Below are positions 1 to 64,000 of a stretch of 64,000 nt of DNA, in pieces. A program made the translations under genes and the position numbers. The stretch's first letter is position 1. Each line of letters begins with the position of its first letter. Source of the stretch: Pontederia crassipes (lineage: Eukaryota; Streptophyta; Magnoliopsida; Commelinales; Pontederiaceae); contig CM060186.1 of NCBI GenBank assembly GCA_030549335.1, forward strand, positions 20,203,189 through 20,267,188, read 5' to 3'. The notes under the pieces are model-generated. The model was not told where the DNA came from. It searched no databases and saw nothing but the letters and a program-made list of their open reading frames with translations.

Positions 1-2334
1 TGCTTTGAATTTTTGCCACACTGCTACAAGCAATGATCCAATTGAGAGTTTCACAATACCTCATCACATCTAAATATTCCTTCGCCATCACCAATTACCG
101 AAAAGAGGTCTAGAATTGGTGGCCAAAGTACTAAGCCACAGAAGAGTAAGGAAAACACCGTTGAAACGATGGAAATTATGAAGGAAATAAAACAAAAGGC
201 AAATAACTCAACTTGGCATTAGTGATAAATGATATTTTAGTAAAAAATATAAATTATGTAGTATTTTTTATTATAAGTAAATAGTGTTATTTGAATTGCT
301 AAAGAGATTATTTTTACATAAAAAATAAGGTAATGCACATTCGTAATAATTTAATAAGTGACAATCTTTATATCAAGTAATGTATATTATAAAGTAATGT
401 GAAAAAGTACTGATCACATGTATAATTATACTTTTAGAATATTCATGTTATTAACTAAATGTTGATAATCTATTGATTATACAAATTTATTTAGTTATGT
501 TTTTAATTAAGATATTTTAAAAAATAATTCAATATTATAAATATATCCTTATAAGATGATGATTTAAACATAAAAAAACTATAGATTTTAATAAAACCCT
601 GGATCTCATTTGGTTAAAATGCATGCATACTTACATGTGCAAGGAGTAGAGTTAACTATTGGGTAAATTAATATCAATAAAATAAAGTAAATTTGAATAT
701 ATGATTTCATCAAGAAAAAATGAATAGTAATCATAGACATTATATATCTATACTAGATTAAAGGAAATTGTATTTAAAAATGAGTTTAACATGTTATATA
801 TGTTTAAAATTTATATGTAAAAGAGATAATTGAAAGTTTAACATGTTATATAGACTTGCAAACTTTGAATTATTTTTAAAAACTTTCAATCTTTAGTTGT
901 GCTTAAAAAAACTAGAAATTTTTAACATAATATTATTTTATATTGATTCATGTACATTTAAGAAAACTATTATTACTTTTGTGTAATACAAAAATCATCA
1001 TGATTCATGTACAATTAAGCAATCAAGGTGCACATCTTCTTCCACCACGTCGAAGTCCTCTCTCTAATGTCAAGCTCATTAGAGTCCAAGCAAAAGTTCA
1101 TGTCCTCTTCCTCCTCCTCCACCACGTCATCAAGCAGTGGCTTGAAGAAGTTATTAATTAGCTATAGATGCGACTATTTCGACCTATAAGAATTGTGGCT
1201 AAATAAATAATCAATTGAATTAGAGATTGAAAACCCACAGATCCTCCTAAGTTTTATTTTACTATATGCATGTTATAATATTTGTAAAGAAATGAAAATT
1301 AAACCAGATTCATCTGATTTTGTAAATATAAGTGATAATAAACACTAGTAACAAACATATTTTGCATATGTTGACTTGTGAAGCAAACAATACGCGATAA
1401 GATTCATTTGCATGCTATTGTAAGTTGTTGAGATATTTTAATAGCAAGACTTCCTCTAGAGTTGGAGAATGAGATCGAATACTCAACTTGGAAAGAAGGA
1501 AATGAAATTGCACTCGCCCAAATACTTTTAAAAGTCGAAGGAAATGAAATGGCACTCACCCGAATGCTTTTGGAATATGCAGTTGGTCTATCAACTTCCT
1601 CATTCAGCTCCACCACTTCCTTTGATTATTTGATTGCACAATGTTCTTCTACTTTGGTGTTGCAGCAATTGTTGTTGATCATAGATCTTCCTCCACCTAT
1701 CACCAAATACTTGCTTGCCCAACTCATCGATGCTCATGGAGTTGAACCTCTATGAGGCTAGTAATAATGTGTCATTGTCCTCATCTCCATCCTTGCCACT
1801 AGCACTACAATTGATCACAGTAGTAGCATAATGCTCCCAAGAGTTAGTCCCAATATAGATGTTCATAACTGACATCACATTTGCATAATTCTTTAATAAC
1901 ATAGTCACAAATGAAAAACATAATAAAATCAAAATAGTTAACTTAAAACACAGCAAAAGACTTTAATTGCACATAAAATTCAAGATGACATTAATTAGCC
2001 CATCAGCCACATGGCTCTAACATAAAGACCCAACATAGGGTTCTACATGACACCAATAAGATAAGAATTAGTACAAAGTTCATGGCGCTCAAGGTCCATA
2101 GGTCATACACATGTGACTCATACAAGAATTTGACATCATAATAACGAGTGAGATAAGATGACTTGAGTACATACCATAGTATACATTAAGCTTCCGACTA
2201 CACTAATATATAGAACTCGAGATATGTAATCTTTTTTTCCATTTGACATAAGTGAAATTGTGAAAATGTGCACAACAACAACAACAACAACAAATATATA
2301 GTACTTAAGGTCTTCACTACAAATATACCTAACT
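1..2334. other. AT-rich intergenic DNA, no gene recognised
   Basis: No convincing gene is visible. A short plus-strand reading at about 90-222 (KRSRIGGQSTKPQKSKEN, then an acidic/lysine tail and a stop) resembles the end of Myb/SANT-like proteins of Harbinger-type transposons, but it is too short to name. An open plus-strand frame at 1462-1755 contains a roughly 40-bp near-repeat (GNEIALAQILL, then GNEMALTRMLL) and matches no family I know. The rest is AT-rich with a (CAA)n run near 2272-2292. Confidence 0.4.
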
Positions 2335-3317
2335 TGAATAAAATCTTATGAATGTAACATTTATGACAGAAACGTTTATCCTATAAAATTCCATCCCTCA
2401 AATTTTTCTTTGTTGCACTAAAATTCTTCGTATCAAATTATGCACTAAGCAACTTATTAAAATTCTATATATCTGTCATATTCCTAATAGCAATCAATAT
2501 ATCATCAATATATAAAAGCAAATAAATGATGGAGCCATCTTTTATCTTCTTGTGATACATGATAATGAAACTATCAAATCTCTTGTACCACTGCTTGAAA
2601 GACTGCTTCAAGCCATATAATCACTTTTTAAACCTACAAACCTGGTCCTCCTTGTCTGGGATAGATAATCTCTCAAGCTGACTCATCTTCAAGTTGCCCA
2701 TATAAAAATGTTGTCTTCACGTCTAACTACTCAAATTTCAAATTCTGGTATGCTATAAGGACTATTAACACCCGGACGAAAGTGTGTCTCACAATTGAAG
2801 AGAAAATCACATTGTAGTCTACTATCTCTTTTTTATTGTGATCTTTAGAAACTATACGTGTTTTGTATTTAATGTCTTCAACTTCTGAACTTTCAAGCTT
2901 CTTTTTAAAAATTCATTTGCATTCGATGACCTTTTTATTTTTTGTAACTTGACTAGCTCTTAAGTTTGATTTTTAGGAAGAGACTCTATCTCTTGACTTA
3001 ATGTTGCAATCCATTGTTCTAATTTATGCACATATTACATCATCATTGTAGCTTGATGCCAAGGTTATCAAAAACTAATTTTAATACTTAAAACTTACGA
3101 TTTAACATTTCTAGGGTTCAAAAATAGTTGAGTCAGATTAAAATCACAATTAGGGATAAAATCAAATTTTAGTGCATTTTAATTTAGTGAAAACATGCAA
3201 AGATGTTTATAGATATAAGTATTAGAGTTTAGTCTCACATGCGCACTAGGTTTCATATGATAAGTGGCGCTGTAACCTTTCACTAAATCGCAGTTTTGAT
3301 CCTTATTGAGGAGACAT

Positions 3318-3601
3318 TTTGTTTTTCATTTCTTTTCAATCAATTCATGTATATAAATATATCCACATCAATTCTATTTTGTTTCTTTCTCCACTATTAT
3401 CTTTTAATCATACTAATTTTTTAAAAAAATATTATAATAAATTAAAATTAATATAAGAAAGGACAAAATATATAATTTATTATAAATGATTGATAATAAA
3501 TTTTATTATTCTTTGGATCATAATATTTAAATAAAACTTATTGCCAATACCTTTTTTCATTTATTTTCAATCAATTCAAGTAATAAATATACATACATAC
3601 A

Positions 3602-3672
<71 letters not shown>

Positions 3673-3858
3673 ACAAAACTTTCCATCTAATTTTATTGTT
3701 TCTTTCTCCACTATTATCGTTTAATCACAATAATTTTTTTACAAATAAATCAATTAATATTAAGATAAGAAAGGAAAGAATATATAATTTATTGTAAATG
3801 ATTGCTGATAAATTTATTTATTCTTTTATCTTTGGATCATAATATTTAAATAAAACTT
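3318..3858. repeat. Diverged tandem duplication split by a (CATA)n/(TA)n microsatellite
   Basis: The stretch 3318-3539 recurs at 3553-3858. Both begin with a CAATCAATTCA-containing block, share TTTCTTTCTCCACTATTATC, and end with TTTGGATCATAATATTTAAA. The second copy is lengthened by a microsatellite, (ACAT)n at about 3590-3630 followed by (AT)n to 3670. It lies inside the dead Copia element and codes for nothing visible. Confidence 0.75.
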
Positions 3859-5800
3859 AATTCACATGATGAAAATATGGTATAGTTGTTATGGTAATAA
3901 TGAGAACAAAATAAATACTACTTTAGACAAAAAAAAACTTATAAATACATCTATCTATCTATATCCAATTTATTAATTTGTTGCAAGTGATATTAAATAA
4001 TATATAAATATTAATAAATATGATGAAATAAAGCTTAAATCATATTCTTTTCTGAAAATATTTGTGAATTTTTATTCACTAAGTATTAATGGTATTTAAA
4101 TTTGATATATCTATTAATATATTTGATGTGGTTTAAAAAATAATTATTATTAAATTAATATTATATCTAAACTTTACACTCGAACTTGACAACCTTGCTT
4201 GATGATTCTAGTGACTCCATCTCTTTTGCTACTTGGAATGCATGCGCAATCATATCATCAAAAGTCATATCACTTAAGAGGACTTACTTGCCCGCAGGGC
4301 ACGTCTGATAGTTAGATTTGAAGTTTCTTCTTTCGATTGTTCTTCATGTTCTGATTGTTTAACTTGATGTGATGATCCTTCTACGTCATTATGAATTGAC
4401 GTTAATTCAAACTTTCATGGTTGTTGACACTCTAATTTTATTGAGTCAGCAATGTTCGCCTTTTGTTGGAGCATAGATGCCTTATGAAATAATATATTTC
4501 TATTGTGAATAACTTTGTACTCGCAAGGAGACTAAATATTGTAGCATTTTACACATGCGTCAGTCTCAGAAAAATGTCTTCTTTGCCCTTGGTTCTCCAA
4601 CTTTTCTGTGTTGACATGATGATAGTGTGGTGGAAAATAAAAATATAATATTAGTATAATCAGCAAAATTTCTTGACATACCACAATATAAGTTTTAAGA
4701 TCAATCGTACTCACCAGACTTCGATTCACCAAGTTACATGTAGTAACAATCTTAGTCTAGAATGACTTGTTCAAGTCAAAGTTTGAGAGCACGCATCATG
4801 CCCTCTCTAGAAGAATTATATTCACATGTTCTGATACAACATTCTATTGTGGTGTATCTCTATCAGTGCAATTATATGGTAATGTCTTCATCTTTGTAGA
4901 ACTGATTAAATTCTGACGAACAAAACTCTAAAGTCATTATCGGTATGGAAGCATTTCACCTTCTTCTGTGATTCTCCACCAAAGTTTTTCATTGTTTGAA
5001 GCTTCAAATGCCTCTTTTTTATGCTTCATATCTAGAACCTCATAATGATGAAACAAGAGAGAGGCCACGACAATTATTATGGATGTAATTGGCATTCGTT
5101 TTGTGCATTGCTTTGTTGAATTGAGACAATTTTTGCAAAGATGCAGTACTTACATAACCCAATTTCGAATATCTTCCGACCATCTAGAAGATTTTGCCTA
5201 CTGAGGATGTCCAACACTTCTTTACTCATGTTCAAGTTGCATGTGCCACACCTTGAATGTTTCTAATTATGATTTGGATGAACTAATTATTACAATCAAG
5301 TCAGAAATTATTGTGTCTTGTAACATGTATAAGAACTTTTGTCTCACCTATTTCTTAACTTTAGTATCACTTTGGAGGTAAATTACGTGGATCGTCCCCC
5401 AACTTTGAGTTGATATCTAAACGATCTTCCAACTTCAATTTGTAACTAGAACGTCCCTTAATTTTAATTTTATTGCACGATTCATCCACTTGACCGATGA
5501 TAGTAAGTTTTTTTGTTGCCTAGGTTACGTGAGTGTCACATCAACCATTTCTCTTTCATCCATATCATTAAAAAATAATAAACTAATATTAAAAATAAAA
5601 AAATGAAAAGGAGGGCCAACGACCCCCCTTCTCCATCAGCGTCAGGCGGGGCGGCACCCCCCCTCCATCGGCGTCGAGTGGGGGGCGCCTGTCCCCCTTC
5701 ACCGGCTGGCTCCACGGCATGAATGGATCCATGGCGAGCACACAGGTCCGATGAGCAACACGTCGCATCCTCTCTGCCGCCTTGAGATCCACCGACCTTC

Positions 5801-6355
5801 ACGATCATCGTCACCCAGATATGCGTCAATGCCGACTTCACCGCCATCGAGCCCTCCGTGCTTCGCAACCTAGAGGATGTCGCCGCCCGTCACCTCGCGG
5901 CCCTGGGATGCTTCATGGCGTCCGTGGCCGCCGCACAGGGGCGCACCGACGCTAACATCCTCGACCTCGTGCGTGCCTTGGAGGACCTCGCGGCCCCGCG
6001 CAGGTTCCTTGGTGCGACCGACCCGATGAGGCCGCTGCCGCAATCAGCACCACTCAGGGAACTAATGGCATTCGTGGAGGCATCGGACGAGGTGCCCTTC
6101 CCGAAGCCAATTCGACGGAGGAAGGTCGTTGAGGCAGGGGAGCGGCCAGGGAAGGAGGATGAGGTGAGGCGATGGTCGAGCTTCACAGAGGGGGGGAGTG
6201 AGCCATCATTCCGGCACGTGCTTTCCGCCGATGAAGCAGTGGAAGAGAAAAGGGGTCGAGGAGGAGAAGAAGATGATGACGACAATGTCGGAGGAGGAGC
6301 TGGTGATGCCTGCGCCAGTGGCGGCAAACGGCATGGGAACGATCGTGGCCGGTGA
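5801..6355 (+). pseudogene. TAF8: Captured TAF8-like histone-fold fragment inside the Pack-MULE
   Basis: The frame reads TQICVNADFTAIEPSVL followed by NLEDVAARHLAALG, AQGRTDANILDLVRALEDL, LRELMAFVEASDEVPFPKPI and then an acidic/basic low-complexity tail to a TGA at 6353-6355. This is the pattern of the bromodomain-associated histone fold of TFIID subunit 8 (TAF8), including the conserved GRT(D/E)xN(I/L)xD turn and the following I/VPF motif. No start codon lies just upstream in this frame, the TAF8 C-terminus is absent, and the sequence lies between MULE terminal repeats. I therefore read it as a transduplicated fragment and not a working TAF. The open frame over about 180 codons suggests recent capture or constraint. 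Whether it is expressed is unknown. Confidence 0.65.
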
Positions 6356-6560
6356 AGAGGGAGAACATTAAATTTTGACTTGGGAAGAAAGGGGCCGACG
6401 AAGGGAATTCACGAGGAAGTCATGAGGGGGCCGACGCCCTCGGAGAAAGAGGCACTCCCCTTTTCTACCGGTGAAGAGGGAGAACATTAAATTTTGACTT
6501 GGGAAGAAAGGGGCTGACGAAGGGGATTCACGAGGAAGTCATGAGGGGGCCGACGCCCTC
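6351..6560. repeat. Direct duplication (91-bp units) inside the Pack-MULE
   Basis: Positions 6351-6441 and 6470-6560 are nearly identical (GGTGAAGAGGGAGAACATTA at the start, CCGACGCCCTC at the end) with only a few substitutions. The first copy overlaps the end of the TAF8-like frame. The near-identity suggests a late event, after capture. Confidence 0.85.
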
Positions 6561-7865
6561 CTCAGCGAACGGCCTCGACGGAGAAAGGGGCACTCCCCTT
6601 TTCTACTTCCCCGACTGTGGGCGAAGGAGAAAAGGGGGGCCGCCCTTCGTCGATCGCGAGGGAGAAAGAGGGGTGACGGCCCCCCTTTTCTCCTTCATCG
6701 GCATAGCCGCCGACGAATGGGAACATCGCCCCCCGCTTAACGCCGATGGAGAAGGGGGACCGTCGGCCCTCCTTTTCATTTTTTTATTTTTATTTTTAAT
6801 GTTAGTTTATTATATATATATATATATATATATATCTTTTAATAATGTGGATGTAAGAGAAACGGTTGATGTGGTAGCCACATAACTTAAGCAACTGAAA
6901 ATCTATTATAATTGATTAAGTGGATGAATCGTGCAAATAAAATAAAAGTTGGGAGATGTTCTAGTTACAAATTGAAGTTGGGGGATTATTTAGATATCGA
7001 CTTAAAGTTGAGGGACGATCCATGTAAATTACCCTCACTTTGATGGTAGTGAGAACATCTACTATAGCATCAATTCAACATCTTTTGGAGTCCATAACTC
7101 CTAATGATATCATATTTTCTTCAATTACGGAGCATGATAAACATTTGCAATGTCCTCACTAGATTGTCATAAGTTTTGATTTGAATTGAGTCGATTCTAA
7201 TTATTTACATATTATATCATTGTCCATAATTATTTTTTTTACCATCAATATTTTAATAAGTTGAGAACCACTCTTTATGTGCAGTTATATGATAAAACAT
7301 CCTAAGTCAATAACACAACTCTTCTTTAAACATTTATTATTAGACACTATGAGAGTTAAATAGTTATTTTCAAACTCATTACCCTAGTGTACTAGGGTAG
7401 CAACTGTGATCTTCTTCTTCTTGGGGCAGTCTTTCTTCCAATGATCATGTTCTTTACAATAATTGCAAATGTCCTTTTGTTCTTCTTAAGCTTTGCCCTC
7501 TTAGGATTTGGATGGTGTCCTTTGTGATTGTCATCAGCAACTTGAGTTTTCACAGTTTTATCGGATGCCATGTGTAGAAGTTCACAAGTGTGTAGACTTA
7601 ATCTTACTTCTTTTAAAATTATTGTATCTCTTCGACTCTTCCAATGATGATCGACGGAATAAAATTTTTGTATGACAAAAAAAGATAAAATAATAGAAGG
7701 AAAATATTTTTATCCTCAATTTTTACATCTATATTTATTAACTCCATTGGCAAAATATTCATTTGACCAAAATGATCTTTCATAAAGATAGCTTCTTGCA
7801 TGTGGAGGGCGAACAAATATTATTTTAAGAGCAACTTGTTGATCAAAGATTTGATCATATACAAA

Positions 7866-8842
7866 CTATGAAGTTTCGACTACAGACCAAAGGTCATTTC
7901 TTTCTCGATGACTTAAATAATCACCTCGTTCACCCGACACAACAAGATTCGTCTTTTTTTATTTGCCCTTTGAATCTTCCTTCTTCGATTTGTTCTTCGA
8001 TTTTTTATTTCTTCAACACGTTCGCGCATCGACTAAACTTTATTCCACCTCGTGAATTTCTTGATTTCACGTTATACAAGATAAAACTTCACTATGATAT
8101 TAATTGTTGAAAGTTTTGCACGAGAGAAATTATGCACCAGAGGACGCATCGAGAATTTTAAGACGACACAAAATTTTATTAGATGAAAATAAAATAAAAT
8201 TATAATCATATTTTAAATTTTTTATTTAACTCGTAGGAAGTTTATATAAGCATTTTTTACATGTGATGGACATTTTAATCTAATTAAGATTCTTACGTTA
8301 ATCTCACAAGAAATAAAATATCTATCACATGAAAAAATCAATTCTTAACCGATAAATTTTCAATTGGAATAGACTTCAAAGCATTATTAACTTATCAGCT
8401 TAAAAAAAACATCCCCTGACCGAAACTCCCTCTATTGGTTCAGATAAAATTATAACTTATCCTACTAACTAGTTTTCACCTTATATCTTTTTCGTTAATA
8501 AGAAACATGAGAATATGATCGGGCGCAGATCAGAGAAAGTAAATACAGATTACAGAGCTTCTTATTCCTCAAAATTCCTCTTGACATCGTTATCAACTTA
8601 TCATTAACCCGGAGCTCGATCTAATGGCAGGGGGCCCCATCCATGTTGTGGCTCAGACCAAAGGTTTCATATGCAAACGAATGTCAAGGGCTCGTAGGTT
8701 TCTTTCTTGAAATGTCAGTGGGACCCCTTGACGTGAACCTCCCAAGATTCCCAAAATGATAATTTTTTTTCCATTTTGCGTCCGTCTTTCCTCTCCACCG
8801 TTTCGCTTCCGACACAGCCGCTCGTTTGGTTTGGTCTGTACC

Positions 8843-8844
<2 letters not shown>
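7866..8844. other. Intergenic and Derlin upstream region
   Basis: No gene is visible. The stretch is AT-rich up to about 8600, then turns to mixed composition with pyrimidine-rich tracts just upstream of the Derlin leader. The Derlin promoter should lie in about 8600-8840. No unambiguous TATA box was singled out. Confidence 0.4.

Positions 8845-8885
<41 letters not shown>
8845..8885 (+). promoter_or_regulatory. (GA)20 tract in the Derlin 5' leader
   Basis: An uninterrupted GA dinucleotide run of about 41 bp ends 35 bp before the Derlin start codon. Such leader GA/CT tracts are common in plant genes and are known binding sites of BPC/GAGA-binding proteins. A role here is inference. The run is likely to vary in length between individuals. 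Confidence 0.7.
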
Positions 8886-8887
<2 letters not shown>

Positions 8888-8920
8888 TTGGGGGTGGGGG
8901 GGAAGAAGGAAGGAGGAGGC

Positions 8921-11900
8921 ATGGCGCAGGCGGTGGAGGATTGGTACAAGCAGATGCCCATCATCACGAGATCTTACCTCACTGCCGCCGTCGTCACCAC
9001 CGTCGGGTGCTCTCTTGAGGTCCGCTCCGATCCCTCTCCTCGCGCTTTCTTTCTTCTAAATTTCTCTTCTTTTTTTCTTCTTTCACTTTGAAGTTTCATT
9101 TTATGGATTAGAAAACGTTTTGGTGCTGGACTTGTGTTCTCTTCTATTGTACGAGAGTTTTTGGGGTTCTGGTAGTCCACTGTTTTCTTCTCCTTTTCTT
9201 CTTCTTTTGAGATCGGAAATAATCTCGGAATTTGGGGCCTCAAATGTGCCGCGGGGATTCCCAAACTTTGGTGAATTTCTTCGACTCCAATCGAAATATT
9301 GAGATAGATCATGGTGGATGAAGGCGGCATGTCATCAGAGATGAGACGCAAACATAATCAATTTTGGGCACCATAACTATCTCAAGGGGATGTAGGGATG
9401 GAGCAATTCGCTCCGACATCCTGGCGTGGTTCAGTAGTCCAATCAACCTCATCTTTTCGTGGCAGCCCTTTGATAGGAACCTAGTTCCTAATAATAATAG
9501 GAATAGTTAATTTACCTTTTGATTAGGATTAGTTATTTACTTCCTAGTTTGATTAGCACTCTTGTTATTTACTTCCTAGTTTGAGTAGCACTCTTTTTCT
9601 TTTTCTAGTTCAACTAAGACTTGTTTGGGTTACCCTATAAATAGGACCCCCTTGAACACTTTTTAATTAGATATATGAGAATACAATCTTCTTTTGATAT
9701 TTGCTTGGAGCAACTATCTTGAAGGCTTACCCCCTCGAAGTGGTCTATTGGAGGTTTGATCCCCTCGAAGTGATCTAATTAGGATCCTAGACTAGGAACC
9801 TACCAATGGGTATCAGAGCTGTTCGATCTTCATCGGACAATTGTGATATCTCGGGTTTTTGGTTGGACCAATAACCTAGTTATCTTCGTCTTCCGTTGTC
9901 ATCTATCGCATCCGCTACTGCCACTACATCGCCATCACCGCCGCTTCCTACTATCAACCTACCTCTATCATAACTTATTAATAGTTTATATTCATAATTT
10001 AATATTTCAAATGTGCAGGAAAAATCCATGGCTTCACAGGATTTATCGACTTCAGAGATTTTAACACTAGCCGATCGTCTTACTCGAATCGAAGAACCAT
10101 TTCAACGAATCTTACAAGTATTCAACAACGAAAACAAATATCAACAAGTAAATAAGGAAAATCACGTACAAGATGAGCTTGCAAATATTCAACAATTAAG
10201 TACGGTCGAGGAGTATCAGACTCGTTTTGAATTATTATCAAGTCAAATTAAAAATTGCAGCGAACATCGATTGGTAGAAACTTTTATTGAAGGACTTCTC
10301 CCCGATCTTCGACGAGAAGTGAAAGCTCGATGGCCCATTACTATAGTTGCTGCTATTTCTTTTGCCCGATGGGAAGAAGAACGTTTAAATGAAGAGAGGC
10401 ATATATCAAGTCGACACTTGAACAAATCATTCCGAAGCACAAGTGCAATAATATTTTCATCAAAAATAGAAGAGTCCAACACTTCAGTTTCTTCAGAAAT
10501 CTTTACGAAAACTTTATCTCAACAAGAAACGAAGGATATTGAAGACAATTCAGTTGAAGTTCAACCTTCGGATTCATCAACTGTGAAATCTTTTAAAGAT
10601 TGGACATCTATTATTCAACTGTCAAACGAGCAATCATCTTTTGAAGAATCTACTACAAAAGGTATTATTATTGGGAAGTCATTAATTTGTGAAGATACTA
10701 ATAATGGCTCATTCACACTTATGGTAGTTGACTCAACATCAAAGAATGTCGAAGGCTTCAATGTCCAAAAACAAATTTACTCATGCAAAAAGAATTTGAC
10801 CAATTTCGAATTCTCTTTCGTCAGAATATGCAAGCTTGTTCCAAATGCTACCAATGCATAGTCAAAGCTTCTTTCTCAAGAAGGATCTCTATTTTATTCA
10901 AGTTATCAAGAGGCTTCGTCCGATCAAGCATCGAAAAGAAAAGTTCTCTCATATGTTTTTGCATAGCCTTGAGGACAAGGCTATTTTAAAGAGGGCGGGA
11001 ATGATAGGAACCTAGTTCCTAATAATAATAGGAATAGTTAATTTACCTTTTGATTAGGATTAGTTATTTACTTCCTAGTTTGATTAGCACTCTTGTTATT
11101 TACTTCCTAGTTTGAGTAGCACTTTTTTTCTTTTATTTCTAGTTCAACTAGGACTTATTTGGGTTACCCTATAAATAGGACCCCCTTGAAACTCTTTTTA
11201 ATCAGATATATGAGAATATAATCTTCTTTTGATATTTGCTTGGAGCAACTATCTTGGAGGCTTGACCCCCTCGAAGTGGTCTATTGGAGGCTTGATCCCC
11301 TCGAAGTGATCTAATTAGGATCCTAGTTGGACTAGGAACCTATCACCCTTTTCGGAATTCCTTTGAAAAAGCTTTCCCCTGGAAGGGCGGGCAATCGCGT
11401 TTCCACAGGATTTCTTGTTACTCATGTCAACACTCTAATGTCGAAAACCTTCCCCGATTTTAGGTTTCTTAACTCGTGCCCTTGGCCTCTCGAGTCTCTG
11501 AGCTCGAGATAAGTCATGCAATCAGCATCTTATCATTCTCTTCCATTCTCGTTTTGCTGCTGGGCTCTCTTCTTCTACTTCTTCCAGCCTTGCGTTTGGG
11601 TTAGGTTATGCACTTATGGCTCGTTTGATAAGTAGCAACCGAAGGATTTATAGTGGGGAAGGAAGCCATAGATTAGGCGGTGGAACGTTGGTACTGGCAA
11701 ATGTCCATCATCGCACTTTCTTACCTCGCACACTTATCATCCTCGCCTGCCATCATCGGGTGCTCCCTCTATGTGCAAGTCCCATTCCTCCATTAATGCT
11801 TTTGGGGTAAGAAGAATTTGTTTGCTAGGGTTTTGAGATTCTTTTCGTTGTGTTCATGAGTATTAGATTTTGGAGTCTGAATTGCATTTCAATGGCTTCT

Positions 11901-14900
11901 TTTCCTTTTTCAGGGGCTTTCTAGAAACCCATGATGCTTTTGAAGGATGAAATCTTGATTTCAGTATGTTTCATTTTGCAGATCATATCGCCGTATAATT
12001 TGTATCTGAATCCCAAATTGATAATGAAGGACTACCAGATCTGGCGTCTAGTGACCAACTTCCTCTACTTCCGCAAAATGGGTCAGTGATTCCTCTTTTT
12101 TTTTTTTGTTTCTCGAGGTTATGCTGCTGAAACTGATGTCTGACCATTGCCATGTTATCCATCCTAATGGTTACAATCAATTTATTTAGATTTTTTCATG
12201 TTTATGCCTGACTAGGTGAAGTGCTTCTGGTAGTTGGGTAGTACTACTTCTCAAAAAAAAGTTGGGTACTACTTTCCACCTATCTGTTAGACAGTAAGAA
12301 TTGATGACATGAAACTAATATGATCAAGATAATCCTTCTCAAAAAATATGATCAAGATAAATAAAGTCCATAAGCGAGTCAGAATTAATTTTTTCTAATG
12401 TCACAGTCCTGTAAGATCAATGATTCAGGAGCCAGGAGCGAATGAAGCTTGAAGGACAGTTTTAGCCCTTCGGCCTTAAATTTTCTGAATGATAGTATTA
12501 TCCATATTTGTAGATTAAAAATATTGCACTTCTTACTCATTTGGTCTATGTCATGTTATAACCATCATATTTAAAAGTTATTGTGTGAATACATCTAAAT
12601 TTTGTTACTTTCTTTCTGTGCACTTTGTGTTTTTTTTGTGCTGCTTACCATGGAAGAATCTAAATTTTGGGTATGGTGGTTGATTATTTGCTATACATGT
12701 TGAATTGTATTACCAAAAGAAAAGAAATGGGTTGGTATCAGTGTTGGATGGATGATAAGAATCGTTATAACATATTTCTGGTCTTCATTTTGTTGGTCGA
12801 AATTAGGCATGTAGTGGTCTGATATCAACTTGTATTGGGATTTGGGACTGCAGGGGAGCATCTTCCCCAATCCTCACACTCTATGGTGAAACTTTCTCTT
12901 CCATTTTTTGAATGTTTTTTCTTCTCCTTTATTTTGGATGCTTTGTAGCTGTTTTATTTTGGTTTCCCTGTACATTTTATCTCTGTCCCTTCTTTTCCTT
13001 TTGTTGCATTGAGAACCTACCGAAGGAAACCAGCAACTACATGCTGCTTGTTGGACTGCACAACATTAGTTCGTCCTTGCGCACTTCTCACTACCCATCA
13101 ACATAACAGTGCTAGTGGCACTTAGCTTGAGCTCTGGTCTTCTATATATGCAACGGGTTTCATACAAGTCTTTTATAACCATTTTGCCTGGATTGAAGAA
13201 ACATATTATACTTCTCTCAAAAAAAAGAAAAATATATTTGTCACTGAAACTAAGAAAGAAATCTTGCTGATGTTGGCAGATTTGGATTTCCTATTCCACA
13301 TGTTTTTCCTTGCTCGATATTGCAAATTACTTGAAGAAAATTCATTCAGAGGCCGAACAGCAGATTTCTTCTTCATGCTTTTATTTGGTGCAACTGTTCT
13401 GACAGTCATTGTGCTCGTCGGTGTCATGATACCATATGTATCTGCAACTTTTGCAAGTATTTGGTTTCTAAGTAATTCATTGACATTCATGATGGTCAGT
13501 AACATAACCTTTTGCCACTATGTTAACGAAATCTCTTCATTTTATCTTAAAATATTCTTTTCCATGCTAACTATGCGTATATTACTATCTGCATATGTTT
13601 AGGTCTACGTTTGGAGTAAGCATAACCCCTACATTCACATGAGTTTCTTGGGCCTTTTTACGTTCACAGCAGCTTATCTTCCATGGGTGAGTAAATTATT
13701 ATTTTCCCAGATTTTTTTCAGCTTGGATTCCTTAAATTATCATATTCTAGTGCTCTGACATTTAGCTTCCCGTCAAAAAACAAATGAAAACTTTTGCTAT
13801 ACACAGTCATGCTTACTATTCACTTGAAATCATAGTGGGGCTGGAGTTCTTAAGAGAAATAAGAAGTCGTAAACGAGAGAAGGGGAGGAAAAGAGACTCC
13901 TTGCTGCCGGTTGGAAAGGCAGACGGTCTTTTTTTTTTTCCTTTTTTTTCTTTTGAGGGCAGGCCATCTTCATTGAGAAGATCAGCATCACCCCTGTACT
14001 GCCACCAAGAAAAGAGGGGGAGGGGGGGAGGCATCACATCTTTCCCCCCTCTTCAAACAGAGGGGAGAGAAGGATGGCGCCCTCTCCACTTTTTTGTAGC
14101 TCAATCACATAGAGAGGACTCCAACAATGCTGGTGGCTAGGAGTCCCTGTGGGATGTGGACTTCGGAGGAGAAATAAGGTTGTAGAGGAGAGAAGGGAAA
14201 CTTCTTTGCTGCTGCTTCGAAGGAGGATCACCTTCATAGCGAAAAAGGGGCATCACCCACACTTCTTTTCTAGCAAAGGAAGAGGAGGGGTAACGCCTTT
14301 TCATGAGTCTTTGTCACACAACCACATAGAGGACTCTGACAGTGCCCCTCCCCTCTTTTCTACACAGAACTTGTGTGGGAGGCAGAGTGTCATTGCTTTT
14401 TGCCTCGCAGAAACAAATGTCAGGAGAAATGAAATATTTAGAGATTGGAAAAGGGGAAACAATGAAGAAAAATGTTACTGAGAGAAGGATCTACACTGCG
14501 AGGTCAATTGCAGCACTCATGTAGCGTGGCACAATGCTACAGTATCATTATCTCCACAAAGATAATGAGAAGCAAGTCCTTTACTACATTGCTATACTCC
14601 TTTTTGCTTCAACATTGTAAGATATATGCTCATACGTTCGGTTTAATAAAATTGGTTATTCGGCCTGACCTGACAATATTGAATTGGCAGGATCACTAGG
14701 ATCTTTGATAGTCACTAGTCCATATGCAACACGAGAGGTCTATAGATAGTTGCTTCCGGGCAGCAACATCCCGGATTCGCTCATATTAGACTGCATATGC
14801 ATCTTCCCGCATGTTCATGGGCCGCCTCATGAATGACCCCGTGGCATATACACCTTAGGTCAGGATCTTCATCTGAATGTTGAAACGTGACTGGACTCAC

Positions 14901-16683
14901 CAAAGTTCATGAAGCCAGATGGGCACAACTAGTAGATACCACATGTGCACTATGTGGGTCGATTGATGAAAATATTGCCTACTTGCTTTTCAAGTGCCCC
15001 ATAGCTCATCAGGTGTGGGGCCACCTCGCTTACATGGACATCACTCATTGAACGTGGATTGCCTTTGCCTTTTGAAGTTCGCTTCGGGCACTTGGTGCAC
15101 ATAATAGCCACGAGTGGATACACCCAATGGTGGTATCCTTGGCCACCACCTGTTGCAGTGTAATCACACCATTTTTTTAAGCTGAGAGGTGATATCGAGA
15201 ATATTGTACACATCTCTTTTTTGGTTAGCGAGTGAAATTTTGGATAGTATATTTTGGTATGTGTCCAAAACCATTAGCTTTTTACTTTTTTTAGCCTTTC
15301 ATACACACTTGTACATCTGACTTGGACACTCGCTGGTCACTGTTTCCTCCCTAAATAAAGGTTTTGCCATGGTGAAATTAGATTTTTTTTTTAAGGCCAT
15401 GGTGAAATTAGATTGTATTGACCAATTTTTATAAAAGTTTGAGCCGATAAGAACAACACTATTAATTTTATAATCTTAACATTTTCCCTCACGTATGGAC
15501 TGCAAACAACTTTGGTCTAGCCTAGTCCACCACTTAGACAACTATAGAAATTTTTTTCTTAATACAAGCATTGACAACGTTTGAACTCAGGAGCTTTGAC
15601 TCTAATAATATGTGAAATAAGATGTGCTGACTAGCTTAAGCCGATAGGAAGAGCGACATTGTTAATTTTATAATCTTAACTACCATATTAATTGGCAATA
15701 TTCTCCCTAAAAAAGTAATTAGCAACATTGTTCACTAAGCTTATTCGGCTTCTATCATTATGACCAAGAATTGAACAGTTTGTGTGTTTCCTGTAACTAT
15801 TTTATCCTTTTTAAATTCAAATTTGGACTTCTTATTTTGTTCCTTATAGTTTTCCAAGGTTATACTTCTCAAAAAAAAAAAAATTTCCAAGGTTATGAAG
15901 CTAAGCACAAGGTTGTGTTCCATATGAAATAAATTTAGAGTGGCTATTACTATATGAAAAATATTCAACAGATTACAACATTACCTCAAGAGAAAACAGA
16001 TTATAACAAGTTTCCTGTTTTTTTTTCGTGAACATCTTATTGTTTACATTTGTTTTATAGGTTCTTCTGGGATTCTCTATTCTTGTTGGTAGCAGCACAT
16101 GGGTGGATCTATTGGTACGGTAATAAACTATGGACTGCTGAATATGTAGGATATTGCCAATATATATAAATGGTTGTATTCACGAATCATGATTGCTCAG
16201 AAAACTTTGGTAAAGTGAAGTGCCTAATTCAGGCCGTAAAGTTCTTGGTTCCCAATGTCCTGGATTTGATAAAACCAAAACCTTTTCCTTTGTCGTTCAC
16301 ATGAAGGAATTTCTTTTAAGAAAAAGTGTTAGTAACTAGAGTATAGCATTAGAAAATTGTGATTCTTCAATGCATGTTTATAGTTGGTGTTATTTTTCAA
16401 ATGGCTAACCTTAGTCTGGATATTGCTTGCGTAGGCACTGAATCTTTTGTTTGACCTTTGTTGTTACTCCTCCAGCCTTTATGTTGAACTTGTTTCTGAA
16501 TGCTAGGGAATGATAGCGGGTCATGCATATTACTACCTCCAGGATGTTTATCCCCGGATGACTGGACGTCAACCCTTGAAGACCCCTATGTTCATTAATG
16601 CACTTTTTCCTCGGGATGACGTCATTGTAGCCCAGCCCGCAAATGCAGTGATTGCTCCCCCGCAAGATCTTCACCAGAATTAG
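8921..16683 (+). CDS. DER2: Derlin (Der1-like ER membrane protein), six exons, 242 aa
   Basis: Exons: 8921-9019, 11982-12081, 13280-13494, 13603-13686, 16061-16114 and 16507-16683. All introns are GT-AG and phases fit exactly, giving 242 aa; the family is about 240-250 aa. It starts [20 protein letters not shown], as plant Derlin-2 proteins do. The Derlin WR motif is at residues 54-55 ([13 protein letters not shown]). [36 protein letters not shown] and [18 protein letters not shown] follow. Derlins are rhomboid-fold pseudoproteases with several membrane helices in the ER that help retrotranslocate misfolded proteins for degradation (ERAD). The rhomboid catalytic Ser/His are not expected and not seen. 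Introns 1 and 4 are swollen by insertions. The start follows a GA-rich leader. Identification is from conserved sequence; expression is not shown. Confidence 0.95.
9471..11345 (+). mobile_element. TR-GAG-like short LTR retrotransposon in Derlin intron 1
   Basis: The LTRs are 9471-9805 and 11002-11345, each opening TGATAGGAACC and closing CCTAYCA. The 5-bp target duplication CCCTT lies on both sides (9466-9470, 11346-11350). A primer-binding site matching initiator tRNA-Met (GGGTATCAGAGC) follows the 5' LTR, and a purine tract (AAAGAGGGCGGGAA) precedes the 3' LTR. The interior of about 1.2 kb encodes one gag-like protein at about 10028-10861 ([10 protein letters not shown] and [11 protein letters not shown] match Ty3/Gypsy-type retrotrans_gag) and no pol. 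This is the layout of non-autonomous TR-GAG elements. By eye the LTRs differ by a few per cent, so it is a fairly young insertion. Both ends look whole. Confidence 0.88.
11668..11772 (+). pseudogene. Decayed second copy of Derlin exon 1
   Basis: The 105 bp align to Derlin exon 1 (8921-9019): [12 protein letters not shown] matches [12 protein letters not shown], and IIGCSLY before a GT matches TVGCSLE before a GT. The position of the start codon reads ATA, a TAG stands where codon 3 (CAG) is, and six extra bases lie before the IGCS part, so it cannot serve as a coding first exon. Weaker similarity continues upstream (GCGTTTGGGTTAGGT against TCGTTTGGTTTGGTC) and downstream. A promoter plus exon 1 segment of about 350 bp therefore seems duplicated. 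The gag-only LTR element separates the two copies. Confidence 0.75.
12233..12272 (+). repeat. Micro-insertion of a retroposon tail (Derlin intron 2)
   Basis: TTCTCAAAAAAAA (12248-12260) lies between GTTGGGTAGTACTAC and GTTGGGTACTAC. This is a target-duplication-like pair with a 3-bp length difference. It looks like the last bases and poly(A) of a LINE-type 3' end inserted by target-primed reverse transcription. Confidence 0.6.
12318..12360 (+). repeat. Micro-insertion of a retroposon tail (Derlin intron 2)
   Basis: TCCTTCTCAAAAA (12333-12345) is flanked by a perfect 15-bp duplication, ATATGATCAAGATAA, at 12318-12332 and 12346-12360. It lies only 46 bp from the previous micro-insertion. Confidence 0.75.
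13865..14370 (+). repeat. Duplicated G/A-rich block in Derlin intron 4
   Basis: Two diverged direct copies, at about 13865-14135 and 14185-14370, share a CTTTGCTGC/CCTTGCTGC start, a CATCTTCATTG/CACCTTCATAG core, CATCACCC, and an end CACATAGAGAGGACTC/CACATAGAGGACTC. The composition (long G and T runs) differs from the surrounding intron. The open frames here are fortuitous. Source unknown; probably a transposon fragment. Confidence 0.55.
14870..15360 (+). mobile_element. LINE fragment with zf-RVT domain (Derlin intron 4)
   Basis: The plus strand reads [20 protein letters not shown] then [18 protein letters not shown] at about 14910-15040. This is the CALCG...HLLFxCP...VW signature of the zinc-binding reverse-transcriptase domain (zf-RVT) near the C-terminus of plant LINE ORF2 proteins. 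The downstream part ends CCTCCCTAAATAAAG near 15360, which resembles a LINE 3' end. It is 5'-truncated, and the upstream limit is not clear. Confidence 0.65.
15366..15413 (-). repeat. Micro-insertion of a retroposon tail (Derlin intron 4)
   Basis: TTTTTTTTTAAG (15384-15395; CTTAAAAAAAAA on the minus strand) sits between perfect 18-bp copies of GCCATGGTGAAATTAGAT (15366-15383 and 15396-15413). This is the longest duplication in the series. Confidence 0.75.
15689..15729 (+). repeat. Older micro-insertion of a retroposon tail (Derlin intron 4)
   Basis: CTCCCTAAAAAAG (15703-15715) lies between TAATTGGCAATATT and TAATTAGCAACATT, which are 14-bp flanks with two mismatches. The insert resembles the CCTCCCTAAATAAAG end of the LINE fragment about 350 bp upstream. 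Confidence 0.5.
15851..15896 (+). repeat. Micro-insertion of a retroposon tail (Derlin intron 4)
   Basis: ACTTCTCAAAAAAAAAAAAA (15864-15883) lies between perfect 13-bp copies of TTTCCAAGGTTAT (15851-15863 and 15884-15896). Confidence 0.78.
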
Positions 16684-17503
16684 TAATGTCACTAAGAAAG
16701 GATTTGAGATTCTGCCGAATTAATGGTGTATAGATCGGAGAGGAAAGGGATCGATATTGCTAGCTGCCCTCCACAACCTTGGTTGGCCAACAGGGCCTAT
16801 TATGAGCATGTTATGTAATTATCTGTGTTTTTTTCCCTCTTCAGAAGTGTCATAGGATTCAGCTCTTGGCGTCTTCCTTTGTAATCAATCCTTGTAGATG
16901 AACCAGAATCCCAGCTAGATATCTGTGTATATACAATTGGAGTTACTATAGATAAGTTGTTCTCTTGTCAAAAGCATAAGTTGCACTCCATGGGAATCTT
17001 TTTCTGAGCCATGATGGCTACTATTTCACAGGATTCGTATACCCAGAAACCGACTAATGATCAAAGAAGTTAGTAATGTTATATTAACTATCAAACAACA
17101 GCTTTTCCTCCATCATGTTCTATTAGGAAGGAAATATAATGTTTTAATAGGTGTAAAATTTTGCGAATGCAATGGAGTTAAGAAATATAACTCAATTGAT
17201 ATATTAAGTCTGTTATAAAATTTTTTTCTCTTTAACTAGAATATGTTTTTTGCATTGCAATTTACAAGGTTGTACTGATGTCTAAAAAAAATAAAGATTG
17301 AAAACTAATAAACGTGTGTGTGATCCATATCCTTTTGTATCCTGTGAGATCACTATTATAGGGTTTATTGATTTATGATTTAGATATAATTATAATAATT
17401 TTATTTGCTAAAATAATTAACTTACATGCGCTTTTCTTTTCATAATAAGATAACCGAAAAAGGAAAAAAAAAACTAAATGTAAATTGAGGAGGCTGATTC
17501 GTA
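16684..17503. other. Derlin 3' flank, no gene seen
   Basis: The Derlin 3' UTR probably occupies the first 200-400 bp after the stop. Several T-rich and AATAAA-like stretches occur, but none stands out as the poly(A) signal. The remainder is AT-rich and holds no recognised element. Confidence 0.4.
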
Positions 17504-19776
17504 TGGCATTGCCAGACTCCAAGCTCCGAGGAGGAAGGAGCTGCAAGTCGATCGGTGGGTATTGGGGCGCCCAGGAGCTCTCTGCCGCCGGTTTCCGACC
17601 CGCCGGTCCCGCCAGCCGAATCAGCGTCGGGGTCGAGGGGCTTCAGCGGCGGCGGCGACGATGCTCCCCTCTTCAAGGGCTTCGTCATGAACAAGCGCGC
17701 CGCCTTGCCGCTTTATCCTACGTGTCTTGTGCCGGTCGGTATTACCACCTCCACGACCCATAAGAAGAATATACTTTTTTCGCATGTTCTTTAGCTGCGG
17801 TCTCTAGGTTTCTAAACTTTCGTCTGTGTTCCAAGAACTACCGAAAATTTACAATCGGACGATATGGTGCTAGTTTTGGTTTGACGGCTTTTTTTTTCCT
17901 TAACGAGGGATTAGGTTTTCCTGGATGAAGAGACGAGAAGATATGTGAAATTGCATGTTTGGATGACCAAGACATGTCCACATGAAAAAGGCCAAAGAAC
18001 GAAGCAATTCACTTTCCTTCTTTCTGCTTCTGGTCATAATTTTTGCAAATATTGACATTAGAATACTCTACACTTCTCCGATTTGATCAAAACTGCCGTC
18101 TACTGCCATTATTTGAACAGAATGCAATCCATCCTTTCGTATCTCTTCAGAAATGAAATCACACGCAGTGTTACTAAATTGTGGTGCGGCTCAGTTGGAA
18201 ATTTTGGTCTACTTTCTAGTGATATCAACTGATAGTTTTTTTTTTTTTTTGAGGAGAACTGATAGGTAATTTCTATGTTAGTATTTCTTTTTTCTTGTCA
18301 TGTTCTCTTCTTTTCTTATTCAGATTGCTTGATTATGTAATATGGAAGATGATAAGGTTCTTACGAATTATATACTGCTTGATAGCAAGGTTTTTTAGTT
18401 AGCAAGAAAAGAAGAATGCTTATTCTTGATGTCATGGGAAGACAGGGATACATGGACAAAAGTAAAACAGAAATTCAGAGAAATAGGAATACACACTTTG
18501 TAATTGTAAATAGTAGTTAAATACTTAAATCATGGTTAAACATAGGTTTGGTGGACAAAAATACATTTCACTTTCTCCTGTCTGGTTCTGGCGTTTTTTA
18601 ATTCTTATTTGTGTCGAAGAATGCAAGTTAAATAGTTTTAACTAAGATCATTCAGAAATTTTACTAGTTCTGTATAGATACTATTGAATTTTAATCATTA
18701 CTCCATACAATTTGCCTTCCTTTATTGTCTTAATGCTTAAGCATTCTATTTATTGCTGTTCTTTTTGCAGTACTTCTGGTGATGTTTAACAAAGCAGCTT
18801 TGTCTTCATATAATTTCCCTTGTGCCAAAACATCATAATTATTCCAGGTGCTTCTTGCCCAAGTTAAAGTAACAAAAAACAAAAAATAGATTTGATTTAT
18901 TCATTGCTCTCACATCACCAAGGTCTTATCAGCGTTGCATTGATCTTTTTTGTAGCCTTTGTTGTGGGAGCTCAAGACTTGTCGGTCGATGCTTGTCGAT
19001 GTGTAGTGTTAATAGCAAACATAACAAGTGCAATTTGTCTTGCAACAGTAGCCCGTATTGGTAATATTCTCGCTCTCTATCTAAGCACACCCCTTTCATG
19101 TAATGTATTTTTTATCTTAACACATTGGTTTCTCCAATTTTTGACAGGAAAATCTAGTGGTCGCATGTGTTGTGTAATGGTGATAAGTCATGAGCCATTC
19201 TAGTTTAAACCCTTGTTGCTCGTGCACACTGACCTTGGAGCACTGCTTGTATTCTTCAGATATGGATTCATGTTAAATATACCATGAAGTAGCTTTCTTC
19301 GTATCTGGACCCGTCTCATTACCCCGGATATATCTTCAAGGTGATATGGCCCGTATAATGGTTTTTTCTTCTCTTCATTCACTCGGATTCCAAGTGAGTT
19401 TGAGCTCTTATTTTTTAGAGTGTTTTGATTTTTCATTGTTCTTAGACTTTGATGTCATTCCAAATTGAAAAAGAAGTGACAAAGGTTAAGCATAACCCTA
19501 TGATGTGACAAAGTGTTTTGAGTTATGCACACTTCGTATCGTCTTTGGATAAGTTTAATATTTTATATGTTAGAACTGCTCGGCTTTGAAAGCTGTGTTG
19601 AAAGATAGAATTTTCTTATACTGATACACCATTAAGAAAATTTTCCATTTGCCTTTTGCAGGTTGCAATCTCTGTTCTTGTACACTTGCAATTTTCTTGA
19701 ACACGTCATGGAACTCAGCAGTCACACCACACAAACAATGTGCGGGAACCTATGAGTCAATTTTGCCCGTGCTCCG
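17504..19776 (+). pseudogene. Unrecognised gene or gene relic with exon-like, membrane-protein-like pieces
   Basis: I do not recognise this gene. Exon-like pieces lie in order on the plus strand. A GC-rich piece at about 17510-17735 reads SSEEEGAASRSVGIGAP..., then a Pro/Ser-rich part and APLFKGFVMNKRAAL. Positions 18923-19060, between AG and GT, read LISVALIFFVAFVVGAQDL and then VVLIANITSAICLATVARI, two hydrophobic stretches that could span a membrane. At 19148-19203 a short piece ends at a stop. At about 19690-19775 NSAVTPHKQCAGTYESILPV is followed by GTAACT. The GC-rich start and the splice-like borders suggest a real gene, but an early stop after the third piece suggests decay, mis-chosen exons or a species-specific gene. 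No function is proposed. Confidence 0.35.
18227..18265 (-). repeat. Micro-insertion of a retroposon tail, minus orientation
   Basis: A T15-GAGGAG insert (18236-18256; CTCCTC plus poly(A) on the minus strand) lies between perfect 9-bp copies of AACTGATAG (18227-18235 and 18257-18265). Confidence 0.65.
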
Positions 19777-20889
19777 GTAACTTTGAATCCCTTTGTTCCA
19801 TGTTTGCTGTGTACCGAAACCGAGACTTGTTTTCCCTTTGCTGGTTTCTGTTTGGTGGGTTCCTTTTGACGTCGTGAGCTTCAACTTCTCGCCTTCCAGG
19901 AGAGATGTTTTTCTGTTGTCCTTTAATGTCACGCCACTTCCTTTGGACTATTATACTCATTATTTTGATATTATAATTCATTCTATATTATATCTATCTT
20001 TTATAGAATCAAAAGATGAACAGCCGCGAGAAGCTAAAAGCTCCAAATCAAATTTTTTCGTTAGAATGTGCTAATACTTGAATATATTTTTCATGGCTAA
20101 AAAATAGTAGTATATATTTTTTGTATTTTCATTGGAAAATATACAGTTATAAATAAATACATCGAACGAAATATAATCTGTTTTTTTGTGATAATTATGA
20201 TTGTTTAAAAATTTATGCATTGTTATATCTTTTAAAAATTAGCAATATTTAATAATTACACAATATTGGTTATATAATCTATTTTTTGAGATAATTATGA
20301 TTTTTAAAAATTATGTATTGTTATATCTTTTAAAAGTTTGCAATATTTAATAATTATATAATATTGATTGTCTAGACAAATTGTTCTGTTAAATGATCGC
20401 TACAAACTTGTCAAACAATATTTTATTAAAATATTTAATTGAGATATCGATAGGAATCATTAACAATTTGCTTAAATATAAAATATACCTAAGGACTATT
20501 AAATTTAAAAATAACAAGAAATGTTTGATCGGATAAACAATAAATAAAATTATTAAAGGTTGCTAAAGGATATAATGGTAAAACTCATTCTTTATAAACT
20601 ACTAGCCTTTGGAAGAAGATAAAGTAGCATTTATGTGGTGTAAATATGAAGGATACAAAGATCATGTGGCATTAAGATATAAGGAGTGGATCATCCATAT
20701 TTTTCGAGCATTTACTTCATTCAATGATCTTACGTCCAAAGTTAACAACATCGGAAGAGAATCAATGATGGGGAAGTCTGATTTTTGGCTCCCAAATTCA
20801 GTAAGAGTATTCTGAGCTGTTATTCTGATAATACCCAGTTTCTACTGAGAGTCCGGAGATGATGAGTTGACTGCACAGGATCCATGCTT
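19777..20889. other. AT-rich spacer with a roughly 100-bp tandem duplication
   Basis: No gene is supported. Positions 20172-20271 and 20273-20371 are tandem copies sharing TATAATCT, GATAATTATGATT, ATTGTTATATCTTTTAAAA and GCAATATTTAATAATTA. A short frame at 20609-20815 (KVAFMWCKYEGYKDHVALRY) is unremarkable. Confidence 0.6.
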
Positions 20890-22223
20890 TCAAGCTTTGA
20901 TGAGCTTGAACCTACTCAGTCCCACCTTGGATCCGGTGGCGTCGATGTCTTCCTTCACCTGCCGTTTGAACTCCTTGTAGGTGAATGGTCTGTACGTGGA
21001 GCTAATTATCACGGCATCCTCAGCCGGAAAAGTGAAGTAGCAGATCGAGATTCTCTCCTTGCTCCCGTTCGCCACCACCCTGTGCTGCACGCTCTTCCAC
21101 TCGTCGTCGCTAATCGCCTGCCACAAAAACCCATGCTTCAGTGATGCTTTTATATGTACGTGTATGCTACCTCATCTGTATTCTGTAGCATCAGAGTTCA
21201 CTATTTAACAGTAATCTGAAGTGCATGTGAACTAAAATGTGTTCTTAACACAAAAGGTTATTGATCTTGTACATGTCTATGAACTAAAATCAGTCCTTCG
21301 AAGCTAGGAAGAGAAGTTGCACGCGCACCTGCATCATATCTCCCAGGTTCACGATGAGCGTGCCGGCGACTGGCTCGACGTCGCACCAGCGACCGTCGCG
21401 GAGGATCTGGAGACCTTCGACGTCGTCAGCGTTCAGGATCGAGAGCACCGAGCTGTCCGTGTGCGCCTCCATTCCGAGGCGGCGGGCCTCGTCGGGGCAC
21501 TTGGGATATCGATACGCCCTGAGCGTGCTGCCGTCGAATTCCGACAAGTAGGCGGCCGACCGCGCGCCGTCGAGTTCGAGTTCCGCGGCGAGGGCGTCGA
21601 AGAGCATCCGCGCCACGCGCGCCATGTGTTCGCCGTATACGTCCATCAGATGCCTGCATGCACACGCACGTCGTCGACTAAAAGTTTCCTGTGGCTGGCG
21701 TACCAGCAAGCTGAAGAAGAGGGTCTAACCTGAAACCGTGGAAGGCGCTCGATTCGGGGTTGGTCGTCGTGCAAGGGGACGGGTGGTGGCCGAGGGTGAA
21801 ATGGAGGCCTTCGATCCAGTTGACTTCACGCAGGTGGAGCGGTGGCGCCGGGGTGCCCCAGAAGTAGGAGGAGGAGGAGGAGGAGGAGGAGACGTTGGGG
21901 AGCGAGAAATGCGCCTTCTTGGATTCGAAAGGCAGGGAGAAGAGGGCTCGGGCTCGGGCGTGGAGCTCCGCGGAGAGCGCTGAGGGGACGCCGTGGTTGG
22001 CCAGGCGGAAGAGGCCCCAGCGCTTGCAGGCGTCGACGAGCCCGGCGCGGTCGAGGCACCGCAGGTCGAGCTCCGGGACGCGGACGCCGCCGCCGTGGCG
22101 GGTGCTCGTAGCTGGGGCAGCGGGGGTGCCGCGCCCGCGGCGGTTGGCAGACGGGATGAAGAGATCGGGCGGGTACGAGAGGTCGTCGGGGGAGGGCGGC
22201 TCCTGTGGAGCAGAGGGTGCCAT
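20890..22223 (-). CDS. 2-oxoglutarate/Fe(II)-dependent dioxygenase, gibberellin-oxidase-like, 348 aa
   Basis: Exons (minus strand): 22223-21730, 21653-21329 and 21117-20890, with GT-AG introns and fitting phases, give 348 aa, the usual size of plant DOXC enzymes. The N-terminal DIOX_N part reads PELDLRCLDRAGLVDACKRW then GLFRLANHGVP. The Fe ligands are His229 and Asp231 (EAHTDSSVLSIL) and His285 (VQHRVVAN). The 2-oxoglutarate-binding pair is Arg295 and Ser297 (ERISICYF). YFWGTP and VNWIEGLHF after a poly-Ser run resemble the Arabidopsis At5g58660 group, often labelled gibberellin 2-oxidase- or 20-oxidase-like. A role in hormone turnover is inference and the substrate is unknown. Exon 1 is very GC-rich and long antisense frames there are shadows. 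It is probably cytosolic, with no signal peptide seen. Confidence 0.92.
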
Positions 22224-24573
22224 GGGAGGCGCAGCAACTTGCTGCTGCTTTCTGCTGGGTGGAGAGGGCAGGAGGAGGAGGAGGGAAAAGGACGGAAACG
22301 TGGCCTTTGCAGGGGTTGGAAGTTGGAACAGAAACAGAAAATGGAGTCGTGGAGATGGTCTTTTCTTACTAAAATAAACGAAAAAAAAATCGAAATGCCT
22401 TTACGTCTGCAACGTCAATGAAGAATACTTTCTTTCTTTATTATATATATATATATATATATGTCGGATTAGAATTTGGTGCGGTTTCACGGGGATAAAA
22501 AAAAAAAGAATTTGGTGTAGTCAGAGATCACCCCACCCTCATAGTCGGCAGATAAGATCGAAAGAGAAAGAAAATATAATATACATATATATATATATAT
22601 AAGAAGGATCAGATTGACACTAACATTTATGTCACAGCAAAGGGGGCCTCCCGTCATGGACATGGACGACTACGTTGTATGGACGGCTTGGGGGGGATGC
22701 ATCATGCAGTGGCGCGGGGGACTTCACTTGCGAGTTGCGAGGCGCTGACAAGGACCATGGAACAGTGGCGCAGCAACAAGCAAAGATGATGAACGCTCGG
22801 CGGGGTGCATGAAAGTCGAGGGGAGACGAGCACGAGCAAAGGCTCGTGAATGGTGGGTGCTGTGTGAATGGTGAATAGGATTTGGCATGTCCTGCTAGTA
22901 ATGAAGGAAGGAACTAGTAAATTAGGACAGTGGCACCCTCCTGCACCGCTGGGGCCTCTGAAGCTGCAACGCGAGTTGCGGCCGCATAGCACCTTCATCC
23001 ACATGACTAGGGTGGGCCTCGAGTGCCTGCCTCGTCTCGTGTCCAGTAGTGCAATAAAGTGTCTTGATAAAGTCTCTCCAGTCGGTCCTAGGAGGACATT
23101 GGCGGCGCCGTGGCATGCACATTGGAAAAGAATCTAAAGATACATTTTGTTATTCTAAGTTAGCGTCTGGATGGATGGATGGAGAATAATAATAAAGTGA
23201 TTCTTTCCTCCTCCTTTCTTTTCTTTTTTTGGCAATGTCAGAGGTGCCCTTACCCTTTACTCTATTCTGTGTGTATATATGCTTATTACATTTATGTGGA
23301 TATAATTTCTTCGCTGCACATGGTCATGCTCTTCATCCAAGTAAGCTGCTGGATTCATTACCTTCCCTCAAAAGCACATGAAATCCAACAAATTCATGCA
23401 CACGGGAACAAACTATAGACAGTATATAGACACAAACTTGCATGCTGACTACCTGATTTTTCCACACTTAGGCGACCAGCTACGTGTAAACTTTCTGGCA
23501 ATGATCATGTAACATAAGAGGAGAACGACAACATCCAAATCAGGGACAAGAAGATCTTGCCACAAGGTGGCGTTTCATGCACCAATAGCACAGGTAGCAC
23601 ATGATTATTATAAAATAAAATAAATAAATCCATGCGTAATTGAACAAAATATAATATTGATAAGCTAGTGTTGCATGCACAATACATAATGTAAATTAGC
23701 AGGTCCACATAACATTATATTTTTAGTACTACATCTCCTAACCACAGTTTTCACCACGCTTGCAAGTATACCCGAGCTAAACGGCTAGGCACACTCTTTT
23801 TCCGCTTGGGTTTCTTTCTCTTCGTCACACTAATATGTTTGAGGCCTTAATATTCCATGACGTCCATGCAAATAAGTGCAATGAGTTATATTCCTTGCAA
23901 AAACTTTTTTTATGTTGACACTCCATCCATGTGTAATATATTCCTCGCCTGTGACATCAAAGGCAAAATAAGACTTCGTTGAATTCGTACTAGTGATGCT
24001 CTTGATTTCCTGCATTATACCATCGTTATAAGAGAACAATTAGATTTAAATATGTACATAAAACAACTAAAATACAAGTAAAGACACCTTTGAAACTTAA
24101 TACTAATAATAATACTTCTAAGCTATGTTTGGATGTAAAATATATGTTCCGGAGTAATTTTTTTAATCCCACTTTGATCTCAATTTTTAGCCTCATTGAG
24201 AATAATCGTGTTCCTAGCCAGGGACGGAATTAAGTATTGTTAACATTTTGATATTATACTACTTTATATATGTTTTAAGGTATGAAGTTATATTATATAT
24301 ATGTCGGCCCCCTAGATGTGGGAAGTGTGATCACTCATGTGTTAAGAGGTTGTGAGATCGGTTCCACTCATGAAAAAAAATTCTTCAAACATTTAGATGT
24401 TATTTTATTTATCTTTTTTTATTTATTAAAGTAAAATTAATTAATTTTAATTTATTACTTTATATTATATGTTGGCCCTCCCTAAATTTTTTTCTAGCTC
24501 CATCCACTTCAATTTTTATCATCATTACATGTGGCGCCCACAAGATAAGAAAAAAGATTTTGAATGAAATGAA
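22224..24573. other. Upstream region of the dioxygenase gene and repeat debris
   Basis: The first few hundred bases should hold the promoter and leader of the minus-strand dioxygenase gene. (TA)n runs occur near 22441-22462 and 22583-22600. Around 22620-23140 the DNA is GC-richer but no gene is recognised. A minus-strand frame at 23830-24010 follows an AG acceptor-like site but matches nothing I know. From about 24120 to 24500 the sequence looks like transposon debris (GGGACGGAATTAAG and later TAGCTCCATCCAC, a weak inverted pair). Confidence 0.4.
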
Positions 24574-27500
24574 TGAAAAAACCAAAATTATAAGACTTAA
24601 TTCAATCATGTTAAAATGATTAAGAAACTTAAATGCTTAAATAAATTAACTTATAATTATCTATTACTAATGATCGGTGAAGAACAACTTTATGGAATGG
24701 ACTTCCAAAATAACACAAAAAAATCTTTTTTCTCTTCCAAGATGAAAAAAACAAAAGAAGAAGACAACCTTTCGATTCTACAAGACGTGTGTTTTGGGAC
24801 CATGACCATATATATATAATAAGAACCCTTTCGTGTGATTTGAATTTTTACGCATCATAGAAAATTCCAATACACCATTTGGTCTCTTCACATTATATTC
24901 CATATCATAACATATTAATTACTATGTCCAATGAAATATACATTGATCACTTTTATTTGGGCCTTAATTTATTTTGACAATCATTAATTGTATAATTTAT
25001 TTTTTTCATATTAAACCCAATGTTGGATATGATCCAACAATCTCCCACTTGAATTATATATGAAAACATTATAATTATACACCATAAATACTAAAGTGAG
25101 CTCAGCTTTATTGTCAAAATCATAATCCCAAAAAATAATATCATTCATCGACATATCAATATAGGATCAAAGTAGTATTTGTCAACTCGACAAATTGTCA
25201 CGTATATCAATATAATCAAAGACAAGATCATGATATGGATGTATAACATGAAAGTTACATGCAATGTAATCATACATGTCTACTTTCAACTGGTCCGCTT
25301 AACTTGATATCAAACTTAAATAAAAGAGTGAACATAAAAGAAAATTAAACTATATATATGTTGAAAGTAACAAGACAAAAATGTCTACAATATGTAGTCT
25401 CACTGAAACTAAACATCCTAAATGAAAATAATACCCATACTAACGGTGTGCTCGAGAAAAACCTTGGGTGGCAGTCCCTTTGTAAGCGGATCCGCAATCA
25501 GAGTTTGTCCCAATATGCTCAACTGACAATAACTTTTTCTTCATTCTTTCTTTAACAACAAAAAACTTAATATTAATGTGTCGAGATTTTGACGAGTTCT
25601 TATTGTTACTGGTATATGAAACTGCTAAATTATTGTCATAAAATAATTTCAATGATCTTTCAATACCATCTATTATACGCAATCTCGTGATAAAATTTTA
25701 CAACCAAATCTCATGATTAAATGTCTCATAGCATACGATAAATTCTTCTTCCATGGTGAAAGATACAATAGTGTCTTGCTTGACACTCTTCCATGATATA
25801 GCACCCCGGCAAGCAAGTAAATGTAGCCAGACGTGGACTTCATGCTATCTTGGCATCCAGCAAAATCAGAATCTGAATATCCAACGATATCAAGTTGATC
25901 AGCTCTTCGATATGTCAACATGCAGTCATTTGTCCTCTATAGATACCGCAAGACCCTTTTGACTGCTTTCCAGTGATCAATTCCTGGATTACTTAGATAT
26001 CTGCCTAATACCCTAGTAATATACGTAATATCCGAACGCGCACAAACTTGAGCATACATAAGACTTCCTACTGGTGAGGCATAAGAAATCTTCTGCATTT
26101 CTGATTTTCCAAAAACATTCTTAGGACATTGTTCGAGATTAAACTTGTCTCCTTTAGATATAGGGGTACTACTTGATTTGCAATCTTGCATACCATATTT
26201 CTTTAGGATTTTCTCGATATAAAATTTTTAGGATAATCCTATGATACCTCGAGCACGATTTCGATATATTTGGATTCCCAACACAAAAGATGCATCTCTA
26301 AGATCTTTCATCTCAAAATGCCTTATAAAAAATCTCTTGATTTTGTGCAATAATCCTGTATCATTTGTGATAAGTAATATGTCATCCACATATAAAACAA
26401 AGAAAATATACTTACTCTCACAGAATTTATGATATACACAGTCATCTGTTAAGTCCATTTCAAAACTAAATGAGATGATAACTTCATGAAATTTGTGATA
26501 CCATTGTCTAAACGTCTGCTTAAGTCCATGGATGGATTTCTTTAATTTGCAAACCATAGACTTTGCATTACTAGATACAAAATTTTCTAGTTGCACATAT
26601 AAAGCGTTTCATTAATATCACCATTAAGAAACATTGTCTTTACATCCAAAATCAAAGTGAGCCATTAATGCTATTATAGTTCTTAAAGAGTCATTCGATG
26701 AAACTAGAGAGAAGGTTTCTTGATAAACGATGCCTTCCTTTTGTGTAAAGTCTTGAGTGACAAGTATCGTCTTATATTTTTCTACATTGTCATTTGAATT
26801 TCTTTTAGTTTTAAATATCCATTTAGAACTAATGGGTTTCACACCTTCGGACAATGGTACGATATCCCAAACTTTATTGTCATACATGAACTTTATTTTC
26901 TCATTCATGGCATCAATTTTGAGAATTAGAACTTTTCAAAGCTTAACGGAGGTTGATTGGATCATCCTCCATTATGCCAATATCAAATTCATGTTCTTTG
27001 AGATACACAATGTAATCATGTGACACTATATTTCTCCTTTCTCTAGTGGATCTTCTTAATGATAATCGTTCTTGAGGTTGTAGAGTTTATTCCTCTAAAA
27101 GAACATTCAATATATGAGGTTGTGCAACATGATCTTGAATAGTGACATTCTCATTATTAGAAATAAATTCTTGAGTAATGTTAATAAGAATCTCAATTGA
27201 TTCATCTTCAAAGATAATGTTACTAATATTATCTCCTCCCTCAAACTCAACATCCTCAAAGAACTGAGCTTCCCCATCTCGAAAATTAATTTGCTTATGA
27301 GATCATAAATCTTATACCCCTTGGACCTTTCGAAATATCCAATGAAATATAAACTGATTATTTTAGAGTCTAATTTTCTTTCATTTGGCCTATAAGGCCT
27401 AGCCTCGACTGAATATCCCCATATATGAAAATGATTTAAACTAAGCTTTTTACTAATTCAAATCTCATATGGAGTTTTTTGTTGTTGCTTTTATTGGAAT

Positions 27501-30500
27501 TATGTTCAGAATATATGCTACAGTCTTAAATGCTTCTCCCCAAAATGATTCTAGTAAGGTAGAATGACAAATCATGCTCCTCACCATATCTGTAAGTGTT
27601 CTATTTCATCTTTCAATTATACCGTTCATGCTAGGCATAACTGGCATGGTATATTGTGAGACGATACCATGTTCCTTTAGGAATTTAGCAAAAAGTCTTG
27701 GACGTTGTTCTTCTGAACCATCATATTGACCATAATAGTCACAACCACGATATGATATGACAACTTTAATCCTTTTGCCAAGTTAATTCTTAACTTCAGC
27801 TTTAAAATTTTTTAACACGTCCGTTGACTCTGACTTTTCATGAATGATATATTAATAGTCATATCTAGAATAGTCATATATGAAACTTATAAAATATCGT
27901 TGACCATTTCATGCAACCGATAAAAATGGTCCACTAATATCTGTATGTATAAGTTCCAAAAGATTTGTGGTCTTGTTAGCAAATAATCCATTTTTATTGG
28001 TTTGTTTCCCCTTAAATGCTGAAAAATTTAAGGGATTGAGGATTTCATTTGACACAAGTCTTTCTATTCTCCTTTTGGAGATGTTACTCAATCTCTTGTG
28101 CCATAATATAGTTGAATCCTCGTTGGTTAACTTTCTCTTATTACCTCGAGTGGTATGCAGAGATTATCACTATAAGACAAATAACTAGAACCAACTAATT
28201 TTGAATCATGAAACAAACTGATTTTTCCATTTCCAAACGAACAAGAATAACCAAATTTGTCCAATACAGAAATAAAAATTATTTCGTCTAAAAGATGGTA
28301 CAACAAAGGTTTTATGTAAATCCAAATATGTTCCAGACTTTAACAATAATCTAAACTTTCCAATTGCTTCAACTTCAACCTTCTTGTCATCACCAATATA
28401 AATGCATCTTTCACCATCATTCGACTTTCGGTAATTTAAGCAACCTTGCATAGACACACTTATATGAGTTGTTACACCGAAATCTAACCACCATGTGTGT
28501 CTTGGTACTCAGAACAAACCAAATTAAGAAATGTGCCTTTCTTTGCACGTCAAACATTATAATTGGTACATTCCTTCTTTTGATGACATGTTGCACCATC
28601 GAAGAAGCATTCATTCTTATTTTGTTCTTTATGTTGCTTCTTTTGTGGTGCTGCACCTGCAATATTTTTCTGAACTTTCCTTTTGAATCATTTTTTCTTT
28701 TTTTTTAGAAGTGGTAGCCAAGTGAGCATTTTCTGTCTTTTCTTATTTCAATCTTTCTTCTTCCTGAACACGGTGAGAGATGAGCTCATTTAATGATTAA
28801 GAGTCATTTTGGCAATTATAACTCACCTTAAACTGGCCAAATTTTATAGGGGGTGATAAAAAAACTAGATGCACAAGTATGCAAATAAATCCAACTTGAG
28901 TGCTTTTAATTTGGAAATAATATGAGACATCTCAATGATGTACTCCCTAATATTTCCTTTGCCTTGATACTTCATTGAGATTAGATTTGCTAAGAGTGTA
29001 CTAGTTTCTACCTTTTCATTCTTAACAAATCTTTTTTCAAGGAGTTCAAGAAAGTCTTTGACCGTATCCACATCTTTTGGCATAGTGCCTCGGAATGCTT
29101 CTAGAATGGCACGCTTAGTTATCATTAGACTTATGTGATTGGATCGCTCACACTTCTCCAACTCCCTCCTTTCATCAGAGGTGCTCACATCAGTAATTTC
29201 TGTGAGTTTTGTGATCCTTAAAGCATAGTCCAAATTCATGACTCCGAGAGTAATATTACTACTCTTTCGTCATGCCTTAAAATTTGTGTCATTTAACATT
29301 GGAATGAAGTTGATGTTCGCAATGATATTAGTGGCAAATGAAGAAATTGAATAGAGAACAAAATAAATATAAGTATCATACTAAACAATAGCAAAATATA
29401 AATATAGGCAAAACTCCATCATAAGATATCGATACAACATTAATATTGACAAAATATTAACTTGCAAGTGATATATTAATCATGATAATAATAAAAATGA
29501 TAATGAAATAACATGTCAACTAATAAATTTTCATTTGGACCAATTTATTACTTACATGTAATACTAAATAATCATCATAAATATTACCACAATTTTATAT
29601 GTTACATTTTCAAATATTAAATTTCCTTTAGGCCATTTAATATTTAACTAACAACACACGGATCATTATTTACATTTCAAAATAAATTAAACTGCACAAA
29701 AGAAATTACTTTGGTAACATATTATGCAATACTAACATATCTATTTTCTAATTTATCATTAAAAAATGATAATCAATACAAGAATAAAGAAATACATAAT
29801 GGACTTAACTCCTTATAATAAAATAATGGAACAAACGAAACACTGAATCTGTAGAGACATTCGTAACGCATGGAAATAATTTTATGCATGACAAAATTAG
29901 AGCAACGCCATGTTACATGTCATACTCGGCTGGTGCACGCATGCATAGTTAAGTATTAAAAAAATGAAACTAATAACTTGACACATAAAAGGTGGTGCGC
30001 AACATGTAATAAGTCCAAACAGAACATGTAATCACGCCTATGCGAAGTCTCGATCTGATTGATGAGTCCAACAAATAGAGTTACTTAACTAAATCCAAAG
30101 AATTTAAATATGAGAATTCTTTCTTGCATGACATGCGACATGAGCATAAAAAATCGTAAATGATCAAAAGTCGACATACTTTAAACTTAAATTGTATTTT
30201 CTTAATGATTTAACATATTGGCTCTGATACAATTGAAAAAAAATCAGAATTATAAGACTTGATAGAATCATATTAAAACCATTAAGAAATTTAAATGCTT
30301 AATACATTAATTTATAATTGTCCATCGCTAAAAATCGATGAAGAACGACTTGACGGAATGGACTTTCAAAATAACATCAAAAACCTTTTCTTCTCTTCCC
30401 AGATGGAAAAAAAAATAACATTTCAATGATTCTACAAGAGGTGTGTTTTGAAGATCATGATCATGTATATAAATTTTTTCATGTGATTTGAATTTCTACC

Positions 30501-30687
30501 CATCATAAAAGTTTCTAATAATACATTTTTCATCTGTTCACATTATATTTCATATCATAACATATTAATTGCTATGCCCAATAAAATATATATTGATCAC
30601 TTTTATTTGAGCATTAATTTATTTTGACAATTATTAATTGTATAATTTATTTTTTCAAATTAAACTCAATGTTGATATGATCGAACA
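24574..30687 (-). mobile_element. Old Ty1/Copia retrotransposon with both LTRs, broken
   Basis: The LTRs lie at 24574-25039 (3' LTR of the element) and 30234-30687 (5' LTR), opening TGTTGGATAT-like and closing with TTTTTTTCA on the minus strand. A primer-binding site complementary to initiator tRNA-Met (GGCTCTGATACA at 30220-30231 on the plus strand) adjoins the 5' LTR. A polypurine tract (AAGTGGGAGAT on the minus strand) adjoins the 3' LTR. Inside, in Copia order from right to left, are gag/UBN2 (about 29240-28870), a retroviral-aspartyl-protease-like region (about 28450-28210), GAG-pre-integrase and integrase start (about 28090-27910), reverse transcriptase (about 26910-26230, with the YVDDILLI motif) and RNase H (about 26190-25440). 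The LTRs differ at roughly one base in six by eye, so it is old. It is broken, with many breaks. Confidence 0.88.
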
Positions 30688-32003
30688 AATATGAGAATAA
30701 AATTATTGTTATCGACGCATTTCCTTTTCAAACGAAACCATAAAAGACATACTCTGGCGATTTTGATGAGCACAGTATTGTAAAAGATATTTCATTCTGT
30801 ATACATTCTCCCATGTGATTCTCATTATGAAATTGTGAATAGTACAATAAGCCATGACTGATATGTTGCTAGGTTTGAAAGAAAATGGGATTGGTGTGCG
30901 AAGAATATGAAATCGCGCCTTCAATATATTAAAAGCCTTTTTGTGTCCTCTCGTACAAGCATTATTGAATGTGCTTATATATATGATACATGTTCTAATG
31001 AATTGTTATGTCAAATTTTCTAGACATGGAAATATAATTTTTAGTCATGAAAACTTATTTTATATTTTTAGTCATGTGCTTATATATATGATACATGTTC
31101 TAATGAATTGTTATTGAATGTTTATTTTTTTAAAAAAATCAAGATGAAATACTTTAAATTTGGGAAATAATATTCAAATATTTGGCAAATTATTTTATAG
31201 TATTTTATATTAAATAATAGAAATAAGTAAAAAAAATTAGTGATTTGTAATCGGACCACCTGATCAGGTTTGGTAGGGTCTAACCTTGAAGATGAGTGTA
31301 ATCTGACCTAACCAAGAGTCTAGTTGGGAATAGGATGGGATACAATCCGACATGTGAACATATATGTTTAGTTAACAAAAATTCACCTTTTAAAAGAATA
31401 GAATTATGATAAATATTAAGAAAAGGTTGGTTGTGAGAATTTAAAAGAAGTATGTTTAAAAAAAAATCACCGTCGTTTCATAGCAATTTAGTTCTTATCG
31501 TTTATAATTTACATGATATCTTGACCGAAAGTTGGTTGCGATAATGATTGAGGATTCGGATTCTCGTGTCAAAACGGTGCTAAGAGGAAAAATGTCCTTA
31601 TCGTATTCCTCGATTTGTTCAACTATTTTTCCATTTTCACCCTTGATAAGTAACGAAATTGCCATTCGACGCTCTCCTAATTAAAAGCAGAGGTTTATAA
31701 TTTACAGCGTAGCAGGAATTCTGCTATTTCAATCGCATTATTAGTAGAACATCAAATAATATTTTGGAACTCAAATGTTCAGGAAAAAAATACGCAATGC
31801 CGATTGCCGGAGAACATATGTACATAAGTAATGCAACAAAAAAAACATACATTCAAGTTTATTTACAGCTTTTTTTTCTTTTTCTAAGAGTTAACAAAAT
31901 GTTGTAAACGGCATTACGGGAAATACACTTCAATATCTAATAGAAACAATAATTACTTCTTTTGAAGTGCACATAAGTTTGGGGCGTTGAACTGGGGCAC
32001 CAT
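30688..32003. other. AT-rich spacer and 3' flank of the RabGAP gene
   Basis: No gene is seen. A 38-bp segment (GTGCTTATATATATGATACA...) occurs twice, at about 30970-31008 and 31078-31116. The 3' UTR of the minus-strand RabGAP gene should lie in about 31700-32003. Confidence 0.45.
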
Positions 32004-35000
32004 CTAGAGCACGTCATCTTCCTGCGGGTAAAGCCCGGCGTCAGTCTCAACAGGAAGGGACGGCGGCGTCCCTGGCGGGATGCAGTCGGCCCCTTTCTCT
32101 CTGGCACAGACGCAGAGGGACTCCGCCTCCCTTATGCTCCAATTGAGATCAATGTTGCCGCTGAGTTCGTTGATGAACTTGAGGAGGGTGTCGAAGTCCA
32201 TTTGTTCACCCATAATTTTGGACCGGTACTTTTTCAATATGGCAACACAAATGTACAAGTGGAAATGCTCTGACAAGTAGTGCGTCCACAAAACCTCCCA
32301 CAATCTCATTACTTCATCATAGGCGAACTCCCTAGTGAACATCGAGAAACGGCACAATTATTGTTCATGAGCTTTACCATCAAAAGCAAGAATTATAAAT
32401 TGTAAATAAGTGTGAAGTAGGATATATGGAGGTGATAAAACTAAAACTAAGCTTTCTTCCATCAACATTGTCATTAGAAACTTCAATGATCATGCACACT
32501 GGAGCACATTTGGTGAGCAGGTGAAGTACCTCTTAAACTGTATCAGGATCCAGCGGAAACAAAAGAAGTAATTCAAACAATCAGCCTGCTTGAAATAGTT
32601 GTGTAACGGCCTATCTAGAAGCTCCACGAGCTGAAAAAGATAGAAGAGGTAATCAGAACTCTAGGATTCCATCAAAGATATATATTAGCTAAGCAGATAG
32701 AGTGCACACATCACAAGAAAACTATGCTGGTTTATCAAATACCTTAGACAATGCAAGGAGCTGGGAGTGCATGCCACTTTGGTCACGATTAAAATTTGGC
32801 CCTAACCGTTCCATCAATGCTACAAAGCACCAAAAGGCCTCGGCTTCATCCTCCATTACATGTAAAATTGGAGACAGAAGATCACTCATACCCTGAGCAC
32901 CAATCCAGAACATTTTTTCATGCTTAGAGATGTGCAACAACTGGCATATATGTGAAAATTTTTAAGAGGCATGAGGCATCCCTGAGAAAATAGAATGATA
33001 GTGACAAAAATCTTCGGCCTTTTGTTAAACATCATAAAAGATATTTTTCCAAGTAAAAGTTGCTAGATGCATAAGACATGCCCTGAATTAGTCCCATATG
33101 CATAAATCATAAGAGAGTCGCGTGAGCCTCTATGCATGGTGGGATGCAATCACTCAACGAAAAAATTAAGTCCCCTAAGAGAGGAAGGATGCATGAGGCA
33201 TACCTTAAATTAGCCTCACATGCATAAATCACGGGAGAGATACTAAATATATATGTGAGCATGACTTTTATCAAGTGTGACGCGTTTTGATAAAAACCAT
33301 GCTGGTCAAATCCCAAAACGGACAATATCACATCAAGAATGTTACATATTTTTTTATGTTTGGTCTAACTCATTAAGTGTTAATGGTAATTTGTGAAAGG
33401 ATACAAAATAAATGTGCTCAAATTCATATTTCTTGGCCATTTGAATGATACAATCAGGCTTAAACTAATATAATCTAATTCCAATAAGAAAAGCAGAGAG
33501 AAAGAGAGACAGCATCTATCAGTGACATGCTTTAACGTAATTGCCCGATCATGTTACCTGGCAGTATCCCAGGTCAAAATTGTAGAAAGAGTATGTCAAC
33601 AATATGTCACGCAAAGTCATCACATTAGGATTGTCATCCCCTTCATAGTAGGCGACAGATCTGTCTGTCCTCACCTTGACAATATAAAAATTAATGCTTC
33701 ATAATGTGAGTTGCTGGAGAACCACGCACTATTAGAGCCATTGAACTAGAACGATGAGGTTCAAAGTTTTACCACATCCTTGTCGATGAGACCCTTCCTT
33801 TCTCTGAACTTAGTAAATCTTTTGGCCTGTGCAGCCGATATACTCTGTAAATGAATAAAACATGTGAACCTTAACAACTTGGTAAAGATGAGCAACTAAA
33901 AGAGTCATAAGAAGTACAATTAATCCCTATCGCATCTAGTTGACAAACATATTTTAAAGATAAGGAAGCAAGCAATGGAATTCTCACTTCAATGTAATAA
34001 TATATTGCAGAAGTATATAATTATGTTGCATTCATCAAATACAAAAGAAGAAAAATCGAACTCTAACAATCAACATAATTCAGCATATACAAGATAATAA
34101 GCATAGGAACAATGGCCCCATGCAATAAGGTAAAAACTATTTGTGTTGTACAAAATAGAAGACTTGTAGCGCTACCTTTTAGGTAAGGAAAAGGAATCAC
34201 TATACCATATTCCATGATAGGAGAATCATAAAGGCAGAACAGTTGATGTTGCTCACATGGTTGTGACAAATATCAGCAAGTTCAATTTATTGATATATTT
34301 CACTCTCATTTTCGTTTAATAATACAATTTACTATCTGGATAATTTTTGGATCAGTGAAAGGTCAGATGACTAACCACTCTGGTTACTCATCCTTTTTCC
34401 CTCTAAAAACAATTATGGTTACAAACGCAACTATATATGTAAGAATCATCATATACAGCGAACAAAATATATATGACAATACTTTTCAGATATACAACTA
34501 AGTTTATGGATGACAATATTTCATATGTAAGGCTCTAACTACAACTATAAATGACCATTATACATGGGATATAGGTGAACCTTGCAAATGACAAGATTAA
34601 GGTTAATTGAAACTTTGGATGACTACCATCTTGCTAGTCGTCCTTTCTCATTTCAAAAAACAGAAAAATATTAAGGTTAATGTGTGCATGTCAACAAACT
34701 TGATAAAGGAAAAAGCACACAGGATATAGGTGAACCTGCCACTGAGTTTTTAAGACTTCATACTCAGATTTCTTGACTGAAACAAGATACTCCCTCTCTG
34801 CAAATGTCGAGTCATACTCATGGTAACCTAGTAAAAGTTTCCATATCTGCAATAATTTGCAGTGCAAAATCCAAAACCTCATGATTAATTACAGAAATAA
34901 ACTCCAAGCACAAAAGAACAATAAGATAAGAACCTCTTTTCTCAGATGTGGTTCAATTCCACCATAAAAAATTCTCTCTCTCAATGCCTTTGAGTCCAAA

Positions 35001-38000
35001 ATACGCCCCTCAGAATCCAAGAACGTGGACCACTGTCATTGAATACCAGAATGAGCCTCAAATATCATAAAGAAATTCCATAAGAAAGCTTATGTTCATA
35101 CAACCAAGATCCCATTACACAGAATGCTAACAAGATAAGCTTGTTCGGTAAGAAATGCATTGGAAAAACATAAAATGTGGACGACATATCCTGGGCAGCT
35201 TAAAAATATAAACATTTAAGCAACTGGTAAAAAGCAATTCATCTCACACCCCAATTGCCAATCAATACACTAAAAATGGAAGGACGATGTTGCTCCAAAG
35301 ATTGGGAAGTTCGACAGAGATTGAGACAAAAGGTAGTTTAAAAGTTTTTTTGTGTCAAGAAAGGTAAAAGAAAAGTTATGACTAGTCAAACACAAACGGT
35401 AATAAATATTAACTCTGATGTAGCTCAGAAGCAGACCCGTAAGTTTTATAACTTTGAAACACAACGAATCAAACAGAATGGGCAAAAAGCAATACATCTC
35501 ACACCCCAATTGGACATCAATACACTAGAATTGGAAGGATGATGTTGCTCAAAAGATTGGGAAGCTTAACAGAGGTTGAGATAAAAGGTAGTTTAAAAGT
35601 TTTTTTGTGGCAAGAACGGTAAAAGAAAAGTTATGACTAGTCAAACTCAAACGGTAATAAATATTAATTCTGATGTAGCTCAGAAGCAGATCCGTAAGCT
35701 TTATAACTTTGAACACAACTACTCAAACAGGATGGAAGGTGTTGATTATGGGTTTTTTATATTTAGATTAAATTAAAACATAACTGGCCCAGAGACTAAA
35801 GAAACTTAGAAACCATAAACAAAATGGAACTTACCTCTTCATCAGACAAAGGAGGCTTCCTTTGTCTTCCCCAAACCAATGGCAACTTTTCAAACTGCCA
35901 AAAGAACAATTTGATAAGGAAATCAAATAAATGATAATAGTAATTGTATTCAAAATATCACATTTGTATATGAAATCAGAAAAAATCATCACAGGATGTC
36001 TCAAAAGGTTCAGATTGTTAAGTCCATAAAACTCATAGAGCTGTTCAAATCATAAATTTGCAAGAAGAAACTAGAACACAAACAAATAAATCCTTGTTAA
36101 AGGATATTATGACCATGAATCTATGCCCTCATTAATAACATCAGCCCCTTTTGAGAAAATAAACAACAAAAAACCAACTGTAGCAGACAGATATGTCATG
36201 TTATTCCACTATAATTTGCAGTAGTTAGATGGCTTCTGTCAGGAATGACTTTGCATCATATTCTAACTTCAGTAGCTAAACAGATGTTTCCCTTCAAACT
36301 TGAGAAATGTTGGGTGTGGAAAAAAGAGCTTCCAATGTGATGCAAATCCTCCACACTATACAACCTCTCAAAAATTGCTAAGCCGGGAATGAGGGCGTGG
36401 TGCAGTGGCACACCCCTTGACTTGAAGACCAAGTGGTCTCGAGTTCAAATCCCACCATAGGAGTCATGTGCTCCATTTATTATCAAGTTATCTTTCTTTC
36501 CTTGCACGTGGCTTTGAGCCTCCTCATGTAGACGGGAAAAAAACTGCTAAATAAAAAAACTGTGGATCTTCTTCTTTCTACTCATTGCTTAGCACATAAG
36601 ACCGGCTGAACAAGTTCACAAAGTCCATCTAAATTCCTTCAATTCTATATTCTACATCCATTTCACACATAATGTAAAATCAGTAGTTAAGTTGACTTTG
36701 ATCTCACGAAAAGAAAGTTGACAAGAAATAACGACCCATAAAAATGTAAAATTTTTTACGTCATCCCAGAAACACATAATAGAAATTTGTCAAGAGAAAG
36801 ATAGATGCATCATACACTGCTACAACTTGTAGTTTAACATAGAAGGAAAGAAAGTTAAAACTCTAACGATATCATAGTATGAACAACTGAGATGTTTATG
36901 TAGCAACAACTTTAATTACCTCTAGTGGTTCTGACACCACTGAACCCACATCTGTAGTTGTCTCCTTGGAAATGTCATCAGGTTTATTAGTTGAATCACG
37001 CAAATCGTAACTATCTTGATGCTTTTTCTCGTAAGAATTAAAGCCATCATAATTACTTTCACGGAATATGTGTGAGGTTGCTTCACGAGCAAATTTTGTA
37101 ACAAGTGAAAATTTCTCAAGGACCTGAATTGAAATATCATGGGCAGGATCATGAGACTTGTGCTTTGGACGTCCCTTGTACTCGGAAATCCCAGAAGACC
37201 CATCATATCTAATTCCATTTTGACCTTCTGAAATGGTAAGTGAAGAAGCTGGACTAACCGCATCATGTGGAGATGCTTTGTTCGCAACTGCAACAACCCT
37301 TGGAAGCTCAAGGGATGACAAGCTTCTCTGCAATGAGCACAAAAAGGAATAAGCCAAGAGTTGGCTAACCAAGAATATGCTAAATGAAAAAGCAGTAAAC
37401 AAACTAATTTATTGTCAACAAGTATCATTATCAAACAAAGATCATCCGAGAATAGGGATCATGAGACTTGTGTCCAAATATTCAAATGCCACAAAGTAAA
37501 ATAATTGATCCTTGAATGAAATATTTGGTGTCCAAGAGTTTAAATAGTCGCACAGCATGTATCAGTGACCCAAAAGAACATGAACATTGTGACCTAGAAG
37601 GCTTTTTTAGTGCTATATAGGTACCGGGTATGCTAAAAACAAAAGTTTATCTTAGAGAGCTGAATACAAATAAAAATTAAACCCAAGTCTATTTGTGCAA
37701 GCTTCACCTTTTAAAGGAAAATACTTAGCTCGTAGAATTAAAAATTAGGCTAATTCCTCTTACCTACCCCCCATGCTATAGGATATTTACCTATCTAACG
37801 TGTATTAAGAAAATGTCTATAGCCCCTCTAGACTAGCTTATTTTTTACAAGTTGCCCTTTTTGTCAAATTTTCTGATGAAAAAGCAGTAGAAAGTCAAAC
37901 TTACTCTTTAAATATATACACTTACAAAAAGTTGAAAATTACAACAACAAAAAAAACGAAGGGGAGCGCCCCAGGGGTGGCATCCTGTAAAATTTTTTCT

Positions 38001-41000
38001 AATTGTTTTTTTCTAAAATCAATGCAAATTTTTTAGGACTGTAAAATATTTATGATAAAAACATTTGAAAATCTTTTTTGAATACAGAAAATGGCAGAAA
38101 AGTCATTTTTCATAAATGTTAACAAAAATATATAGAAGAAAAGAGTGACACATAAAAAATACCGAAGTTTAGGGTAGATGCAAAGTGTGTCATAGTTCGG
38201 AAGAAGTTAGAAAACTAATCCTCAAAGATTTTAACAATAAGCATGGCGAGGAAAGTATAATCGAGCAAAACAATTATCCAAACTATTGTGACATACCACT
38301 GAAAAGTTGTGTTGAGTGGTAATCTCAAGATCAGATTCTTGTAATTTTTTCATCAATTTTAAAATGTTTGACTCGTAGCCGTGTTGGTAATTGAATATGC
38401 AAAATTCAATCTTGGTCTGATTTGATGCTTATGTGATTCAAATTACTTAATGCCTTAAGGATTTTTTGAAAGGAGTACCTTGTTAAGTATTCCCCTCAAA
38501 TAATTGGATCTTGCAATTATCTCAACAATAAATGTACAAGTAACACTATCTTAATAATTGGATCTTGTTAAGCACGAAGAATACAAGTTTTGTTTTTCTT
38601 CGTAAAAATATCAATTATCACATATCAACATAGAGAATTCTACAGATATCATAAACTAACTGCTAACAACTATAGAGCAAATCATTCACCTGAAGGGGAT
38701 CCTCAAAATTATTTACAAGAAACACATTCGCATCATCAGCAGACCTGAAGAAAGCAATCCACATTTGAAGAAATTGAGTCAAGAATATACTAACCCCACA
38801 TGCAAAACGAAGAACATAAAATAAAAGAATAAAACATATACAGGAAACTAAATTTATTTCTAGTTCCATTTTATTAACACTTTGGATTGTGCAACTTTGT
38901 ATCGAATTTTTCAAACTGCACGGTCATGGTTCTCACTTGTAAATTTTCTAAAAATGAGATACCAAATAAAAAAATCAAACAAGCAAGAAAAAATTACATA
39001 GACAGAAGAAAAACATCTTTGGCAATCACTAAAGAGTTAAATTCTTTGTGATGTGGTCACACAGATTACGATTCTGAAACTAAAACAACACCATCTGTGA
39101 CAATATTTTCCCTTTGCAGGAGAACTAAAAATATTGGATTATAAATGTGAGACAACTAGAAACAAGCAACATCAGATTGCAGCATCTAAACAAGAATGTA
39201 AAAGTGTCATATTTTCCTTCTCAAAGGACTACTACAAATATAAATTAAGTGATTGACTGATTAAACAAGACAATGTATAAATTCTAACTATGCACATATA
39301 ACCAATTTATGGCATCATAGACTATTAAACTTCTACAGCACGTAGGGAAAGGAAGTCATGCTTTAGGTTCACCTATCCATGTCATATATCTAATCTTGAA
39401 AAGGCAAGAAAATATGCTACACTAATCATTTACTGACACTTTCCAAGTTTTGATCATGCTTCATGAGTGACCTTGTTATGAGGTTTTAAGGTAGACTAAC
39501 TTATTTGTTTCATTGAAAGGAAGTTTTCTACTGAAAAATGTTTTAGAAAGTTTTCATTTATTTGTTTTATGAAAAATCCTGTTCTACTGCTGCCTGTTTG
39601 CGCCCATTTTGTTTTTTTTCTACTTTCTGCGCTTTTGTGTTGTGTTTTTGTGGCCCGCGGATGATGTAACTTTCTCGATTGAACTTGGTATTTATAATAA
39701 GTGGCCTGGATGATTAACACATTGTTAATCATCCTTTTTACCTCCCAAAAAAATAAAACTAAAATTACATTAATACCAGAGATCGTCTGAGAAAGGAAAA
39801 ACTATTCCCCTCTTCAAAAAAGGTCACATTTACCCCAAAGTTGTATACAACCTTTTGATCAACTGAAAAAAAAATTGGTTGACCAAGATTTTCCTAATTG
39901 TCAGACATAAGAAAACCAGTTTCTGGTCTTTTTTTCCTGAAAAATGTTTTCATTCAAACAGAGATAAGAAATGATTGATTGATAAAACATACAAGAAAGA
40001 CAAATAATAATAACCAACCTTACAATAAAAACATGCTGCCTCAAAGTAGCGAGAAATTCACGAACACCACCAGTGTAGAAGTAAAAAGGGGCGTATGCAA
40101 GTCCTGCATTAAAGCCATTTGCTTCAATTGTTAAATCAAAAACTTACATCCACAAAAAATTACTCTTTGGATACATTCAAGCAAGCCATAATATTATTAT
40201 TTAACAACATGACCAGAAGTAAAACAAATCCAAAAGAAATATAAACATGATTGTTCGGCTACGCATGGACACAATCATGGACCAATTACACCGCTAAAGG
40301 TAAGGGTAAATTTCACTAAATACCTCCAACTTTACTCGTAATCCCATCGTTACCCTCCAACTTCACTTTGTAACTAAACTACCCTCCATCTTTTAACTTG
40401 TTTCACTAAATGCCCGTCCTTTCTACTGGGAAAAGCCAATTTCAGGATCACGTGGCATCTTATTCTAAAAATAAAATTTATATACAACATTAAACAAATA
40501 TTGAAATAATATACAAACAACAACAAAGCCTTATCCCACTAGGTGGGGTCGGCTAAATATTGAAATAATATAAAATTTTAAAAAAAAAAAGAGGGGGCAC
40601 TGGGGCAGTGCACCCTCTTCTCCCTCCAGCCGCCGCCGGTCGGTGCTCAGGCGGCTGGAGGGAGAGGGGGAGTGGGCGACTGCCCCCTTCCCCTCTCCTC
40701 TCCGGCGCCGGGGAGGAGAGGGGGCCCCTCCCCCTCCTATGTGCCGCTTGCGAGTTGTCCGATCTCTCTTCCCTGGCACCCAATCTCACCCCATGTGAGC
40801 TCTCACCGCCAGCTGGTCACACCGTCTCAGAAAAGACGATCTCCCACATTTGGTGTCCCGCCCTCAGATCCGTGGCCAGGAGATGGCGAGGCTCTGGTTT
40901 TTATTCGCCTCCCTGCTGCTCGTCACCGGCTGTGCGGCGTGGAGCTGCGGCGCTTTGGCGCTCTCATCGAAGCTTGTCCACCGCTTCTCCAACGAGGCAC

Positions 41001-43983
41001 AGGCTGTCGCAGTGTCCCACGGGGACGACGGGAGATGGCCCTTGCGCCGGAGCAAAGAGTACTACGAAATGCTGGCGAGGCAGGATCTCCAGCAGCAGAG
41101 GCCCGCTCTTCCCAGCTGAGGGCAGAGTCCTCTCTGGGAAACGATGAGAAATGGTGGACAACCTCCTCTCCGGCGCCTGAGCACCAGCCAACAGCGGCTG
41201 GAGGGAGAGGGAGAGGGGGCGCACAGGCCCCCTCATTTTTTAAATTTTTTATATTAGTTTAATGTTTTATATAATTTTTATTTTAAAATAAGATGCCACA
41301 TCAGCGAAACAACCGGGAACTGGCTATTCCCTGTCGAAAGAGCATTTAGTAAAACAAGTTAAAATATGTAGAGTAGTCTGGTTACAAAGTGAAGTTAGAG
41401 TGTAGCAATTAGAAAGCGTCAAAGTTAGAGGGTATTTAGTGAAATTTAACCCCTAAAGATAAGGATATAGCCGTCATGTATCCAAACATGAAACCATATA
41501 TAAAAACACCAACCAAAATATGACCCAGTTTGAAATTAGTGTTAGTAGAATAGGAATTTCTAGGACGTTTCAAAAACAATTCTAGGAGCCCTATAGTGAA
41601 TATTGAAGCATGTTTCATAAGAGGACAACTCCCAAGAAGTTGATCCAGTAGTACTCCAATTACTTTTTGAAAAAGGATAATAATCCAATTACAGTCCATG
41701 TAAGAGTGAAGTGAACTGAAAAGTTAGTGACAAAGCTCATCTGAAAGTTAAAATATCTTTCAAGACATCGTAGAAAAATTTTAATCTGTCTAGTTCAACG
41801 CTTCGATAAAAAAAATGGAGAGCCAATCAGAGTTAACAATCATCAGGTGTTTCTAAATGGATGACACATTTCATCAGGGACTGGAGCCGTCTTTGTTAGG
41901 TGCCATCTGGGCTGCAGTTTTTTGCAGTTGTTTCCGTGCTGGTGTTTTGTATGCTTTTGTGCTGCATGCGTGTGGCATCGCAAGTGATGTAGTTTCTTCG
42001 ATTTTCAGTTGAAATAGAAAGTGGCGTGGATGATTAACAGGTTCAGGTTGTTAATCATCCTTTTTACCTCTCAAAAAAATTAAATGATAAGACTATGAAT
42101 ATCCTAGTTCATATATATGTTGATTTTTTCTTTGGGTGACAACATAGGCGGCCATGAACACATTTACAACATAAATTCCACACTTTCTGCTTTCAAATGA
42201 AGAGGGAGGTAGTAACTTGCGATTAAGTTCAATACTTTATTACATTTTTTAGAATGTAAAAATTGAGATGTTTCTAAGAATGCATACTTATCATATATTA
42301 GGAAAAGAAGGATCAAATAAGCTGTTGAAAAAAACATGATATTATTCTGAAGTAGTGAAATGGCACTAGACATCTAGTAGCAAAATGAACGGGAAAAGAG
42401 AATTACTTCCAATTTCTAAGGAGAGAGGAAATATTCGCAAAAAGAGGGTTTGCCATCATGCTTCTACTCTATTCTTCTTGTGCCAAATGCAATGTCTTCA
42501 CTCGAAAACAAGGTAGTTTCTACAGCTTTACTTGAATACATTGTTCAATGCAACTATGTGGTTAAAAATACTCATGATTAGGTGAATATGGTGCTTGAAA
42601 CAACTTCAACACCCAATGATAAAGAAACTCAATAAAAGAGAAAATATTCATGAAAGTAGTCCATTCAGACACACAAGTACGCAGCATAAATAAGAATTCA
42701 TAAAAAATTTCTGAATATATTGTGCTGCTCATTAAAAAGCTCGAAGAACTCCATAAAGAATATTATTAATTGATCTATATAAAGAATATATTGTGCTATC
42801 GAATCTCATGAACATGGATCAACGAATTGGCGTCGTATGATCCATGTAGCCGACCCCACCTAGTGGGATAAGGCTTTGTTGTTGTTGTTGTTGATCTATA
42901 TGTAAAAATGCAGAACCAGTGTAAGCCAATGCAAACATACAAGGGTTTAGAGAAAATGGAACTGTTTTGTCATGTTTAACAATGATAAGGAACCAAATAA
43001 CTTTTGACCATAGACAATGACAACTTTCACCTGATGAGAGAACAATAATTATGTATTGCCAGCCAAGGGTAGGGGTATGCCTCCTGATGGAATGCACATC
43101 GGTAATTGGCACAGCCTTGATGGTGTAAAGATTCCTATCTGCTTATCAAGAAGAGATCTTATAATAACGTGTGGCATCCCTTGATTCCATAAAATCGACG
43201 ATACAAGTCCTAAAATTTAACCTTTCTCCAGCGCTGCAGAGTGCGAACTTCTCCCAAGAAAATCCGTCCCATCCGCATTAGGCTTGTTCGGAATCCATGA
43301 CTGCGACACGAATTTCCCAAAAAACATATAAATGAAAAATGAATTAATTCAAATTGACAAGAAAAACAAACACCCAATTAAGGTTCCAATAACTACTATC
43401 AAAGGGAAAGGTCTTTTTTTAACGCACACACAGAGTATGAACAAGTCTTTTTTTCCCCATAATGAATAACAGTAAGTCCCCAGTAACATACTTCAAATTT
43501 CAAGCGAAGCAAAAGCTAAAGTTCACGGCCCCAAGAGAAATATCATGCCAAGAAAAGCCCAAAAGATAGCTAAAAAGGAAATTCAACAGCACTGAGCATA
43601 CAAGAAGGAACCAGAAAATGCCATACCAGAAACAAGGAGGAGCCTTGTTTGGTGAGGCGGAGGCGGCCGACGATGCGCTCGGACGCGTACTGCGTAGGGT
43701 GGATCGCGACATTATCCTTGGCGTACACCACCTCAGCCGACCCCCCGCCGCCGAAGTCGCTGGACGCGCTCTTCTCCGAATCGCTCCGCATCATCCTAGT
43801 CGCACCTCTCGCCTGCCATCGAGTGAAAAGAAAACAGATCAGAGGAAATTGTGGTGGGGGGGAGGGCAATCCAAAATGGACCGATGGGGGCGAATCTGCA
43901 TCGGAGATCCACACCTGGCATTGAGATGCTGCGGCGGCGTAGTCCGAGTCGTCGGAGAGATCGTGCTGCTCGTTCTCGTGCAT
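32004..43983 (-). CDS. RabGAP/TBC domain protein (TBC1D15-like), 15 exons, 675 aa
   Basis: Exons (minus strand): 43983-43915, 43812-43627, 43300-43222, 43138-43031, 40103-40019, 38744-38690, 37327-36920, 35894-35835, 35032-34934, 34846-34736, 33844-33773, 33674-33558, 32892-32743, 32630-32530, 32331-32004. All introns are GT-AG and phases fit, giving 675 aa. The N-terminal part (IHPTQYASERIVGRL, VHSIRRHTPTLGWQY, FYFYTGGVREFL) matches the plant At5g52580 group. The TBC domain spans about residues 365-600, with the arginine-finger motif IDKDVVR (Arg446) and the glutamine finger YCQ (Gln483), both intact. It ends SLPVETDAGLYPQEDDVL, as orthologues do. TBC proteins speed GTP hydrolysis by Rab GTPases in membrane traffic; the Rab partner is unknown. 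Intron 4 (40104-43030) is enlarged by a Pack-MULE. Confidence 0.96.
33060..33245. repeat. Short diverged duplication in a RabGAP intron
   Basis: Two copies of a roughly 70-bp segment (about 33066-33126 and 33186-33245) share ATGCAT-AGRCAT, CCATATGCATAAATCA/CACATGCATAAATCA and GGGAGAG/AAGAGAG. No coding role. Confidence 0.4.
35232..35720. repeat. Tandem duplication, roughly 235-bp units, in RabGAP intron 8
   Basis: Positions 35232-35465 and 35487-35720 are about 90% alike by eye (CATCTCACACCCCAATTG, AAAAGTTATGACTAGTCAAA, GATGTAGCTCAGAAGCAGA). The unit lies in the intron between exons 8 and 9 and does not touch an exon. Confidence 0.85.
36382..36540 (+). mobile_element. tRNA-derived SINE in a RabGAP intron
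   Basis: The element has a Pol III A box (TGGTGCAGTGG, 36398-36408) and B box (GAGTTCAAATCC, 36441-36452) at tRNA-like spacing, then an unrelated body of about 85 bp and an A-run. Flanks AAATTGCTAA (36372-36381) and AAACTGCTAA (36541-36550) form a 10-bp target duplication with one mismatch. It lies antisense to the gene. Confidence 0.8.
39590..39753 (+). mobile_element. LINE-type 3' end with terminal hairpin, copy 1
   Basis: This is a 5'-truncated 3' UTR ending in the inverted repeat GGATGATTAACA...TGTTAATCATCC (39709-39734), then TTTTTACCTCCC and an A-run. It shares GTTTTGT, GATGTAACTTTCTCGATT and the hairpin with the copy at 41880-42068. It lies in RabGAP intron 5, antisense to the gene. 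Confidence 0.6.
40514..40554 (-). mobile_element. 41-bp retroposon tail with 18-bp target duplication, inside the MULE arm
   Basis: The insert reads, on the minus strand, AGCCGACCCCACCTAGTGGG then ATAAGGC and a (TTG)n tail. This is a 3' end I know from plant SINEs and LINEs with TTG tails (Au-SINE and RTE types). It is flanked by perfect 18-bp copies of AAATATTGAAATAATATA (40496-40513 and 40555-40572). It postdates the MULE. Confidence 0.85.
40883..41119 (+). pseudogene. Captured N-terminal fragment of an A1-type aspartic protease
   Basis: ATG at 40883 opens a 78-codon frame: MARLWFLFASLLLVTGCAA (signal-peptide-like), then SSKLVHRFSNEA, RRSKEYYEMLARQDLQQQR and a stop. SSKL(I/V)HRFSxEA and (K/S)xEYY..L...D...QR are the N-terminal hallmarks of the plant aspartyl protease group of At5g10080. 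LFPAEG and SLGNDEKWW follow in other frames, matching the next family block, so the captured piece runs past a frameshift. The catalytic Asp-Thr-Gly regions are absent, so it cannot be an active protease. It is expected to descend from a host gene elsewhere in the genome. Confidence 0.65.
41655..41692 (-). repeat. Micro-insertion of a LINE-type tail, minus orientation
   Basis: TTTTTGAAAAAGGATAATAA (41664-41683) lies between 9-bp copies of TCCAATTAC (41655-41663, 41684-41692). On the minus strand it reads TTATTATCCTTTTTCAAAAA, which resembles the end of the hairpin-bearing LINE tails nearby (AATCATCCTTTTTACCTC then A's). Confidence 0.65.
41880..42068 (+). mobile_element. LINE-type 3' end with terminal hairpin, copy 2
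   Basis: This is a 5'-truncated 3' UTR with GATGTAGTTTCTTCGATTTT, then the hairpin GGATGATTAACA...TTGTTAATCATCC (42028-42060), TTTTTACCTCTC and an A-run. It is the sister of the copy at 39590-39753. It lies in RabGAP intron 4, just outside the MULE. Confidence 0.6.
42781..42890 (+). mobile_element. SINE-like insertion ending in (TTG)n, RabGAP intron 4
   Basis: This 110-bp insert ends TGTAGCCGACCCCACCTAGT, GGGATAAGGCTTTG and (TTG)n, the same 3' end as the 41-bp insert at 40514-40554 but in the opposite orientation. The flanks TTGATCTATAT (42770-42780 and 42891-42901) are a perfect 11-bp target duplication. Confidence 0.75.
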
Positions 43984-46211
43984 CGATCCCGATCACTGAC
44001 CCTGTTATTTTCTTCTTCCCTTCTCTTCTTTTCTCGTTTTCTCTGGGGGAGAAGTGTTCGTCGAAGAATTGGGGGAGGGAGAGATGGAAGAGCCTCCTTT
44101 AGGTGGGAATGGCAGAACGAAGCAGGCGGTTGGGAGGACACGAGTGGGTAGACGGACGCGAGTAGTATACACGTTTCCAGCGCAAGCAGGCCGCTCAAGC
44201 CAGGGGGTCCCACCGTCACTGTTATTGGATTCGTTGGAATTGTGGTCGAGGGCGCGTGTGCGACCGGGAGTGGAAAATAGAAGTGCTCCCGGGTAACTTA
44301 GCCACGAAGACAGCCCCGTTTGCGTCGACGCGGCTAAGGCTTCATTTTTATTTCTTTTGTGGAAAATAGAAGATAAGAAAGTAATAAAAACTTAAAACTT
44401 GCGTTTGCTAGAGAAAAAAAAATGTCTCTTTTTTTGTCTTTTGTTGTTTAATAGGCGGAGGAAGTTTTAGTTGTTTCATTTTCAAACTGTTGTTAATATT
44501 ATGATGATAATTCATATAATCTAACCAAGGGAGCTAACAATTTGAAAATGTCACTCATCTCGATCAATATATTTCGGTCCAATGAATAAAATAATATGAA
44601 GTCAAATGCATTTCTTGTAATGACATTTAGGTTGAGAGTGATCATGAGTTTATATGTAATTATTTTTTTCTTCGAAACGTATTTTAGATTCATGCGGATC
44701 AAAAATTTAAAGCAAACAATATTTGATAACGCCAAGGGATGTTACAAAATGGACTTGAGTCATGTGAAAAATACAGGTGATTAATACGGATTGTTCAGTA
44801 AGGACGTTGAACTTTTTAAGAATAGAAAATTATAATGACCTGAGGTTTAAGGATCAAGATAATTTAATTAAATCATTTCACATGGACAAAATATATACGA
44901 AATTGCTATCTCCTCAATACAAGTTTTAAATTTGTGTAGTCTAAAACTAATAAGTAATAATATTTTGATTAGGTCGATCGTGTTATCTTTCAGCATTACA
45001 TTACGGTGAAAATGAATATTTTATTTTAAAAAATAAAATCAAATATTCATTAAAATTAATCACAATTAATTATTAGCTAAATATATTCCCATGTTGTGAA
45101 TGTTGTAATTGTTATTGAAATAGTTCCATATTTAAAGACCTGCACATGCAGGCACTGTTTAAATATATTCCATCGAGTTTTTGTGCAACCAGGGAACAAA
45201 ACTGAACATATTTTTTTTATCTTTTTAATGTAAGAACGGCTCGTCAATTGTCTACTCTAGGTAATATGATAGTGTGAGAAAAATCATACATTTTTATTTT
45301 TTTATTAACTTCAGTTTAATAAATGTTTTCTTATTGATATACGTAAAATTTTTAATTTCTTTCTTTTGTGCTCTCTTGTATTTAAAATCATGATTAAATA
45401 TTTTGGTGATTCATTATTCAATATTTTAATTATTGCAATTGAATGATAAAATTGTTCTTTCTATTTATCATTTTTTATCTATTTAATATTAAATAATCCA
45501 AATATAATTAATTGATATTGAAACCATAACTTAATATTGTCAATTGTGTAAATTTGTGTTTTATTTTAAAAAATCGTTGTGAAATTAATTTTAACAATCC
45601 ACACAAATTATTACTTTTTTTACTACTTAAAACTACAATTAATGCTATCAAAGTAAATCATTTTGTGTTAGTTGATTTTAATAAAATGTGAAGCCACTCA
45701 AGAAATGTTATGCTTCCACCATTGTTTAAGGATGATTTTGAACATTGACAAATAAATTAATTCTATTTGTAGTTTTCTTAAAATTTTGTCCTCGTTTTTT
45801 TTTCATTTACTCTCCTTCCTCTATATTATCATTTTCATAAATGTTATCATTTAATTAGATATTTTAATTTTTACTTTTTAATAAGTGATTTTTTTTGTCA
45901 TGTCTCCCCTTTCTTCTCCAATCATTTTTTTTTTCATTCCTTTGTTTAAATCTGTCTTCCTTACATAATAAGTTAAATTCTGTCGTTTGATTTTATAAAT
46001 AATCACACCATTTCTATATCACATATTTCATATTCTAATTCAATCCAAATACTATAAAGGATAAAATCTTGAATATCTATTAATGTTCAATTCAGCGACG
46101 CTAGTGGGATCCACCGTTGGATTGCGATCTCATGCTCAGGGGTGTCGTCTCATGGTGCGAAGCCCTCCGGGGCATCGCACACACATTAATTCCATATTTA
46201 GATATTTCTTT
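43984..46211. other. RabGAP upstream region and AT-rich spacer with LTR-like debris
   Basis: Positions 43984-44300 are the GC-rich leader and promoter region of the minus-strand RabGAP gene. Beyond this the DNA is AT-rich and gene-free. Segments near 44690-44755 and 44930-44990, and again near 48480-48535, share a degenerate pattern (GGATCRAAAATYTAAARC..., then a GTTACA or GTTAT end). It recalls the ends of Gypsy-type LTRs in plants, probably as old solo-LTR debris. Confidence 0.4.
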
Positions 46212-46219
46212 CTAGTGAT

Positions 46220-46577
46220 GAGCAGCTCCATTCAATCTGTCTAATTTTGATCAGTTCGGATCACCCCTTTTTAGAGTGTTGGATCGGGACGAATTATCCG
46301 ACTATCATTTTTTTCTATTTTTTTATTATAAAAATATTATATATTATTTATTTTAAAATCATAAAAAATTTGTTAAATACTTAAATATTATTGTACACAT
46401 TTAAAAAAATTATTTTAATATATTTGTTTTTGATACAAAATAAAAAATAAAAAATTAGATTCTCGGACCGGGTTGAATCGACTCGGGTCAGAAAAGTCAA
46501 ACATGTATCCAACCCGACCCAAAGTTGAGTCAGGTCAAATCACCGGGTTCACGGGTCGACCCGCCACCCTAAACCCC
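46220..46577. mobile_element. Non-autonomous hAT-like MITE with related empty site nearby
   Basis: A roughly 358-bp insert is bounded by CTAGTGAT (46212-46219 and 46578-46585; the repeat extends to CTAGTGATGAG, so the exact 8-bp duplication is ambiguous). It contains GATCGGGACGAATT and GGTTGAATCGACTCGGGTCA, and ends CGACCCGCCACCCTAAACCC, composition typical of hAT MITEs with TAGGG(A/G)TGG-type ends. A diverged copy of the flanking DNA without the insert lies at about 47558-47765, which confirms an insertion. Confidence 0.65.
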
Positions 46578-47765
46578 CTAGTGATGAGAGGTCATTTTAT
46601 TAGGGATTAAGGTGATATGAATTCAAACTAGATCCATCCATGTACATTATCATGTGTAGAATCATGATCATTTTAAATTTATTATAAATTCGTCCTAGAA
46701 AAATTACCAAGGATTACATATAATTCAACCCCAGGTTCACACAATTCTCAACTTCCCTTTTTAATACTACTAGTATATAGTATATACCCCATGTGATGCG
46801 TGGAAGGTACAAATAAAACTTATCACATAATTATATATTTTAATTTTTAAAAAAAAAATATATACCATTGAATGTTTTATCTCTATTTATTTTTAAACCT
46901 TCATATAAAATAATATAAATAAACATATTAAACTAAAAAAGTGTTTTCATATTTATAATATATATATATATATATATATATGTTTTTAACCGATAAGTTA
47001 GATACTTTAACGAGAATTTGTTCCTATAATTTTATAACTTTATCTAATCTCATATGATTAATATAAAATGACATTAAAAACAACTTAAGTCTATTATAAC
47101 ATTTATTTAAATTATAATTCTTAAATGAATATGCATTATTTTCCAAATAATATTTTTTTGTGTTACTTTCTATAGTTTTAAGATCAATACCTATATTACT
47201 TCAATTATTATTTAACATATTTTAATTTTAATTTTTTCAACCATATCATATATTTATTATTGCCAAAATACTTTATGTTGAAAAAAATATTTTCATACAC
47301 ATGATTTTGTTCTTAAATAATAAAGGTACAATATAAATATTAATGGTTAAGAAATGATGAAAAAATTATTTCAATGATATCTATAGTTTTCTCTTATAAT
47401 TATTAATCCAATAATTTTATAAATTAATATTTAAATTAATTATAATATTTTAATATGAATATTTGACATTTTTTAAATATCTTATTCTCTTTGTATATTG
47501 TAGTATAAGATATGTTATTCTAAAATTAGAGGTTAGAGTATAAATATAAATATTTAAATATTTCTTTCTATTGGTGATGAGAGGTCATTTTATTAGGAAG
47601 GATGATATGAATTCAAAGTAGATCCATCCATGAACATTATCATTTATATATTCATGATAATTTTAAATTTAGTATAAATTCATTCTAAAAAAATTACCAA
47701 GTACTACATATAAATCAACCGTAGGTTCACACAATTCTCTTCTTCCCTTTTTAATACTATTCATA
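46578..47765. repeat. Roughly 200-bp direct duplication about 1 kb apart
   Basis: Positions 46580-46750 and 47570-47760 share GATGAGAGGTCATTTTATTA, GATATGAATTCAAA, TAGATCCATCCATG and CACACAATTCTC then TTCCCTTTTTAATACTA. The DNA between them is AT-rich with a (TA)n run near 46957-46982. Confidence 0.75.
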
Positions 47766-49786
47766 TGCAACTTTGTCATTTCTTTTGTTTCGTTATACAC
47801 ATGCTTAATCAATTTAAAAATGTAGTTATCGTATGAATAAAGAAATTAAATTTATTATGCTTACATATCACCTGCAGGAACTAGCTAAAAGTTAGTATAA
47901 ATCTTTCGTGGGTTTGAAAAAAAAGGATTCTATGAAATTATTGGTTCTGAAATCGTATTTTACTTTATTCGATATATTGATAATTATAAATAAATTAATT
48001 ACCATATTACAATATAATTGATATCATATAATTAAATATTTATCATATGTGGTGTTTTGTAGTTATCAACTAATTCTATCATTAAATTTATCAAAATAAA
48101 TATTCATTTGATAGGGCATAACACGAGTCAAAATCAATAAAGTGCAATAGAAATCCTATTAGAGTTTGATCAAATTAAATTAATTAAAATCTCATTAGAT
48201 CACAAAACAGAATCCACTAAATTTAACTCCATTCAAAATTTCAAACAAACCTATTTAAAGTCCCTAGTCCACTCATCTTCCCCATCCCCACGACCTTTTC
48301 CACCTCGACTTGTGGTAACAGTCATGCATCATCTCTTTAAGCTCCCCTCCGCAGTCCGTACCAATCAAGCGAATGCTTATTATAATGACCCGATGTTCAA
48401 AATTATCTCGTTAAATAATTTCACATGAGCAACGAAGGTGATCACTACTCTTTTCACCTATCAAAATGCATTATAAATTTGTACGGATCGAAAATCTAAA
48501 ACGAATAATTTCTTAATTGGTTCGACAGTGTTACACCTATCCTCTCATCTTATCGCAAGAAACAATGAAAATTAAGATATGAAGTCATCGTATTTGATGA
48601 ATATGAAATTTATAATAGTTTTAAATTATGTCGTTCCACTACCATTGCATCGTACGTCCATGATTACACCTTGACATTTTGCCATGTACATGTACAATTG
48701 TGTCAAACATCGACTACGCGATTGGGTTGCACCATTATTGCACACTCAATTGCAAGCATTCTCACGTCATGCATGGACACTAGAAACCTAATACCGCACC
48801 AAGGTGACAAACATCGTCACAACTAACAAGGAGCCACGCTTTGTTATTGAACCATGCACATGTTTCACGTCTAGGTGGTTGTGAAATGTATTTTAAACAT
48901 TGCACGGTTAGAACTATGTTTCACATTGTTAACGAATTAATAAGTGAATAGTAAATTAATTAACAGATAGCAGATGATGATTAGCGATTAAAAATTATAA
49001 TACATAATTGTTTGATAAATTTAATGGTAGAATTAGCTGATGAATATAAAATGACATAATTAGATATATGACTAATTATTTAATTTGAGCATTATAAAAA
49101 TTATATTATAATACAATAAATTAAATATTTATATATTAATTAAATAAAATAAAATTTCACAACTAATTTTTTTTGTTAAAATATATAGAAATTTATATTG
49201 ACAATAAATTTTATATAGTGCACCCATGATGTAAAAGTATTAATTGTGAAATTAATTTTTATTCATTGTTAACATATAAATAATTTGTAATTAATTAAGC
49301 ATGAATATAAAAATAAATACAGTCAAATAATTATAAAATAAAAATGAAAAAAATAATAAGATAAGTTAAAAAAAATATATTTGAATAGGGATAAAATTGA
49401 AAAATTTTATAAAACGCTAATCTCTAAACGCTAATAGAAGTAGCTAGCTTTTCAATATTTTTATTTAAAACTCTAAATGCCACTTATTTTTATCATTTAT
49501 CAAATAAAAGAATTAGCGTTTGAATCGCTCAACGCTACTTGAAACATTAATTTTGACGTTACCAAACATAGCTCCGACATAATCGCATTCTAGGTGTTCC
49601 CACTATGCTCTGGCACCATTGAATGTTAGTTGTCATAAATTGCACACATGCCATCAGTCGCCATGACTTGGACAACATGTTGCCATGTTTTGCAAATGTC
49701 ACGTTTAGCCTTATAATCTAAGAGGTATGGGGTTTCTATCACACTATCATCGAAGGACCTATCAAGTCATTTTGGCTTGGCCATGT
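47766..49786. other. AT-rich spacer, nothing recognised
   Basis: No gene, LTR pair or transposon end was identified. A stretch near 48380-48560 carries the LTR-like pattern noted for the spacer after the RabGAP gene. Confidence 0.4.
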
Positions 49787-51194
49787 CACTACAAGAAAAT
49801 TATCATTTTCCGACGGACAATTTCCAACGGATAGAAATCCGTCGTAATTTGCGACATATTTTGCGATGGAAATATTTTTGTCGGAATTTGGGACGGTTAA
49901 AATCATCGGAAATGAAAATAATAAATTATGTAATTTGTTATATTATTTTATTTTTATGAAAATAATAAATTATATAATTTGTTATATTATTATTTTATTT
50001 TTTGACGATTAAGAACGTCGATATTTTAGAAATAATATAATATAAAGAATATTTTATTAATATAATTAGCGATAATTTAAACCATCATAATTTTCACGAT
50101 TCCGACCGTCGATAAATGAAAAATAATATAATATAAAGAGTATTTTATTAATATAATTAGCGACAGTCCGAACCGTCGCAAGTTCCAATGATTTTGACCG
50201 TCGGCAATAATTAGCGATAGTTCAAACCATCGATAAAAAAATATTATATATAACCAAATATAGTATTTTATTTTTATAATTAAATAATTTTCGACGGTCA
50301 CAATCGTCGGTAACTTTAAAAATAATTAATATTTACTTTAAAAATAATTTTTGACGGTCACAACCGTCGGTAATTAAAATTTCATTATCCCATTTTTTTC
50401 CATTTTTTCGCTTTCTCATCTTTTCACCTATATATATATATATTAATCTTTCCCAAATCCCACCCTTTATTTCTTTCCCCCTCTCCTCTCCCTCTCCCTC
50501 TCCCTCTCCCTCTCCCTGTCGGCGAGCCTCTCCCGACCGGATGTCAAGTGTCGACCGCCGGCGACCCTCTCCTTGCCGGCGTCCCTCTCCCGTCGGCGTC
50601 CCTCTCCCCTTCTCTCTCTCCAGCCCAGACCGCCAGGCGACCGGATCGGCCACCTGGCGGTCGAATCCGGCCGCACTGGCGGTCGAATCTCGGTCGCTGG
50701 CCACCTGGCGGTCGTTCTTTTTGCTAGCCTTCGGATTGGCCGCCTGGTAGCTGAATTTGGTCGCTGGCCGCCGGTTTTTTATATTATAAAAATTCTTCGC
50801 AACGGTTTTGACCGTTGAAAGTTTTGACTGTCGCGCGACGACTGCCGAAATTATCGGCGGTTGCTACCGCCAATATTTGCGGCGATCATCGCGACCTTCG
50901 AAAGTTTCAACGATCGTGGACATCGATGTTTCGACGACCACCGCAAATATCGGCGGTTCACGACCGTCGAAATTTTCGGCGGTTCGCGATCGCCGAAAGT
51001 TTCGACGGTTGTGACCGCCGGACTTCCATCGAAATTTTTGAGTTTTTTTCCAATCATAAAAAATTAATTTGCGATAACCATTTTACGGATGAATCGATTC
51101 CGTCGAAAAAACCGTCGAAAATCATCATTTTCGACGATTTTCGAGAAATTACAAATAGTCGAAACCGTCTGTAATTCTCATCTTTCTCGCAGTG
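49787..51194. mobile_element. Non-autonomous CACTA (En/Spm) element, complete ends
   Basis: It starts CACTACAAGAAAATTATC and ends TCTTTCTCGCAGTG, a CACTA-type inverted end, flanked by the 3-bp target duplication TGT (49784-49786, 51195-51197). The inside is packed with direct and inverted copies of a GACGGT...ACCGTCG motif (GACGGTCACAACCGTCG and variants). Such arrays are known binding sites of the TNPA protein in En/Spm. A (CCCTCT)n run and GC-rich DNA fill 50465-50760. There is no transposase, so it would depend on an autonomous partner. Confidence 0.88.
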
Positions 51195-51632
51195 TGTTGT
51201 TGATTAGTATTGGATTGACATTTTACTCTTCTTATTAGTGATTTCATAAACGAAGCTAAAAAATGGTTAAATAGGTGGATAAAATTAGTTGGAAACTAAA
51301 TATTGGAAATGTACCAATTTTTATAGAGAACATTATATCGTGTTATATTATATTATATTAAAGAGATATATAGCGTAGTTGAAAATATAGTGATCTTCAA
51401 ATCATTGATCATATTTTATGGACCCTCTCCCTTCCATATAACAAAAGATTGTTTCACCAAAAAATTGCAATCTTTTGTTTAAAAAGTACGCTTGTCATTG
51501 ACTTATCTATCTTTGGTCATTATAGGCAAAAGTACCTTAACATATCCTAATAAAAATTTGTTAGATCATAGAAAGCTACTATCAATCTGAGTATCGAATA
51601 TAGAATAAGTAGTACGACACATAGAACAGTAA

Positions 51633-52428
51633 AGGTTTGTTTGGAAAATAACTAACGGAGGGATGGGATGAGGTGGTGTGGTGAGTGATGGGGTGGAGTG
51701 ACGTAGTGTGTTATTCGAAAGTTCATGTTTGGATAATAAATTATATAATATGTGGGGTGGGGTAATGAATATTTTATTTATATAAAGTCATTTTTATCTT
51801 TTATTATATATTTAAAGTATTCCTAATTGTTAATTAGGGATGAGCATGAACCGGGATGACCTGGTTGCCCTCGTCCGTACCAGCTAGGATTTTTTAAATT
51901 TTTTCCTGACCCGATGGATAATTGGGTCAGAACTGAGTATCATTTCTTTGACACCCGGCCGGGTCGGGTCGAAATTGAATCCAGATTTTACGTTCCAACC
52001 CGGTTAAATATATTATATTAATATTAAATTATTTTTAAATAGTATATTTATGTTTATTTTGAATAAAATTTTGTATTTAGTAAAAAGTTTTATTTAATAA
52101 AAAATTATAGATAATATGTATTCATATTAGAAAAAAGATAATATATGATGATATATATATCAATGAATGAGAGAGAGGAAAAGAAAGAGAGGTGGTTTAA
52201 TTTGGTAAGAAGAGAAATAATTTAATCTATAATACAAAAAGAAAAAGATGCTAATTTGGTTTAAAATAATCTATCCCTCCTGAATGAAAAATGTGATATT
52301 TAAAGGACTTAGCTATTCAACCCAACCCCTCTTAACTTAACTAAAATATGTAGTCGAACATGGTTTAATTAATTTCATTTCCTCATATTTCACACCACCC
52401 CTTCGTAGCTCTCAATCCAAACAGACTC
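51633..52428. mobile_element. Harbinger-like non-autonomous element, TAA target duplication
   Basis: Inverted ends AGGTTTGTTTGGA (left) and TCCAAACAGACTC (right) fit the GGGTCTGTTTGGA-type ends of plant PIF/Harbinger MITEs. TAA lies on both sides (51630-51632, 52429-52431). Within it, 51835-52010 (TAGGGATGAGCATGAACCGG onward, with GGCCGGGTCGGGTCG) looks like a nested hAT-type MITE fragment. No open frame is convincing. Confidence 0.6.
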
Positions 52429-52780
52429 TAAGGAAATGAAAAGTAAAAATATTGTAGAATTAAAGCAATGTAAAATAACGTATTGATTATTGGATCAAAG
52501 TTATCATATTGATATTTTATTTTCATCAGATATTGTAAGATTGACTATTGACTATCATTATTCTTGCTCAGAAAAAAAAAGACATATTAATTATCAATTA
52601 TCGAACGATTACTCATGACTTATTCTATTTTGAAATTTATGATTATTGTAATTGTCTTTTATACTTGTGTGTAAGGTCTCACGTGAGAATTACATTCTCT
52701 ACATGCTCAACTTGCAAGTGATTGATTTTAGGGAATAAGAACTATCTGGGAGTAAAAAGTGACTATATATATATATATAT

Positions 52781-52905
52781 ATATGAGAGTTATCGTTGGA
52801 TTCTCATCTAACGACTCACAAATGGATGCATTTTTTTTTTGAGATCTTGATGATTTTGGATGGTGTTTATTTATGAACTTAAGGATCCAACGATAATTCA
52901 TATAT
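52781..52905. mobile_element. Small hairpin MITE next to a (TA)n run
   Basis: ATATGAGAGTTATCGTTGGA (52781-52800) and TCCAACGATAATTCATATAT (52886-52905) are imperfect inverted repeats around a roughly 80-bp loop. TA-rich DNA on both sides hides any target duplication. A TA-targeting (Tc1/Mariner) MITE is possible. Confidence 0.5.
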
Positions 52906-53905
52906 ATGAGCCTTGTTTTACTTGATTTTATTAGATAAGAATGTTGGTGTGCATGATGATTAGTGCTCATGATGATGAAGGTAGCCACAAACGAGTTTAA
53001 GGTCTTTAATTTTTTTTAAATTTCTTTTATAATCAAATTGTAATAGTTATTTCAATGGTTATTTTGAAAAACAATGTACTACATTTGTTATTATGATCGA
53101 AGACAAAGTAATCAACTGCACTTCGAAAGTATTTAATAGATTTATAGCAATAGCATGTTTTTTTAAATGTTGTAGTTGGTATCATAGTCGAGATATCTTT
53201 ATTCACATTATAAAATAGATAAAAAATCAATGTGAAAGCATCGCACATAGCCTTTGTGCCTCACATGTATAAGTCAATTTCTAATGTATGGCACTAAACT
53301 CAATTGTAGATGCTTCCAAAACTCACACATATTTGCCATGGTCCAAAGGTTGTCAATAAGGAATTGAACAAAAATGTGAGTCAAACGGGCCATGTTAGTC
53401 ACATTGTGAGTAATCATTAGGAACAACCGTAGGTGATTGCTAATCCACAACTACAACTATAACAAGACAGCCCCAAGAACGATCAAAGCACTTTTTAAAA
53501 GCTTCAATCGTCAAAATTTAACAACATTGATGAATTTTACATAGTCAAAAGAGATGGATTGACTCAATGGAATCTTCTATCTTAAGCAATGTGGGGTAAG
53601 TCACAATGTTTTGTACATTTCATTTGTTGGTTGACACTGCACTAGACTAGAGGATGACTAATCGCGATATCAAATTCGCCAACCAGAAGAAAATTCCTTG
53701 AGAAATCCCTTATTGCTAAGGAAAATAATATTATTTTTGAAATTGTCTGACACGAGGGAGATGAGAATTGCGGCACAAATAAACTAGTTCAAGAAATTGG
53801 TTTACAAAATGGAGGTGAATGCAACCCAAAACGATCATGAAATTAGAAGTGCTCTTTATACAGATGGACTACATACTACTATTCTTGGCTCGATCACCAC
53901 CCATT
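52906..53905. other. Spacer, nothing recognised
   Basis: No gene, repeat pair or transposon end was recognised in this kilobase. Base composition is less AT-rich after 53270. Confidence 0.4.
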
Positions 53906-54275
53906 CACTACAAGAAATCTGTGTAATAATGATGCGGATTAGCATCTAAAAAGTTGCAATGCTAAAGCGACGCCCTTAGCGATGCAACTATGTCTCCTTA
54001 GGTCGGAAAACTCGTGATGCAAATAGCCTCGCCTTTGCTTCGGTTTAGCGTCGCCTTAGTGTTTGAAAAATGTGACACCCTGTTGGCACCTTCTCGACGC
54101 TACAACGACACTATAAATGCGTGCACGAACATGCAAATGCACAGCAAATATCAACGCCCATTTAGCGTAGCAAATTCGTGATGCTACGCTGCATACTTTA
54201 TCCCCTCAAATTGGACTACGCCAAGGCGGCGCTAAAGTGAGAGCTTATATTTCGCGTGGCCTTGACGTCAGCGTA
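53906..54275 (+). mobile_element. Left terminus of an outer CACTA element
   Basis: CACTACAAGAAATC at 53906 is a CACTA terminus. It is followed by subterminal motifs around GCGACG and TTAGCG in both orientations (AAGCGACGCC, TTAGCGATGC, TTTAGCGTCGCC). A second CACTA terminus starts at 54276, so this is an outer, interrupted element or a duplicated end. Its partner end may lie beyond the window; similar motifs reappear at about 63860-63960. Confidence 0.65.
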
Positions 54276-54950
54276 CACTACAAAAAAATCGGCGAATATC
54301 GACTCAACTATAGAAACACTATTGCGACGCTATTGCGTCTCTATAAAATATAGCATCTTTTTCACGTCTACTTAGCACTGACAAATAGCATCGCAATAGA
54401 ACCAAAGGACAAGGAGACGCTACTAGCGTAAAAAAAATGACGATATCTCGATGTTAAGATGACGCGTAATGTCTCCTTGTGAGCAGTTAATTGGCGGCGC
54501 TAACGCGACGCGAAAGTGGCGCAGAAATCGTAGACACTATTCCGGCACTCAAGAGACGCTAAGTTTATGCATAAGTTGAGGCTAACATCATGTTAATGGG
54601 GTCGCCAATGCAACACTAAGGTGACGATCTTTATGTCGACGTGAATATGATGCTTCGGTGACGCAAAGGACGATATATTTAATATAGTGTCGATCATGTG
54701 TGCGAAGCTACGGAGTCGCAAATGAAATATTTTTGCCTCATTACAATCATATTTTCTTCCCTTCCCACACCATACAATTATATAATGTATATAATGATTC
54801 ATCACAGGCATAATATCAATTATATTCATCGCACAATATCTAAGATAAGAATATGAAAAATAATAAACTGAACTAACAAAAGTATAACTACTATATGTAA
54901 TCTAATAACAAGTGTATAAGTAACAAAAATATAGTTGCAAAGTTTCTATC

Positions 54951-56170
54951 CTAAGTTTGGGAGTTGTTGTTGTCATTACGGAATCCTAACATGCTCGGTC
55001 CTTGGCCTCGTGGGGATTGATTCTGTGGTAGGATCAATCCCTGAATCACCTGCAATAAAGGAGCCAACTGTTGTGATAGCTACTGCGACACCTGCTACGA
55101 TATTTGCTGCAATAGCCGTTGTGATAGCTGTGTCACATCAGGTGTAATGGATGAGCTCAGAGTATATGGGCCGTCTGATATCCTCCGCTCCTCCTGGTAC
55201 CTAAGCAATTGTGCCTAGGCCACACATGTATCCTCCACATGCTATGTCGGCCACCTCCTCCCAAATAACAGTGTCCTTTACAAAATAGAAAATTTACACA
55301 ATCATATAAATATTATATATTATATAAATTATATAACATAAAAAATACATAAATTAAAAACATGAACCACTTTTCAGAAACATTACTTGGTGGCTGAGTA
55401 TTCATATCATCTCTGTACTTTTCAGCTATCGTCGCATCATACTCATCCAAAAAAATTTAAAACATCACCAACCAAGTGAACATGTGATGAGATTTACTAA
55501 AAGCCTACGAGCAGTGGGCGTGACCAAATTAATATTTTGGCTCTTATGCATGACCTCGTAGATTACGCGAAAGTTCACAGTACCGCTTTGTTTCTCCTCC
55601 TGTAATAAAATTTCAAATTTTATAAAATAAGTACAAGTTAAAAGTTTGATTATTCGAATTTATATGTAAATTACTATGCGTCGTTATGCTCATCAAATCG
55701 CATCGACCCGCCTATGTGGATGTGGGCCTCGGGCTTCAAAATTGGTTAACTCTTACCTTTTTTTACTTTCTTTGTCATTGTTCATCCGTCATGTATGAAT
55801 ATCAAATACTTAGACTTTAAAAAATTATAAACTTAATAAAAAATAATTTAAATGTAAATATACTTATCACTTTCTACATAAGAACTCTCAGACCGAGCAC
55901 CTAATATGTCTCGGGCATCTTTGTATGCCTTGCTCCAAAGTGAGGCCAGTGGATGTGATGACCTTAGGAAACTTATATAATCGATTTCGGAAGTATTTCG
56001 CAACCACCTCCTCAAAAGCTCTTTGGATTGTCCCCAAACTAAGATCCGGATGAAACTGATTTGCCTCCTAAATAATACTATAAAATTTTGTAATTTAAAA
56101 ATAATATAAAACAATTGATGTAACCTAAAAAGAATATCGTACCATAAAGGCCCAAAAGATGACATCCTAC
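54951..56170 (-). pseudogene. TNPA/Ptta-like second CACTA transposase gene, 3' part
   Basis: The C-terminal end is Gln-rich (LSQQLAPLLQVIQGL, PRGQGPSMLGF, RNDNNN and stop at 54951-54953). Upstream, exon-like pieces read PEAHIHIGGSMRFDEH (about 55685-55745), SGTVNFRVIYEVMHKSQNIN (about 55525-55605) and DEYDATIAEKYRDDM (about 55390-55450). This order fits the plant transposase Ptta/En/Spm (Transposase_24) family, with its conserved GGS and 'E..H' blocks. Stops interrupt the Gln-rich part, so it looks inactive. An upstream piece at 55848-56165 probably belongs to the same gene. Assignment to the family is from motif pattern only. Confidence 0.5.
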
Positions 56171-56504
56171 ATTTGAATTATGACATCTTTCCACGATCCT
56201 ACCTCTTCCGACAAGTGAGAAAGAACAAGAGCACTGATATCCCGCATGGTATTAGTGGGTATAAAAGTGGTCTTACAAATTTCAAAGAAGAATTAATTTT
56301 CAATGATAAGCAAAATTATAATAAAAATTCTACAACTTATTTAACTTACGACAGAGCAATATTATTCACAGTGATCACCCCATTATCGTGTAATTTCTTT
56401 TCATCTGTCGAAGAAGAATCATCACTCGATATAGCTGGGATAGGTTGAGAAGGTCTGACATCATCAATGGACCCTAATACAAAATCAATCATTAGTGTCA
56501 TATC

Positions 56505-57267
56505 TAGGAGTGGCACATAATTCTGTTCGGGGCGTGGGACACTCTCCCCGCCCCGACCCCATTGACTGGCCCCCGTCCCCGACTCCGATCCGAATTTTTG
56601 GTACGGGGAGAATTTTATCTCCCGTCCTGATTCCCGTGGGGGTTCGAGGTCCCGTAGGGATTTCGATTCTCTAAACCCCTTGGCCTCTTCTAGTAAGAAC
56701 GATCGTTGCCCTCTTCAAACGAGGGTTGTTGTCGTCGCTCTCCTCCGTCGTTGTCGCCGCTGTAAGCCTAAAAGTTAAACCCCAATTTGGACCAGAGTAA
56801 ATCAAATCGAACCAGTAAAAAATCGGTCAAAACTGGTTAAAATTGGCCAAAATTGAAAAAAATGGGTTGAACCGTGTTTTTTAGTTCAGCCAAAATTTTT
56901 TATTATTTTTTACTGAGACATAATTTGATAAAATATATTAATATAAATTTGAAAAATATCCAAAATAGATTTCTCCATTAACATTCATATTAACTCATTA
57001 GCCTCCTCCTTCATTTATACATATCTATTTACTCTCACTTTGTTACTACTATCAATGTGAGACTATTTTTGCACCCACTTGTTCTTTAGGGTGCGGGGAT
57101 TCGAGGCCTCGTGAGACGAGGACAACTCCCCCCGCACTGATCCTCGAAAAAGAGTTCGGGAATAATTTTTTTCCATCCCCAACCTCACTAGAGAAAAATT
57201 CTCTGAGTTTGGAGCCCCGATCGGTTCCCCGCAGGACCCATAGGGGATGGGGATATTGTCACCGATA
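56505..57267. mobile_element. hAT-like non-autonomous element inside the CACTA
   Basis: A perfect 8-bp duplication GTCATATC flanks it (56497-56504, 57268-57275). The ends are TAGGAGTGGCA at the left and TGTCACCGATA at the right, imperfect inverted repeats of the hAT TAGGGGTGGCA type. The inside carries inverted GC-rich arms (CCCCGTCCCCGACTCCGATC near the left; GGAGCCCCGATCGGTTCCCC near the right) around an AT-rich centre. No gene is seen. Confidence 0.78.
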
Positions 57268-57320
57268 GTCATATCAAATTAAACTACTGATAATTGATAT
57301 ATGTACAATAAAGTTTTCAC

Positions 57321-57816
57321 CTCGAGTGATGTCTATCGCTGCATGATACATGGAACGTGACAAGTCGGGTGTATGTGCAATCGACGACGTAGCAACTGAC
57401 ATTTTTAAAAAATGATTAATGTAATTAAGTGAGAAATATAATTTTAATAATAATAAATATATACCTAGGGTAAGATGTCGCTCGCTAATATTGGAATGTG
57501 GTGAAGCATCCGATAATCTCGACGGTGGCATAGCAACTGTCATCATAAAAAAATACTTAAAATACTTGCATGTATTTAAATTTATGGAATATACAAAAAA
57601 TAATCTGGTGTGATATGTCGATCGTCATTGTGCGATCGAGACATCTTGATTATGTGCCCTGTTGATGGTGGAGAAACTGTCACAACAACAAAATAATTAG
57701 AAAAATGTATCGCCTACTATGTGACATGTACCAAGAGTGATATGTGGAGACGACCCATCAATGGATCGCCACACTATGTGGCAGTCCGACTACATGCCCC
57801 GTCGACGACGGAGCAA
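57321..57816 (-). repeat. Array of four short homologous exons in the CACTA transposase region
   Basis: Minus-strand exon-like units lie at 57816-57732, 57676-57605, 57536-57465 and 57395-57321. Each follows an AG acceptor (usually TGACAG or TGTCAG) and starts TTGCT or TTTCT; three end before a GT donor. Lengths are 85, 72, 72 and 75 bp. The last three are phase-symmetric (enter and leave in the same phase), so they could be spliced in any number. They encode related 24-25-residue blocks (VAMPPSRLSDASPHSNISER, VSPPSTGHIIKMSRSHNDDR, VATSSIAHTPDLSRSMYHAA). The 85-bp unit has an in-frame stop and changed phase, and the 57605 unit has lost its GT (AT instead). Confidence 0.6.
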
Positions 57817-58169
57817 CTGACATTATTAAAAAAATAAATGTAATTATTATAAGCAGCTATAAATAAGCAACTGAAAATAAATATATCACTTGGTGGTCCT
57901 GATGGCTCACTCATCTGGAGTGAATACTTAAAAATGCGAGATGACTGAGAAGCTCGACCTCTAATAATCATAACTAAAAAAAGTAAGAAACTTGTGTTAT
58001 TATTAGTAACCATATATAACTGAAAAAAGTAACAAGCTTGTTCATTAGAAGAACTATGGGATTCATTTGCTTGTTTCATATTCTGATTCATTTTCATCAT
58101 CTTCGTCATCATCGCTATAATCTTGATTTGAGTTATCGTTAATAAAATTGTCAAAGTTCACTTCTAAGA

Positions 58170-58565
58170 GGTCATTTGAATTGAAGTTTTCCATTGGCTC
58201 AACGTCATCGACTATTTGAATATTCTCAATTTCTTGGCTACATCAATCATCTCATTCACTCTATCGTCTCGATAGTAATTATCTACGGCCACATCGTTGT
58301 ATATGGATGATGTTGCATTATCATTTACCATTATTTTTGCTAAGAATAGTCTACTTCTCACTTAGCATGATGTCCACCATTCATCTTTGGTTCTTTTCGA
58401 TGGATACTTAGTATAGTACACTTGTTGCGCTTGTTCCGCCAATACGAATGGATCGTATGACTGAAGTCTCGATCAAAGATTACTATCCACCAATTTAAAC
58501 TTTTGATCGATCCAAACTCCTTTCTCTGAATCAAACCAATGACATTTTAGCACCATAACTTTGTT
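58170..58565 (-). pseudogene. TNP2-type CACTA transposase remnant (DUF4216 region and tail)
   Basis: On the minus strand LKCHWFDSEKGVWIDQKFKL, then FVLAEQAQQVYYTKYPSKRT and an acidic tail match the C-terminal DUF4216 region of plant TNP2 transposases (V.FKCDWFD...; PFVLA.QA.QVFY..DP). The main catalytic Transposase_21 domain is missing. The expected position (58570-59480) holds only G/A-rich repeats and the terminus. A TGA interrupts the reading shortly after the KDEWWTSC stretch. The element is therefore internally deleted. Confidence 0.65.
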
Positions 58566-58814
58566 CAATTTTTCCAAAAATAAGATAATTATATGATATT
58601 TTCTATAACGTCGTAGTAATCAAAGTTGTTGTCCCCGTACATGCTTCCTTGAACACATATTTCGATGTTAACTGTTGAACGTTGTCGCCTATATTCTTGT
58701 ATGGAATCTATATTCATTAACTATTACGTCACAATAACTAAGAACTTGTTTCTTTGGTCCATGACTCAAATATTGAATTTTTAAATCTGTAACTGACCCA
58801 AAGCATTGGTGGAA

Positions 58815-59330
58815 GGCAACCGAGAGTGGTGGAGGTGGAAAAGGGCGGAGGAAGGCAGCGCGCGACGGAGGAGGTCGGAGGAGGAAGGCGGAGGGTGGTG
58901 GAGAAAGGCAGCGGGCGGCGAAGGGGTGCAACATCGGACGGAGGAGCGTAGAGGAGGTCAGTGGTGAAGAGCAAGGTGGATGGCTATGGAGGGCAGTGGA
59001 GGTGGAAGAGGGCGGAGGAGGAAGATAGTGAGCGGCAGAGGAGTGAGGCACCGAACGGAGGAGCATAGAGGATGTCAACGGTGGTGGGCAACGGAGGGTG
59101 GTGTAGCTAGAAGAGGGCGGAGGAGGAAGGCGACAGACAGTGGAGGAAGGCGGAGGGCGTACGAGGAGGCGGATGGTGGCGTCGGAGGAGGCACGGAGGG
59201 CGGGGTAAGAGGAGGGCGGACAACGGCATCGGAGGAGGCAGGGAGGGCAGACGACGGTGGGGTTCGACGAGGACGAGGTCGGAGTAGGGCATCGGAGCAG
59301 AGGGCGTCGAGCGTCGATCGGAGTAAAGGG
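58815..59330. repeat. G/A-rich minisatellite, diverged roughly 120-bp units
   Basis: GTGGAGGTGGAARAGGGCGG recurs at about 58828 and 58996, with a weaker copy near 59100. GGACGGAGGAGCGTAGAGGA (about 58935) and GAACGGAGGAGCATAGAGGA (about 59053) show a period of about 118 bp. Long open frames on both strands here (up to 227 codons, Pro/Ser-rich on the minus strand) follow from the composition and are not taken as genes. It lies where the TNP2 body should be. Confidence 0.65.
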
Positions 59331-59483
59331 CAATGGTGCCGCGAAAATCAACACGGTTAAAAGTGAAAACACAGAAGAGGAGTTAGGGATTTAACTTAAG
59401 TATTTAGTGCCTCCTGAAAATGCGACGTACTTTGACATAAAGAGGCGCCACATAACTTAAGACGCTATTTTGAGACTGTAGTG

Positions 59484-59814
59484 ACATCATTTTGAATATT
59501 TTTCCTAATTTATTTCTTTTCCTACTTTAAAAGGAGTTAGGGATTTAATTTTAGATTACATTATAAGTTTATATTATATTATAAGTTTATGCATTATAAG
59601 TTTGTATATTATAAGTTTACACATGATAACTTTATGTTATATTAAGGTTATGTTGAAATAGCTTTATATGACAAAATTGTGTATATGTGTATGTATATGT
59701 CTATATGTGAGTTTAAGTGACAATAACGTGTATATGTATACGCATTATAAGTATATATGTATGTATATGTTTATATGTGCGAGATTAAGTGATAATAATA
59801 TGTATATGTGTACG
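59484..59814. repeat. AT-rich spacer and (TATATGT)-rich minisatellite
   Basis: At about 59570-59660 an ATTATAAGTTTATG-type unit recurs several times. At about 59680-59814 units of roughly 80 bp (GTATATGTCTATATGTGAG, TTAAGTGACAATAA, CGTGTATATGTATACG) repeat, and a further unit resumes after the hAT element at 63782-63860. The hAT element thus inserted into the array. Confidence 0.6.
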
Positions 59815-62800
59815 CAAGGTTTTCAAAACATTGACTCATTTTACCTCTGTTAAACTTGAAGTGTAAACTCGTAGAGTTTATGTACATGTGAATTTTTAGC
59901 AATTCGTGACAATCTACAAGTTCAAAGTATATAAGTTAAACAATAATAGTTCAAAACTCATAATCCATAATTAACACGAATTGAAATATAGAGAATTCAG
60001 AGTTCAAGTCATACTTCAAAGTTCATACACGATTTTTAAACAAAATAAGCGACCAACACATTAAGGAAGAAAAAAATAGTTTAAATTCATTTTCCATAAT
60101 CCACAAAAATTGAAATTGAGAGACTGAGAGAGTTCATAGTTCATACAAATCATATTTCAAAGTCCATACATGTTTTTTTTAGAATAACACAAGCATATTC
60201 CAAATAAATTTCACCAACACAATCAAGAAAGACTAGCATCGCCAACATCTTCCATATCTTCACTATCACTATCATCATAAAAAGAATTTGTAAATCATCA
60301 TTGGTTTGCAAGGGGACTGAGCTCTCCACACGATCTCCTTAAAACACACAGCCTTCAATGTCCACATGTTCATCTTCATTCAGTGGATGAAATCCTATCC
60401 ATCTTAGATTTGATTCTTCATATTCATCACGTATCCACTCATCGCTTGAATCAATTTATACGATGTCAAATATAGGTACATCCCTTCTTGGTTTTGCTTT
60501 ATTTGTCAACCTTAAGTTACACATCACATAAAACCAACTCGCTCATCTTCTTATGACTCAAGTGATTTCTTCTTTTAGTATGAATGTACAATATCAAAGC
60601 ATTATATGGTTTACACTTTACAATAATAATCTAATTCATATTAAAAAATGATTGCCAAGTAGGCAAGCACCAACTTACCATATCAAACGCACTCCAACTA
60701 CGCTCACATATAGAAGAACTCCCCGTCAAACTTAGCACTCTAACAAAAAATCATTGTAGCTCAGGACAATCAACTCCATAAGAGCTCCACCATCTTGCCA
60801 GAGCTTTTTTCTCTCTTGCAATTATTGCTTCCTCATAACCAAACAAACCTTTTGCCTCGCTGAAATAATCCATTTGATAATCTATTTTTATCCTCTCTTC
60901 TCTATCTGGCACCATCCACCTTAAACAATCGAAGAAGGCAACTTTGATATCATAGTTAACTTCAAAATTAGCTTGATAATGATATCTAGAATTCAAATAA
61001 TAGCCTACAAGATGCAAGGGTTGAATAAGTTGATCCTCTAAACTATTATCAAGTATCTTCATTATTGATTCATACCTAGTGAAAAAGAAATAACAAATTG
61101 TTAGTCACTAGTTCCAAGTTAGAAGTTAGAACTAAACAAAAACAAATGATAACAAGAAAAGATAAGCAATACACATGATAAATCAATATTTTTTATTTAT
61201 TGATTTTCTTTTACCTTCTCTTGACATTGCTGAAATTGGTCTTAATTTCTTCTTTTGCATCTAAAAGTTTCTTATAAATGAAACCCATAGCTGGAGTATC
61301 TTCTGAATCCACAAAGCCAAGGACTTTCATTGATGAAATAGCAGCTTTAAGACAAATGCCAACATTCTTCCAAAACCGACTATCCAAGACAAATTGATTC
61401 ACTGTTTTTCCTTTTGGAAGAGAAGAAAACTTGTTAGATCTCCATGATGCAGAACTGAACATGTTCATCAAAGGACCCTTTAATTCATGGAGGCAACCTA
61501 AAGTCAAGTAGGAGGTAGCAAAACGGTCTTTGTAGGACTATTCAAATCACTCTTGTTTGTGAAGTGCCTCAACATGCTAATTAATAAGGTCCTTAAATAA
61601 ATAAAAGAGGTTATCTTAGCTTTTCCCATACTTGTTTCATTAATTGGAAGTTTAAGTGGGAAATCCTCTAAGATTAAGACTATGCAATGTGCAGCACATG
61701 GTGTCCAAAATAACTTCCTTATCTTTTCCATTAACATTCCTTCTCTTTATAATTTGTTGTGTTATCAGTCACTACTTGTACTGCATTATCTTCACCAATC
61801 ATTTCGACCACTTTGTCCAGCATCTCAAAAATATTTTCCTTTGTTTTAAAAATTTCTGATGCATCAACTAAAGTCAAGAACACGGTCCCTCTAGGACTAT
61901 TCACTAGAAAATTACAAATGCATCTTCTCTTAGTATATGTCCAAGAATCAGACATAATTGAGCAACCTGATTTTCTCCAATAATTCCTATACTCCTAGAT
62001 GGCTTTTTTAGTTTCTTCTAAATTTTTCTTTAAGAACTTCTCACTCACCTCATAGATGGTGGTTTGAAACCAGGCCCATGTTTAGCGATCATCTCACACG
62101 TTCTAATGAATTCAAGATTTTTAATGCAATTAAAAGCAATGCCATTTGTATAGAAAAATATGCATATTCGATTTCATGCTTCTTCCATCGATTCTTTCTT
62201 CAAAACTTGATTAATTGTTGATTGGCATTGGCTGCTACTTCCAACTTGTGAATTGCTGCTTTTCCATAGCACACTTACAGAATTGCTTTTGCCTCTTGAT
62301 TTATCTTTTGTAGCTTGGAGTTCATCTTGATCTCCAATTTCTTCCTCGCTAGAATCATTAGCCACACCATATGTTGCCTTCTTCTTTTGAAATTCTTGTT
62401 CAATTGAAGCTAAGGTAGACAACACCTTCTTTTTAACTTCATCTGTAATAGATATACATGGTTCAAGATCTCTATGGGTACCTGGCAAATGATGTTTAAA
62501 TCGATAAATTTCATTGAATATTTTGCTGCAAAATTTGCACTTTGCTTTTCTTCCATTCTTATCAACATCAATGGCATGTTCCCATTCATGTTCTTTCTTT
62601 TCAGTTTTTTTAATCAGAAGTAACAACAGCTGCATCACCACCATCCATGTCCATGTTTAGTAGTTCTCACCTGATTTTTCAACAACTAAACACAATGTGA
62701 AGCTATAGTTTTATTTATTAAACTCAAACATTTAAAAGGTTGCAAATTGAAAAGAATCTGAAAAGAATACAAAATAGAAACACTAATTAGAAAACATTTA

Positions 62801-63781
62801 AAAGACTACAATTTTGTATAATTTCTGATTGAAAAATAAAAATGAAACAAAGTCTAAAATCTGAATTAGTAATAATTTAATCAACTTACTACCACAAGGA
62901 GGTAAAGCTACATACAACATAGCAAACAACTCCATTTCAATCCATGCATTGGCCACTGTCAATTATTTGTTGCTGCAGTACAGATCTATCTAATAAGAGA
63001 TGTACAACCATTTTCTAATAAGAGATCCACAACCATTTTCCAATCGTAAGATCTCAATTCTCAAGGATAGAGAAACTATGAACTGAGAAGTAAATCTGCA
63101 AAGAAGAAACAAAGAAGAAGAGTTAAAGGAAACATGAATCGCCTATAGGAAACATATAATCACAAAGACAAAAAATAAGAGATAAATTATTGCAGACATG
63201 AAGTGCCTATAGGAAACATGAATCACTGTGAAGAAGAGGTAAATCGCCTACAGATCCACAGGATACAAGAAGCCAAGAAGAAGAACAAAGTTAAGAAAGA
63301 AGGACCAAACAATATAGCAGTGCGATGGCTTTGATTCCTTGAATGGATCTTCACGTGTGGTCATTGCAGTTTGCTGCTCTGGCCATCACCTCGAATCCTT
63401 GACAATAGACTCCAGTCACTCCACTACTTCATGATGTGCTATCATGTTGCTCTTGAGTCACCGGCGGTCGGCCAAACTCCAAAGCTGAAGAGGAATGAGG
63501 GCGGCTAGACGTTGGAGGAAGATTCGTGGTGTGGGGCTCATCCAAGACCTAAATCACAAAGGATATTATTGCGTATAATTCCAACTTTACCCTCAAGTTT
63601 TATACAAATCCCAAACTTCTTGCATCTGATGAATTCACATGTGGACTCGTGCGAGTTCAACCAATTTCATCCGACTCCACTCGAGTTTAGCAACATTTTC
63701 GATTCCACACCGAGTTCACTCGAAATCCAGTCCTAAACTCGTGTACTCGTATGAGTTAGACTATAGAGTTTGAGAACCTTG
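59815..63781 (-). mobile_element. hAT (Ac-like) transposon with matching ends
   Basis: The ends are CAAGGTTTTCAAAAC (left) and, read inward from the right, CAAGGTTCTCAAAC, forming terminal inverted repeats. An 8-bp target duplication flanks it, TGTGTACG (59807-59814) and TGTGTACA (63782-63789), as expected for hAT. The transposase lies on the minus strand. The length of 3967 bp fits an autonomous-sized element. The coding part looks decayed, so it was probably mobile in the past. Confidence 0.88.
60660..62655 (-). pseudogene. hAT transposase (BED finger, DUF659, C-terminal dimerisation), decayed
   Basis: In order on the minus strand: a BED-type zinc finger CKFCSKIFNEIYRFKHHLPG with THRD (about 62480-62560), a DUF659 region SIMSDSWTYTKRRCICNFLV and VDASEIFKTKENIFEMLD (about 61770-61960), FWTPCAAHCI (about 61680-61715), a mid part at 61210-61740 (FVLDSRFWKNVGICLK), a stretch at 60750-61060 (LDNSLEDQLIQPLHLVGYYL) and the C-terminal dimerisation motif TGSSSICERSWSAF (about 60670-60715). 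The N-terminus appears frameshifted: MDMDGGDAAVVTSD is in one frame and KKTEKKEHEWEHA in the next. Further stops or shifts separate the other blocks, though some breaks could be introns. Probably inactive. Confidence 0.8.
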
Positions 63782-63789
63782 TGTGTACA

Positions 63790-64000
63790 TGATATATATA
63801 AATATAAGTATATATGTGTATTTATATATCTATATGTGCCCGGTTAAGTGGGGGTAATAAAAAGTCGGCTACTGCTGCGCTATAGAGACGTTAGCGAGTC
63901 ACTGACATTTATTAGTGACACTCTAACATTGCAATAGCATCTCAAATACCTTATTATAATAAAAAAATATAATAATTCAATAACTTAAGAAATATTTATT
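63790..64000. other. Minisatellite end and CACTA-like subterminal motifs at the window edge
   Basis: After a last minisatellite unit, GCGCTATAGAGACGTTAGCG and TTGCAATAGCATCTCAAATA resemble the subterminal motifs of the outer CACTA end at 53906 (TTAGCATCTAAAAAGTTGCA). The true right end is probably outside the window. Confidence 0.4.

Follow-up and report, generated by a model that had tools for sequence, protein, structure and literature searches.

Short A-runs lying between direct repeats may easily be overlooked in plant introns, and the Derlin gene of Pontederia crassipes raises the question of whether such structures are the remains of LINE insertions and, if so, why so little of the element is left. 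A preliminary description of the window (64 kb of contig CM060186.1) had proposed six sites of this kind in and near Derlin and had interpreted them as extreme 5' truncations of one or two LINE families. We re-read the six candidate stretches, all of which are present in the window as written (Table 1). Four of them (sites 1, 2, 5 and 6) are tail-only insertions, in which CTTCTC or CTCCTC followed by an A-run is enclosed by duplications of 9-16 bp, and the flanking repeats, several of which had been described as perfect, are so at sites 2, 3, 5 and 6. The proposal does not extend to the other two. Site 3 is insertion-like, and no source element was assigned to it because CTT, and not TTCTC, precedes its A-run. 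Site 4, which was missed by an exact 8-mer repeat scan, was not confirmed as a tail insertion, and chance or slippage probably lies behind it.

Table 1. Candidate insertions and neighbouring features in and near the Derlin gene (positions within the window)
Feature	Positions	Strand	Repeat score	Description
Site 1	12232..12273	+	11	CTTCTC-A8 at 12247-12260; duplication at 12232-12245 and 12260-12273, its copies differing at one of 14 ungapped positions; Derlin intron
Site 2	12317..12360	+	16	CTTCTC-A6 at 12335-12346; identical 16 bp copies at 12317-12332 and 12345-12360
Older-tail candidate (possible)	13211..13226	+		CTTCTCTC-A8; same Derlin intron as site 1; no clear duplication
Derlin exon	13279..13494	+		DER1 domain (PF04511); lies between the two intron clusters
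Site 3	15366..15413	-		Perfect 18 bp direct repeats flanking CTT-A9
Site 4	15689..15729	+		Weak; imperfect 14 bp repeats (mismatches at 2 of 14 positions) flanking CTCCCTAAAAAAG; G follows the A-run
Site 5	15851..15896	+	13	CTTCTC-A13 at 15865-15883; identical 13 bp copies at 15851-15863 and 15884-15896
Site 6	18227..18265	-	9	CTCCTC-A15 at 18236-18256; lies downstream of Derlin; 9 bp repeats without mismatch

The window contains no CT[CT]CTC-A5+ motif other than those of sites 1, 2, 5 and 6, and all four carry a flanking repeat; no CTYCTC-A5+ motif with a duplication appeared in 200 third-order Markov shuffles of the same sequence. A close second copy of the locus, sought in the genome for sites 1, 2, 3, 5 and 6, was not found. 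The Derlin paralogues on contigs C18 and C23, which match the window in exons, in a dispersed repeat and over some short stretches, provided no empty sites for its insertions, and a tRNA scan of the window gave no hits.

The genome-wide counts bear out the expectation that such tails should be in excess. CTTCTC-A10 occurs 2136 times, against 65 occurrences of the reversed pattern (33-fold) and about 82 expected from composition (estimated on a 200 kb sample), and CTCCTC-A10 occurs 1527 times against 31 (49-fold). CATCCTTTNN lies upstream of the tail in 439 of the 1527 CTCCTC-A10 sites; the tail-only status of this second class is judged from site 6 and the pattern counts. A scan for repeat, A-run and repeat without the tail motif yielded 27 sites in 264 kb, compared with 1-4 in five Markov shuffles and 22 in the reversed control. 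Motif-free structures of this kind thus exceed the shuffles and hardly exceed the stricter reversed control, so it is the CTTCTC/CTCCTC motif that makes the signal. The hexamers preceding A-runs in a 264 kb sample showed nothing clear. The closeness of 27 to 22 is what would be expected if direct repeats beside A-runs arose by chance or slippage in AT-rich DNA, a reading which the data below make negligible.

All 80 CTTCTC-A10 sites of contig C1 were therefore taken as a sample, with about 185-200 nt of upstream sequence for 20 of them (L029-L048) and about 350 nt for the other 60. A duplication adjoins the tail in 38 of the 80 (repeat ends from -3 to +9 nt of the tail), whereas a swapped-flank control gave such a repeat in 32 of 6320 combinations, i.e. 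0.4 per 80. The inserts of these 38 sites measure 14-27 bp with a median of 20 bp (the whole A-run being counted), and their duplications vary from 8 to 18 bp. In 27 of the 38 the 5' edge of the insert lies 0-1 nt upstream of CTTCTC. With regard to a TT/AA-type nick site, AA starts 18 of the 38 duplications, and these As merge with the tail, which biases the count. Three further sites of tail-only appearance (L032, L063 and L083; score 6-7) were excluded from the 38, and four (L051, L072, L095 and L102) belong to neither of the classes under the sorting rules. A few inserts end within the hairpin described below (L037, L091), and the stop is consequently not absolute. Of fourteen further sites examined on contig C2, six reach the same score as tail-only insertions (among them L121, which corresponds on C2 to L087) and two others are weaker.

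Most of the other 42 C1 sites carry a 3' hairpin, GGATG...CATCC, which ends 5 nt before CTTCTC. Its layout is matched by 29 copies, the spacer to CTTCTC being exactly 5 nt in 25 of them. Pairing is seen in 82% of the arm cells (212 of 260) of 26 distinct hairpins, as against 21-49% when the arms are slid, and the stem-loop shows compensating changes; of the 35 copies having the CATCC arm, 7 have a predicted fold that does not clearly surpass shuffles. The tail goes with at least four types of hairpin, and the idea of one or two LINE families has to be given up. Many hairpin-bearing copies, read by eye, run upstream into LINE reading frames. Pfam domains were found in three longer stretches: RVT_1, zf-RVT and Exo_endo_phos at L110, where a parent LINE coding for endonuclease and reverse transcriptase can thus be seen, and RVT_1 with zf-RVT at L109 and L111. 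Judged by their domain content, these parents are probably L1-type. CTTCTC-An is therefore common to the tail-only inserts and to the 3' ends of LINE copies, which, together with the empty sites described below, upholds the proposal of extreme 5' truncation. It is very improbable that a SINE or another RNA with an L1 tail was the source in place of the LINE RNA itself: an insert of 20 bp cannot be assigned to a family, and maize SINEs with L1-like 3' ends are known (PMC3747384), but the hairpin copies that continue into LINE frames, with the three Pfam-confirmed stretches among them, speak against it.

The suggestion that sites lacking exactly the tail and one repeat should exist was followed up within the same genome, on contig C2, which is apparently the homoeologue of C1. 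The 38 sites represent 37 insertions, because L029 and L031 go back to a single one, for which the L029 join alone was searched. At 15 of the 37, C2 is empty, and what is absent is exactly the tail and one duplication; in these calls the length difference is -4 to 0, and beyond the duplication the matches continue for at least 23 nt in one direction and 52 nt in the other. C2 is filled at 14, of which 13 were recognised by length (+27 to +38) and L045 was judged from two split matches. The remaining eight are of several kinds. At L106 the C2 length difference of +18 is ambiguous, and at L071 the C2 match starts exactly at the duplication, in a tandemly repeated flank that cannot separate empty from filled. 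L041 and L097 have no match in C2, and L079 has none among the 40 of 80 candidates scored. One sequence family includes both copies with the L029 insertion and copies without it. C2 is longer than C1 at L069, where copies of the same target enclose 114 bp, and at L062, where about 270 bp occupy the corresponding position.

These last two loci are what would be expected if longer LINE insertions had later lost their middle and kept the tail. We find this hardly credible as a general account, since later deletion would not set the 5' edge 0-1 nt from CTTCTC in so many sites with the 5' duplication intact, and since in 13 homoeologous pairs the two copies are equally short, to within 4 bp. As to chance or slippage, the motif enrichment, the abutting duplications (38 of 80 against 0.4) and the exact empty sites refute it for the CTTCTC class. 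The insertion origin of this class is well shown, because the tail is that of LINE 3' ends, duplications flank it, homoeologous sites are empty and the 5' ends are piled up at one place.

We consider it likely that the tail-only sites are complete events of target-primed reverse transcription (TPRT), in which copying of an L1-type LINE RNA was halted 4-5 nt before the hairpin and integration was nevertheless finished. The enzyme would open the target, prime on the A-tail, copy the 6-nt tail and halt 4-5 nt short of the base of the GGATG...CATCC stem; the hairpin, whether folded or held by protein, may bar its way, or the enzyme may be unable to release it. Second-strand cleavage and synthesis would then run as usual, leaving an 8-18 bp duplication and an insert of about 20 bp. 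That the hairpin causes the stop is what we infer. Whether it acts as a gate, at which the enzyme is held so that about half of the integrations never pass the hairpin yet are completed, seems to us evenly balanced.

The same product, with an equally fixed 5' end, would be expected if the template were already short, that is, if the LINE RNA were cleaved just 3' of the hairpin by a host nuclease or during decay and the CUUCUC-poly(A) stub were copied in full. Human L1 lends this some weight: ORF2p is reported to be highly processive in PMC10830420, whose authors think 5' truncation more likely to stem from cleavage of RNA or intermediates by the host than from a failing polymerase. Copying of a shortened template would nevertheless demand that the enzyme use a stub devoid of the hairpin, and the conservation of the hairpin suggests, on the model of stringent-type elements (PMC3747384), that it is needed for recognition; we regard this route as rather unlikely, and prefer a halt on intact RNA.

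In their target duplications, A-tail, LINE 3' end and missing 5' part, the tail-only sites resemble 5'-truncated insertions made by TPRT in the L1 clade. They differ from them in that truncation is heaped 4-5 nt before a hairpin instead of being spread, and in that about half of the C1 CTTCTC-A10 sites are only 14-27 bp long, compared with the 100-1,000 bp given for truncated members in PMC3747384. The parents recall the stringent-type plant L1 elements of Ohshima (monocot 1a, LINE1-1_ZM, ZmSINE2/3), which belong to the L1 clade, as these parents probably do, and likewise have a variable, compensated stem near the 3' end. Stringent-type elements are described as having a conserved 3' flank CGAG and a UCU loop (PMC3747384), whereas the flank here is T-rich and carries CTTCTC/CTCCTC. 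CGAG was not found in the 3' flank of the hairpins listed and TCT occurs in only some of their loops, and we therefore would not count these LINEs, on their sequence, as members of monocot 1a. Tail-only insertions are not mentioned for stringent-type plant L1 in the accessible sections of the same article, and neither tail-only LINE insertions nor hairpin stops came up in a literature search covering titles and abstract openings, with subscription papers mostly outside its reach.

Poly(A)-only or orphan-tail insertions, in which the tail is copied without the body, are known for human L1. The insertions of P. crassipes stand apart from these in being linked to a defined stop before a hairpin and to empty sites in a homoeologue. 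The cause of LINE truncation has been called not well understood in a recent study of human L1 (PMC10830420), and the truncation point described here can be treated as a natural experiment open to counting, in which a single stop position and a structural suspect go with 38 cases on C1. Two questions become testable with it: does RNA structure determine where truncation occurs, and is a long cDNA required for second-strand cleavage?

By extrapolation, about a thousand tail-only insertions may be present genome-wide. Those in introns form a class of indels that repeat maskers would be expected to miss on account of their shortness, and for tail-only indels it can be decided whether they arose before the two homoeologues diverged or afterwards. 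If the hairpin does act as a gate, integration would be independent of long cDNA, and each LINE jump would be roughly matched by invisible insertions of 20 bp, such that indels would scale with LINE activity.

All six stretches that the preliminary description had pointed out in and near the Derlin gene of Pontederia crassipes were found in the sequence as written, and the common build that it had given them, a short motif and A-run between direct repeats, held for sites 1, 2, 5 and 6, leaving aside site 3 with its different tail and site 4, which is weak. By our reading of splice sites, sites 1 and 2 would lie in one intron, sites 3-5 in another and site 6 downstream of the gene, whose DER1 domain was found in the exon at 13279-13494.

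Positions of the six sites (window coordinates) and of related stretches; C numbers are contigs of the assembly and L numbers fetched genome loci
Feature	Coordinates	Strand	Description
Site 1	12232-12273	plus	CTTCTC/CTCCTC and A-run, flanked by 9-16 bp direct repeats
Site 2	12317-12360	plus	CTTCTC/CTCCTC and A-run, flanked by 9-16 bp direct repeats
Site 3	15366-15413		Insertion-like; perfect 18 bp repeat, tail CTT-A9
Site 4	15689-15729		Weak
Site 5	15851-15896	plus	CTTCTC/CTCCTC and A-run, flanked by 9-16 bp direct repeats
Site 6	18227-18265	minus	CTTCTC/CTCCTC and A-run, flanked by 9-16 bp direct repeats
Dispersed repeat	15396-15680 (window)		About 285 bp; edges adjoin sites 3 and 4
L113	C18:10833400-10836400		Derlin relative
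L114	C23:544200-547200		Derlin relative
L127	C2:10005127-10005572		CTTCTC-A10 site; 22 bp repeat with an alignment score of 19, its end 143 nt upstream
L062, C2 counterpart	C2:22716756-22717178		Longer stretch, about 270 bp
L069, C2 counterpart	C2:19076132-19076419		Longer stretch, about 114 bp, between copies of the target
L057-like copy	C13:27140246-27140437		Looks like a filled copy
L029/L031 copies	C7:54.5-55.2 Mb; C1:0.95 Mb		One tail-only insertion multiplied with its carrier repeat

The 64 kb window contains exactly four CT[CT]CTC-A5+ motifs, which are sites 1, 2, 5 and 6, each with a repeat score of 9 or more; the motif with a repeat occurred in none of 200 third-order Markov shuffles of the window. 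The repeat and A-run structure taken without the tail motif was seen 27 times in 264 kb, more than in Markov shuffles (1-4) and hardly more than in the reversed control (22). Three CTTCTC-A6+ sites, versus about 0.28 expected from the genome average, suggest a local cluster in a window that was chosen after the fact. The listed copies of the dispersed repeat at 15396-15680 are roughly 70-77% alike and partly tandem (e.g. on C12 and C7).

In the assembly (1.13 Gb, 43 contigs) the tail motif outnumbers its reversed form. CTTCTC-A10 occurs 2136 times versus 65 for the pattern read backwards, CTTCTC-A6 4893 versus 608, and CTCCTC-A10 1527 versus 31. The composition expectation for CTTCTC-A10 is about 82, a figure based on a 200 kb sample, half of it from near the window, that contained 38 A10 runs, and on how often CTTCTC occurs there.

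Every one of the 80 CTTCTC-A10 occurrences listed on contig C1 was fetched, and they proved to be of two main kinds, tail-only and hairpin-bearing. At 38 of them the downstream flank repeats the sequence immediately upstream of CTTCTC (score at least 8; 8-18 bp), versus 32/6320, or 0.4 per 80, when flanks were swapped; three further sites, tail-only in appearance with worn repeats, were excluded. The inserts, including the whole A-run, measure 14-27 bp (median 20). In 27/38 they begin 0 or 1 nt before CTTCTC, and in 36/38 the 5' edge is within -3 to +3, the remaining two being at +5 and +9. L029 and L031 represent a single insertion in two copies. On C2, six of the 14 sites fetched (20 listed) reach the same score, among them L121, which is L087's copy on C2; a further two are weaker. 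L127 has no recognised hairpin and may be a different element using the same tail.

C1 and C2 look like homoeologues, judging from a match of about 90-98% in the flanks spanning empty sites, in reversed order along the contigs. The joined flanks of 37 independent tail-only insertions were searched against the genome. Fifteen are empty in C2, the match across the join differing by -4 to 0 bp and reaching at least 57 nt upstream and at least 52 nt downstream beyond the duplication in 14 of them (23 and 54 at L058). Thirteen are filled (+27 to +38 bp, which agrees to within 4 bp with the summed length of insert and duplication in C1). These lengths therefore identify the insertion as exactly one duplication plus the tail. 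L045 was judged filled from split matches, L106 is of ambiguous length (+18 bp), and L071 was not scored as empty, since its match starts exactly at the duplication; for L041, L079 and L097 the search gave no C2 match. The longer C2 stretches at L062 and L069 could be longer insertions at the same target, and a later deletion in C1 would fit L069. The repeated family of L029 has filled copies clustered on C7 and C1, empty ones on C2, C6 and C9, and further copies that differ by +6; flank copies of L064, which is filled in C2, elsewhere cross the join almost unchanged in length (e.g. C8, C10). The apparently filled C13 copy of the C1 site L057, which is empty in C2, suggests that a duplicate was transposed once the insertion had occurred.

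For the window's own sites, the pieces searched against the assembly gave no close second copy. No close homoeologue of the window's Derlin gene was found in the assembly, although C1 and C2 look homoeologous. Compared along 2.1 kb, the two Derlin relatives L113 and L114 are about 96% alike; their likeness to the best-matching exons of the window is about 82-85%.

Of the remaining 42 C1 sites, most have a stem-loop GGATG...CATCC directly upstream, followed by a T-rich spacer and CTTCTC. This layout was matched by 29 copies, and in 25 of them the spacer measures exactly 5 nt; the 29 include the tail-only site L064, a chance match, and the doubtful L088 and L104, whose predicted folds lack the hairpin. 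At least four stem sequences occur (e.g. GGATGACAACC/GGTGGTCATCC, GGATGTGAGC/GCTCACATCC, GGATGGTTAAC/GTTAATCATCC and GGATGGTTGC/GCAACCATCC). In 26 distinct hairpins the arms pair in 212/260 cells (82%), versus 128/260, 51/234, 54/260 and 68/208 with one arm slid by 1-2 positions. When the upstream 48 nt of 35 non-tail-only sites with a CATCC arm were folded against mononucleotide shuffles, the z-score was -2.1 or lower in 28 (lowest -6.4) and not in 7. In many of the copies read by eye, a LINE reading frame comes to its end upstream of the hairpin, and of three longer stretches L109 and L111 carry RVT_1 and zf-RVT, and L110 also Exo_endo_phos. The tails are thus LINE 3' termini, and by their domains these LINEs are of L1 type. 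The CTCCTC tail seems to come from this LINE group too: 439/1527 CTCCTC-A10 sites have an exact CATCCTTTNN upstream, a share close to that among CTTCTC sites on C1 (22/80 exact matches).

Reverse transcription primed on the A-tail would copy CTTCTC first, then 5 nt and then the hairpin. The piling-up of insert 5' ends at CTTCTC would mean that, at about half of the sites with the tail, the enzyme halted 4-5 nt before reaching the stem; a few inserts (L037, L091) end within the stem. The simplest reading, we infer, is that a folded or protein-held hairpin stops the enzyme. The main rival is a LINE RNA stub already cut before copying, since a human L1 ORF2p structure paper (PMC10830420) favours host cleavage as the cause of truncation; it also calls truncation causes poorly understood and notes density above template base n+4. 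Integration seems to finish normally after about 20 nt of cDNA, because the duplications are of ordinary length. Two papers (PMC3747384, PMC5135761) describe 3'-end stem-loops in stringent LINEs, among them a monocot L1 lineage shared with maize SINEs; the conserved bases differ from those found here. The literature searches, with partial coverage, turned up no account of tail-only LINE insertions from a hairpin stop.

If the C1 share applies elsewhere, about 1,000 of the 2136 CTTCTC-A10 sites would, by extrapolation, be tail-only insertions. Precise loss between short repeats is a less simple explanation of the empty and filled sites, and insertion has probably taken place both before and after the split of the two subgenomes.
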